Position numbers and translations under genes: made by a program. The notes under the pieces were generated by a model. The model was given only the letters and a program-made list of their open reading frames with translations. It was not told the DNA's origin and made no database searches. From Alternaria dauci (Eukaryota; Ascomycota; Dothideomycetes; Pleosporales; Pleosporaceae): a DNA stretch of 64,000 nt. Positions 1 through 64,000 of the stretch are shown in pieces. The stretch spans positions 2,604,001-2,668,000 of the forward strand of contig NC_091278.1 of the NCBI RefSeq assembly GCF_042100115.1, in the 5' to 3' direction. Numbering within the stretch: position 1 is the first letter of the stretch; every line of letters begins with the position of its first letter.

Positions 1-107
1 CGCCTTCGAACTATCCGGTCTTGATTAGCTCCCCCCGAAGAGTATGGCTAACAGATAGATACAGACGACTAATTACGAAGATAGCCTCCATCTCGAAACG
101 GAGCAAA

Positions 108-839
108 CTATACTTTGTCGGACTTGTTGTACTCAGTCATATGTCCGAGTACCGACTGAATCAACTCTTCAGCTTCAGCCTCATTAAATTTTGCGTCATC
201 CGGTCCACACAGATCCAGACGACCTCGGCGCATCTCCTCAATATCGGCTCGAAGCATGTCAGCCATCCGTTGTAATGCATCTGACTCGATCAAATGCGGA
301 TAGTGTCGACGCACGACTTCAGTGTTAGCCAGCATCGTTTTAGCCAGCAGCATTTGTTGCTCCCGGGAAGCATCCTTCCGGGCTGTGTCAACTATAGTCT
401 CCTGCTCGACCATATGCAGACGAAGCGTGTTATGAACAGCAGCGTCGACGGCCGCTTGAAGCTTGTTAGCCAGGCGGTTCGCCTCTTCATGCGCAGGGAA
501 AAGCTGTGCGTGACAGGCTGGGCAGGTGTTTTTGGGCTGCAGCCAGATGTCCAGACAACGGAAACTAAAGATTTTGTTGCAGCAGGAGATCATTTTGATG
601 GGGTTATGGCTTTCGTGTGGTTCGAACTGGATCTCAGGCTCGGTCAGTGTGGTAGCAATGTTAACTACGACGGTATGCTGTCCATGTGTTAAGCTCTTTT
701 CGGTGGTAGTGTGCGTGGATTCAGTTTCGCCCGTCCCAAGCCATCCTGAGCAGATATGGCAATCTTGCTGTTCAATGGATTCGAGACAGGACTCAATGCC
801 CTTGGCGAAGAAAGTTGCTTTGTTGGGGAAGATGGACAT
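108..839 (-). CDS. Degenerate RING-finger-like protein, 243 aa
   Basis: Single-exon ORF. The frame is open upstream to 1016, but that part is a Thr-rich run reading through a CA-rich leader, so I chose the ATG at 839, where the sequence becomes protein-like. The N-terminal third has a CxxC pair (CHIC, about residues 27-30) and, about 65 residues later, a block of the form C-N-K-I-F-S-F-R-C-L-D-I-W-L followed by CPAC. This matches the second half of a RING domain (C-x-H-I-F-x-x-x-C-L..WL...CPxC), as in fungal E3 ubiquitin ligases. The two positions normally occupied by histidine are Lys and Ser, so zinc binding may be incomplete. The C-terminal half is helical and charged. Ubiquitin-ligase activity is inference; calling it a RING relative is moderately secure. 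Confidence 0.6.
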   Translation of the reverse strand: MSIFPNKATFFAKGIESCLESIEQQDCHICSGWLGTGETESTHTTTEKSLTHGQHTVVVNIATTLTEPEIQFEPHESHNPIKMISCCNKIFSFRCLDIWLQPKNTCPACHAQLFPAHEEANRLANKLQAAVDAAVHNTLRLHMVEQETIVDTARKDASREQQMLLAKTMLANTEVVRRHYPHLIESDALQRMADMLRADIEEMRRGRLDLCGPDDAKFNEAEAEELIQSVLGHMTEYNKSDKV

Positions 840-1550
840 CGATGTTGACAGTATTAGTGTAACGTGGTGTAGTTTGGTTGTAGTAGTTGTAGTGGATGTT
901 GTAGTTGTTGTGTTCTCTCTATCGACATAATCGGAAGAGCTTTTATACTTGCAAGAAGGCGCGTAGTGTGCTGACTGCCTGCCCCCATTGTTAAATAAGA
1001 GAGTGGACTCATACAACTATAAACAATGTTGTAAGGTTTTCGTGAAACCCAACTTTACTGCGATACAATACAGTGTAACTCGACAGCGCTATCAGGACGT
1101 TCATCATGTCGTTAAGAGAGCGTAGTGACTAGTTTCACCCACCCGCAGGCTGAGCAATACCATTGAGACTCGGTCTGTGAACATGTATCTTCACGTCCTA
1201 GCTACCTCTCCGCTTCTTAGTGTTGAGATGCGTAACGGCCATCCGGGTGATGGTTCCATCAAGGTCAACCATCATTATGCCATAAACATGATCTAGCCAC
1301 CCGATGTTTTGCTTTTGCAGTGATTCAATTCACGACCATTCCTCCTCTTCACCCGTTGGGGACAGACACCCAGCTTTTTAAGCTTGGTATAAACCACATC
1401 TCATAGCAGACTTTTCGTCGCAGATTGTGTCGCAAGACCAAGGTGAACCCACAAAGTCGAAAGGTTACCTTGCTGCGCGTTCAACCTGTGTGACTCAAAC
1501 TCACATCCTCTACTAGCATCCGGCATACACGCCCTCGAACATTATCCCTC
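840..1550. other. Intergenic, no gene recognised
   Basis: GC-balanced unique-looking sequence between the 5' end of the RING-like gene and the 3' end of the dynactin gene. It begins with a CA-rich stretch (about 850-930) that is the likely leader of the RING-like gene. I see no other feature. Confidence 0.5.
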
Positions 1551-2317
1551 TCACACCCACTTTTGAATATTGTTCGGGATCAGTTTCCTGAACATATCCA
1601 AATGCTTCGCATGAACCGCCATCTTCACATCCAGTATCTCTGGTCGTAACTGCAACGTCCTATCAACGCGTTGCTGGTTCCTTCCAAACACAACCGTATA
1701 ATCCGGCAAGCGCATGTACGGCGGTATAACCGAAGCCGCCGAAATCGTACAAAACTATACGATAATCAGTTCTCCAACCCAACAACCAAACTCAACTTCC
1801 CCAAAAGAACTAGACTATGGGCAAAACATACCTTCCCAATAATCGTCCCCCTCCCCACCACAGCCCCAACCTCAATCACACTCCCGTCACCCACCTCGGC
1901 CGCCTCCACCACCGCTCCACTATCCACCACCACATTCCTCCCCAAAACCGTGCCCTCACTACGCATAGACTCCACCCGCATATGCGCACTACTCCGCGCC
2001 GATGGTGCTATACCCCCCTTCTTCCCTTCCTCATCACCCATACCCACACCCACCTTCGCCCGCTCAAACACCACACACCCCTCGCCCAGCACAACCGGTG
2101 CCACCGCGCTGCTGAGCTTGCTGTGTGGATGCAACACGGTATTCGGACCAATGGTAACAGGATGTGTGCCGGTGATTTGTGCGTGTTGAGCGATGAGGAC
2201 GGTGGAGTCGAGGAAGATGGATGATGGTTTTGGAAGGAGGGATGTGCGTTTTGGGGCCGTGGAGGAGCGGCGGTGGTCGGGGGCTGGGCGGGAGGGGACG
2301 GGTTGTTGGGCGGACAT
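1551..2317 (-). CDS. Dynactin subunit 6 (p27)-like, join of 2 exons, 229 aa
   Basis: Exons 2317-1832 and 1754-1551, with a 77-bp intron starting GTATGT, having a CTGAT branch-like site and ending TAG. Phase is conserved across the join. The protein has hexapeptide repeats of a left-handed beta helix (HPVTIGPNTVLHPHSKL, VVLGEGCVVFERAKVGVG, TVLGRNVVVDSGAVVEAAEVGDGSVIEVGAVVGRG). After the intron it continues into the typical end: PPYMRLPDYTVVFGR, then a helix rich in Arg and Gln. In the family, p27 sits with p25 in the pointed-end complex of dynactin and helps adapt dynein to cargo. The ATG at 2317 is preferred over the upstream frame because the upstream residues are His/Thr/Pro low-complexity. 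An internal insertion rich in Gly, Lys and Ser (about residues 80-105) separates the repeats. Confidence 0.85.
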
Positions 2318-2852
2318 GGTGGGTTTGTTGTTGTTGGGGTGGTGAGTTTGTCGAGTAGTAGTTGTTAGGTTGGGTGTTGGTGGTAGGGCGGGAGGTTGCG
2401 AGGCGAGACGCGCTGCGGGATTAGCGTATCGCCGGATCACGTGAGGGGTATCGTGTGTTCGTTCTGTGTGTGTTGGGGTGTGGGCACACGCGGCATGGAC
2501 AAACGGCATAGAACGAGAATTTGGGGATAGATATGCAAGACTTCCAAGGGTGGATCTGCTGTTTTCATAGTTGTGCCTGCCTCGTTGTGATTATTGTCTA
2601 CTGCAACTCTGGGTAGCAACGACCCCCAGCCATCGCCGACGAACCACTCAGCCTAACACAAAGATGGTATACAAGAGTACAGAATCGGAGGGGTATCTCA
2701 TAACCATGCATTACTACATACATCGTACCAATTCATCGCAAAAAGCCTCACACGGATGCCGCACGCCAACCAACAAACAGCGCGTGCATCAGCCTGCTGA
2801 CAGTATACAGAACCATCTATCCCGCACCCCACCAAAATGAACAACAAACAAG

Positions 2853-3450
2853 CTAGACCACAACCCTCCCTTTCTCCTCCTTACCATCCTCGCCACCCCC
2901 CCTCCTCTCCAATTCCGGACTACCCACCTTCTCCGGACTCGCAACTTTCACCGGACTCCGTCTCCCCACCTCCTGCCCCTCAACTTCAATGCGGCCGAGT
3001 ATGATTTCCTCATCGTCACCCAAACCCTCGATGCTATGCAGACTGTCATCATCAGACGAGTCCTCGATGCCTTCAAACATGCGCGCGAAACGCTGATGCC
3101 CCTCACGCTCCTCTTGTTCCTGTGTCTTTTCGGGAGCCGAAGGATCGTCAGGGTCTTCTTCTGCTTCGCGTGTCGATTCGAGTTGGGCTTTGCGTTGCGC
3201 GAGTCGAAGAGCGAATTGGCGGCGGGCGCGCGAGGGAGGTATTTGGAGCGGCGGGGGAACAGTGGGCTGGAAGAGAAGAAGGTGCGTTAGCGGAGAACAT
3301 GAGTTGGTGTGTGACCTTTTTGGGCGACGATGGAACGCAAACAGAAGACAAAAGTACATGCAAAGAGCAATACAGAAGAAGACACAAGTAGACGGAGAGT
3401 GGGGGAGAGAAGAGAGGACAGCATACCAGATCGTATGGGAGACCAATCAT
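2853..3450 (-). CDS. Small acidic conserved-type protein, 2 exons, 145 aa
   Basis: Exon 1 (3450-3427) encodes only MIGLPYDL. A 160-bp intron starts GTATGC, has a CGCTAACG branch site and ends TTCCAG. Exon 2 (3266-2853) restores the frame as PTVPPPLQIPPSRARRQFALR. The protein is a basic helix (RRQFALRLAQRKAQLE) followed by an acidic tail with SSDDDS, GDDEE and SP-type phospho-sites. I do not recognise the family. The tail could be a casein-kinase substrate or a scaffold, but nothing in the sequence decides. It lies tail-to-head behind the SAP gene, with its start 263 bp beyond the SAP stop. A further 5' exon cannot be excluded. Confidence 0.55.
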
Positions 3451-3712
3451 CCAAGTTGGTACATCACACAAAGGAGATGGGAATAAAAATCACATCTCAC
3501 GATGCGTATTACTACATGTATCATACACCCCGTCGGATGGCGCAAGGAATGTATGTACACAAAGGATGATGGCCGGCCCTATAGATCTAGTATGCGAGCC
3601 GTCTGTCCGTTCCAGCTCATGATACAAACAACGTATAAGAAAAGGAAACGCACCAAAGGCGGGAGAAACGATCGTGGTATAGTGTATGTGTTATGGTCGG
3701 GGCGGTTGGACA

Positions 3713-6700
3713 TTATCGATAATCCATATCAGCATCGTCAAATGAGATTTCACCCACTTGTTCGGAGTCGTCGACAGGCCCCTGTCGTTGTTCCCGCTCT
3801 CTCTCGGTGTCGACATCGTCCATGTCTTCGTCTTCTTCGTCACTCGAGTTAGTAAAGCCACTAAGCAAGGAGCCTCCGCTGAAGGTGTACCCACCACCCT
3901 CAGTGTCACCAGCATTGGTGAGCTCCATGCTGTCGAGGCCTATGTTGCCGTTGTTGGCAAGGCTTGCATTGGAGAGCCCGCCACTATCGCCTCCAAAGTT
4001 GTTGTTCGCGGCATTGACGGCGTTGAGCACGGCCTGCCGGGGCCCGACGCTCATGTCGGGTCGCACGCCTCCGAGAATGGCGTTGTCGCGTTCTCGTGTC
4101 TCTGCTAAAATGTGTTCCACGTAGTATACCCACTCTTGAGCGTGGACCTTCTCTAGGACCATCTGTGACAACACTTCGTCCGTATGTCGTTCTGTAAACT
4201 TCAACACCTCTTCCGCGATCAGGGTAAGATGACCCATGTATCCTAGCCGCATGGATGTTTCCTTGTGCGACTTGTCGCTCTCCTGCTGCCCCTTGATGAT
4301 GCGCTCGGTAATGCCTCCGTTGTCGAACAGATCGATTGCTAGTTGTCGGTTGTATCCACGGTCCATCTGCCCGTTGAAGACTTGCTGAACAACATCATAC
4401 ACAACATTGTGCAGAAAGTTATTCCATGGAAAGCGGAAGAAGAAATCCTGTGACCATTAGGAAGGATCGTTCACAATGAACGTAAGAATGCACTTACTAG
4501 TATCGTTGGTACAACCTTGTTCTCAACGAATGTAATCTTCAACAAATCGCCAACAACGGGAGTGCCGTCAATGTCGATTTCAAAGCCGACGGTCTCTTCT
4601 GCACTGCCAAATACCACTGAACGCACGCTCTGAGTCTCGTCGATGGGAGTAATCTCCGAAAGATCGGATCCTGCTACCGGTGCTGTAAAGCGCGAAGTGT
4701 CGATGTTGGCTGTTTCAGATTTGCTTTCGCGGTTCCTACCCGCGAACAGTGGAGCTGGCTTGTCATCTGGGTGAGGTGAAAGGCTCCCAGATTGGTCAAT
4801 GCTGGGATCTGAGGTCTGGCTGAGCTGCTGGGTTAGGAGAGATGGTGGAGTCTTGACATCGGCCTTGGCTTCCGTCTCGGACTTGTCGGTCTTTTCGGGC
4901 TCGGTCGGTTCCTGGCGGTCGTTCATAACAGTGTCGGTATCCAGTTCAAGCTCATCAACCTTGGCAGTCAGTCCTGCTGACGTAGGCGACTCGGCATCAT
5001 CCGCAGGCTTAGGCGGCGATGTGGTAGTCTCAGCAGGCGCTGTACTGTCCTTGGGCGGTGTCAGAGGCTCATCAACAAACTCGCCGTCGTCGTCTGCCGT
5101 TTTGGCAGCGGACGAACCTTCTGGCGCATCTCTTGGTTCAACCTTTGGTGAAGGCTCTAATGGCTCTCCAATCTGCTCCTTCTCAGTCCCGGTATCTTTG
5201 GAGTCCTCGGGAACAACCTCCGGCGCGACGACCTTTTCAAAATCATCTTCCGAGCTGTTTTGTACATGCAGAGGTTTTATCTCGGCAGGAGAGTCAATGG
5301 ACGGCGCGCGCGCATGATGGAAGCCCTGGCTGTCGACGCTGGTAGAGAAATCGCCCAGGTTACCAGCATTTGCTGAAGTTAATTTGCCGTCGGCCTTTAG
5401 ACGTTCCCGCTCAGCGTCGCGTCTTCTTACTTCGGCCTCACTCCCCCGTTCATTGAGCAGCGCCATGTTACTGCAATGCAATAACTCTGCCATCAACTCG
5501 CAAGTCTTGAAACGATCAAAACCGAGTGGCTCAATCTTGTCGCCAAAGGCTGTCTTGAGCTCTCGCTTCTTCTTGGTAGTGCTGCCATCGCGCTGTGTCA
5601 CGATCTGGCTCGAACTATTCACCAGCTCCATGAACTGCGGAATGTGGTTTGCAAACTGACGAAGCAGCGTTCCGAGATAGATGGGATCGGAGTTCTTGGG
5701 GACCGGCCCGATTTGATTCTCCAAGTCGTAGTCTGAGTTGTTCTTTCTGATCACCTCAATGATGATACCCACACCGACTGTCAGCGGGTTGCCACCTTGT
5801 AGCATGAAGTCTATCAGTTGCTTCAGACATTGTTCGGACACCAGCTGGCGCGTAAGCTCGTTGGGTCCGATGACGGATTGATCTTGCGTCGTGGCGTTTG
5901 CGGATATGGTGATGATGGCCTTGAGGAAGTCACCAGCCGATGTTTGTGTCGAGGTGGATTGCTCGGGGGCGAGGAACGAGATCAGGCGGGGGACGAGGTT
6001 CTGCTGTTGCAACCACTGGGGTGCTGTTAGCGCTGACTGCGAAGACGTGTGGGGTGGCATACGTCAACAATGCCTTGTCCGCCCTCGCTCTTCTCTAAGC
6101 TGATGATCTTCAATAACAGGTCCATGATGACGGGGCAGTCAACATGCTGCAGCATGTCGGTTACGACGTTGTCGAGCGACTTGAAGAAGTCAAGCATCTC
6201 CTCCATCTTGCGGTCGAGCAGCGACTCGTTGACCTTGGTGAAGTAGCCAGCCTGCACCGGGTCGAGGGGCGCAGGCTGCTTGATGTAGGCCCAGAACTGT
6301 CGCAAAGTGTCCTGGTTCTCGAGGACGGCCTCGGATATGGACCATACCTCCGACGAGAGGATCTCGCACGACACATAGGCGTACTTCATGCGCTGTCGCT
6401 CCTCCTTGCTCTCCTCGCTGTCGCCCGCATCCGACTTTGTCGTGGATGTCGAGCGTGCCCTGACTTTGCCGAAAAAGCCCGTCCGGCTGGGACTCCTGGC
6501 CTCGTGCGCAGGCTCGACGGAGAGTGTGTCTTCGTCTGCTTCCTTGGGCCGTGCGGCGATAACGTAGCGCAGCAGGCGCTCCAAGACATTCTCGTCGCGA
6601 AGGTATTCTATCAGCTTCGAGTTCTGCTGCTTGAGCTCCTGGATGAGATCCGACTCGTCGAGCAGTTCCTCTACAGTGACATCGGGCTTGTCGAGGATGC

Positions 6701-6746
6701 TGTCGAGCGACGACAGCTGCGCGTACCCGCCGAAGCGCCAGAACAT
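3713..6746 (-). CDS. SIT4 phosphatase-associated protein (SAP family), 3 exons, 978 aa
   Basis: Exons 6746-6063, 6015-4498 and 4447-3713, with introns of 47 and 50 bp (GTATGC..CCCAG and GTAAGT..CACAG), all phase 0. The start has the family hallmark MFWRFGGYAQLSSLDSILDK and a good context (CCACCATGTT). Exon 1 ends GQGIVD and exon 2 starts WLQQQNLVPRLISFL. Exon 3 opens DFFFRFPWNNFLHNVVYDVV, the most conserved block of the family. The central 250 residues (about 450-700) are a disordered Ser/Thr/Pro/Glu linker. The C-terminus is acidic (SSDEEDEDMDDVDTE). Family members bind the PP2A-like phosphatase Sit4/PP6 and steer it in TOR and cell-cycle control. The total length is close to yeast Sap185/Sap190. 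Confidence 0.92.
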
Positions 6747-7777
6747 GGTGGTTGCGGTGGTTTGCGGCTACAAGGGCGGGGCAGGGGAAGTGTCGGGCGA
6801 GACACTCGAGAGCTGTTGCAGCTGCGTGGGGCACATGCGTAGATTTACCGCGCCGACCAATGCGTCATGGAAACAAAGGGGAGCGGCGGTACACGAGCTG
6901 GCGGAATGGTCAGCAGCGGGCTTTGTTAGCAGCGAGAGGCCCTCGAGTGAGACAGCGGGCGCGTGTTCGTGGCTTGGGCTGGGTTGCATGCGTGGGACAG
7001 AGGTACCTACTAGCGAACACCAGGCCGCGGGGAAGAAGAAGGGCAATGGGCAATGGCAAGCGAAAGGTGCGCAAGACTCCAAGCAACCCATGCACCGACT
7101 GCTCGTGAGGCGCTGGTACGGATACGAATGCGGAAAACGTCTGTGTTTCCTCGAGGCAGTAGTGTTGCAGGTATTGTTGGGTTTGGTGGTGACAGCTCAA
7201 GGCTAGAAGCTGCGTAGTACCAGTAGCGTGTGCTGCAGATCACTTGCACCTCCCTGATATCGACCACGGCAGACGGCAGCATGCCGTTGCTCTTCAATTT
7301 TGTGATTGCAGGTAGACCGGCACCTCTCATGCTCGTTGCCTCTGTTGCTGGCTCGCGGGCTTGTTCCGAGTCGAGATTGCATGGCCAACTTGAACAAGAT
7401 TGAGCTCTTCTCGTGTCGTGCATCACAACCTTGAAATGCTGCTAAAGCACGTCGCGCCCTACACGGACACTTTACCTTTTTTCGTCATCACACTAGCTTC
7501 GGACAAGCGACCATATTCCCGGTGTCACAATAAACATTGAATGTGCTTCTTCGCATGCCGCGTGTGGCAACCATCTCGGATCTTCAGGGTTAAGAGACCC
7601 ACCGCGAGCACGTGACGATCGATGACGTTAGCGGGAACTGCCGGAGCTACGACTATGGTTCGGTGCTGCCTGCTGCCATTCACCCCACACTCGCCAACAC
7701 ACTCGGCGCCCGCTCTCCTACCTTGACCACACATCACGAGCCTCTACTGCATCGCCAAACCCCTCCTGCCCGCCATA
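6747..7777. promoter_or_regulatory. Divergent promoter region between SAP and VPS60 genes
   Basis: About 1.03 kb of GC-rich non-coding sequence separates two divergently transcribed genes and must hold both promoters. No TATA box convinces me on either side, which fits housekeeping genes. ORFs in this stretch have no recognisable domain and are not supported. Confidence 0.5.
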
Positions 7778-8470
7778 ATGAACCGCCTGTTCGGAGCCAA
7801 AAGCAGCGCGCCCAAGCCGACACTCAACAGCGCCATCTCCAATGTACGCTACACGTACCAGGCAGCACCCTCCACACACTGACACACGCAGGTCGACACG
7901 CGCATAGAAAGCATCGACGTCAAGCTCGCGAAGCTCAACGCCGAGCTCTCCACCTACCAACAGAAGCTCGCCAAGATGCGCGACGGCCCTGGCAAAACCG
8001 CCATTAAGCAAAAAGCCCTCAAAGTCCTCCAGCAACGCAAACAATACGAAGCGCAGCGTGACCAGCTGCAGGCGCAGTCGTGGAACATGGAGCAGGCCGG
8101 CATGATGCAAGACAATCTCAAAAACACAATGACCACCATCGACGCCATGAAGACGACAACAAAGGAGCTGCGCAAGCAGTACGGCAAGGTCAACATCGAC
8201 AAGATTGATAAGCTGCAGGATGAGATGGCGGATCTGATGGACATGGGGAATGATATACAAGATGCGATCAGTCGTAGCTACGATGTGCCCGAGGATGTGG
8301 ACGAGTCCGAGCTGGATGCTGAGCTGGAGGCGCTGGGTGACGAGGTCGACTTTGAGGGCATTGGGGAGTCGTCGAGCATGCCGAGCTATATGCTCGACGA
8401 TGCTGCGCCACCGCAGTTCATTGACGAAGCGCCTACAACTGGCAGCAAAGTCAAGGAAGCCGCGGGCTGA
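7778..8470 (+). CDS. VPS60: VPS60/CHMP5-like ESCRT-III protein, 2 exons, 214 aa
   Basis: Exons 7778-7843 and 7892-8470, with a 48-bp intron (GTACGC..ACGCAG), phase 0. The start MNRLFGAKSSAPKPTL is the typical CHMP5/Vps60 (Mos10) N-terminus. A basic amphipathic Snf7 core follows, with long helices (VDTRIESIDVKLAKLNAEL, GKTAIKQKALKVLQQRKQYE, then QDNLKNTMTTIDAMKTTTKEL). The acidic C-terminal region (DVPEDVDESELDAELEALGDE) is the usual autoinhibitory and Vta1-binding part. Family role: late-acting ESCRT-III subunit at endosomes that recruits Vta1 and stimulates Vps4. Length is normal (about 220 aa). Confidence 0.93.
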
Positions 8471-10072
8471 TGAGACGAGTGTCTGCGCGCATACCCCACA
8501 TCTCATGGCTACAGGCGTGTAACAGCTCTCTCCAGCTTGTTCATCGTAAGGTGTACAGCCCAAGTATAGCCATGCGCGCACCATGGTCCCCTTGTCGATG
8601 CTGAGTACCAAAGGACGGGTCGGCCTGTACGCGTGCGTCCATTGGGAATGAACAATGATGATCAGCGTTTAGGCAGGATACAGGTCGGAAGTCGGAGGTC
8701 GGTGGACAACAGGCCTTGAAAATGCTCAACACCGATATCGTATCAGTGACAGCTCATAACGTACCCGATACCCAACACCATAGATGGATAGCCCAGCGAC
8801 GGAACCGCAAAGGACATATCATTTTAATTCATGTTCAATTCTGGTGGCTCGACACTCGTTGGCCTGTGGTGTAAGCAAATGTCCTCCTGTTCTCGGTAGG
8901 AAGCAAGCACTATGAGATATATTACACAGTCTTTTGGTTCCTTTCACATTCAACCACAGGACACTAAGAATCAGTTCGTTTTCACCATGTGTCAAAATGC
9001 GTGGTTCGGTGGTTAGGGGCAATTTACTTGTGTTCGCCATCGGTTGCCCGTTCAAGGGTAGCAACTGCGTTGCCGCAGTCCCTAGACAACATATCCACAA
9101 AATGCTATCACCAGCTATACACTTCCAAACTGAACGACTAAATCGATATGTGCGGTTTTGTAGGTTCAATCTAGCATAGCAGAAGACGCTTTTGTTCACA
9201 CAACCCGAGCTATAAAATGACATTCAAGTGAAGTCGCCGCAAAGGCGTGATGCAAGGGAGCGATGCTGGTGCGGCGCGCGTAGAGAGGGGTCGACAGCGA
9301 GGCTAGAAGAGATGGAGGCGACGAGGACCGGGCATAGGGTCTTTATGGGCTCAGAGCATGCAGAGAGGCACCGGCAGGGTTATCAAAGACGCCGCTTCTT
9401 GTACTGCGCGAGAGAGATGTACATGCGGAGACGGCCTCGAGTCCACAACTGGGAAGCTCCAGGCTGACCTTCGTTTAGCGAATTGAAGCTTAGGTACACG
9501 ATGCGGCCGTGAGAGCTGACATGCCTCTATCATAGCCACAAGACCACGTCATTTTTGCACTTGTTGACTCGTTTGGATCACACGCACCGCTACGCGAGGC
9601 TTCATGTGATGCTCAGGTATACCTACAGAGGTATAGATCACTACGCAGCGACTAAAAAGCGCAAGACGTCATCCCGTCCCGTTGTGCCGCTCCCAGCTCT
9701 CGTAACCAGAGATCCAGGAACCCCGAGCGGGGCGCTCGTGATGTTCTAATAACTAAAATCGGGTTATATTCTGGACAGCTATCAAAGTCTTGTACACCCC
9801 TGCCATATTCCCTCGCATGCGCCATGAGGCTGTACACACCACGCAATGAGTGTGTCAGCCTTGCTTATTTTCTCACCGGTGCAGACCTCTCTCATATATA
9901 CCCTAATAATCCCATCACCCCATCGATATCCTTTTGAGCAACCTACCAAAACATACTGGACATCTTGCAGAACGGCACAAATTCGCATCCTAGCATCGTA
10001 ACGCCGTCAGCCGCTCTCTCAACATGAATCGCCACAACGCTGACCCCAGGAACGAGTTAATCGACCTAGCGT
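8471..10072. other. Intergenic, 1.6 kb, nothing supported
   Basis: GC-balanced sequence between VPS60 and the margin of the first AT-rich block. ORFs up to 134 codons exist on both strands (for example 8819-9223 on the minus strand), but none has protein-like composition, a motif or a splice partner. There is no repeat that I can match elsewhere in the window. Confidence 0.4.
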
Positions 10073-11277
10073 ATGTACAGAATGTCTCCAGAGAGCGGAA
10101 AATCTTCTGACCATGGCAGGCACCAAGACTCCCACGTAAAGTTGTTGAGCAGCGAAGATGAGCACCACAATGACAGGTCTTCCACCCCGCACTCCAAGAT
10201 CCTTGGCTTTCTACGCCAATTTCGACTAGGATTTCTTACTATCGTGTTTGGCTGTTGCCTCAACTGGCGATCTAATATCGAATACCGCAAGGTGGCCATG
10301 TACCATAGCCGGACTGTCGCCGCCACGTATGGCTTACTTCACCTAATCCCCTTGGGTGGAGCAATCACAATTCTTATGCTTCAATGGACGAGCTACTTTG
10401 CAAGTTTTACGGATGACGACTCTACCACGCTGCAATTCGTAGCTAAGTTACATGAAGTTTTCATGCAGGCATCCATTGTTGAGATTACATTATACCTCGT
10501 ACGCACCCAAGTCATCAATGGGTTTGTCCCCCTCGGTTTATTGTCAGGTGCTCTCCAAGCGACACAACTGTCTTACATCTGGTCTCTGGATTACATATCG
10601 ATATTCAAATCGATGAACGATGGGAATTCGGGGAAGGGCTCGAAGAAATCTGGCACAGTTCTTACATGACCCGAGATTCGACTGAGCCACAGCTCGTTAT
10701 TCCTGATCGAGTTCTGCGATTCTCTTCCTGGTCACCCGATCCCGAGTTGTCGAGGCTCCCTCATGTGATGGGCGGCCCTCACCAAGTAAATACAACGATG
10801 CTTACACAGTACAGTTCCCGCAGTTTTATGGCCATCACAAACGATTCGCTTTCCATGATGTCACAAAATGGAACTGCAACAGTCAAGATGGCTTATCCTG
10901 TGGTGATGACTAAGTGTCAGCAACAATCATCTCTTGAAGATCCTGAGGGCAAGATTTATTATGAACCGGACGCTGCTACGCTGACGAGCATTTTCACACT
11001 CGGCGATCTTGCAGAAAAGATCTCTAATTCTTCCGAAGTAGCCCAGGATTACCGTCAGGAGCTTTTTGCACCGCTCTGGACAGCGTTGCCTCAATTTGGA
11101 TCGACGTCGTTATTTGTATTTTTCTTGTCTCGGTACTTATTGCGTGCAAGTACATCGGACTACTCGTCGCCTTATGTAAATACATCATACTCACTCTCTT
11201 CCTTTCTCGGAGACACACGTCCATTACTCGCTTTCACTCCGATCAGAGTCATTAGTTGTCAACTGTCCGCTTTTTGA
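10073..11277 (+). pseudogene. Decayed multi-pass membrane protein gene in two frames
   Basis: Two adjacent frames, 10073-10669 and 10666-11277, overlap by ATGA and are offset by one frame. The first has a basic N-terminus and hydrophobic spans (LRQFRLGFLTIVFGCCLN, GLLHLIPLGGAITILMLQW) and then LVRTQVINGFVPLGLLSGAL and QATQLSYIWSLDYIS. The second looks like the extracellular middle region of the same kind of protein (NGTATVKMAYPVVMTKC, LWTALPQFGSTSLFVFF). From memory, this order matches large uncharacterised membrane proteins common in Dothideomycetes. The transmembrane segment expected at the frame change is missing, and the expected C-terminal third is absent, the sequence running into AT-rich DNA at about 11.4 kb. 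I therefore read it as a truncated relic; a rare intron at the joint is the alternative. Confidence 0.5.
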
Positions 11278-11929
11278 GATTTCGGAGACGTCCAGCTACA
11301 ACAAGGTTTCACGGATGAATCAGTCAAGACTCGGTCATATACGAAGTCTCTCACACATAACGCTAAACCAATAAGGATGAACATCAGCCATGTTAACACG
11401 ATATAACTATCTTCCTAGTAACTCTAAATAGTCTTTAGATAGCTACTATAGCTAACTAAACCTACCCCTTTAGCCTTTAAAGAGATTATAGGCTTTTCCT
11501 AACTACTATTACTTACTACCTTATAGTACTTCTTATAACTAGTAGGACCTATTACTTAATACTATTATAGTATTATATAAGGATTTTCTCTAGATAGTAT
11601 CTTACTTATAGACTAGAGTCTACTAGCTACCTAATATATATTTAGTACTAGTATTATATAAGGCTAGTTACGTATTAACTAAGCGTCCTATAAAGTTATA
11701 GTCCTAGGCTAGTAATCTTATAATAGCTTATACCTAGTTATTATCTAAAAGCCTTTTAGGTAATAGAGTAATACTAATCCTATATAAAGGGTTAACCTAT
11801 TTATATATAATAGAAGAGGTAGTTAAGGAGCTAAATATACGTTATATTAATAGAGTCTTAGAGTAAAGCTCTACTAATTAGGATTAAATATAAAATATAA
11901 AGGGCTATACTTAAGGAGCTATTATATAG

Positions 11930-12200
11930 GTATACTAAAGTTAGATTTAATAGAGAAAAGAACTATAGGCTACCTTATCTAAAGGTTAATTAGTAGTAGC
12001 TTAGATTATCCTTTAGTCTAAGGTTTAGGGGTTTAGTCTAAGTATTATTTAGATATATTAACTATAAACTATATACCCTATATATATAACTAAAATACTA
12101 TTAAAGAAAAAGCTAATTAGGCTTTAGCCTATTATAACCTCTTACTATATAACTATACTACTAATTTTTTTTAAAACGCTTTATATAGGTAGTAAGCTAT
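11930..12200 (+). repeat. Repeat family A, fully RIPed copy
   Basis: It matches, in inverted orientation, the sequence at about 37430-37690. Shared anchors include AAAGGTTAATTAGTAGTA and GTTTAGGGGTTTA. Where the partner keeps C/G bases, this copy has T/A. The type of element is not recognised. Confidence 0.7.
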
Positions 12201-12432
12201 TATAAGAGGTAGTTATAAGTAATAGTATTTACTTTATACTATAAGAGAATAGTAGAGGATAGCTCTATATTCTAATAGTATACTAGGGAAAGTAATAATA
12301 ATAATTCTTACTAGTCTTCCTACGCGTAAAGTATAGGTTAAGAGTAAGTTCCCTATCTATAAAGATAATAAGAGAAGTAATTATATTAAGACCTTAGTAC
12401 CCTTCTAGCTAAGCTATATCCTATACGTTATA
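12201..12432. repeat. Solo LTR, 232 bp, RIPed (nested-gypsy family)
   Basis: Same 232-bp unit as the LTRs at 50601-50832 and 57068-57299, and inverted at 37840-38071. It begins TATAAGAGGTAG and ends CTATACGTTATA, the RIPed form of TG..CA ends. The flanks GCTAT and TCTAT are only an imperfect target duplication. No internal element sequence adjoins it, so it is a solo LTR. Confidence 0.75.
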
Positions 12433-12715
12433 TCTATCCCTTATATATCTTTTTATATATCCTAATAAGTTATCCTCTTATTATAGGTTTAAGAGAGAGC
12501 TAATAGTATACCTAGTTATATTATAATTACTATACACCTCTACATCTTTATAATAGTATTATTTAATTAACTCTAAACTTTTTAGTAACTTTATAGTATA
12601 AGAAGTTATCTCTAAGTTTTTATAAATTTAAATATTTAACTACTTCTTAAATTAGATCTATATTAGTAGAGTAACATTATATTAAAGTTAGGATGTAATA
12701 TTAGTGGGGGGGGGG

Positions 12716-12770
12716 CTCAACCCGCGAAGTAGCTCGACCCGCGCACGGGCACTGTATACAGGGGGTCGCA
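12716..12770. repeat. GC-rich edge motif shared with 60525-60575
   Basis: Immediately outside the AT block lies a run of G and then a motif containing GCGAA-TAGCTCG and GCGCACGGGCACTGTA. The same motif, same orientation, borders the AT block ending near 60520 (GCGCACGGGTACTGTA). It is probably an un-RIPed terminus of a transposable element. Confidence 0.5.
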
Positions 12771-12819
12771 CTTTCATGAAAACCGCCCATAAGCTAAAGA
12801 AGCTAATAGCAGTATAGTT

Positions 12820-14277
12820 TCATAGAACAACGACATCTGTACTAGTAATCCGAGCTTTCGGCTCCATTGGCGCCAATTCTCCAAGCTGTAACAAGACCAT
12901 CTGATCACCTTCTCCTGGAGCTGTACCGTAATCTTGCGCGCACGCAACAGTGTCCAACCCCTTTTCGCCCAATGTGGTGGATTCAAGATCGCTTCCCAAT
13001 GAGAACATGTGCTTACGAGCTGGTTTCCTCTGGCTACGTACCGAGTACGTAATCTTCGAGATTCCAGGTGAAGTCTGGAGCTTGGAAAGACCGTGACCTA
13101 TAATTTTGCGGAGGGCGGGTAAAGATGCACACGTCATGCCAATATTTATCTCCAGACTGGTCCAGCGGAAGACGTCGCTCTGGTCGAGCGTCGGGTTCTT
13201 GGCTGCGGCGAATACAACGAGGGATTGCAGGCGAAGGATGGATACTACAGTGACCAGGGTACCGACACAAAACATGATCGTTACATTGAATTTCTTGCGC
13301 CACGACATCTGTAGTTGGGATACCTCGTAGAGAGGGACGGCCAGCATCCATAAGTCCAGTATGATGCTGATGATAGCATGGGTCCAGCATAAGGCGTTGA
13401 CGTTGATGCATTTTCTAGTGTGCTCTTCATCCCATGAGGTCCAGAGGGATGATATAGGCTGACATTGGAAGACGGTGGCAAGTAGAAAGGCAAATCCCCA
13501 CACCAAGTTGAAGGCTACCGTGGCCCAGAGGAGACGCCGGGTAGCTTTCCTCTGGAAAATTCGCAGGAGGAACAACAACAATGTCAACTTTAGCAAAGTG
13601 AGCTGGAAAACATAGAAGAGTTCGAGGATATACAGCCAGCGAGCGAAGTCCGTAATCTGTTTGAATCGTAAGGTCCACACATCTGGAGTTGTCAAGTTAG
13701 TCAGTGGATGGTACGTTGTGCAATTTGAGTCTTACCTCTTCCAAGTCCGCTAGGCAGTGCACCCACATCGATCACAATCACAGATGGAATCCCGACAGCA
13801 TAGGCTACCAGCACGGAGTAGTCGTCCCAGCCGAATCCCGTTCCAGAGAATGAAGCTTGATACGTGATTCGCATCGCTAGCAAAACGCCATTGAAACCTG
13901 TTAATGCAATGTTGGTAGCCCTTGTATTTTTTTCTTTGTAGCGGATAGGAGCGTGGCAAGCCGTTGCAGTAATGTTCTTTGTAGTTAAGCTCTGTTTTAA
14001 TGTGCAGGATTCCACCACGCATGTTACTATTTTGCTCTGGAGGCCGTGATCATTGCACAAGCAAGGCGAGTTGGTAAGATCGCAAGGTGAGTTGACCACA
14101 GCTGTTACTAAGCAAGACAGCTGGTAGTGGTATTAGTGGGCCATCCGAGCGATTTGATGACTAGTTGCGTACCGCGCATGTGGGAAGCTGTCCGATCAAC
14201 AGGCTGGTGTCGGGCTCTTGTGCGGCGCCGAAGGAGGGTAGTGCTAGCAGCGAGAGGAACAATGGCAGGTGCCTCAT
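12820..14277 (-). CDS. CFEM-domain PTH11-like seven-helix receptor, 3 exons, 450 aa
   Basis: Exons 14277-14173, 14120-13736 and 13682-12820; introns of 52 and 53 bp; phases 0 and 1. Exon 1 encodes a signal peptide (MRHLPLFLSLLALPSFGAAQ) and the first CFEM cysteine. Exon 2 completes a CFEM domain (LPTCA, then SCLVTAVVNSPCDL, CLCN, CVVESCT; about residues 30-90). A fungal rhodopsin-type membrane domain follows: GFGWDDYSVLVAYAVGIPS, GLGRDVWTLRF across the second splice, then spans ending near residue 350 and a cytoplasmic tail. PTH11-type receptors sense surface or host cues upstream of G proteins; CFEM domains bind heme or metals in some members. The gene is intact although a RIPed block starts only about 100 bp from its stop. 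Confidence 0.9.
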
Positions 14278-14960
14278 AGTTACTTGACTTGGAATATGCT
14301 TGTCGTCGTTCTTGTGAGGTAACAAGCAAGTGAAAGAAGAAAGTCAGCGGAGAGCAAGTGAACTTGAGGTTTAGAGGCTCCTGATTCACCCTAGGAGAGC
14401 ATCAGGGGTACGAAGACCTGTTAAAACGATGTTTGCTGGCCGGATGACCTCACCATATCTACGTCATGATTTCCTATCGCTCCGTTATTAAAGAGGTTAG
14501 TCTGCAAAAGACTGTGTTTGATCTGTAGATTTAAGCATTTTGTTGCTATCTAGACATAGCACTAAAGCGAGATGGGTTAGTGCGATAGAATCTTAGTGGT
14601 ATGTTTGTCTTGATCATTGCCCAACCAGTGGGACGAACACATGTTAGTAAAGTTAAATTAAAAGTTCCGCCCGATCACCTTGACGATCGTCAGTAGTCGC
14701 TTGGCAGCTGAACACGCCGTAGCGCTAAGATGCAAGGGCATCGGCTAGTGTGCGCTCTAAAGCATTAGTCGACGGCGCTATGTTAGCACAAATAGCTACT
14801 TCCACTCTAAAGAAAGCTATCAAGGGAGCTAATAGGTTCTCATTCTTGGCATAAACACTAAGACTGAGCGAGATCAACACAATGGTCGCCGACATACCGT
14901 ATATCACTTACCAACAAGCCACAACCTATATTCACTCCTCTAGAGTTCCCCCTTGCCTAG
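14278..14960. other. Intergenic, 0.7 kb
   Basis: Upstream region of the CFEM receptor and downstream flank of the phosphatase pseudogene. Composition is intermediate. No gene or repeat recognised. Confidence 0.4.
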
Positions 14961-15956
14961 TCACCTCGCCTCCCTACCCTTCACTAAAAGGTTTCCCCTC
15001 AACGCCTCCAACTCCGCCTCACCAAGCCCACACACCTCCTTTATATACTGTTCCGCGCCACCAAACCGCTCATCTAGCATATCTAAAATACGCAATATAC
15101 TCCCCTCCCTTGCCCCCACTATCCTCAACGAAGCCTGCCGCCCCTTTTCTAGAATCTTAGGCGAAACCACCACCCCTTCACCTTTATCCCTATCCGCACC
15201 ACTAACAAGTCTGGCAACATCCTTAGCCAACACTAACTAACCTAACGCCTGCGCCGCTATATACCGCCTAAACCCTAGACTCGCTATTAACCTGCCTACA
15301 GCCCCCTCCCTCACCTCCGCTAACCCTAGTTCCGTTGTGTAATACTCCTTCGCAATGTCCGCACGCGGCAAACCCAAAAAGTTAAACAACACCCTACAGA
15401 AAATCCCCGTCCAGTCTTTCCCCGCCAAACAATGCACTCACGCGCCTATCTTCGGCTCCTCTTCCGCTTAACTAGGTAGTATACTAAGCCTAACTAAATA
15501 ACGCAGGATAGTACCAAAAGCCGTCCCCCTATCCCCTAGAATATCCGCATAAGCTTCTACAAACCCGCGTACGTCTTCGTCTATGTACTTTGCGTACCGT
15601 TTAGCCAGTCTCTTAGGGCTGTAATCGCTCTCTTTAAACATTGGTGTCCAGGTGCGTTGCACGCCTGCTGCTTCCATGGCGTGCATCTAGTCACCATCTT
15701 TCCCACCTGCAATCTTGTTCACCTCGGGCGCACTCCTAAGATCGAAAACATAGACGACGCCTAGGTCGTGGAGGGCGGTCCAGCCCGCGGTATCTAAGCC
15801 TAAGACCTCGGCACTGCGGAAGAGGAGGCCTGGAAGGAGCGTGGCGCCGGTGGAGATGGTGAGGGAGTGGGTGGCTAGGCGGAGGTTGTTGATGTTGGGG
15901 ATGTGTGTGTAGAATGGTGGGGAGGGGAGAGGTGGTTGCAGATCTAACGTCGGCAT
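14961..15956 (-). pseudogene. Tyrosine/serine phosphatase gene inactivated by RIP-like transitions
   Basis: One continuous 332-codon frame, without any indel, runs from the ATG at 15956 to the stop at 14961, interrupted by four in-frame stops (15687-15689, 15468-15470, 15438-15440, 15237-15239). It belongs to the Tyr_phosphatase_3 type: N-terminus PTLDLQPPLPSPPF and LLPGLLFRSAEVLGLD, VVYVFDLRSAPEV in the middle, and a P-loop reading HCLAGKDWTGIF where the family has HCxAGKDRTG. At least three stops are consistent with single C-to-T changes (CAG, CAA or CGA codons), and the catalytic Arg-to-Trp is a CGG-to-TGG change. Composition becomes more AT toward the flanking block. Once a cytosolic phosphatase gene, it cannot encode an active enzyme now. 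Confidence 0.85.
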
Positions 15957-16319
15957 GGTCAGATGGTTGCTTGTTTGGTTAGTTAGTTGTAGAAGACCGG
16001 AGTTGCGGGATAGGCGGTTGCGAAAAGAGTGATGCGTTGTGGGATTCCACTTCCGTGTGTGCAAGCAATTGCGGTGGTTGTAAAGCCTTCGAGGAATAAT
16101 CTAGCCTCCTACTATAACCTAGTATATGAGCGAGCGAAGATTTTTCTTAACACGTGCGTCCGTCTAGCTCTTATGCACCAACCCGTCGTCCGAGGTCGAC
16201 CTTTGTAGTCGCTAGATACCCTGTGCGGCGCCCTACCATCTCACTCCTACACTATAGTGCCCGTGCGCGTGACGAGCCACTTCGTGAGACGAGCTACCCT
16301 ACTATCCTAACATTACGCG
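15957..16319. other. Transition zone into AT-rich block
   Basis: Upstream flank of the phosphatase pseudogene. GC content falls progressively and TpA rises. No feature apart from this gradient. Confidence 0.4.
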
Positions 16320-16899
16320 TTGTCCTATCTTTAATACGTTATAACTTAACTACTATAACTATAATCTAAGAAATAATTAAATACATTAAATTATATAAGA
16401 CTAGTAATAATTTCTTATAGAACTAAGTTATAAAGATATATAGTATTAATTAAATAATACTATTATAGTAGTATAAGGTTTATAAGTCTCTTATAAAGTT
16501 TAAATAGTAAACTAATAATATATTAACTTTTAATAAGAGTATAAAGTTATTAGTTATATAAAGAAGGTAATAAAAGATAGTTTACTACTTATAAGGTTTA
16601 TTTTAAAGAATTTTAGTAGCGTAAATATATAGTATAAGGTTTTAGATAGTAAAGTTAACTAGTTTTACTATTATAATCCTAAAAAGCTTACTATTAAATA
16701 AGGTACTAGTATTAGTTATAAATACTACTTAGCTATTTATTATAGATAGAAGGAATCTTATTTATTTAATAAAGGAATTAAGACTAAATACCTCTTAATA
16801 AGTATTAATAAATAAAAGATAACTAGTATAAAGTCTACTAGGTTATATAACTATTATTACGCTAAGGCCTAACATCTAGGATAGCAGCGCCTAAGGGAT

Positions 16900-17056
16900 A
16901 GTAGCGCTATTATAACTATCTATAGTAGGAGGGATAGAAGGGATAGTAGGAATAGATTATAATAGGTATAAGAATATGTTAGATCTTATTATTATATTTA
17001 TTATAGTTAACTTAAATAGTTTATCTCTTATATAGATTATTAACTAGTTATTCTAT
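16900..17056 (+). repeat. Fragment of a RIPed LTR of the young gypsy family
   Basis: Read on the plus strand, it aligns with the minus strand of the intact LTR (around 18000-18110): GGTATAAGAAT, then the TTTATCTCTTATATAGATTA and ACTAGTTATTCTATT segments, with C/G replaced by T/A. The match breaks off abruptly at both ends, so it is a remnant of an older insertion. Confidence 0.75.
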
Positions 17057-17689
17057 TATTTCTAGATTTAGTATTATTTAATATATTTCCTAAGTAAGTT
17101 AGTAACCTAAGTAAGTTAGTAATACTAAACTAGTATACTACTTATATATAGTAATTATATAGCGTATAATATACTTATTAAGAATCCTAGTAAGCTAATT
17201 TATTCTTTAAACTTATTACTATCATTAGTATTATCTATTTCTACCTTATAGATATAGGAGTTATATCCTTTTTTACTATAATATCTATAGTACCTTACGC
17301 TATATACCTTACCTATAGGCCCTTTACTAGTATTATACTTCTTACCTACCCTTTTAGTAATTAAGTCTTATACTTCCTCTACTATTAAGGTCTCCTCTAT
17401 CTAAATATACTTATATTTTCTTAACTAATACTTTATAAGCTTATTAATTATATTTTATATATATACCTATCCCTCCTATAATAATACTATATTATATATA
17501 ATCTACTATACGCCTTTACTTAGCTACCTAATCTTTTTATCTAATAAGCTTATAAATAATTTATAATAGTTTTATATCCTCTATTAAATAAGTATAACCT
17601 ACGCCTTAATCTTATTTATATTATATAGTTATTATAAACCTAAAGGAAGGGAACCTATAAGCTATATATAAAAAGGATAATAGGAAACA

Positions 17690-17765
17690 CCTAGGCGGGT
17701 TAGCCTAGAGGTTAGTACTTTAAGGACTAATAGATAACACTACCTATAGAGTACGTAATCCTATA
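17690..17765 (+). repeat. Possible tRNA-derived SINE head (RIPed)
   Basis: A TAGCCTAGAGGTTAGTAC stretch closely resembles a tRNA A-box, and about 40 bp later GAGTACGTAATCC is a weak B-box-like sequence. It does not fold into a convincing tRNA as it stands. A decayed tRNA-related SINE is one explanation. Confidence 0.25.
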
Positions 17766-17851
17766 GTCTTAGTAGAAAGCTACTATAGGATAAAGTTATA
17801 TATATCCTATAATATACTATAGAGTACTATAATATACTACACGTAGGATAT

Positions 17852-18325
17852 TGTTACACGGGGGTTTGCTATACTTCTCTAAGCTCGGTCCGTACTAAGG
17901 CGAGATAGATATTGGCGATAGTCCGTGAGGTAGGATATGGAATGATCAGGTGGAAAAGAGTTATCGTTGTAACCAAAGAATAACGCTACCAATTCTATAA
18001 CAATAGAATAACTAGTTGACAATCTGTGTAAGAGATGAACTATTTGAGTTGACCACAACGAGTGTAATAATGAGATCCAACACATTCTTATACCCCTTGC
18101 CTTAGGTCCTGTCCTCCTTGCCCTCCCTTCCAAGAGGGAGGCCTGGGAGGGCCGTGGCCTCCCGATCCTCACTGGCCTCCCGGAGGCCAGGTCTTGGCGG
18201 GATGCCATTCCTTTCACGTGATCTGGGCCCCGCCCTAGATCCACTTTCGTCCAACGTGTCCGCCCGATGGTCTTCCTTCATGCGACCTGCATGAAAGGAA
18301 GGCAATTCCTTGTTACCTTGTAACA
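17852..18325 (-). repeat. 3' LTR of the young gypsy element, 474 bp
   Basis: Starts TGTTAC and ends GTAACA on either strand. It contains an interrupted palindrome (CTGGCCTCC-C-GGAGGCCAG, 18172-18190) beside a second GC-rich inverted pair, and a TATAAG box read on the minus strand. ORFs across it are incidental. Confidence 0.95.
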
Positions 18326-18381
18326 TTACCCCCCCTCTTAGGCGTATCGTCTCGATACCCTGGATTATCGTTTTCCCGCGC

Positions 18382-21300
18382 CTAGTCCGGCGGCGGTGGT
18401 GGAGGTATAGCTACTCTGGTGGTGTCGTATCCTCTCTTTCCTCCTTTCCTCACTTTCCCTGACCATGCCCAAGGTTCAGACTTCTCGACGCGTCCGTACC
18501 CAGAACTCGACTCAACAGCGCCAGGCTCGTGCTGACCGTATCCGCCAACAAGGGAACGAGATGACCTTTCGTTGCAAGCGGTGTGAGGAGAAGAATCTTC
18601 GTTGTTTCGTGGACACTGCCTCTGGGCAGTGTGCGGGCTGTATTTCGGTGAAAGCTGAGTGTAGCTTATTTGTGACTGAGGAAGAGTGGGAGAAGGTTGA
18701 GGCTGAAAAGCGCGAGAAGCGCTTGGCGCTTCTTCGAGCTGAGGCCGAGGTCGCTCGACTTCGGCTGGAAGTGGCAGAGACTGAGGCGCGAGAGCGAGCA
18801 TTCGCTGATCGAGATCACGCCATTTTGAGTCTTCAGGATCGCGCGAAAGAGCAAGCCGAGGGGAACTCTGCCCCTGGTACGGACTTTCAACCAACTGAAC
18901 CATCGCTACCCGGACTGTCGACTGACTTGGGCTGGTTGCAGGATGACGCTTCTTTCGATCCTTTTTCTGAATTCTTTTCTTCCCTGGAGGATCCGCTCCT
19001 CCCTTCTCTGGGTGTCTCCGATGGTACTCACGTACCTGTGACTTGCAGTTCGTCAAATTTTCTTTTGGTTCCCAAGTGTTCTGGCTCTCTGGCCATCCTA
19101 GCCACTTGACCAAGTATTTCCACTGACGACCGATTTTCCGCAGGTCCCTGATTTCTTCGACCTCGTATTCATCGTCCTCGAGCTCTATGTCGGTAGCTAG
19201 CTCGGCATCTGGAGGTGCTCTTTCCAGGAGTTTCTTGTGAAAGACAGGGTGGATGCGCATGCCTAGTGGGAGTTGGAGTTTGTAATTTACGTTGCCCATT
19301 TCTTCTAGAACTTCGAATGGTCCTACTCGGAGGTTGTCCAGTTTCTTGCTTGGTCGCTTAGTTTTCAAGTTCTGTCGTGACAGGAAAACTTTGTCCCCCT
19401 TCTTAAAGGTTGGTCCCTCAATCCTTTGCTTATTAGCCGCTTTGGCTGTTGTGAGGTTCCTGTGAGCGATGTTCTTGCTCAATTCGTCGTGCAGTTCTCG
19501 CATCAAGCGGGCTTTGTCGTCTGCACCTACTGCGATACTCTCTATATCTTTCGGATCTCGATGAGCAATCGGCTCATATCCGTAGTTCGCATAGTGTGGC
19601 GAGTACTTAGTCGTCGCAGACCTAGTACTATTGTAGGCCAATTGTGCTGTCGGCAAGAGTTCAACCCAGTTGTCTTGCAGCTTGTTGGCGTACATCCTCA
19701 GATACTGTTCCAGTGTCTGGTTCGTTCGTTCCGTCTGGCCATCTGTTTCGGGGTGGAAGCTAGTCGATAGCTTCTTCTTCACACCCAACTTTGCCAGGAA
19801 TGTGTTCCAATACTTGGAAGTGAACAGTTTATCACGATCGGTGATGAATTCTTCAGGTATCCCATGTTCTGACATAAGTGCCTTGCTGACCTCATACGCG
19901 CATTCTTCTGCCGTAATGGTTTCTTCCGTGGGCACAAATTTTGCTCCTTTCGTGTGACGACACACGATGACTAGGACTGTGTCGCATAATCTTCCGGATC
20001 CTGGTTCTAACGACTTCGGGAGCTTCACTATGAAGTCCATTGTTACGCTGCTCCATGGTCTCGTTGGTGGCGGTAAGGGTTGTAACAGGCCATAGGGCTT
20101 ATGTCTCTTGGGTTTGTTCTGATGACAAGCCAAACAGTTGCCTAGGACGTCCTGCACCTTCGCTCGCAAGCGTGGTATCGCAAACACCTTTGATAGTCGC
20201 CTGACCATTTCTTCTAGCGATGCATGTCCATACTCTGGGGACTCATGCAGTTCCTTGATGAGACTCGATCTCATGTGTGGGGGTACATATGTTCGATCGC
20301 TTCGAATCATATCTCGGTACTCTCGCTTGTCTTGTAACAGTTCGTCGGAGCCGTTCTCGTCAGGCTCGAACTGCCAGCTGGCCGCTCTCTGCTGCCACTG
20401 CTGCTGAAGTGTTTCTACCCGCTCGGCCACCTTAGCTATCTTAGCTAGTTCCGGCTGGTTGTAACGTAGTGTGCCATCAGGCATCTTCTTGAACATGGCG
20501 TCATGTGGTTCCTTATGATTTTCCTCGCGTAAGTCGGATCTCCTGCTTAAAGCATCCGCAGCTCCGTTGAGCGTTCCAGCGCGGTGAGTTATCTTGAAGT
20601 CGAACTGAGCTAGCATCTCAGCCCATCGGACTTGTCGTCGGTTGAGTTTCTTCGTTGTCATGAAACCTGCCAAGTTCTGGTGATCGGTAAAAACCTCGAT
20701 CTGGTGTGGTAGTCCTAGCAAATAGACTTCCCACTGTTCAAAGGCATCGACTACTCCTAGTAGCTCCTTATCGTGAACGTCGTAGTTTAGTTCTGCTCCA
20801 GAGAACTTTCTTGAGTGGTAGAACACTGGTCTCCACTTTTTGTCTGGGCACTGCTGCGACAATACAGCTCCGAGTGCATAATCTGACGCGTCGGTCTCGA
20901 CTCGCGTCTCTCGCTTTGGGTCGTACATCTCTAGTACTGGTGCCTCGAGGAATATCTGCTTGATTCGATCAAAAGCCTCCTGATGTTCCTCGTTCCATTT
21001 GAAACCAACTTCCTTTTTCGTGATCTCGGAGAGAGGTGTTGTGATCTTTGAGTAATCCTTGATGAACTTCCGGTAGTAGTTGGCAAATCCTAGGAAGGAT
21101 TGCACGTCCTTGACTGTTTTGGGCGTTGGCCACTCCTGTACAGCCGCTGTCTTCTTTGGGTTCATCTTCACCCCCTCTGTGGATATTATGAAGCCTAGGT
21201 ATTCCGTTTCCTTCGTGTGGAATTCGCACTTCCCCGGCTGCAGGTACAGCTTGTATTCCTTAAGCTTCCTGAGCACTTTCTTGACATGTTCCACATGTTC

Positions 21301-22544
21301 TTCTAGCGTCCCGCTGGAGTATACCAGCACATCGTCGATGTACGCTGTGACGAAGATTCCAAGGTACTCGTGAAGAGCGTTGTTGATGACTGACTGAAAC
21401 GTTGCCGGGGCATTCGTTAACCCAAAAGGCATTACTGTGTACTCGAACAGTCCATATTTCGTTTTGAACGCTGTCATCCATTCGTGTCCTTCCTTGATCC
21501 TGATTCGGTGAAATCCTTCCCGAACGTCGAACTTCGTAAACCACTTGGCTCCCTGGAGTCGATCCATGAGCTCGGTTATTAGTGGTAAGGGATATCGGTT
21601 CTTCCGAGTAACGCTGTTCAACCTTCGGAAGTCGACACATAGTCGCCACTTCCCGTTAGGCTTCTTTACGAACAAGATGGGTGAGGCCATTGGGCCTGAT
21701 CCCGGTCGGATAAATCCCTTCTTCAGATTCTTCTGGATGTACTCCCTTAGCTCAGCATCGTGCTCGGGCGATATGGGATACATAGGTCCTGGGCTTAACT
21801 TTGCCCCTTCATCTAGGATGATCTCGTGATCCCAATCCTGATGGTCTGCCAAATCCGTGGCTTCGTTTTCCTCGAAGAGTTCTCTAAACTCGTCGGTCTG
21901 ATACTCTCTTGGTATCTCTAGTGGTAAGGGTCCTTCCTTCGTGGTCGCGACTCGTCTTATCCATATGACTCCTACTCTTTGAGGGTCCTTCTCATAGATT
22001 CTCATGATCTTATGAGGCGAGATCTTGCCGAACCTCCCGTCCTGGGTTGAGCTCTGGTCCTTCGGGCTCACTCTTTGGCGTACTCCAGCAACCTTGTGCA
22101 CAGGTTCTCTTCTGAGTATCGTCTTCATTCGCCAGTCGATGGCGGGGTTATGGGCATCTAGCCAGTCATAACCAATCAACATGTCTAGTCCTCCTAGTTC
22201 CATTATGTCGATATTCATTTGGCACTCTATGCCAGCTATCCGTAGCTTTGTTGATTCAGTTTCCATCCGTATCATGCCGTTTCCATATTCCATGGGTTTC
22301 TCGTCGGCTAACAGTACCGATACTGGGTTCTTCTTAACCCGGTAGGGTAGTTCGTGTTTCTCCACCACTCTGGGTGAGATCATCGTCCGTGCGGCCCCGC
22401 TATCTACGAGCGCCTCGATGTTTCGTCCCTGTACAGATACGGTCGTGAGCAGCTGCTTCACCCGACCATCGGTATCCTGCACCTTCCTAAGGGTCGTTTT
22501 AGGACTGCCTTCACCAGCGTGACCCTGTCCCTGGCGGCATCCTA
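18382..22544 (-). CDS. pol: Gypsy Pol: protease, RT, RNase H, integrase, chromodomain (expressed by -1 frameshift)
   Basis: The frame is open from the gag slippery site (22551-22545) to 18382; no ATG is needed because the product is probably a Gag-Pol fusion. Domains in order: aspartic protease (ALVDSGAARTMIS); reverse transcriptase (FTKFDVREGFHRIRIKEG, VMPFGLTNAPATFQ, catalytic YIDD); RNase H (ETDASDYALGAVLSQ); integrase zinc finger (H..H..CLACHQNK) and core; chromodomain ending YLVKWLGWPESQNTWEPKENL. About 220 further residues rich in Pro, Ser, Gln and Arg follow, ending in PPPPPPD, with no known domain. They lie exactly opposite the antisense ORF at 18465-19109, so the frame there may be open only because of that gene. 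The true Pol end may be near 19000. Confidence 0.95.
18465..19109 (+). CDS. Antisense ORF in gypsy element: Zn(II)2Cys6-like plus coiled coil, 214 aa
   Basis: Runs opposite to pol, between the chromodomain and the 3' LTR; the ATG has a good context (GACCATGCCC). After a basic N-terminus, cysteines at residues 37, 40, 47, 56, 59 and 66 give C-x2-C-x6-C-x8-C-x2-C-x6-C, the spacing of the fungal Zn(II)2Cys6 binuclear cluster. Residues about 70-130 are a strongly charged heptad-rich helix (EEWEKVEAEKREKRLALLRA, then EVARLRLEVAETEARERAF), expected to form a coiled coil. The tail is acidic and aromatic (LGWLQDDASFDPFSEFFSSL), like an activation region. The last roughly 90 nt overlap the chromodomain on the other strand. 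A DNA-binding or regulatory role is inference; a capsid-related or decoy role is possible. Composition is clearly protein-like, unlike a chance shadow. Confidence 0.7.
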   Translation: MPKVQTSRRVRTQNSTQQRQARADRIRQQGNEMTFRCKRCEEKNLRCFVDTASGQCAGCISVKAECSLFVTEEEWEKVEAEKREKRLALLRAEAEVARLRLEVAETEARERAFADRDHAILSLQDRAKEQAEGNSAPGTDFQPTEPSLPGLSTDLGWLQDDASFDPFSEFFSSLEDPLLPSLGVSDGTHVPVTCSSSNFLLVPKCSGSLAILAT

Positions 22545-22552
22545 GTTTTTTG
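22500..22552 (-). promoter_or_regulatory. -1 ribosomal frameshift signal between gag and pol
   Basis: In the gag frame the codons TCA AAA AAC precede the TAG stop, giving the slippery heptamer A-AAA-AAC at 22551-22545. A -1 slip enters the pol frame, which stays open to the protease. Immediately downstream, TAGGA/TCCTA, GCC/GGC and CCAG/CTGG pair as one interrupted hairpin (22544-22500). The upper stem starts six nucleotides after the heptamer, the usual spacer. Confidence 0.8.
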
Positions 22553-24482
22553 ACTGCTTACCTTTCCTGTACTTAGGAAAGTAGCCTGTGTCATTCTTTG
22601 AGCTGTAGTGCGTCAAGCACCTGTCGTCGTAACAGAAGCTCCAATGAATGTTCTGGTGAGGTATCTCCTCCCTGGTGATCCTCTTCCTTGGTTGAGCCTT
22701 CTTGGCCTCGTGAATCTCACAATCTGCTACCTCGCAGATGTTTGATGATAGGGTGCGATGGTAATAGTCATCCACCTTGTGTGCTTCCTTGAGCTGCTTG
22801 CGATGGAAGTCACACCCGTTCCTGCATTGCATCCATAGAAGTCTGTAGTGGATCTCCACTTTCTCTGGTTCGTGTAGATGGCAGATGTCTGCTAGACATT
22901 CGTCTGCCCAGAGGTTCAGGTGGCAGCACCGGTCCTGGTCTGTCCTGCAATCCTCCTTATCTTGCTTATGGAACTCGCAATTTATCTTGCAGTCATACCA
23001 ACACAAATCCTTGTGATCCTTGGTATCTTCTACTTCGTGGGCTTCTTGGTCCTCGACCTCAGCCATTGGATCATCGAAGTAGGGTTGTTGGTGTATCGCC
23101 TGATACCCAATTTCTTCGGCATTCGGGCCGGTAATCATGATTCGTTCGCGAACCGTGCATTCGTCGGCGTAGTGTGTCTTGTTACCACATACCCAACATT
23201 GGTTGTTGGCTAATCGTTCCATCACGATGGTGCCTTTGACCTTCCAGTCAGTCTTCTTTGGCTGGCCCATGGTGAGAACTTCGTTGTCCGGTTTAACTCT
23301 TGGGACGATTTCGTAGCCTTCCTTATCCTCCAAGCGTGCCTCCTCGTATAGGTCTAAGTCGCTTAGGTTGTCATCCGGCTCTATCCCGGCCGGGTAAGGC
23401 GTGCCTTGTCTGATCATCCGGATCTTGATAGCTGCCTGTTTGACTTGTTCTTCTTCGCAATCCCTAGCGAAGTGTCCTGTCTTCCCGCATCGGAGACATG
23501 CTTTGTTGTCGTAACGCCGCTGGCGTTCTTCCTTGGAGAGACCGTCGTGTCTTTTACCTCCTCGGGTTTTCTTGTCTTTGGCCTTCTCTTGTACCTTGCC
23601 GGTCATGATGGCGTCGCCATCCCTGTCGAATCTACCACGCTGTTTCTTCATGTTGGGCAGGTTGGGTCGGAAGTATTTCTTCTGATCGTTTCGTTCCCAC
23701 AACCTGTTGTCGATACGCGTGGCTAGCTCAATCAGAGCGTGTAGTGTCCCGGGCTTATCGTGGTGTACAAGGCCGTCCTTGACATTCTCTTTGAGGCCTG
23801 CTTCGAATACCGTTCGAAGTGCCGCATCATCCCAATCGATCCGTGCTTGTAGTTGCTTGAATTCCGCCGTGTATGCCGATACTGACGAGGTCTGCCTCAG
23901 GCGAGTGATCTTCTTCTCTGCCTGGTTCTGAGCGTCTACTTCTCCGAAGATGCGTCCCATCTCTTGCTTAAACTCTGTCCAACTTGCGAACAAGGTACGG
24001 GTTCCTTCTTTGGTGCCCATGTGTTCTGCATCCAGCAGATAGTCGTCCACATAGGGTTGCATCCAATTGGAAGCCTTATCCTTCATGTATGTACTGGCCA
24101 TGAGGATCTTTTCCTGGTCGTTGGGTACCTCGTTATACTCGCAGTACAGGTCGATGTTGGTGAGAAATACTCGTAGCTTTTCTCGTTCTCCACCGTATTT
24201 CTCTGGTGACGCTATCTTGGGTTTCTTTGTAGCAACGGGTCGTTCGTTAGGGGTCATCATCAGTTGCCCTGCAAGCTGATTGATCATTGCCTGCATCTCA
24301 GCAATCTGCTGAGCCTGCGTGGTTGTGTGTTGCCTAAGATTCCTGAGCTCGGTGACGTTAGGGTTCTCTCCCTCGTCATCGGATGCTTCCAGCATCTCAT
24401 CATTTTCTGGGGTAGGGCGTGCTGGCGTCGAGGGTCCCTGACCCTGAGCCCTGTTGTTCTGCGCGTTTCCCTGATGAGCCAT
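22542..24482 (-). CDS. gag: Gypsy Gag with two zinc knuckles and five C-C-H repeats, 646 aa
   Basis: The start ATG lies in AACAATGG. After a disordered N-terminus and a short coiled coil comes the retrotransposon gag core (REKLRVFLTNIDLYCEYNEV, FASWTEFKQEMGRIFGEVDA, TSSVSAYTAEFKQLQARI). A basic stretch leads to CLRCGKTGHFARDC and, about 100 residues later, CWVCGNKTHYADEC, both C-x2-C-x4-H-x4-C knuckles that bind RNA. The C-terminal 160 residues, which ordinary Gags lack, carry five C-x3/4-C-x2-H units (residues about 498-505, 529-537, 553-560, 583-591, 617-625). Gag forms the virus-like particle; the function of the extra cysteine repeats is unknown. It ends at the frameshift site. Confidence 0.93.
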   Translation of the reverse strand: MAHQGNAQNNRAQGQGPSTPARPTPENDEMLEASDDEGENPNVTELRNLRQHTTTQAQQIAEMQAMINQLAGQLMMTPNERPVATKKPKIASPEKYGGEREKLRVFLTNIDLYCEYNEVPNDQEKILMASTYMKDKASNWMQPYVDDYLLDAEHMGTKEGTRTLFASWTEFKQEMGRIFGEVDAQNQAEKKITRLRQTSSVSAYTAEFKQLQARIDWDDAALRTVFEAGLKENVKDGLVHHDKPGTLHALIELATRIDNRLWERNDQKKYFRPNLPNMKKQRGRFDRDGDAIMTGKVQEKAKDKKTRGGKRHDGLSKEERQRRYDNKACLRCGKTGHFARDCEEEQVKQAAIKIRMIRQGTPYPAGIEPDDNLSDLDLYEEARLEDKEGYEIVPRVKPDNEVLTMGQPKKTDWKVKGTIVMERLANNQCWVCGNKTHYADECTVRERIMITGPNAEEIGYQAIHQQPYFDDPMAEVEDQEAHEVEDTKDHKDLCWYDCKINCEFHKQDKEDCRTDQDRCCHLNLWADECLADICHLHEPEKVEIHYRLLWMQCRNGCDFHRKQLKEAHKVDDYYHRTLSSNICEVADCEIHEAKKAQPRKRITREEIPHQNIHWSFCYDDRCLTHYSSKNDTGYFPKYRKGKQSKN

Positions 24483-24535
24483 TGTTGAATCTTAATCGGG
24501 CTGTCCTGTTGGTTAAACGTCCACTGATATCCAAG

Positions 24536-24545
24536 GTGGTCAAAG
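24536..24545 (-). promoter_or_regulatory. Primer-binding site, candidate Tf1-like self-priming
   Basis: Two bases after the 5' LTR, the minus strand reads TTGACCAC. It is not a TGG-starting tRNA complement. Its 8-nt complement GTGGTCAA occurs on the minus strand inside the LTR (24744-24751), about 37 nt downstream of the start of the TATAAG box, that is near the predicted transcript 5' end. Confidence 0.45.
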
Positions 24546-25020
24546 TGTTACACGGGGTTAGGCTATACTTCTCTAAGCTCGGTCCGTACTAAGGCGAGAT
24601 AGATATTGGCGATAGTCCGTGAGGTAGCGTATGGAATGATCAGGTGGAAAAGAGTTATCGTTGTAACCAAAGAATAACGCTACCAATTCTATAAACGATA
24701 GAATAACTAGTTGACAATCTGTGTAAGAGATGAACTATTTGAGTTGACCACAACGAGTGTAATAATGAGATCCAATACATTCTTATACCCCTGGCCTTAG
24801 GTCCTGTCCTCCTTGCCCTCCCTTCCAAGAGGGAGGCCTGGGAGGGCCGTGGCCTCCCGATCCTCACTGGCCTCCCGGAGGCCAGGTCTTGGCGGGATGC
24901 CATTCCTTTCACGTGATCTGGGCCCCGCCCTAGATCCACTTTCGTCCAACGTGTCCGCCCGATGGTCTTCCTTCATGCGACCTGCATGAAAGGAAGGCAA
25001 TTCCTTGTTACCTTGTAACA
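24546..25020 (-). repeat. 5' LTR and promoter of the young gypsy element, 475 bp
   Basis: Nearly identical to the 3' LTR. On the minus strand a GGGTATAAG box (about 24790-24782) is the likely promoter, with transcription expected to start about 30 nt further on. The right border is followed by the target duplication GATAT. Confidence 0.93.
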
Positions 25021-26499
25021 GATATATAAGATAATATAAGACTTATAAGATAACTATAATACTTATTAAGTATATAGCTTAGGTACTAAACCCTTCTAGC
25101 TTAGTATATTTAACTTAATCTTAGTATAAAACTCTAGTAGTTAATTTAAAGATTTTACTTTATTCTTATATAACCTCTTATAATATTATATTAATCTTCT
25201 AATTATACTATTATACTAACCTTATCTATTATACTTACTTATTCCTAAGAACTAACTCTTAGGTTATCTAAGGATAACCTTTATAATAGTATCTATACGT
25301 CTTATATACTCTATATTAGTAATAATAGTACTAGAGTCTATAACCTTATATTAAGCTTTAATAGAATAGCTTCTAGGTTATATAGGACTAGTTTAGTACC
25401 TCTAAAGCCTACCTTAATATTCTCTACTATTAAAGACTATTTAAAAGCTAGCTTAAATACTTAGAGGAAGGATTCTTTACTAATAAAATTAACGTAGTTA
25501 CGTACTAAGGCTAAGATCTAGTTACTATACCTACGCTTTAGTAGTGTAAAGTAACTAATATTAAGAGGCTATAGTAGGTGTAATAAATATAGAGGTATAT
25601 AGTAAAGGATAATATTCTTCTCCTTATAAAGATCTTAGAATTTAAGTAAACTATAGCTCTTATACTTATTAACTATAAGTCGCTAGTATATACCTATAGT
25701 ACTTAACTTTATATACTTATTAAAGAACTTTAACTAGGTAAGAGTAAGCTAATTATTTATCTAGCTATTAGGGCTTACTTTAAGGATCTAATTACGTAGT
25801 AGGTCTTTAAACTAGACGTTAATAAGTATACTACCTATAAAGATAATAAAGGGTAGGAGTAGGTAACCTATAGCCCTAACGCCTTAGATAATAGTAACCT
25901 ACTTATAGTTACCTAGCTAGATTATCTTCTTTTTCCTTAATCCTTCTAAGCTTATAATAACTATCTATAATATAACCTTACTTATTATAAAGCTAGTCTT
26001 ATTAAAGTTAGAGATATTACTATCTATAATCTTTTATTTTAGTTTTATCTTTTATATTAAATTAAACTAGTACTAGATAGCTATAAGATCTTTATAAGTA
26101 GCTTACTAATAGTTATATCGTTAGCTCTAGTACTTCTAGAGCTTAGGAGTTTACTTAATAAAGTTATTAACTTAGTTCTTACTAATAAGGTTACTACTTT
26201 TTAATTAAAGAAATCTATCTACTATTTCTTATATAATAGACTTTAAGGGTATAAGACTTTATATAGACTACTTAAGAATACTCTAAACTATAACTTCCTC
26301 TTTTAGTTTTATTATATACTTGAAGTTTACTTTAAAGTTATATTATATATACTTTCTAGTATAATAGTTAATTTATATACTTTTAGGTATATTATATATT
26401 ATTATAGCTTAATTAATACTATATACGTAATATACTTTAATATTAAAAATAGTAAATTAAAAATTAACTTTAGTATATATCTTTTAAGATTATTATAGT

Positions 26500-27640
26500 T
26501 AAGATATTATATAATTACTATATATAAGTAGTATACTAGTTTAGTATTATTAACTTACTTAGGTTACTAACTTACTTAAGAAATATATTATAGCTATATA
26601 TAGTAAAACTAAGTATTTAGGAAATATACCTTTACTATAATTTATTAAAGTATCTTTTAATTATATTATACTTATATCTTTTACTAGTATATTTATTATT
26701 TAAATAGCTATCTACTTAGGCTAGTATACCCTCTTTAGTATAAAGCCCTTTAACTTATTAAATATAAATAATATAAGCCCTATATATACTTAGGAGCTAA
26801 ATCTAGTAGTTAATAAAGAGCTAAAAGAGTAAATACCTTTAATACTCTAAATTTTTAGTAATAGTAAATCTCTTAGCTAGTACCTTATTAAGAGGTCTAA
26901 GGTTAGTAATATTTTTATAGAAGTAACTTATAATAAAGCTAAAATATAGTATCTAAAGAGGGTTATAAAGTATAAAGAGATTATCTTTACTAATACTTAT
27001 TACTTTATTAATCTTCTTATATTTAGTTACTTTACTTACTAAACTTTTAGTAAGTAGAGTAAAGAGACTTAAAGATAGCTATACTACTAATTTATTAATT
27101 TTAAAAAAATACTTAAAGTTTAATATCTTAGGCTTAAAGAGAAGAAGTTTAAAGAGATACTATAAAAATAAAAAAAATAAAGTATAGATAGTATTAATAT
27201 TAATATTCCTCTAACTAAAGTAAATTATTAAATAGTAATAACTATATTATAAGTAACTAGTTAGTTATTCTTAGGAAAAGGTAGTAGAAGTAGTAATAGT
27301 AAAAGTAGTAGTAGTAGAAGTAGTAGTAGTTATAAAAGATAGTTATAAAAGTTATAAAAAGTAAATATAGTAAAAGATAGTAGAAGATAGTAAAAGAGAG
27401 TAAAAGATAGTATATATATTAGAAGCTTAAATCTTATAGTCTTAAGTCTATATATAATACTATTATATATCTTTAGCATCTAGTGTTTATAATATGCTAT
27501 TTATATACTAGTAGTAATAAATATAAGCTTATATAAGCCTATAGTTACTTAGTTAATACTTTATCTTAAAAAAAGTCTCTAAATATACTATAATAATAAT
27601 TAAAAAAAAGTCTATAAAAGCTAAAGCTCTATAAGATATA
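26500..27640 (+). repeat. Repeat family B, RIPed copy 1
   Basis: About 26700-27260 and 27470-27630 align with 59100-59660 and 59830-59980 in the same orientation, differing mostly by transitions. Its left edge (about 26500-26600, with two copies of ACTTACTTAGGTTACTA-type sequence) recurs inverted at 17075-17170. It may be a decayed DNA transposon with inverted termini; the transposase class is not recognisable. Confidence 0.6.
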
Positions 27641-27759
27641 TTATAAGAATAAAGTATTATCTTTAGATTAAATACTAGAGTCTTATATATAGTTAAATAT
27701 ACTAAACTATAAAGGTTTAGTATCTAAGCTATATACTTATAAGTATTATACTTAGTATT

Positions 27760-27842
27760 AAGTGTATAAGTACTTATTTTTAAGTATATAAGTACTTATT
27801 ATTAAGTATATAAGTACTTAGTATTAAGTGTATAAGTACTTA
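27760..27842. repeat. Tandem repeat, 22-bp unit, about 3.8 copies
   Basis: Units of the form AAGTRTATAAGTACTTATTATT start at 27760, 27782, 27804 and 27826. Each holds the palindrome AAGTACTT. It lies just right of family B. Confidence 0.8.
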
Positions 27843-28509
27843 CTAATAAATAATATAGTATCTAGCTATAGTTATTAGCTAACTAGTCCTACTTATTACT
27901 AAGTACCTATAACTAAACTAGTATATCTTACTTACTACTAAGTAGTTATATAATTAAGATATAGTAGTTATACTATAATCCTTTAACTATATTACTTAAT
28001 CTTCTAAAGTAATTACCTTTACCCTTATCTCTTCTTAGGTATAGATTATAATAAGAAGTAACTCTAGTTAAATAAGAGTAGATATTAAGACTCTTTAAAA
28101 TATAATATACTTCCTCTACCCTAGACTTAATATATCCTAGCTTATTTATAATTAACTTTCTAAATATAAATACTCTTTATCTTAGCTATCTTATAAGGTA
28201 ATTTTAACTTCTTACTAATTTTTTATAATAAGTAAGGCTTTACTATATAATAGTGCCTTTAAACTTAAACTTAAACTATCTTATCTTTACTTAAACTCCT
28301 TTAGATAAGTTTATTATCTTTAGTAATCCTCTAATTACTTATATATCTTAATATAAGGGAGTATTCCTACCTCGAGGATACTAGGCCTAGTTAGGCCTAG
28401 CTCCTCTCTTAGCTCTCTCTCCTCTTACTATATCTTCCTCCCTTCCCTCTTCCTCTCTTCTAGAGGTTATCTACTATTCTCTATTCTAAATATAAGCTAC
28501 CTTTGTAAC

Positions 28510-29120
28510 TAGCTCACCCTTCTATACGTGACGTCTGCCTTACACTTAAGCTTATCTTTATAATCTTATAGCCTGTTAGTAGTAGGTGTTTCCTAGTTAT
28601 AAACTCTTTTGTTGTTAGAGAGTTCTCTCTAACGCTTCCTAGTTTCCTTAGCGATGTCGACGAAAGATAAACAGCTAAGTGCTAGGTCCTGTTAGACATG
28701 CTCGCCGAAGAGCACATATGCTGTTTTAGGCTTGCGGGGTGCATTAAAATCTAGCCGCAGGTGTCGTCGATACGGTCTGGTCGCATGCGCTGCCTGCTAC
28801 AAGGATCGTGGCGTTAGTTCGATATGTTTCACAGCAGCGGGTAGCCCATCGGATGACAGAAGAACGTTTCTGTCACATACTAGATGAGATGCGCTTAAGG
28901 TACCATTTTCGCGAATTGCGCGCTGAAGCTTTCGGCGATCGCCCACTTTGAAGCCTAACTCTACTAAGTCAGCTTCCGTGATTGCTGTGACAGTCTCCCA
29001 GTCCTCAAAGCGGTTCTCTCGTAGGCGCCCCTCGTATTGGCCAAGTTTAAGCCGGTTGAGTGTCGTACTAAGCTCGAATGAATCGATGCTACGCTCCGCC
29101 GAAGGTACACAAACCTCCAT
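28510..29120 (-). pseudogene. SAM-domain plus HMG-box gene, decayed
   Basis: From the ATG at 29120 an ORF of 107 codons encodes a SAM domain (LNRLKLGQYEGRLRENRFED, then ITEADLVELGFKVGDRRKLQ). After its stop, the same strand continues with the beginning of an HMG box (about 28760-28690): basic RPYRRH, NAPRKPKTAYVLFGEHV and LSFVDIAKE, broken by several stops of the kind RIP makes from CAG or TGG codons. SAM+HMG-box proteins are known in fungi as presumed DNA-binding proteins. The 3' part fades into the AT block. A working truncated SAM-only protein is possible but less likely. Confidence 0.65.
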
Positions 29121-30182
29121 TTCGACTCATAAACGTTAGCAACGATACTTGCTGACAAACAGGGTGTTGACAGGTCTGGTCGTACGCGCTGTCTACAGTA
29201 CTGTAAGGATCACCATGTTACAATGAATTCGTGGCGATTGACTCGAAAACTTATCGTCCGTAAAGTTCTTACTTAGCAGCTTGATTGGGCGCGAAGCGGC
29301 TAAATGGGCGAAGGCCTTGGTGGCACTAGCAGGGCGGAAGAAAGCCGACCGCCTCTAGGCCGATCCGTGCTTAGCGGACAACTCTAGACAGCGATTTCCT
29401 TTATTTGCCAACGTGAAGGCGCAGCAATTTCGTAAATGGCCGCATCTCCGCCTCCACGACGCTCCGCTCGGCTGCGTTCTTCATCTTTGGCGTCCTCCAA
29501 ACGCTTTGTGTTCCAGACCGCGACAACTAGGCAAGTGTTTCAGGAAACGCTTGTCGCAATAGGGGTAACCGTATGAGAATATGATGGCTTCTGTATCTGC
29601 GATCTCGATGAACAAGCCATTGAACAAGATTATCCAAATGTATGCGACTTTGGCGATAGGTTCCAACATATTCTAAAAGAATGCTGAGAGACTGGGAGAA
29701 GGCTATCGGGATCAGCCGGGAACCGCAGGCAGAGGTCGCGGAAAGATGCTGGGTACTGGTAGGTGATTGGTTCGAAAAAAGTTCCGAGAAATTCGGTCGA
29801 AGCTCGAATGGCTAAGGATTTTATCACTCCAATTTTCCATCAGTCTGACGTCATTTAACTAGATTGGCCGGCTTTGGTTCAAGACTTCTTTCGTTTTGAG
29901 AATGCTCGGTGTCGCGTCATACTATGTAAGTTCACTCGTGTATAAACGTGTCGTCGTTTGGTAGTCCTTGATCTAACGGCATAGAAATCTACCTCCCGCG
30001 TTCAAGGCAATCGGCTATAAACTTAAAGAATAACACTATAACTGCAAAATCCTTCTGAATAGATACGGCAGTTCCCTTATGCGTAAAGTAACCGTTCTGC
30101 AGCCAGTGCGATAAGAACAACCGTCTGCGTCAGGAAGGCGCGGGATAAGTCTAGACGATATCAGCCGGAAGAAGCATCGTCT
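29121..30182. other. Intergenic, about 1.06 kb
   Basis: GC-balanced, no gene supported. At 29176-29221 there is a diverged copy of a segment in the SAM/HMG pseudogene (28770-28815). Just upstream of the next gene, in another frame, lies a short CSQC-containing stretch (about 30100-30150) that might be a ruined zinc cluster. Confidence 0.4.
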
Positions 30183-31781
30183 ATGTCTAGTCCTACAGGT
30201 AGCGACAAAGGCAAGAGAATGGCCATTAAAGGTGGTCAAAGAGTGCAGGCGAGGGAGAATCAAAGCCGTTACCCAGAAGAGTTCGAACGGAGACATAGTC
30301 AGACCGAGATACAGTTCGACTATCCTTCTACTACCTTGTCCTCCAATTCATTCACACCATCGCGTGGCATCCAACAATCACCGAAATCACCGCTCCAAGG
30401 TCGAGACTCGAGGAGCTCTATGGATGGCATATTCGTACCGCGCCTCCTGCGATGTAACTCCCAGAAGGACACTCGCTACTCACAAAAGCTAATCCCTCTT
30501 ACATACGATGAGGCATTGCTCTTCCACCACTTTATCGCGCATCTCGGTCGCTGGTTCGACTGTACCGACGCCTCGCGCAATTTCACGCTAAGAGTACCAG
30601 AGAAGGCTAGGCAATGCCCTATTCTTTGTCACGCAGTCCTTTGCTTCGCAGGGCGCCATTGCAGGGAAGACAAGACTTCTGAGGCTGCATATCAGCGCTG
30701 CATCACTCTGCTTATCGATCGCCTCAATGAGGACTCTGCAAGCTATGACGATATGTTGCTTTCAGCCGTATTGATATTGCATTTCGCTGACCAGCTCAAT
30801 GGTGGGTTTTCTACATCGCCATCCGCTTCAACCCCCACGTCTAACGTTCTCTAGTCCCATCCCGCACGGGTTCGTGCGACAAACATCATTTGGCAGGTAC
30901 TTCGAGCATTCTCCGTGCTTCACAAGACACTCGTTTCGTCGATCCCTCGGTACCTACATTCCGCGAGGCTGCCTTCTGGGTTTACGTCAGGCAATGTCTC
31001 TACAACGCTACCATTAATCAGCAACCGCTGGATATTGACTTCTCACTTCAGCTTTATCCTGCTCCAGATTCTATGCAAGACCTGTACCCTTTGGCCTGGT
31101 TGAGGTTGGAGACAGCCTGGAGCAATCAGCTGCTATGGCACACTGCTTTCGTGGCTAACTTTTGCTTTCGAGGTACTGGAACACAAAGCGAGTCAGCTCC
31201 CAGAATCTGTCAGTGGCAAGAGCTGTGGGAAACAATACAGACATGGCAAAATAGCAGGCCAAGGAGTTTTGATCCAATTGGATCGGGCCCATCTGTGGAT
31301 GGGTCTGTGTTTCCCGACATATGGTTCATTGCAGACTGGCACGGTAAGCCTAAGGCAAGTAACTTCTAGTCTCACTACTCACTCAGCAAGCAGCAATCTC
31401 ATTTATCTTTTATCACTTCTCATGTATCTTACTTCTCAGATACAAGCCGGGGCTAGAGTTTGCGACCCATTATGTGCATGGCAAACTGTCACATTCAGAC
31501 GTACGTCATCGAGGCTGACGCACTCTTGTTTGCCAAACTGACTCTATCAGACTCAGATCTTAGATCATGCACGAGCAATATGTTCTGCCTGCAAGTCATC
31601 GTTGGAGAATGCACAGCTACAAGTCATACTTTGCAGTACGGTCTTCATCTGGGGCCCTCTGATGTCCAACTCAGAAGAGCGGGATGAGTTGATCCATCTA
31701 TTGAGAATCTTCGAGCAAACGCATTCGTGGCGGACTTCCTGGATTATCAATGCGCTAAAAGCAGAGTGGGGTATAAATTGA
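30183..31781 (+). CDS. ARCA-like fungal-specific transcription factor domain protein, 4 exons, 482 aa
   Basis: Exons 30183-30801, 30855-31343, 31391-31500 and 31551-31781; introns of 53, 47 and 50 bp; all joins keep frame. Residues 1-95 are polar and disordered. From about 100 the fungal-specific regulatory domain is recognisable: LTYDEALLFHHFIAHLGRWF, ILCHAVLCFAGRHC, LNVPSRTGSCDKHHLAGTS across splice 1, DPSVPTFREAAFWVYVRQCL, WFIADWHAAISFIFYHFSCI across splice 2, and a C-terminus ending HSWRTSWIINALKAEWGIN. Such proteins normally begin with a Zn(II)2Cys6 cluster; none is in frame here, so this is either a cluster-less paralogue or one whose 5' exon is lost. Targets unknown. Confidence 0.8.
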
Positions 31782-32709
31782 TTGTGTTAACTAATTTAAA
31801 GATAAACTTAGGAAACATCTAAAACCTAAGTACAAGAGTCACTAGCTAACACCTAGTAATACGCCTCTATACACAGCTAAGATTAGTGAGCTATTGAACA
31901 GATATACTGTAGTTATATTGCTCATGCAACGTACGTTTTTAAAATTACAAGTTTTAGTGTTTCTCAGCTATAAAAAAAGCTATTGCACGAAACCTTTTAA
32001 AACACGCTATAAACACCTAATTGTTAGGAACTCTCTCTCGCAGGGAATTCAACTAAGGCTATCCTAGTTATTTTTTGCACACACACTCCCAAAGTCCTGC
32101 AAGCGCTTGAGTTTCAGTTTAGCGGTATCGCCTGGTAAATCTTCGTTCGACATCTTTGCAAGTCGTGGGAAGCTAGGCGGGCTGCGTGATAGAGGGTGCT
32201 AGGAAAAGTTGAAGGCGGAGTGGCTTGTTGATGTGATGCTAAACGAGTTTACGAGCTAGTCAAAGCTGTTTGTTGCACCACATCACGAAGTTGCACGATA
32301 GCTTTCGCGTAGACCAGTCGCAGTTTAAAAGCTGGGCGCTTCTGTTAACTCAGCCACAGCCTCACAACTGCGGGGGTCAACAACGGAATTGTGGCTCGTG
32401 GCGCGTCGAACGCGAAACCGCAGCGATATCAAGCAGAAAACAGCCGTGGCTCCTGCAAGGCCTTATGTCGCCTAGCGTCCGAGGGTCCTGTTCTGGTATC
32501 TTTTGTCAAGATGGTATTGACACAGAATACGTCTCATCAAAGTGGCGTTTGTAGTTTCTCATAAAGATGATATCAATTCTTAGGTGATGAGTGAGTCGTT
32601 GCAGATCTAGTTTTCAGAAGCAACCCGTCGCGGCCAGGTACCTATTGTATATCTATGTTCGTAGACCAAATCAAAGTTATTGTGCTCTCGTTGCCTGCCC
32701 ACTGTAACT
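31782..32709. other. Intergenic, 0.93 kb
   Basis: 3' flanks of two convergent genes, slightly AT-biased at 31790-32060 but not RIP-like. ORFs present lack protein character. Nothing else seen. Confidence 0.4.
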
Positions 32710-35700
32710 TCAGCCGCTCCCCTCCAACGGCCCACGCCTTTTCAGAGTTCCGTCCTCATATTGGCGCAGCAAGTTAGATAACTTCGGAAACTGCACCGGC
32801 TTTGTGAGGAACAAGTCGACGCCAGCGTTGAAAGCATCGTCTTCGTCCTCTTGACTAGCCAGCCCAGTCAGAGCTATTATGACTGGTTCCTTAGCAGCTT
32901 TCATCTTACGGATCTGCCGTGTTGCCTCAAAACCATCCATAATAGGCATCGAAAGATCTGCTATTGTCGTTAGCCTTGCATCCAGATTGAAACAGTGTAA
33001 CAATTGGTTTGCTTGCCCATGAAGATGATGTCAAATCCCTCGCTGCATTTCTGCGCCGCTTCAACTGCTTCCCTGCCATGCTTCGCTTGTTTGGTATGGT
33101 GATACCCGTTTTTCTTGAAGAAAGCCCCTAACAACCTGAGGTTGAGGGCATTGTCATCGACGATAAGAATGCGAAGAATCCCTAGGGGTTTGAACTTCTG
33201 ATCAAATTCCCGATCCATCGGCTTGCTTGGCATTTGCTTGGTTGCAGCTGTTTGCTCCCCATATGTAGACGGCTTTGCAGGATTCAGTGACAACTTTGAC
33301 GAATCTGAAGATGCGAGCGGAGTCTGAGAAATTTCAGATATTTGCAATCTTTCCAAGCTGGGCATGTAGCGCTCGCTCGGTAAGCTCTCTTTGAGTTCTT
33401 GTAAATTTTCTGGCCCTCTCCGGGGTTGTGGCTCTTCTTCCGTCTCTTGCCTATCGACACTGGCATGTTCGCCGTGTGTTCTAAGCTCATCCAACTTCTC
33501 AAGACAAGACAGCAGGCCTTTTGCGACGTTGTTAGGTCCAAGAGGGCGCGGTATCCTCTCCCATTTAATGTATCCATCAATGGCATCTATCCGCTTCCCG
33601 AGCCTGCTTGGAACCATTACTATGCTCAAGAGCACACCGTGCTTTCCATATGCCTGAGCGGTTCCACTGACCGCCTCTAGGACCTCCTCGTTCCCCTCGT
33701 CGACTAAGACAATATCCGGTCTGGCGTCTTTTGTGGGCTCTAGGAGGGTACAACCGTACCATTCGCAAAGGTAGTTCGTAAGAGATTCACGGACACATCG
33801 TGGGAAACCGTAGATGACCGCCGACAACTTTCGATCGCGGATCATCTGAATGTTGCGTTCGAACTTCAATGCTGCCTGACCCTTCTCTTCATCGTCGGGT
33901 GTGCACATTCTCATTGGTATTCTGACGATGACCTTGGTTCCTTTGTTCTCCTTGCTCTGGATTTGAACTTCACCACTGAGTAGCGAGACCAGACTCTTCA
34001 CAATCGACATGCCCAGGCCAACGCCATGGGATGAAGTCGTGTCTTCCTGTGTAAAGGGAAGGAAAAGCTGATTGTCCATGAATGCTTCAGACATACCTCT
34101 TCCTGTGTCTTGGATGATGAGGGTAAGGGTGCGCCCTGAGGTGATATCATTGCTGGCTCTCAAAGAGTCCTCGATGACTTTGCTTGCACTTAGTGTGACT
34201 GTTACCGATCCGTCCTTTGTGTACTTCAAGGCGTTGCCAATGAGGTTGACTGCGATTTGTCGGATGGCGCCCGGCTCTGTGTAGTAACTCCAGTTCTCTT
34301 CGTGCTTGATGTTACAGACCACTATGACTTCACCCGCGTGTGAGTTCTGGAAGCTTTTTCCAGCTTCAAGGACAACAAGAACTTCTTCGCATAGCAGAGC
34401 AATGTTTGTGCATATGTAGAGGTCTTCGTAGTCTCTATCCGGCCCAGAAGCAAAGCCTCGTTTGTCAGAGAGTGCCCATACAGTGTCAGGCGGGTGTCGT
34501 TGACGGTACTCATGTTGGCGCCTTTCAAATTGATTGATCTTTGCATAACTCAACACGCTGGTGAGCGTCTCGTGAAGGGTCGATCCGCAAGTTGTGATCA
34601 TTCCCGCAAGAGATCTTTGCATTGGATCAAGTCCAGAGTCATCGAGAAGTTGAACTGCACCAAGGATTCCGTGAAGAGGTGTTCCTGCACAGCAGTAAGC
34701 AGCTGACATCGCAGGATGTGAGGAAACGAACTCAGTTCATGGCTGACTGAGGAAACAAAAGCCTCTTTCTGCTTTGCAAGCAACGAAGCATCGTAACGCG
34801 CAATCTCCGACTCGACGACGTGCAGAAATGCCTTCAACGATCCGAGGTCAGTAGCATCCGTAAAAAGAGGAATTGACTTGGTCCTCCATGCGAAACATGC
34901 ACCTAGACGTTTAAGTGAAGTAGGATCCGTAAGCGGCTTGAAAACAAGCTGTTTGATATTTTCGAAGGTCGACGTGAGCCTGCGTACTTCCTCCTGCAAA
35001 TCGGTCTCTACCAAGGTTTCGTTCTTCACTTGCACAAAGCCTAACTTAGACGAATGCCACACCGCACCAAGCGGATGACGATCCATCAGCCTTTGCAGGA
35101 AACCTTCGTCGATGTCCGGTAGACCAAGCGTAGACTGAGATACTCGCACCAGCTTTAACGCGTCATCAGAACCGGATATCCCAAGAATCTCAGCAGGTCT
35201 TTCAACGTAAACGCCTTTGAGGTACTCAGCGCTAGTATAAATCCTGCTATGAGTACCAGGTGGATCAGCGTCGTGTGGCTTGAATATATCTTCCGGTAAA
35301 TCGGTTCGGTCGTTCTTTGATAGAATTTTTTCCTGTGCAGATTTGTTGTGGTGTACAATTGGGCGCGCAATTTCACGTTCAAGCTCTTGCTCTGGTTCGG
35401 CAACGGGTTGTACGTCGCCATGAAATCCAGTGAGACCATCGATGAATAGGACTCCATCAGCTTTCAGAGCAGAACGTAGACATTCGGCGGCCCTTCGAAA
35501 GATCTTTCGATACGCCGTCTCACCTTTCGGTAGCCCTCGCTCATCGTCTTTGCCACGTTTGCCTGTCAATGATCGTGCGTCTTTGGCATTGTCGTGTTCA
35601 GCAATACGATGATCTCGCTCGATCTCTGCGTCGATCAATCTTTGAGACTCTCCCCCTTCCACGGGTGGATCGTCTAGTCCTGAAAGTGGATCGTTCGCCA

Positions 35701-36574
35701 ATGTATTGGGATCCACACGCTCAGCTCCACTTTCTTTCTTTTTCTGTATAGAGGATTTACGACCTGCAGGAGTTTGTGGCTCCTCGAGTAGCTGAGTGTG
35801 CAGAGAGCGCGATTTGAGAAAGATGTCAAGCTCTTCCTGCATAGCGGTCCACCTGTCGTGGAAACCGCGTTCTCTTGCAAGTTCGAGTAGGTTCATGCAT
35901 CTCCGCGCTGTGTCAACCAGGAAATCGGCTTCAATTGTCGATAATGGTTGCCTTTCAGTTCGGTTAACAACACAGAGGGCACCAATGTTATGTCCATTCT
36001 TTGAGGTCAGAGGAACGCCTGCAAAGAACGACAACTGCGCCGGCTCCGACACTGCTGAAAGGTTGCATGTTCGCGGATCCCGTTTCAGAGCGGGTATACT
36101 GAACGCTCTTTCGCTTGCTGATTCTGAGTTAATTGCAACGATTTCTTGAAACAGCGAGATCCATGTTGGTCGGTCTACCTCTCCGACCTGCAGCCATGTA
36201 CCTTCTCCAGAATCGAAGACTATTTGGGAAGGTTTATCGTCTGTATCCGCTCTGTGGCCGCCTGCGACGGAGTGCAAGCGGTCGGCGTCATTGAGTACTA
36301 AGAATGCCCCCTGCACCGCTACATGACCCTGTTAGCACACCGTTTGATCTTCGGGAGCAGTTACAATACCAAGGTGTACGATTGTGAGCTCGATACGGTC
36401 ATTCAAAGGACCTCGAAGGGCTGCATCCTCTGCGAGAAGTAATGCTTCGTCGCCGTGCAAAAGCTGAAGATATCTACACGACGTGTGAGTGGAAAATGCG
36501 CGGCGTATACAACAGATTGTATGTGCGTATTTGCTCAGTTCATATTCAGCGCGAGCCTGCTGGAAGGTTGCCAT
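32710..36574 (-). CDS. Hybrid histidine kinase with GAF-like and receiver domains, 4 exons, about 1235 aa
   Basis: Exons 36574-36370, 36318-34732, 34684-33017 and 32957-32710. Introns 1 and 2 are GT-AG (51 and 47 bp); intron 3 (59 bp) starts GC and ends AG. A GAF-like sensor carries LSFFAGVPLTSKNGHNIGAL (about residues 165-185). HisKA follows: VSSVSHELRTPLHGILG, phospho-accepting His595, with the Arg codon split by intron 2. HATPase: NLIGNALKYTKDGSV (about 744), DTGRGM (about 790), GVGLGMSIV (about 818). Receiver: ILIVDDNALNLRLLG, then FMDLSMPIMDGFEATR with phospho-accepting Asp1154 split by intron 3, ALTG and the conserved Lys in TKPV. A phosphorelay sensor acting through an HPt protein is the family role; the signal is unknown. 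The exact 5' end is the least certain part. Confidence 0.9.
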
Positions 36575-37429
36575 CTTCAGAGGGTTGTTTCAAGCCTGAT
36601 GTCGAACACTCTGATTTGTGAGTGGGGTCCAAGCCAAGGCGCAAGGCTATGACGTCATTACACCAACAAACAGATTTGACATGAGGAGAAACGGGAAACA
36701 CAAAATGGACCCCATGCACCAGTTGCGCCACTTGCACCAAAGAGACGGAGAGAAGAAGCCTCACAAATGACTGTTCGCCAGTGGCCAACCGTTGATCAAA
36801 CTCTGCGTTCCAATGCTGGTCTGGGCCGTCCGCTATTATTATGTCAGTTGAACCGTGCACAGGTGCGGAGAAATTGCGGCCGAAACACAGGCCAGAGCGA
36901 CGTAGGTCAGCAATCTCACCATGCTCGAGCGCCGTCATCGGTCTAATCAGTGCTGGTGCAGCGGATGGGTACTACTTGAGCGATTCCCTTCCTTGATTTA
37001 CCGAATGAATTACTCCTTTGCTTGTTCGAGCACTAGAATCAGCGAGAGATATCAACGCCCTTGCACGCACGCAGCACGAACGAACGAACGAACGAACGAA
37101 CGGTCACGTATGCAGTATCTTGAACTCTCGTCTCTACCACTACAACGTACAACGGTCCAGAAGCTCCGTGTTGTTTGTGTCCGCACGCAAGGACAAGTAG
37201 CAACGCTCAAGAGATTGTTAAAGGAAAGAGTGGCAACGTCCGAGTTGCGAATACCTATGCCTAGTCACCACTGTTATTAGCAGCGGAGAATGTATACGAC
37301 GCGGTTGCGAATCTGCTAACGTAGTCAACGAGCGAGTGGCCGGCCTAAGTAGTGCCAGGCTAGGCTGATAATATATACTATCCTGTACCATGATCAGTAC
37401 TTCACTGATCATACGTACATTTTTGGTTG
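36575..37429. other. Intergenic upstream of the histidine kinase, with a short AACG microsatellite
   Basis: GC-balanced. A run of about six AACG tetranucleotides lies at about 37077-37102. ORFs spanning it are products of the repeat. The histidine kinase promoter must lie here; no element is recognised. Confidence 0.4.
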
Positions 37430-37690
37430 CATAGCGTAGTAGTGCAGGGCTGTGTTCTGACACATACTGTGATGGGCTAGAGCCCAGTTAGCAGATCCTT
37501 AATAATATCTTAGTCACGTGCGCAAGCGCACAGCTCGCAACTATACGCGTCTCAACGACGCTTAGGTTAAACCCCTAAACCCTAGCTAAAGGTTAATCTA
37601 AGTTACTACTAATTAACCTTTAGCACCCTAGTAGTCTATAATTCTCTTCTCTATTAAATATAACTCTAGTACACTAGTATAATAGAGGAG
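37430..37690 (-). repeat. Repeat family A, partly un-RIPed copy
   Basis: Inverted partner of 11930-12200. The part from about 37430 to 37570 keeps CpG-rich sequence, including the palindrome GTGCGC-AA-GCGCAC (37516-37529), while the part beyond about 37570 is RIPed. Matching bases in the other copy are T/A. Confidence 0.6.
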
Positions 37691-38600
37691 AGGTAGGCGT
37701 CTAGGAAGGGGCTTAAGACACTATAAGGCTTAAGATTATTATAGTTTAAGCTAATTTTATCCTTAGTATACTGGTGCTTTACGTCTATATTAGTATTAAT
37801 ATTAAGTATAGTCTATAACTCTAGGAATAGCTACTTAACTATAATATATAGGATATAGCTTAGCTAGAAGGGTACTAAGGTCCTAATATAATTACTTCTC
37901 TTATTATCTCTATAGATAGGGAACTTACTCTTAACCTATACTTTATATATAGAAAGACTAGTAAGAATTATTATTATTACTTTCCCTAGTATACTATTAG
38001 AATATAGAGCTATCCCCTACTATTCTCTTATAGTATAAAGTAAATACTATTACCTATAACTACCCCTTATATTAATTAACTAGATTAAGTATATACTAAA
38101 TAATTACCTCCTCCTTAGTCTTATCTAAACTTATTATTATTAGCTTATAATCTACCTATAAAGGTTATCTAGCGCGTTAATTACCTAGTATTATTTAAGG
38201 GACGTTATAGATAGTAATAATATATTATAATAAGAGAGTTAAATCTTATTTAATAGCTTAAAGTATAATCTATATTCTAGCCTCCTTTAAAAGTTCTATT
38301 ATATGTAATTAATAGGGTATTATAGAGTAGAAGTAGTTTTAGTAGTGTCTTAGCACAGGTAGGCTACGAAGCCTACTAGGCCACGAAGCATGCACCTACG
38401 TTACCTGTTCGGCGCACTCTTTCTTCTGTTTTCTCCTCCGATTACGGATCAGACTCCTCCTACCCCCTCTACGACTCTCCGTCGTGCTACACTATATACT
38501 AGAGACGTATTACTATCTTGTAGTAGTAACTATAGGTAACGTATAGTATTACTATAATTCTAGAGGAGTATACTAATAGTATTAGATGGACTCTAGACGC
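37570..38600. repeat. RIP-degraded AT-rich block
   Basis: TpA-dominated sequence with no ORFs, holding the end of repeat family A and a solo LTR (37840-38071). A short GC-rich stretch interrupts it at about 38350-38490. Confidence 0.8.
37840..38071. repeat. Solo LTR, 232 bp, inverted, with RIPed target duplication
   Basis: Reverse complement of the 232-bp LTR at 50601-50832 and 57068-57299. Flanks are TTAAC (37835-37839) and TTAAT (38072-38076): a 5-bp duplication with one C-to-T change. No internal sequence remains. Confidence 0.8.
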
Positions 38601-38605
38601 TATAG

Positions 38606-38764
38606 AAGCTTAACGCTGTAACACTAAAAGCTCTACTTCTAGAAAGTAGTAGGTATCTGCGTAAAAAGATTAATAAAGAGGAAGCGCGCAAGATAGCTAA
38701 GAAGGTTAACGCAGACCTAGCACATTTCTTTCTAGACGCGCTAACGACCGACGGCGTCTCCTAA
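38606..38764 (+). pseudogene. C-terminal fragment of an unidentified ORF
   Basis: The last 52 codons of a lysine-rich reading frame (KKINKEEARKIAKKVNADLA, then HFFLDALTTDGVS and TAA) emerge from RIPed sequence. In-frame TAG stops lie upstream. The GC-rich character and clean frame suggest the tail of a truncated element or gene. Family not recognised. Confidence 0.4.
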
Positions 38765-39070
38765 AGGCAGACACTGTTTCGTAATTAGGCGGAAAGCCTT
38801 CTGAACCTTAAGTTTGAGCTTCTCCTCGCCAACAAGGAATACAAGATCTACTTCCTGGAGGCCGGTTCGAGGTTCGACTCTAGCACGATGATCGCCACCA
38901 GCTTGGACGGATGCACGGTAGAGGGAGGCCCACGGAACAAAGTTCACTTCTGTGTTTATCCCGCATTGATACAACACGACTCCGTCGCTGTTACGGACAC
39001 GGAACTGGAAGACTTTTCTGGTGTACTGCGTTGCAACAAGTCGTTCTATCCAACCAACAGCATTCGGCAA
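38741..39070 (-). CDS. Doubtful ORF, 109 aa
   Basis: Open frame with balanced composition (VFQFRVRNSDGVVLYQCG, LQEVDLVFLVGEEKLKL) but no domain I know and no splice partner. A plus-strand ORF overlaps it (38888-39112). It may be a fragment of a larger lost gene or chance. Listed for completeness. Confidence 0.2.
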   Translation of the reverse strand: MPNAVGWIERLVATQYTRKVFQFRVRNSDGVVLYQCGINTEVNFVPWASLYRASVQAGGDHRARVEPRTGLQEVDLVFLVGEEKLKLKVQKAFRLITKQCLPLGDAVGR

Positions 39071-39224
39071 GGCGCAATGGTCATAGCTGAAGCGGCGGTA
39101 CTGCTGGCCTAGTCCGCTAAAGTATTACGGGTCCAACAAGGTATCTTTTGAAGGACAGATTGTACTCTTCTCTTTTCTTGTCCTGTCCTTGAGCTTGATT
39201 GTCATCGTACATCTCCATACTAGG

Positions 39225-40499
39225 CTACCAACTAGCTAGCTGTTTGCATCGATCGAAACCGCCTCGCAATTGCCTTTCAGGCTTAACCACCTTGCCTTGC
39301 AGTACAGTGTACTTGATGATATTCTCGCAGTCCTCTGGCTTCACCCGCGCCAGCCATATGCATTGCGCAGCCTCGCCATTGCCCTCTGCCTCTTGTTCCT
39401 TGTCAGCATCCAATAAGACCCCTTGGCCATTGTCGTCTTCGAGTTTCAGGTCCTCGAGCCGTTTCTCCGCGCCATTGCTGTGTCCATTCGCCTTGTCAGG
39501 CCGTGAGACGACTGAAGAATGCCGGTACACCATGACGTTTGCCGAGAACTTATGACCCCCGACGTGACTTATAAAGTATATCCCCACACCGCCTGGCCGC
39601 TCGTCGTGTAGATCGCGGTATAGTCCCATTGGTCGTAGCAGCCGCTCAAACTCTTTCCGTAGTAAGGGCGCCGACTGGCCGCAACGAGCGTCTCGCGTTT
39701 TCTGACTGCACATCAGGATAAGATATTTGTGGGGACACGGTCGGGCTTTAAGCTGTGGGGTGGCGGGTATCGACGGTGGTAGGGAGGAGGGCGGGGGTTC
39801 GGCGGAAGAAGTCTCTTCCAGGGCTTTTGGTAATGCCGAAGCTTTGCACGAACGCAAAGGGGTGTTATTTGTAGGTCCGACATTAACGAAGTTGGTGATG
39901 AGCTCGGGTATGTTTGCTGGCGTGACGTTGTCTATGAACTGCCATGATGGTAGCAGTAGCACCGTGGAACTGTGATCCGAGTGGTCTGGGACGGGTATGT
40001 TCGAGGCGGACAACATGAGTTTCTATACACAATCAGCAATAGTACTTGGCATAGCCGCATGACGTGCGACTGTGCGACATGTCCTACTCACCCCATTGCT
40101 AGGTTTCGCATCTCCTCTGTCGACCGCCTCCATGATGCTGCCCTTTTCATCTGCAACATCGCGCACCCAATCCGTCTTGCCAGTCGCAACAATAAGATGC
40201 GTACTCCATCCTTTCACGTGCCCATACAGCTCCTCCGTCTCGTCAATCTCAAACTTTTGCGGGTATTTGACACTGCAACTGGCGCAGTCGTGTAGACAGT
40301 CGTCTCCATCTACCGCGGGGTCGGTGGTCGGGAACAACTCCTCCGTCTTCTTGGCCTTGATAAACTCGTCGCTGTCCTTGTTCACTGTGAGAACTCCAGA
40401 CGACGACAGTGCAGATGTCAGCTTGTAGGAAAGGTTTCGCAACATCGCAGGGACCCGGTACGCGTTTATCGGCCTGTGGGGCGTCTTCGAGGGTGCCAT
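39225..40499 (-). CDS. AIM32-like thioredoxin-fold [2Fe-2S] protein, 2 exons, 401 aa
   Basis: Exons 40499-40092 and 40022-39225; 69-bp intron (GTGAGT..TATAG), phase 0. The C-terminal domain carries C-x8-C (CSQKTRDARC, Cys241 and Cys250) and H-x3-H (HVGGH, His289 and His293), the mixed Cys/His cluster ligands of the sucrase/ferredoxin-like family that includes yeast Aim32, a mitochondrial matrix/intermembrane protein linked to redox quality control. Exon 1 has a further cysteine group (CLHDCASC). The segment ALPKALEETSSAEPPPSSLP is a disordered linker. The N-terminus is basic, compatible with mitochondrial import. Function assigned from the ligand pattern. Confidence 0.85.
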
Positions 40500-40980
40500 C
40501 GCGACTTTATATCAGATGTGGAGATTAGATCGCCAAGGCGCGGAATGTGGGCGCGATGATGACGCCGTTACTCAGTCGTTGACTGTACCTGGAATGGACG
40601 GAAAGTCACCCGCCGTTTTCCGTTGTAGCCTAAATTGAACGGCAATGATAGCGAAAGGGCTGTTTTATCACTAGCTCTCTCAGAAGCTGACCGCTCCTTA
40701 TATTGCTTTTGGTGTTTCGGTGAATTGCATCGGCCGTCGGAGCTCGCACCATCAGATAACGCGACAGATGCTCGGATTTGCGGTTGTGCGGGACCGGACT
40801 TCCTCACATTCTCCGACTCCTCTCACAGGCAACCTCTACTCGGCTCCACCTACGTAAGCGCCGGTCGCATATAGACACGAATTCTATCCAACAACACCTT
40901 TGCCGTTTCGCAGTAGCTTCTGCCTAGTACGCGTCTCATCGACACGTACGCGTAGACGCGTCACGCGTTAGTCGCCCAGT
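40500..40980. promoter_or_regulatory. Divergent promoter region, AIM32-like / OB-fold-like genes
   Basis: About 480 bp of non-coding DNA between two divergent genes. It contains ACGCGT-type motifs clustered at about 40925-40970 (three CGCGT/ACGCG-like sites), reminiscent of MluI cell-cycle boxes. That is suggestive only. Confidence 0.35.
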
Positions 40981-42138
40981 ATGCGGCTCAAAATGCTCAA
41001 CGGGGCGCCACTGCGCGAACATCTAGACTTCGAAGATAATAAACTCTTACCAGTCGAGGATTGCCATCTTTTTGATGTTACAGCCAGTATCGCCTCGTCT
41101 GCTAATGACTCCACACCAGTGTTCAAATGGCGCAGTATCTCGTTCAAAGACTCCCGACTTCGGATCGGATGGTCACAGCCGTTCCTCCCAGGTAATAGCC
41201 TGAGCCGTGACATGTCAGATGTTTCGCTGCGGAACGTGATGGAATCTACTTCATTTTTACAGGAAGACACAACTGGTTTGGAGTCCTACATGGGCTTCGA
41301 CGATCCGTCCTTGGCCACGAATAGCTTCCTTGAGCAATCGCTCATGTTCCACGATACTTTGTTATCGTCCCAGGTTTTACCGGACGAAACGACCGCCAAG
41401 ACCATCAGCTCGTCATCTTTCCTGACGACATCCTTCGGAACCACGGCCTCTGACCTTAGTAGCCCAAGCAGGGTCGGTGAGCATGCTGTGACCATTCAAG
41501 TTCCACCCAAGATGGCCATCACACCCCTTGGATCACTTCCCAATGCACAGCACTTGCGAGCGATCTACCCGCAAACGCCTACGCCCAACTTACTGTGCGC
41601 TGTGACCGCAACCCCAGAACAAAAAGAAGTCTTTGTACGGAAAGGTGGATACAAGATGAGGCTGTGGGAAATCATGGTGGCGGATGATACACGCTCCGGC
41701 TTCAAGGTCACATTCTGGCTACGCCCACCTCGGGAGTCGAACAACGAGCCAAATCATGTCCAGAACTTGCTCGTTCAAACACTCAAATGTATCAAAGTCG
41801 GCGACATACTTCTTCTACGGAACATTGCACTGACGTCCTTTGGCGACAATGTCTTTGGCCAATCTCTGAACCCGTCTATTGCACGTGCTAGAACAGGCAT
41901 CGATGTCTTGGCAAAAGGCGGCGGCAGCTTGTCTGCTCAGCTGGGTGGACTACCTGCGCCAGTAGCTGAGTTCTTCGCAAGGGTCAAGAAATGGGCAAAG
42001 ATGCATGTTGCCTCTGGTACTGCGGGCTCAAAAAAGAGAAAGGGAAGCGCGGCGAAGCAAGGGAAATATGCGAAACGAACTTATCGAAGTTGTGATATCG
42101 ATGATTCGATGCCCCCCGACACGATGGAAAGTGTATAA
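40981..42138 (+). CDS. OB-fold-like protein, single exon, 385 aa
   Basis: No intron. The N-terminal half is a long polar, Ser/Thr-rich region. From about residue 180 a compact domain follows: AITPLGSLPNAQHLRAIYPQ, TPNLLCAVTATPEQKEVFVR, YKMRLWEIMVADDTRSGFKV, CIKVGDILLLRNIALTSFGD. Alternating strands with a 'GD-I-L-L-L-R' turn and a following 'N-x-A' strand look like a single-strand nucleic-acid-binding OB fold, as in telomere or replication proteins. The C-terminus is basic (GSKKRKGSAAKQGKYAKR), plausibly a nuclear localisation signal. I do not know the family by name; a role in DNA metabolism is inference. The cell-cycle-box-like upstream motifs would fit. Confidence 0.65.
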   Translation: MRLKMLNGAPLREHLDFEDNKLLPVEDCHLFDVTASIASSANDSTPVFKWRSISFKDSRLRIGWSQPFLPGNSLSRDMSDVSLRNVMESTSFLQEDTTGLESYMGFDDPSLATNSFLEQSLMFHDTLLSSQVLPDETTAKTISSSSFLTTSFGTTASDLSSPSRVGEHAVTIQVPPKMAITPLGSLPNAQHLRAIYPQTPTPNLLCAVTATPEQKEVFVRKGGYKMRLWEIMVADDTRSGFKVTFWLRPPRESNNEPNHVQNLLVQTLKCIKVGDILLLRNIALTSFGDNVFGQSLNPSIARARTGIDVLAKGGGSLSAQLGGLPAPVAEFFARVKKWAKMHVASGTAGSKKRKGSAAKQGKYAKRTYRSCDIDDSMPPDTMESV

Positions 42139-43010
42139 ACGTGCATTCCCCGCAACTTCATGATAAGACCAGATTTCCCGGGTAGCAATCACCACGTGCT
42201 GCCAATGACTTGTCGCATGTTTCGCTCCTATTCGTTCTATCCGATTTTCGCAGGCACCTGAATTTCGGCTGCTCGTCAATTCGCACTCTTCGAGTGTCGC
42301 ACCATGCTACGGTGGTCTGTGCCACAGCCCTGCCATCTTAGACAATCAACATCGCACAGCTTCCCCACGTCACAGCCACAACCAGTAGTCGGCTCCGAGA
42401 AGAGATGATCGGTTCGTAGCACACGTCGGATATACACTTGCTTTGATGGCGGTGGGCTGCTATTCCCATTCCGCTTTAACCGCTTCCGCACATTTTGGGA
42501 TGCGCAACTGTTACAACAACATTGACCGACAAGCGCAGTGATGATGCAGCCTTTCGGTTCGACAAACTCGCTCAAAAGTATCTCACGATGGATTTGTTTG
42601 GTGTTTTGGCTGCGTATGTCTTTCGCGTCCCACCATCCCTGGCATTTTCATGCGTAGAAACCAAACATGTTTCGAACATCACCTTACATGCAAGGATACA
42701 CCGGGAAACAACGACACATACGCCGGAATGGATGCGCTTCCAGAAAGTGTGGACAGTGTCTCGCATGAAGTACCTTTGGTACAGCCCGGTACGTCATGCA
42801 CACGGGGCGGGGCAGTGGGTTGAGCGATTAGCCGTTCATCTTACTGGCATCTTATATACCCGGCCATGTCGCTCTCCAGCTACACACCACAGCATCGATT
42901 GTCCAGCCTTCTTCCAGTCCTAGTGACGTTCAGTCTTTTCCCGCAACGTTTTGCACCTTCATTGTTTTAGATCTTGACGATCTCTTCCTTTCGTTGCCGG
43001 CTGTGCCATC
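42139..43010. promoter_or_regulatory. Tyrosinase upstream region with TATA box
   Basis: Non-coding, 0.87 kb. TATATA at 42853-42858 lies about 155 bp before the tyrosinase ATG, followed by C/T-rich sequence, the usual arrangement for a regulated fungal gene. ORFs here have no protein character. Confidence 0.45.
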
Positions 43011-44946
43011 ATGCATTCATTCTTTTCTACAATCACTGGCCTTGCTTCCCTACTCTCGTTACTCGGCAATGTACAAGCTTTATCCAACTCAACCAACGGT
43101 CCCTCGTGTGGAGTTGCAAAGGCGGACGACAGTTCCTACTTCAGTGTTGTTGGAGTCCAAGGAACAGGGGTCCATCCGCGACAGGAGCTTCGTGAGCTTG
43201 AGAAAGACACGGAACTATGGAACATCTTCATCCAAGCGTTTGCTCGCTTCCAGGCTATGGACCAGAGTCAAAAGACGTCTTTCTACCAGGTCGCAGGTAT
43301 GTTATCCTTGTTATCACTAGGAAGATCACTGACATCTGCGAGGCATACATGGGGCTCCCTTCAAAGAATGGGACGGCGTGAAGGGAATAGCTGGTCAAGA
43401 GATGATGGGCTACTGCCCTCACACTTCTAGCATGTTCGGTCCCTGGCACCGGCCGTATCTCGCGCTATTCGAGCAGGTTCTCCATGATCGCGCCGTGGAC
43501 GTTGCCAATGAGTATTCTATCGGCGAGGCCCGTAACAAGGCCTTGGAAATTGCCAAACGCGTACGCCTTCCATACTTGGACTGGGCGATGAATCCGCCGA
43601 ACGCCCAGGAAGGCGTGATACCTGAAAGTGTGCGTTGCCGAACGCACACGGTCACTTTCCCCAATGGAACCGTAGCGGATATCCCAAACCCGCTATATCG
43701 ATACGATTTTCATCCTCTGAAGTACGAAGACTTTGCTGCTCTGAGCGAATTCGAGTTCAAGAACTGGAACCACACGATTCGGTACCCACTTGAGCCGCAT
43801 GCCGCCAATGCTACCAGTCGTGACAGCGAAGTCAACGCGCGAGTTGGCAGACAGCAACCTAATCTTCGCGATATGCTTTACAAGTTATTGACGACCTACC
43901 AGCCGTTCAGTCAGGTAAGTAACAAGGCGAATGGTGGCAAGATTGGAAATTTCGAGACGCTTCACGATGGTCTGCACAACGTGTTCGGATTGGGTCACAT
44001 GGGTATCGTTGAGGTTTCAGCGTTCGATCCCATCTTCTGGTTCCATCATTGCAATATCGATCGAATCATTGCCATATATCAGGCTCGCTATCCTGATACT
44101 TGGATCGAAGACGCCGTACAGTATTCAGGCAACTTCGCCGTCGCCAAGGGTGGCGTTCTCGGAACTGCTTCGCCACTAGCACCGTTCCATATGAATGCCC
44201 TCGGTGACATGTGGACTGCCACCACTTCGCGGAACTGGACTTCTTTTGGATATACCTACCCTGAGGTCGCCAACAACCCTAGCAATGCGACACTGACGTC
44301 TTCCATCAACCACCTGTACAAGTCTCAGACTCAGGGCTTGAGCGACACGAACTCGACACTTCCAGCCCCGGGTGGTAGCACGAATAACCACACCACACAG
44401 GCTACCGACTGGCAATGCGAAGTCAACATGCCAACCGATATCAAGATATCCTACTCCGTTCGTGCCTTCCTTGGCGAGCCCAGCTCCAACCCCATCGACT
44501 GGCCTACGGATCCCAACTACGTTGGTCAGCTCGCGTCTATGTCATCTCCACGAATGAGTTCTTCCGTCATCGTCACGGGCAATATTCGCCTGACCGAGAA
44601 GCTGGCGCAGAAGCATGCTTCCGGCGAGCTCAAGAGCCTGGACAAGGAAACTGTGCAAGCCTATCTCAAGGAGAAGTTTAGCTGGCGCATCCAGGCTCTG
44701 GACTTCAGCGAGATCCCACGCAACAACCCACCAGCAGGCTTAAATGTCACCGTCTTCAACGTGCCAGTCAGCATCCCAGAATCCGATACCGAAGTGCCTA
44801 CCTGGAACGGCGATGTCGAGTACAATGACGACATTGAAGGGAACCCGCCCGTATATAATGGACCCGGGCCTGACGGCACGAACTCGACACTCCCAGCTGA
44901 TCAGGCGAGTGGATCGTATAATGCTGGCACTGGCGAGTTTGAGTGA
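43011..44946 (+). CDS. Secreted tyrosinase (type-3 copper), 2 exons, 629 aa, with possible read-through tail
   Basis: Exons 43011-43296 and 43343-44946; 46-bp intron (GTATGT..GCGAG, branch CTGAC), phase 1. The signal peptide is MHSFFSTITGLASLLSLLGN. CuA ligands are His98 (split region GIHG), His122 (YCPH) and His131 (GPWHRPYLALFEQ); CuB ligands are His303 and His307 (LHDGLH) and His330 (FWFHHCNIDR). A C-terminal beta domain follows (DWQCEVNMPTDIKISYSVRA). Family reaction: o-hydroxylation and oxidation of phenols to quinones, here extracellular, possibly for melanin or phenolic detoxification. Many N-glycosylation sequons. The frame ends at TGA 44944-44946 but remains open and protein-like to 45207. 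Confidence 0.92.
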
Positions 44947-45207
44947 AAGAAAGCACCGGATATTGCGCCGGTGCCGGCGGGCCCCAAGATTGAAACTATG
45001 CTCTTGGAGTCTGTCATCACGCAGTATGTGACGCTTGGTGCTTCTTCTACCCAGACACCCACGCCTATTTCCACGGTTACTCCTCAGGTTTCTAGTACGG
45101 AGGTTATATCGGAGGCGCCCGAGTTTACCGCGCCCGAACCGACTGCGCCTGCTGATCCTAGGACTACGGTTGTGACTTCCGTGATCATGGAGTATGTCAC
45201 TGTATAG
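44947..45207 (+). other. In-frame extension beyond the tyrosinase TGA, 86 codons
   Basis: Directly in frame with the tyrosinase. It encodes a Thr/Pro/Ser-rich tail with two related hydrophobic segments (LLESVITQYVTLGASS and VVTSVIMEYVTV), typical of a mucin-like linker and a short C-terminal motif. The TGA before it could be a CGA arginine codon mutated by one transition. TGA is followed by AAG, not the CTA context of known fungal read-through. Confidence 0.5.
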
Positions 45208-45829
45208 TCACCCGTGCCCATCCGCTTCATTTCGACCTAGTTTTCCTTGGGTCCATTGCACTCGCTTCTGCTTAGTCCTCCTGCACGAGGCTATCCTCAC
45301 GCTTGTGCGCACTTGCACTAACACGCTCATTTCATGTTTTGGCACGTACACCATGACGCCTTACGCATTACGCTCGTTCCCTTCTTGATGCAAAAATAAA
45401 CCAACGCTTCCATTTGCATCCTTTCTAGCGTACCTCTCGTTTATTATGATCATCTCCCATGCCTAGCTCACTTGGACTGCCTTCACGTCGACTCATTCAT
45501 CTATAGTGAATCAGACAGATATAACATAAGAAACGGGATGCAAGGACGCTTACATCTGCTTTTATCCACAGTCCCTCGCAGAAGTGCGTCAGCGCGTCTA
45601 TCCGAAAGATGGTGCTGTCAATCAAAGCCTGTTATCACCACCGCTAGCCACCATTGTTCGCTCACTAGGCTTTGAACGGACGTGCTTCCGCAAAAACAAG
45701 AAAATCGCAATCAGGAAGGCTCTTGTTCAATAAGGCGTTGTAAACAACGTCCCTCCCTAGGTGCTAGGACACCCTCCGTGCTAGGATAAATAAGGAGTAC
45801 TTTGACTTTTAATAGATCGCTTTCTTTAC
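45208..45829. other. Downstream flank of tyrosinase, no gene
   Basis: GC-balanced sequence fading to AT-rich at about 45.8 kb. No feature recognised. Confidence 0.4.
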
Positions 45830-47099
45830 ATACATTAATACTAGCTATAAGCTAGTATTATTTATATTTATAGGCTATTTATAAACACCTTACGCTCCTT
45901 CTGTTTAAAATTTATATTACTATTACTACTACTTTATAAAAGTTATAGACAGTCTTCTATTCGTGTATAATAGTGTTCCTTTACTATATCTCTATTTAAG
46001 GAGTCTTACTTCCTACTATACTTATAGAAGGGTTCTATATAGAATTAAGAGCCTAAGGACGGCTTAGTAAGCTATAATCTACCTTACATCTACTATAATA
46101 CCTAGATCTATATAATATTACTACCCTACTTAGGAGTTTAGTTAGTAGGAAGTAAGCCTTACGTATCTTATATTATTATCTAAACTATAATTTATTTATT
46201 ATAGCTAATAGATCTATACGAAGCTTTACCTCCTTTATATATACTTAGTATATATAAAACCTAATAAAGGAGTAGTAATTAAAGTAATTACTAATAGCTA
46301 GACGTATATATATAATATATTATATCTACTTATTTATTTCTACGTTAATAGGTAACTCTTACTAAGTATTCTTCTAAGTGTAAAAATTATACTTTAGCAC
46401 TATTCTAATATATCTATACTACTAGAGCTTTCTATAGCTCTAGAACTTTACTTATCTATATTCGTTAGGTAGATATCTCTAGCTCTAGTAGGTATAACGT
46501 TTAGTTAGTACCCTTATACTTATAACTATATTTTACTTTACCTTTCTCTATAGTAGCTTTATATTTAGTAGTATACTTTACTTATACCTCTTTAAGGTCC
46601 TTATAACTTATTACTGTTACTTTCCCCTTCCTAAGTATAACTAATTAAGTTATTTAGTAGACTTTAGCTTTATTATTAATCTTATATAGAAGCTAATTAT
46701 AGTCCTATAGTAGGTCTTATCTAGCTAATACGATTTTTATAGTATTTATAAGCTTCTAGATACGTCTTTAAAGGTACTACTTACTTTCTTTATTAAGTAT
46801 AGAAATATCCTATTTAATTAACTTATATAATAATATTAGACCCTCTATATTTACTAGTATTACTAGTATTATAGGCGTTAGTAGTACTTTATCTTAAGAG
46901 TAGAGTTATATAATCTTACTAGCTATAGAAAGAGTAAGGTCTATAGGTAGTATTAGTATATATTATAGTACCCTCTCTAGGTTTAATAGAAATAGGCTAC
47001 TTATAGCTTAGTTAGCTATAATATTTTTTTATATTAATACTCTATTCTATATAGGATTATAGAGATAAGTAAAGTACTCTTTACTAATTATATTTAATT

Positions 47100-47556
47100 T
47101 CTCTTATTTTCTATAAGTATAGGGGTATTATTAAAATTTAACTTTAAAAAAATAAAAAGCAGCTATCTCTCTACTTATTAGTTATAAAAGTTAATAAAAA
47201 AGATAAAGTAATAATATAGTTTAAATATAAGACTAATTAGTATTTTATAGTAGTAAAGCTCTAATATCTATATATAAAAACTAAAGTTAAAATACTTTTA
47301 CTAAAAGTAACTAAAAAAAAATACTTATTAAACCTTAGGAGGGTGTAATAGGGATTACTAGCTATTAGCTAATAATATAATAATAATATATTATAAAAGG
47401 GAGAGAGAATATAGTATATTTACTATAACTAAGAGGAGGTTATATAAAAACCTAGCTACTTCTAACCTTTATACTAATACTAACTTATAAGCTTTAATAC
47501 TATATATAATTATTTTATACTATATATAACTACCTTATATATAAATACTATTTAGT
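47100..47556 (+). repeat. Repeat family C, copy 1
   Basis: About 440 bp aligning with 58637-59084, same orientation. It has long near-identical tracts (for example ACTAATTAGTATTTTATAGT and AAAACCTAGCTACTTCTAAC). It is probably an LTR of another element. It directly abuts the outer gypsy LTR. Confidence 0.65.
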
Positions 47557-48044
47557 TATTATAAGGTAATATAAAGGATCTCTCCTTAATATAGGTTATA
47601 TAGTAAGAGACTATTAGGTAACTATATTAGAAGGTAAGGATTAATATAGGGCGCTAATTAGGTAATTTAGCCTCCTACTAAGAACTAGCCTCTTATTAAG
47701 AAAGGGAAGCTAGTAGTATAAGGGAAGCTATATCCTCCTAAACCTCCCTTAGGAGTAAGTAATAGAGGGAAGCTAAAAAAGATAAGACCTAAAGTAATAA
47801 GTATAAGAATATATTAGATCTTATTATTATACTTATTATAGTTAACTTAAATAGTTTATCTCTTATATAGATTATTAACTAGTTATTCTATTATTTATAG
47901 AATTAGTAGTAATTATCTCTTAGTTATAATAATAACTCTTTTCTACCTAATTATTCTATATCCTACCTTATAGACTATTACCTAAGCCTAACTTACCTTA
48001 GTATAGACTAAGCTTAGAGAAGTATAGTAAACCCCTATATAATA
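47557..48044 (+). repeat. 5' LTR of the outer gypsy element (RIPed)
   Basis: 488 bp, starting TATTATAAGG (TGTTACAAGG in the intact copy) and ending AATA (AACA). Conserved tract: AAGCTTAGAGAAGTATAGTA near the 3' end. Confidence 0.85.
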
Positions 48045-50600
48045 CTTTAACTACCTTAGATATTAGTAGATATTTAACTAATAGATTTACTTAATTAAGA
48101 TTTAATATAGTGTCCCTAAGAGTAGTATAGAATAATAGGGCTTAGGGTCTAAGACCCTTAACGCTAGTAGCTATACCTATTAATAATAAAATACTTAATA
48201 TATCTAACTTAGACTTAGAGGAAAACCCTAGTAATAAAGAGCTATAAAATCTTAAGTAATAGGCCCTTATTTAGGCTTAGTAGATAGCTAAGATATAGAA
48301 TATAATTAATTAACTTATAAGCTAGCTAATAGCTACCCCTAATAAATAACCTATTTCTACTAAGAAACCTAAGATAGTATTACTAGAGAAATATAGTAAA
48401 GAATAAGAAAAACTATAAGTATTTCTTACTAATACTAACCTATACTATAAGTATAATAAGGTACCTAATAACTAGGAAAAGATCCTTATAGCTAGTATAT
48501 ATATAAAGGATAAGGCTTCTAATTAGATATAACCCTATATAGATAATTACCTACTAGATATAGAATATATAAGTACTAAAGAAGGAACCTATACTTTATT
48601 TATAAGTTAGATAGAGTTTAAATAAAAGATAAGATATATCTTTAGAGAAGTAGACACTTAGAACTAAGTAAAGAAGAAGATTACTTACCTAAGGTAGACT
48701 ATATTAGTATTAGTATATATAGTAGAATTTAAGTAACTATAAGTATAGATTAACTAAAATAATATAGTACTTTAAATAGTATTTAAAGTAGGCCTTAAAG
48801 AAAATATTAAAGATAGCCTTATATACTATAATAAACCTAGAATATTATATACTCTAATTAAGTTAGCTATATATATAGATAATAGGCTTTAGGAATAAAA
48901 TAACTAAAAGAAATACTTCTAACCTAACCTACTAAGTATAAAGAAGTAACGTAGGAGGTATAATAAAGATAGTAATACTATTATAACTAGTAAGGTATAG
49001 GAAAAGGCTAAAGATAAAAGAACCTAAGGATAGAGATAAGATAGTCTCTCTAAGGAAGAACGCTAGAAGCGTTATAATAATAAAGTATATCTCTAATATA
49101 GTAAAGTAGGACACTTTACCTAAGACTATAAAGAAGATTAAGTTAAATAGATAGCTATTAAAATTAGGATAATTAGATAAGGTATACTACACTTAACTTA
49201 GATAGAGCTAGATAATAACCTAAGTAACCTAGACCTTTATAAAGAAGTAAGGTTAGCTAATAAGGAAGCTTTTATAATTATCCTATAAGTTAAGATAAGT
49301 AATAAGGTTTTAGCTATAGATAAGCTAAAAGCTAAGGACTAGAAAGTTAAGGGTAAAGTTATTTTAAAATAATTAGCTAACTAGTAGTATTAGATATATA
49401 GAGATACTATATACTATACTAATAACTATAGGATTTAAAGATAAATTATAATTACTAGTAAGGATATTAAAGCTATAGGGTACTAAGTAGTAACCTAATA
49501 ACCCTACTTTAAAGACTTAGAAGTTAAGGGTAAGGCCTAAGAAATATCTAAAGAAGAAGAAGATACTAAGGAATATAAAAAAATATATTAGTATAATTAT
49601 AAGACTAATTATAAGTTCTATAAGGAGGATAAAGAAAAGTATAAGATAGACTAAGATTAGTACTATTACCTAAGTCTTTAGGTAGATAAATATCTAGCTA
49701 ATAATAACTACGTCTAAAAACTAAAGAAAGTAGAAATGTATAAATAAATCCTTTAGACGTAATATAAGAATAGGTATTACTTCTATTATAAGTAGCTAAA
49801 GGAAGTATATAAGGTAGATAACTATTACTATTATACCCTAGTATTAAATATCTATAAAGTTATAGACTATAAGATTTATAAAGCTAAGAAGGCTTAACTA
49901 AAGAAGAGAATTACTAAGAAGGAGATTCCTTATTAGAATATTTATTAGAGCTTCTATTATAATAATAGGTACTTAACGTACTATAGCTTAAAGAATAATA
50001 TAAGCTACTTTCCTAAGTATAAGAAAAGTAAATAGTTAAAAAACTAAGATATTATTAGTTATAAGATTATACTAATAAAGGTATACCTAAAAGGACCCTT
50101 AGGAAGGTATGGGATACTAATAGTTAAGTAAAGTAGCTACTTATAACTATATCTATACTAGGTTAAGATATTTAGGTACTTATAGATAGTAGGGCTATAA
50201 GAATAATAATCTTACCTAGAGTAGTAGAGAAGTATAGGATACCTTACTAGATTAAGAAAAAACTAGTACTAGTAGTACTAGCTAATAAAAAACCTATAGA
50301 ATATAGAGGTAGTATAATAAGGTTAGAGATAAAACTAATAAAGCTATAAATAGTAGGTATTAAGTACCTTATAAATATTAATATTATAGATTTAAGAGGA
50401 CTAGATATATTAATAGGTTATAACTAGCTAGATACTTATAACCTTACTATTAATTAGTAAATATAGATAATACTTAGAAGAGAATCTATATATAAGGTTA
50501 CTAGAGTATATAGAAGAGTAAGCCTAAAGGACTAGAGCTTAACCTAAGATAGGAGGTTTAGTAAGATCTTACCTTATAAGATTATAAGAATCTATAAGAA

Positions 50601-50832
50601 TATAATAGGTAGTTATAGGTAATAGTATTTACTTTATACTATAAGAGAATAGTAGGGGATAGCTCTATATTCTAATAGTATACTAGAGAAAGTAATAATA
50701 ATAATTCTTACTAGTCTTCCTACGCGTAAAGTGTAAGTTAAGAGTAAGTTTCTTATCTATAGAGATAATAAGAGAAGTAATTATATTAGGACCTTAGTAC
50801 TCTTCTAGCTAAGCTATATCCTATATATTATA
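50601..50832 (-). repeat. Left (3') LTR of nested gypsy
   Basis: 232 bp, starts TATAATAGGTAG, ends ATATTATA; the same unit as the solo LTRs at 12201 and 37840. Confidence 0.85.
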
Positions 50833-51929
50833 GAACTTCCCCTCTTAGGCTAGCGTCCTTAATAGTCTTAGCCTTAATAAAAACCTAAAATCCTTATTAG
50901 AAAATAGGAAAGGAGTATCTAGTCTTTTAGTCTACCTTATATACGTTTATCTTATACTATATAGATATAGCGTTAGGGTAAAGTATATTATATTTATTAC
51001 TAGGTCTAGGAGTAGTATAAAGGTAACTAAGGATTTTAGGATAAGTTACCCTTATACTTTTACTTTATTATAGTAAAAGTAATTTTTTATTTACTTCCTC
51101 TTTAGGGTTATAGAATTTTTAGTAAAGTAAGAGTAGAATTTTCTATAGTAACTATATATTTATTATTTATTATAATAGAAATTTTTCTAACACCTTACTT
51201 AATACCTTTATACTAATACTAATATATACCTTAATTATACCCTCTACGTAAGCTATAAGCTTTCTAATATAGTCTATTATCCTAATCTATAATATATTAA
51301 GAAGTCCTACCTCTAGAATACTATAGTATTTACTTAGAGTAATAGTAATAAGTATACTAATATAATTACTACTTACGTAACTTACCTATACTATACTTAA
51401 ACTATCTATAAGTAAAAGTAGATTTATAAGAAGCTAGATAAGTATTACTATAATTACTATAGTTCTAGTAACTATAGTAGTTATACTTTAGTAAGTTCTT
51501 TAAAGTCTTTTAGGCGTATTATACTTTAGCTAATCTTTATAAGTTCTTACTAACTTAAATACCTATATTAATTATCTATACTACTTACGTATAAAGTATA
51601 ATACTACTATAAGGGGTACTACTACTCCTAAGACTAATACTATAGTACTTTATATAAGTATTAAGCTTATATATACGTAGCGCTAGTTTAACTTAGAGCT
51701 TACTAACTACTAATATATTATTACTTACTCTAGGACTCCTTTAGGAGTTCTTACTTAGATTCTTATAACTTCTACTAACTTTCTTAGCTTAATTCTAGTT
51801 AAGTAGTATAAGATTACTACTACTTTAGAGTAGTTAGTTAGTTATATAGTAATTATAGTATACTCTTATACTTTATCTTTTAACCTTATTTATCTTAACT
51901 AACTTTTTCTAAAATAGTACTAGTAGTAA

Positions 51930-52150
51930 TAGTAATAATAATAATAATAATAATAAAGGTTTATTAGATAAGGAGAGTAAGGATAGTACTACTAATATAC
52001 TAGCTATATAGCTAGAAAATACTAGGTCTAAGTATAGTATAAATAAAGATAGTAAGGATAGTAAAGATAGTAGAGATAGTAAGAGTAATAAAAGTAGTAA
52101 AGGTAGTAAGGATAGTAAAGGTAGTAAAGATAATAAAGATAGTAAGGCTT
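51930..52150 (+). repeat. AGT/AAT-type simple repeats inside nested gypsy
   Basis: Runs of AAT and of AGTAAAG/AGTAAGG-like units. Perhaps a degenerate Ser/Lys-rich or spacer region of the element. Confidence 0.6.
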
Positions 52151-55100
52151 AATTTTTTCTTTTTTTATATTTTTTACTTTTTATATACGTAGATACCTAA
52201 AATCTTATACTATAGGATTTACGCCTTAAGTGCGTTATAAATTCTTTTATTATACTCTTTTTTATTACTTTATATACTATAAGCTTTATAATACTTTAAA
52301 GTCTTAGAGTAGTTCTTCTATATCTTTAAAGTTAAAGGCTAAGGTCTAAGTATCCTAAGATTTATTATATTCTTTCTATCTTAGCTAGTACTATAACTAG
52401 CCTTTTCTTATATATTTTCTAAGGATTTTTTTAACTTCCTAAACTTCTTAACCTTCTAGGGTAACTTCTAGTAGTTATATATTATTATTATTATTTTTCC
52501 TAGAATTCTATTATTCTAGAAGAGATACGTAGAAGATATTATAAATATAATAATAAGGTAGTAGAAGTAAGTAATATACCTATAACCTAACTATGTTCTA
52601 GACTTAAAATAGTCTAATATACTTACTAGAAAGCTTTTTACTAGGTTAGTTAACTAGGTTAATATACTTTATACTAAGGAGAATAAGGTCTCCTTTATAA
52701 GAAATATCTAGTTTATATTTCTTATTATAGTAGTAGCTTTAATATTCTTATACTTTTAATAGATAATTTATTACTACTATATATATACTATATATACGCT
52801 AAACTCTATCTACTATATTTAGTACCTCCCCCTCTTACTTACTATCCTTAGGAGGTATTATAAGTAAGGGGTACTTACTATAAATAAGGTAGAAAGGAGT
52901 AGCTTTTATTAATTTATAAATAGAGTTATTATAAGTAAATTATACTATTAATAATAATTAGACTTAGTTATCCTATTTTTTAGATGTAAAAATTCTTAAG
53001 TATTACTCTATAGTCTAATTCTAGTGTTTAGTTTACCTATCTATCTATAGATAGAAGGCTATACTAAGCTTATACTTTACTTATAGTTAGTAGTAGATCT
53101 CTATCTAAAATATAGAAGTAAATACTAAGCCTTAGTCTAATATAATACCTTTCTATACCCTGTATTTTAAAATAACCTAATTAAAGTAGGACTCTATAAA
53201 CTATTTTATATCCTAGGTTTTTAAAGTAGGTATATAGATAACTATCTTAGAGAAGTAGTTTATAATTATAAGTACTATATTAAAGACGTAACCTAATCTA
53301 TCTTTTAATAGTAGTAATCCTATAATAAAATCTAAAGAGACTTCCTTAAAGATATCTTCTAAGATTAGTAGTAATACTAGCTTACTATATTTACTATATT
53401 ATATAGCTTTACTTTTTTTATATATAGTATAAGTCCTTATATATTCCTAGATATCTTAGCTTAGTAATAGCTAATAGCAGTACCTATTAATAAGTTTAAG
53501 TATCCTTTATACACTAAAGTTACTTACTATATATATATTATAGTATTAGGATAAAATCTCCTACTTAATAGCTAGTTCCTCTAGAATATAAATTCTACTA
53601 TTATATCTTAGGACTTCTTTATAATTAGTATACTAAACTTATATACCTCTATAGCTTTAAGTATATAAAACCTACTTAGAGTTTATAACCTACTACTAGG
53701 TAAAGGTATCCCTTTACTATAACTAAAGTAGAATATCTAGTAAAGCTTTAGACTCTACTAATATAAGTTTACTACTAACTAATACCTTAGCTAGTAAGTA
53801 TAGTATATATAGTATATATCCTATAGTACTAGTAGTTAGGACTTAACTAGTTCTATAAATATTAGTAATATATATCTTATATATACTTACTAGACTAAGC
53901 CTAAGTATAGATCCTCTTACTCTACTAAGTTTATTCCTTACTAGAAGCTTATTCTATAAAGTAAGTAATAACTAAGTTAAGGATATATTCTCTTACTTAT
54001 AATCTACTCTTCTTAAAGGTCTATCTACTAGGTTAGTATTCCCTAAATAGTATTTTACTTTAAAATTAAATACTCCTAAATAAAGTACCTAATATACTTA
54101 ATAAGGCTAAGCCTCTATATAGTGTATATAGTGTATAAGTTATTATAATCTATTAAAACTTAGATAGTATAATAAGTACCCTCTAGGTAATACTACTACC
54201 ATTTAAAGCTTTATACTATATCTAGAAGTTTAAGATTTTATACCTTATAATTTAGTTTTATAGCCTAACACTTTCTTAAGATAAATACTACTAAGTACTA
54301 TTTCTTATCTTTAAATAGCTAAGAAAGTATACTAAAGACTATAAATATTAAGGTATCTATCTTAATATAAATCTATAGTAATTTATTAAAGTAGTATAAG
54401 ATAGGTATATATATAAAGCGCTCTTTTAGCTTAGTAAAAGTAGCTTCTATAGTATTATCTTAGTAGAAGACTTAATTCCCTTTTAGAATATTAGTAAGGG
54501 TAGCTATTTCCTAAGTATAGTACTTAATAAAGTATTAATAGAAATTAGTAAACACTAAGAAGGATTATAGCCCCTTAATACTAGTTAGGGTTAGCTGTTA
54601 GAGTACTATCTCTATACGTATAGGATTAGCGTAAATACTACTCTTTATAATAATAAATCCTAAGAAATAGACTTTAATAGCTATAAAAGTATACTTCTCT
54701 AAGTTTATATAAAGTTTAGCTTCCCTAAGGGACTAAAGTATAGTATATACTATACGCTAGTATAGCTTAAGATTATTATTATAAGTATAGATAAGAATAT
54801 TATTAAGGTAGACTATATAAATATAGTCTAAATATCTACTAAACGCCTTATTAATATAGGCCTAAAAGCTTACTAGAGTATTTATTAGCCTAAAAGGTAT
54901 GACTAAGTACTTAAAGTAGCTATATTAAGTTTAAAAAGCTATCTTCTATTTATCTCTTACTTTTATTTATATATAATAGTAGGCGTCCTTAAGATCTAGT
55001 ATTATATAGTATTATATACCTAATAGGTAATCTAGTATCTCTCTAATAAGTAGGAGTAAGTAATAATCTTTTATAGTAACTATATTTAGACCTCTATAAT

Positions 55101-57067
55101 CTATATAAAGGTAAAGTATACTATCTTTCTTTAGTATAAAGATAATTAGTAAGCCTATAAGGCTAGTACTATATTAGATCTATCCTTTATAAAGAGCCTC
55201 TTCTATATATTTATAGAGTAGTTAAAGCTTACGTAAAGAGAGTATATAGAGTAGTCTATATAGTAGCTCTTTACCTAGTTAGATAGGAATTATATAATCT
55301 AAAATCTTATAACTTAGAAGAGTTATAGCCTTTATATTATTAAATATATCTATATATTCTAATAAAGTGTTAGGGATATATAGTTCCTACGCTATATAGA
55401 TATTATATATATATATATTATAGTTTAATAAAGTATTAGTTAATTAGAGAGTTCCTAAGAGGTAAGTAAAACTAGAATCCTTTTTACTTTTTTAGAGAGT
55501 CTCTATACTTACTAACTAAATATTAGCTTTAGTTAATCCTTAGTACTATTTTTAGTACCTATAATTAATAGAAATATCCTTTTATTTAAGAAAAAGATTC
55601 TTTAGGAGAAGAGGAAGTCCTTCTTTATCTACCTTATATATAGTTACTTAGGTAATATATTCTATACTATTATTATCTAATAAGTATACCTAGAATACGT
55701 ATACTACGTAAGTACCTTAATATTATAAACTAATCTATCCTAATCTTAAGAGCTTTATATTCTCTATAAGCTTTATACCTATTTCTATAGTAGTAATTTA
55801 ATTAATTAAACTAATATCTACTTAAGGATTAAGAATAACCCTAAGTTCTTTTTCTTAACTAGATTCTACTTATACACTATACGTACGCTTTATACCTAGT
55901 AAGATATTAATTAGTAACTACCTTACTAATCTTAAATTTTTAAGGAGGCTTACCCTTTTCCTACTTAGTTAATATTAATAAGTACTTAGTTTAGGTTACT
56001 ACTTTAGTACTTATTAGTATAGTACCCCTTCTTCTAGTACTTAAAGTATATAATTAAGCTATTATCTTTTAGCTTCTTTAGTAGGTTATACTATAGAGTT
56101 AGAGAAAGAGCCTCTCTATACTTTCCTTTATAAGCGCTTTAGGCCTATTATTTATATATAGAGGCTACTTTATATAAGTTTCTTTTAAGTATAGATACTA
56201 GTATAATAAAGTCCTTTCTAGTAGCTAGAACTTAATAATAATTAGTAATAGCTTATTATAACTTAGGCTATAGTTTTATAAATAAGTATTATACCTTTTA
56301 CTCCTTAATATAAGTAAAGAGTTAGTTTTCTAAGACTTCTAAGTAAGTAGTAAAAGAGTAAACTATCTAGTCTTTTTACTATATAGTATTATTATACGCT
56401 ATAGCTACTTTAAGACTATAGTTAATAGGATTAGAGAGTAAGTTAAGTAGGTACTACTTAAAGTATTCTTAGGTAGGATCCTCCCCTTATACTTTAAATA
56501 TACGCTTATAGTATATATACTAAAGCTCCTTAGGTTCTCCTCCTATATACTATATAGACTATAAAACTTTATTATAGTTAGTAGAAAACTCTTATAGTAG
56601 TAGTTAAAAAGCTATCTTATAAGAATAGATAAATTTATAATATTCTTTAATTATTTTTCCTTAGTACTCTATAGGGTCCTTAGGTTTTAAAGTATATTTT
56701 AGGTGTATAGCGCCTATAGGTTTAGGTGTATATTAGGTGCGCGTAATAGGATCCTTAGTGCTAAGGGTAATATAGCTTACTTCTACTTAGGGTATACCTT
56801 ATCCTATTTCTTCTAGCTATATAACTTTATCTTCTAGCTTATATAGCTATTAGAGGGTAAGTAGTTTATCCTATAATTTCTTAATAGTTATAATACACTT
56901 CTCTAGTATTATAAGTATATTTTCTACTAGTAGTATATATTTACTATATAGTATTTATATTAGGCTTAAAAGGCTAGAACTTTAGCTCCCTACCTTAGCT
57001 TAGGTAGTAGATTACGTTAAGGGAGCTATTCTTAGACTATTTACCTTATAGGAGAGAAGAATTATTA

Positions 57068-57299
57068 TATAAGAGGTAGTTATAGGTAATAGTATTTACT
57101 TTATACTATAAGAGAATAGTAGGGGATAACTCTATATTCTAATAGTATACTAGGGGAAGTAATAATAATAATTCTTACTAGTCTTCTTACGCGTAAAGCG
57201 TAGGTTAAGAGTAAGTTCCTCCTCTATAAAGATAATAAGAGAAGTAATTATATTAGGACCTTAGTGCCCTTCTAGCTAAGCTATATCCTATACGTTATA
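57068..57299 (-). repeat. Right (5') LTR of nested gypsy
   Basis: 232 bp, starts TATAAGAGGTAG, ends ATACGTTATA. It differs from the left LTR mostly by transitions. Confidence 0.85.
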
Positions 57300-58636
57300 A
57301 AGAAGGACCCTTAAAGAGTAAGAGTTATATAAATAAGATAAGTTATAACTATAAAAGAAGGACCCTTACTACTAAAGATACTAAGAGAGTATTAGACTAA
57401 TAAGTTTAAAGAACTTTTTAAAGAAAATAAAGCTATAAATTTAGTAGACTATTAGGATTAGGATTATAAGATTATCTTAGATAAAGGGGTAAAGCTAAGC
57501 CTAGGACTAACATATCCTATATTACTCAAGTATAATACTAAGCTAAGGGATTACCTCTAGAAAAATCTAAAGAAAGAATTTATCTAACTAGGATTAAGCC
57601 TAATAGCCTTACTTATCTTATTTATAAAGAAGCCTAATAGGAAGTAGTAACTATATATTAACTTCTATAGATTAAATAGTATTACTTAAAAGAACTAATA
57701 TCCTTTATTACTAATTATAGAGCTTATAGATTAACTCTAAGGAGCTAAGTAGTTTATAAAGTTTAATAATTAGGAAGGATTTTACTAAATTAAGATTAAA
57801 GAGAGATATAAATAGATAATAGCTTTTAAGATAAAATATAGACTATTTAAATATATAGTAATACCTTTTAGGTTAATAAATACCTTAGTAATATTTTAGT
57901 TAGTTATTAATAACGCCCTTTATAAGTATCTTAGAATCTTTATTAAAGTATATATTAATAATATACTAGTATATACTAGTAGGATACTAGAGGAATATAT
58001 AAAGTATATTAAGAAAGTACTAAGGAAGCTTAAAGAATATAAGCTATACTTATAGCTAGGGAAGTATAAATTCTATATAAAAGAAATAGAATACCTAGGC
58101 TTTATAATATTTATAAAGGGAGTAAAGATAAACTTAAAAAAGATAGTAACTATATAAGAGTAGCTAATACCTAAAATAGTTAAGGATATATAATCCTTCC
58201 TAGGATTTACTAACTACTACTAGAAGTTTATTAAAGATTACTTAAAGATTATAATACCCCTCTCTAAGATTATAAAGAAGGAAATTAGTTTTAAATAGAA
58301 TAAGGAATATTAGGAGGCTTTTAATTAAATTAAGTAGATCTTCCTTAAAGTACTTATACTTAAGATATATAACTTAAAATAAAAGATATAAGTTAAGACT
58401 AATATATTAGATTATATACTTAGAGCTATATTATTATAGTAGTACCTAGATAAGAAGTAGAGACTAGTATTCTACTACTTAAGAAAGTTCTCTAGAGTAG
58501 AACTTAACTATAATATTTATAATAAGGAGCTACTAGGAGTAGTTAATTCCTTTAAATAGTAGGAGGTCTATTTATTAGGACTACTATATTAGATTAAGGT
58601 TTTTACTAATTACTAGAACTTAGTAATATTTATAAT

Positions 58637-59084
58637 TTTTTATTTTCTATAAGTAGGTAGGTATTATTAAAATAAGACTTTAAAAAAGTAAAAAGTAGCT
58701 ATCCCTCTACTTATTAGTTATAAAAGTTAATAAAAAAGATAAAGTAATAACATAATTTAAACGCTAGACTAATTAGTATTTTATAGTAGTAAAGCTCTAA
58801 TATCTATATACAAAAACTAAAGTTAAAGAGAATTTACTAAAGGTAACTAAAAAAGATACCTATTAAACCTTAGCAGAGATCTAATAAGGGTTACTAGTAT
58901 TAGCTAGTAATACGATTATAATATATTATAAAGGGGAGGATATAGTATATTTACTATAACTAAGAAGGGTTATATAAAAACCTAGCTACTTCTAACCTTT
59001 ATACTAATACTAACTTACTTTAAGTATCCTACTATATATAATTAAATTATACTATATATAAATACTATATATCCCTTAAGGTAA
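58637..59084 (+). repeat. Repeat family C, copy 2
   Basis: Matches 47100-47556. It begins precisely where the outer gypsy pol is cut off in RNase H, so it was inserted there or marks a recombination joint. Confidence 0.65.
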
Positions 59085-59985
59085 CTTATTATAGCTATTT
59101 AGCTAGGCTAGTATACCTTCTCTAGTAAGGAGCCCCTTAACCTATTAAATATAAATAATATAAGCTTTACTACTATATATACCTAAGAGCTAAATCTAGT
59201 AGTTAGTAAAGAGCTAGAAGAGTAAATACCTCTAATACTCTAAATCCTTAGTAATAATAAATCTATTAGCTAATACCTTATTAAGAGGTCTAGGGTTAGT
59301 AATATTATTATAAAGGTAACTTATAAGTAAATTAGAATATAGTATCTAAAGAAGGTTATAAAGTGTAAGGAGATTATCTATACTAATACTTACTACCTTA
59401 TTAATCTCCTTATATTTAGCTACCTTACCTACCTAACCTTTAGTAAGTAGAGTAAAGAGACTAAGAGATAGCTATACTACTAAGCTATTAATATTAAAAG
59501 AGTACTTAAGGACTTATATCCTAGGCTTAAGGAGAGGGAATTTAAAGAGATACTATAAGGATAAAAGAATAAAGTATAGGCTATACTATTATTAATATTC
59601 CTCTAACTAAAGTTAATTATTAAATATTAGTTATAGCTATACTATAGGTAGCTAGTTAGTTATTCTTAAGAGGGGGTAAAGGTAGTAGTAGTAGAAGTAG
59701 TAGTAGTAGTTATAAAGAGTAGATATAGTAAAGGATAATAGAGGATAGTAGAAGATAGTAAGGGATAGTATATAAGTTAGAAGGTTACTATAAATTATCT
59801 TATCTCTAGTAGGCGTATAATACTATTATATATCTTTAGTATCTAGTATTTATAATATACTACGTATATACTAGTAGTACTAAATATAAGTATAAGCCTA
59901 TAGTTACTTAGTTAGCGCTTTATCTTAAAAAAAGTCTCTAAATATACTATAATAATAAAAAAAGTCTATAAAGGCTAAAGCTAAA
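59085..59985 (+). repeat. Repeat family B, RIPed copy 2
   Basis: Aligns with 26700-27640. One frame shows a decayed basic, Lys-rich protein (for example around 59300-59580), but I could not name it. Confidence 0.6.
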
Positions 59986-60520
59986 AGGTAGGTATAAGGT
60001 ATAATATAGGGGATAGATAGAGAGGTATTATAAGTAAAAAGAGACTTCTAAATATACTATAATAGTTTAGGCTTAGTTTTAAAATATCTTAGTAATATAA
60101 TATAAGATAATACTATAGGCCTAATCCTTAAGGCCTAAAGGGAATATTACTACTATATTAAGTTAAGTTAACACTAGTTTACTAGTAGTATCCCCCCTAT
60201 AAGGACTTACTTTTACTTAGTAGAGAGACTAGTAAGAAAGAAGTCTTACGTACTATATATACTATTCTAGATAAGAAATAACTACTTAGTTATTACTACT
60301 CTTTTTAGAGGTGTATAGTCTAGTAGACTAGAGCTATTCCCTTATCCCCCCTACCTAAAAATAGCCTATAAGGTTACTAAATTAAGACGCTAGTAAGATA
60401 TAAGTAGTATAAATACTATAGAAGTATCTATATATTAATACTCTAAAAAAATTATATATTAATAGCTATTTAGCGTAGCTTAATAACCTTATATTTACTA
60501 TTATCTAATCTTGGTAGGGT

Positions 60521-60967
60521 GGCTTGTTACGCGAACTAGCTCGTTACGCGCACGGGTACTGTACTGCAAAGCTTGTCGCACACCATGCATGCACCCCACC
60601 CTGCCCCGCCTTACTCCACAATCCCGCAATCGCACCTCCTTCATTTGACAGGCGGTGCTGACCGGCGAGGCGGGTCTCAGCCATGCATGGGCAAACCGAT
60701 CGACCGGTTATGTTAATTGACCAAAACAGCGAATTGGATCAGTTCATACAAGGGCAAGATGATCTGTCGTCCCGCTAGGTGACCGTAATTGTTGATATAC
60801 TTGCCCACCTGTGGAGCACTAGGTGGTTGAACATGTTAAGCTTCTCAGCTGGACGCAGCTGAATTCAGCTCACTTCAGCTGAGAAAAGCGCATCTCTGAA
60901 TGTACGATGCCCCCTCTTCACCTTTCGAGCATCATCGAAACCGACTCAGAGTTGTTGGGTACCCGAT
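60521..60967. other. Edge of AT block and upstream region of HET gene
   Basis: It opens with the GC-rich edge motif (about 60525-60575) shared with 12716-12770. Then comes GC-balanced sequence with a cluster of CAGCTGA/TCAGCTG motifs at about 60845-60885 (several direct and inverted copies within 40 bp), possible regulatory sites for the HET gene. Confidence 0.45.
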
Positions 60968-63790
60968 ATGTCTCTGAGAAAGCTGCTCGGTCTGAAGAAG
61001 AGTAGGAGGGGAGAGCAAAGCAACCCCCCTTCCCAATGCCAAGGCCCTCAGCCATATCAGGTACAGCCATGCCACAGTCAGCTGGCGAGTCTAATAACCA
61101 ACATGCCTAGCATCAGAACTATACGCAATACCAACCCTACCAATACCCAAATTACCGACAGCCAGTATCGGCTGTCCCACTAGCAAGCCCGCAGCAGGGC
61201 TACCAGTTTAACCAACAAGCACTCGTCCGCTTCCCAGGACCGAAACTCTGCCAGGTTTGCAACAACTTGAACTTCGCCGATATCATACGCCCCGGCGGTG
61301 TAGCCCAACACACCTCCCTATCCGCCCTACGCGCTGCCGCCGCATGGGGCTGTGTCCTGTGCAACATTCTCCACCACGGGCTGTTGCGAAGCGATTACAA
61401 CAAAATACGTTTGACGCAAGGGACCTTTAGTGACAAAGATCCCGGGTTCCACTTTCGCATTTTCAAGCATGCGAAGTATGATTGTATGGGGGTTCGGGCA
61501 GGTCCGTTCTCGCCTCAGCAATTTCACAATGTAGAAGCGCTGCAGAAATGGTTAGAGACGTATGTCAAATCTCAAGAGCAGCCGTTTTGGGTGTCTGCGG
61601 AGAACATAGAGGTAAAACTGTGGGAAAATCCAGGTATGTACTGCGTGCTCACTTTGATATCTCGAGCCAGTGCGTTGCTGCTAGGCAATCAGTTTAGTGT
61701 ATACGGGGTAGTCTGCTCGGACATCAGAGCTCTTTGAAGTTGGACGTAGTGGCTGACCTCAATGGTTCTCTCATCAGGAGACCCAGCAACCGCCTTGCTG
61801 TCGGATATCAGCCCACTGAAACCAAAACCCAAGAAGCCATGGTCGGACGAGTACTTTGCGGAGATAAAGACTGCGCTTGATACGTGTATCTCGTCACATG
61901 TTGTTTGTCCATCCTTCGGCGAAGATGACGAGCCTCAGTTGCCGAATCGGGTCCTCTATGTAGGAACGCTTCAGGCGCCGGAGATATGTCTCTTTGAGCC
62001 ACATACCTATCCCAACGGCCGCAGAGCCTACTATGCGGCGCTGTCCTATTGCTGGTAAGTTCCTGGCTCTTTTTTTCTACAAGTTATCAGCTATCTGTTA
62101 CGCTGTCAGATGTATCGCTCTGTCATGGTCAGTCTAATGTTTTACATTTAGGGGACCCTCGCAAAATCTGCGCCTACTAACGACGACACTCGAAGCCTTC
62201 AAAAATCGAATCACGGAAGACATGCTTCCTCGCACGATTCTCGAAGCTGTTTTTATCGCCCGTCGTCTCGGGCTTCTATTCCTTTGGGTCGATGCTCTTT
62301 GCATCATCCAGGATTCCACAGATGATTGGAAAGCTGAATCCATGCTCATGGCGTCAATATACCACAATGCTTGGGTAACTATCGGTGCCGGCATAGCTAG
62401 CAGCGTCCATGAAGGCGTCATTGTCTCCTCTCCACCCGCCTTGGAGCTAGAGTTGGCTCAACTACCCTCCTTTGATCCAAACGGTACTCGTACCGCTACA
62501 GCATTCATAGGACTTGAGCCGGACAAGGAGTTCGTTCCCATCAAACTGCGAACTCGAGGTTGGTGCTTCCAAGAAGAGCTTCTATCGCCACGATTCCTGC
62601 TTTTTGATGACGAGAACTGGGAACTCTGTTGTCAAAACCGTAAGGTTGAGAATCGTCATGACCAGTCACGTCTCGCGCACGCCTTCTTCGGCACGCACGA
62701 CCCAGACGAGGAGCACTGGGAGGCCTTTCGTCAGGTTGAGCATAACATTCACCATAATTGGTGTGCCTTGATGGAGCGTTATAGCCTCCGCAGCTTGACA
62801 GTCGCATCGGACAAGCTCGTCGCCATCTCAGGGCTAGCGAAGCGATTCCAAGCAGTTACGCATGATACCTACGTAGCTGGCGGGTGGGCAAAGAGCATCG
62901 CGCACGATATCATGTGGGAGATGCAACGGGCCCCTGTCCGAGAAGATGATCCGAGAAAGGGAGAAGCAAAGTTTCTCGCCCCGAGTTGGAGCTGGGTCAG
63001 CGTCGACGCCGGAGTCATCTGGCCGTACAATAACGAAATGGAGGACAGTGATATAGTCGTTACGAACATCAGTATCAGCCTGACGTATGAGAATCTAAGC
63101 ACGAGCGAGTATGACCCTTTTGGTCCGCTGTTGGGTGGGCACGTGAACATGCAGGGAAGGATGAAAGAGGGCAGGATATCATGCGTCCGATCCGTGGGGC
63201 GCTCAGGTTTCGAAAGCTTTGATTTCAGCTTTGAGGCTTCCACGCCGGAAGAAGGGGGTAAGTCTCCCGTCTCATCTCCCAATCCACTGTGATGAGTATA
63301 CTGGGCTTCCTTGGAGGCCTACATCGTAGAACCAAGGCTAAAATCCATCCTAGAGCCACCTCAGTCCCTGCGTGAATCGAAGCCTAGAATCAAGCTAGAT
63401 TACCTATCCGCAGCCGCCTTACCGAAGACGGAACAGCTCAATGGTACCGATTGGGTAACAGGGACCGTATACGCACTGGAAGTGCTCAAGACAGCTGGGC
63501 TGATTATAGAGTCCGTAGAGGGTCATGCGGGAATCTATCGTCGGATTGGACGGTACTCTTTGCCTCAGACGTTGGCATCCATGTTTGCCTCTACGTCCGC
63601 ATTTCGGCTTTTAGGACCTAAGAGCAGCGGCCCGAAGCCCCCGACGTATAAGGTTCTCCAAACAAACCTCGATGGGTCTGTTGTGATTGACGCAAGTAAT
63701 CCAGTTTACGAAGAGAGCGAGGAAGATCTGCAGAGAATGTACGCAGATTGGTGGTTCGGTAGAGCCGTAACAAATATCGTACTTGTATAG
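60968..63790 (+). CDS. HET-domain (heterokaryon incompatibility) protein, 5 exons, 830 aa
   Basis: Exons 60968-61060, 61111-61633, 61778-62054, 62152-63257 and 63297-63790. Introns are 50, 144, 97 and 39 bp, and every join keeps frame. The N-terminus is basic, then Gln/Pro/Tyr-rich (QNYTQYQPYQYPNYRQPVSA). A CxxC-type motif precedes the HET part (KLCQVCNNLNFADIIRPGGV, WGCVLCNIL). HET hallmarks: YYAALSYCWG across splice 3 (about residues 291-299), LGLLFLWVDALCIIQD, SIYHNAWVTIGAG, LRTRGWCFQEELLSPRFLLF. A C-terminal region follows (APSWSWVSVDAGV, YADWWFGRAV). HET proteins trigger programmed cell death on non-self fusion; this gene's specificity is unknown. The 39-bp last intron is unusually short. 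Confidence 0.9.
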
Positions 63791-64000
63791 AAGTCAGTAC
63801 AATATAGGGAGAGCTTCTTCGGCAGACTCGAAATATAGCTGGAATTGCAAGTAGTTGGCATGAAGGATTGAAATGCCTGCGCATCGGCTGATAGTTGCAG
63901 GTCAGGTCAGGTAAGTAGCACTTCAGAATCACTATACAGACCTCGCTCATAGCCTCCGCCTCTTCCTCATCTGACGCGGCGGCATATGAACTGTCCACCA
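63791..64000. other. Window end, possible exon of a next gene on the minus strand
   Basis: A minus-strand acidic stretch (SSYAAASDEEEAEAMSEV, about 63998-63940) looks like real coding sequence, followed by a GTCTGT that could be a splice donor. Too little is visible to annotate. Confidence 0.25.

Follow-up and report, generated by a model that had tools for sequence, protein, structure and literature searches.

In HTLV-1, the antisense bZIP factor HBZ is expressed from the 3' LTR, and plant Ty3/gypsy elements hold extra antisense open reading frames (ORFs), such as the aORFs of the Tat lineage, which, as far as known to us, are located in spacers of non-chromoviral elements. The VANC proteins of plant VANDAL transposons are anti-silencing proteins and are thought to change together with their own cis targets. 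Coding sequence does at times have long ORFs on its opposite strand and, to our knowledge, a demonstrated signature of selection is seldom found in antisense genes other than those of a few retroviruses. The locus described here is a fungal gypsy case, in which what is almost certainly a real, selected antisense gene lies over the end of pol and its chromodomain, with an internal control provided by decayed copies that are free of the signature.

The window, as the whole analysed stretch of 64,000 nucleotides is called here, corresponds to C7:2604001-2668000 in a genome of 34.9 Mb and 10 contigs, whose fungal character is read from its chromodomain gypsy family, its numerous Zn2Cys6 genes and its RIP-like decay. 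It holds an LTR-bounded Ty3/gypsy element on the minus strand (17852-25020), flanked by a 5-bp target site duplication, GATAT, read directly beside the LTR ends (17847-17851 and 25021-25025). The element is of the chromodomain type, having a short duplication, two LTRs, a gag ORF with a zinc knuckle (22542-24482, minus) and then a pol ORF (18382-22383, minus) with reverse transcriptase, RNase H, integrase, chromodomain and a tail, as seen by the ORF list and domain scan. The chromodomain (19015-19167, minus; pol residues 1073-1123) matches PF00385 with an E of 2e-14, and the tail at its 3' side (18382-19014, minus) is open, with amino acids changing freely according to the pol-frame dN/dS. By comparison of the LTR pair, the 3' LTR, TGTTAC...GTAACA, is located at 17852-18325 and the 5' LTR at 24546-25020, both on the minus strand. 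A polypurine tract adjoins the 3' LTR (18329-18338, minus; a pyrimidine run on the plus strand, found by inspection). From this LTR to the antisense ATG there is a 139-bp leader (18326-18464, plus), pyrimidine-rich ahead of the ATG, which is presumed to be the 5' UTR or promoter of the antisense ORF.

The preliminary description considered the element young. This agrees with the tie of four copies, the window's included, for the top score over 919 bp, whereas its own LTRs are identical at 466 of 475 positions. The nine differences between them (17852-18325 vs 24546-25020) include small clusters other than C-to-T changes, which hints at inter-subfamily recombination rather than age. Beside the element, AT-rich tracts filled with TA, at 16300-17850 and 12000-12700, resemble RIP-decayed repeats, and 17001-17073 matches the element LTR in reverse at 81%. 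An 89-aa ORF at 15687-15956 (minus) is, by eye, what we take to be the start of a tyrosine-phosphatase-like gene, decayed downstream; further away, 52511-53350 (C7:2656511-2657350) is a decayed gypsy pol remnant with 28% identity and 26 stops.

The antisense ORF, defined from the ORF list and the comparison of copies, runs from ATG to TGA at 18465-19109 on the plus strand and encodes 214 amino acids. It had been placed opposite the non-domain end of pol, which holds for most of its length, opposite the pol tail, except that its last ~95 bp enter the chromodomain. The pattern search recovered exactly the six-cysteine array claimed beforehand, C-x2-C-x6-C-x8-C-x2-C-x6-C (18573-18662, plus), formed by C37, C40, C47, C56, C59 and C66; in all six frames of the 64-kb window, the regular expression for Zn2Cys6-like spacing has a single match, which is this ORF. 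The protein agrees with the Zn2Cys6 spacing C-x2-C-x6-C-x5-12-C-x2-C-x6-8-C, which was matched by none of 200000 composition shuffles of the 214 residues. The basic flank and the acidic tail described earlier are likewise present, with eight K/R against two D/E in residues 1-35, and ten D/E and no K/R in the acidic, aromatic C-terminal region at residues 135-190 (18867-19034, plus). This latter region is of low confidence and without secondary structure in the AlphaFold2 model, and is possibly an activation region. Regarding the long heptad-rich helix of the earlier claim, a long charged helix is predicted at residues 72-133 (18678-18863, plus), the only part modelled with confidence by AlphaFold2 (block means of 82-96 over residues 71-130 and 92-96 over 81-120), but its heptads are weak: 11 hydrophobic residues occupy a/d positions in the best register of the window protein (P = 0.18) and 12 in that of the diverged protein of copy L061 (P = 0.03).

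The DNA search of the genome gave 40 scored matches, among which 30 are full length with at least 94% identity, with one partial match at 100%. The protein search gave at least 86 matches at E<=0.1, three of them weak and host-like; these three, as well as the partial matches, were left out of the codon tests. At least 22 matches in the genome hold a full-length, stop-free antisense ORF. In a base-by-base comparison of 30 window-type copies, including that of the window, 21 are stop-free and 13 have one haplotype; as for matches to the pol piece, 21 of 99 are without stops. Seven diverged copies were examined (L061, L062 and L065-L069), chosen by their match to the antisense protein, so that the frequency of copies lacking the gene cannot be read from them. 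L061 has 77% amino acid identity and an open antisense ORF, with Cys3 lost and pol interrupted by stops; the other six form one subfamily, marked by an insertion of 7 aa and by many stops. Conservation of the cysteines between copies, on which the first reading had been made to depend, is seen across subfamilies for most positions: Cys3 is replaced by Tyr in three of the seven (L061, L062 and L065) and several cysteines are lost in L067, these exceptions all being in copies that show RIP-like decay. Both strands stay in frame across the indels of 3 and 21 bp, which hence do not discriminate between them.

Positions 1, 2 and 3 of the antisense codons correspond to positions 1, 3 and 2 of pol. 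As antisense position 3 is thus pol position 2, selection on the antisense frame and selection on pol predict opposite patterns. Transversions were counted because RIP-like C-to-T changes inflate transitions. Over 18465-18865, the window and L061 differ by 22/11/38 transversions at antisense positions 1/2/3, and none of 20000 permutations reached 38. Each of the six insertion-subfamily copies gave 15/9/31 against the window, with base-matched permutation P values of 1e-4 for L062 and 5e-5 for L066; since these six share most of their differences, they count as one comparison and not as independent ones, and the permutations against the window cover three of the seven diverged copies (L061, L062 and L066). 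When L061 was compared with L062, L065 and L066, 13/6/33 transversions were found each time, a pattern reached by none of 10000 permutations in each case. NG86 dN/dS between the window and the seven diverged copies over the same interval is 0.12-0.21 for the antisense frame and 1.4-1.9 for the pol frame, values that are rough because synonymous distances are near saturation. The comparison of dN/dS by strand that had been proposed, made here with copies within this genome, places the amino-acid constraint on the antisense frame and not on pol.

The nine decayed copies of the window subfamily served as a control, where a third-position excess at P<0.05 over 18465-18865 was found in none of the nine; the pooled RIP-type changes were 60/31/40, against 65/32/33 expected from context-matched placement. 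Over the whole ORF, one of the nine has an excess (L058, P = 0.02), with pooled counts of 77/39/65 against 81/45/55 expected. Seven decayed window-type copies showed no fewer stops than expected from RIP (P 0.24-0.99), with no sign of protection. For the first ~130 codons, the antisense frame of the window family is kept by protein-level purifying selection. Its final 80 codons (18866-19106) have diverged too little within the family for the codon test, and at 18866-19014, where codon-position P values are 0.15-0.45, the subfamilies differ too little for a decision.

A counterpart of this antisense reading, with the same selection signal, is carried by a second gypsy family, in copies that hold stops. 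The pol of this family matches at 39% identity (C7:164536 and C7:93804), or 44% in the fetched pieces, and three copies were compared at their 3' ends: L071 (C7:163000-164900), L072 (C7:92400-94200) and the more decayed L075 (C7:157400-159300; match at C7:159031). In L072, the antisense reading at 945-1442 of the piece has the same place and phase as the window ORF and a similar order of parts, namely a basic N-terminus, [Y]-x2-C-x6-C-x9-C-x2-C-x6-C, a stretch rich in K/R/E and an acidic tail, which ends opposite the end of the chromodomain. L072 and L075 differ by 3/0/13 transversions at antisense positions 1/2/3, and none of 10000 permutations reached 13; the distal part (1131-1442) contributes 2/0/11 and the proximal part 1/0/2, which is not enough for a decision, and L071 and L072 show zero transversions between them. 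The three copies have four internal stops in common in the antisense frame, and six in the pol frame after the chromodomain; these are of the RIP type, and RIP could have made all of them, but an open ancestor of this antisense reading is not shown. Of the six cysteine positions, one reads Tyr in L072, two in L071 and five in L075. In the translations of two other gypsy relatives, L073 and L074 (pol 34% and 30% identical), no cysteine array was found by eye or by regular expression, a negative that is not firm because both carry stops.

The cysteines had been read as the pattern of GAL4-type clusters, an assignment that did not gain clear support. The antisense protein is similar to GAL4-type regulators (PF00172) in its six-cysteine spacing, the nearby basic region, the helix after the cluster and the acidic tail. 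However, it scores 12 bits with PF00172, below the curated cut-off of 21 (E 0.24 in a scan of 24736 models, arithmetically ~1e-5 if this model alone were asked), and no PF00172 match was listed for L061, which lacks Cys3, for L057, which lacks Cys1, or for an L072 piece starting after its cysteines, which makes these three weak tests. A profile was made from 14 host Zn2Cys6 domains, out of 151 PF00172 matches in the genome (E<=1), and the similarity of the window protein to it beyond the cysteines is not significant, as its score is equalled or exceeded in 152 of 2000 cysteine-fixed shuffles, compared to 3 of 2000 full shuffles; for the second-family reading of L072, with stops marked X, 16 of 2000 cysteine-fixed shuffles were as good. 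Moreover, the proline before Cys4, found in all 14 host domains, is absent, and E-E-K replaces the mostly basic loop that follows Cys2 in them. Modelled alone, the cluster gave one short helix and two strands with middling confidence (mean pLDDT of 69), a prediction that is not clearly the two-helix binuclear zinc fold, and structure-match searches returned no useful match. The product is probably a zinc-binding, six-cysteine protein, and we do not file it as GAL4-type.

Besides the coding frame, U3 and the region adjoining it are variable as a block. Transversion density in three comparisons is 4-24 per 100 bp over 18052-18852 and 0-3 over 18852-20500, with 1-7 in the R-U5 end (17852-18052). 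The module so delimited, with approximate edges at 18052-18852, comprises U3, the polypurine tract, the leader and the first ~130 antisense codons, and diverges between subfamilies that have a common pol. As a further observation, the window compared to L061, L062 and L066 is a sharp mosaic, where the divergence is strong in U3 and in the initial two-thirds of the antisense gene and pol is nearly free of transversions; such a mosaic across three subfamilies seems to need more than one exchange, and a template switch within the antisense gene would bring U3 with it. The module resembles a cassette of regulator and target, the linkage being explicable by adjacency and template switching alone. 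It is a tentative and somewhat doubtful suggestion that it is an exchangeable cassette, joining U3 to the DNA-binding-like half of a self-encoded antisense regulator, which subfamilies would swap onto a common pol, in an independently evolved parallel to HBZ.

The module holds candidate sites. The palindrome GTATCG-TCT-CGATAC (18344-18358) is present with C/T or G/A changes in six of the seven diverged copies, none of which has it unchanged. The core CACGTG of TCACGTGA, at 18214, is kept in four of the seven; both are speculative as regulator sites. A 19-bp palindrome, CTGGCCTCCCGGAGGCCAG, lies at 18172-18190 of the window-type U3 and was not seen by eye in the alignment of the other subfamilies, and CGG/CCG triplets of U3 had no apparent conservation between subfamilies, also by eye.

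Taking these features together, we give about an even chance to the reading that the ORF is an accessory gene of long standing in a gypsy lineage with a chromodomain, lies antisense to the end of pol and encodes an HBZ-like regulator of the element's own U3 and leader. Like HBZ, it is a protein-coding antisense gene under selection, starting beside the 3' LTR. Its transcription would start in the 3' LTR or in the 139-bp leader and run into the element in reverse direction, and its product would be a small nuclear protein, zinc-binding through six cysteines, helix-forming and acidic-tailed, which may bind the U3 and leader, probably as a dimer, and tune sense transcription as HBZ does; having the cysteine and helix half in one block with U3 could keep the regulator with its matching target. 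The narrower statement that the product acts on its own LTR or on expression of the element is held at slightly short of even. An appreciable probability, clearly under one half, belongs to a selected gene with a product that is not an LTR transcription factor and would serve instead in anti-silencing, as a Gag or nucleic-acid-binding accessory, or in copy-number control: protein constraint says nothing of the target, GAL4-type membership is not supported and the model of the cysteine region is middling, although the acidic tail free of K/R, the basic N-terminus and the linkage to U3 would fit a DNA-bound regulator better. Somewhat unlikely, and compatible with the self-regulator reading rather than exclusive of it, is dual coding, where the pol tail would also be needed as a disordered extension tolerant of sequence change, both strands being used. 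The pol frame is indeed open beyond chance, in 0.2% of codon permutations that keep the antisense protein and its codons (0.28% with resampled codons), so the tail may be such an extension, its amino acids not being conserved, and the pol-frame stops opposite the ORF in L061 and L062, three each, are TAG or TAA only, a type that RIP can produce. On the other hand, dN/dS in the pol frame exceeds 1, this frame is interrupted opposite the ORF by 10-20 stops in each of the remaining five diverged copies, with TGA among them in L065 and L067, the pol end of L061 is not that of the other subfamilies, and the second family has its six common stops after the chromodomain.

Two other explanations were rejected. 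It is very improbable that the ORF arose by chance and was kept open by the codon use of pol, without a product. When the pol-tail protein is kept and codons are resampled from gag-pol usage, 8% of draws leave the antisense frame open, compared to just 0.08% when the tail's own codons are permuted; given this difference between nulls, openness alone is weak evidence for an antisense gene, and it is the codon-position test that carries the case. There, the changes concentrate at the third position of antisense codons, the second of pol codons, whereas constraint on pol would give the opposite, and this pattern, the permutations and the decayed-copy control decide against chance, despite the 8% of the less strict null and a final third of the ORF too little diverged for the test. 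Recent capture of a host Zn2Cys6 gene, or its hitch-hiking in a single element, the latter also proposed in the preliminary description, is extremely improbable. The genome has its 151 PF00172 matches, and the three weak non-element matches of the protein search include host genes with the Zn2Cys6 pattern, but these reach only E 0.02 to 0.1 and no close host copy was found; in addition, the gene is found in three subfamilies, and since a reading that agrees with it in place, phase and layout is carried by a family with 39-44% pol identity, any capture was old.

Searches for relatives of the antisense protein, in collections not fungal by design, gave none: the PDB sequence search had a best E of 0.62, plasmid tblastn returned no relative, none of 8 pattern matches in IMG/VR contigs and none of 57 in prokaryote genome contigs was confirmed, and two weak NCBIfam matches were both under the cut-off. 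The Rfam scan of the window had no match. If the gene regulates its own LTR, retroelement self-control and the matching between regulator and target could be studied in fungi as a simple system.

Compared to the plant Tat-lineage aORFs, the window ORF is likewise an additional gypsy ORF on the antisense strand, but it is fungal, overlaps pol and the chromodomain and encodes a six-cysteine array. With VANC it would have in common an element-encoded protein that possibly changes together with its own cis targets; VANC, however, is a different protein, from a DNA transposon, and in the gypsy element the joint change is an observation of linkage only. With HBZ of HTLV-1 the likeness is that both are antisense genes of a retroelement near the 3' LTR, with a nucleic-acid-binding-like motif and helical and acidic regions. 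This resemblance is drawn from sequence and implies no descent: in the window protein a cysteine array stands instead of a bZIP and the acidic region is C-terminal, and its gene overlaps the gypsy pol tail and chromodomain.
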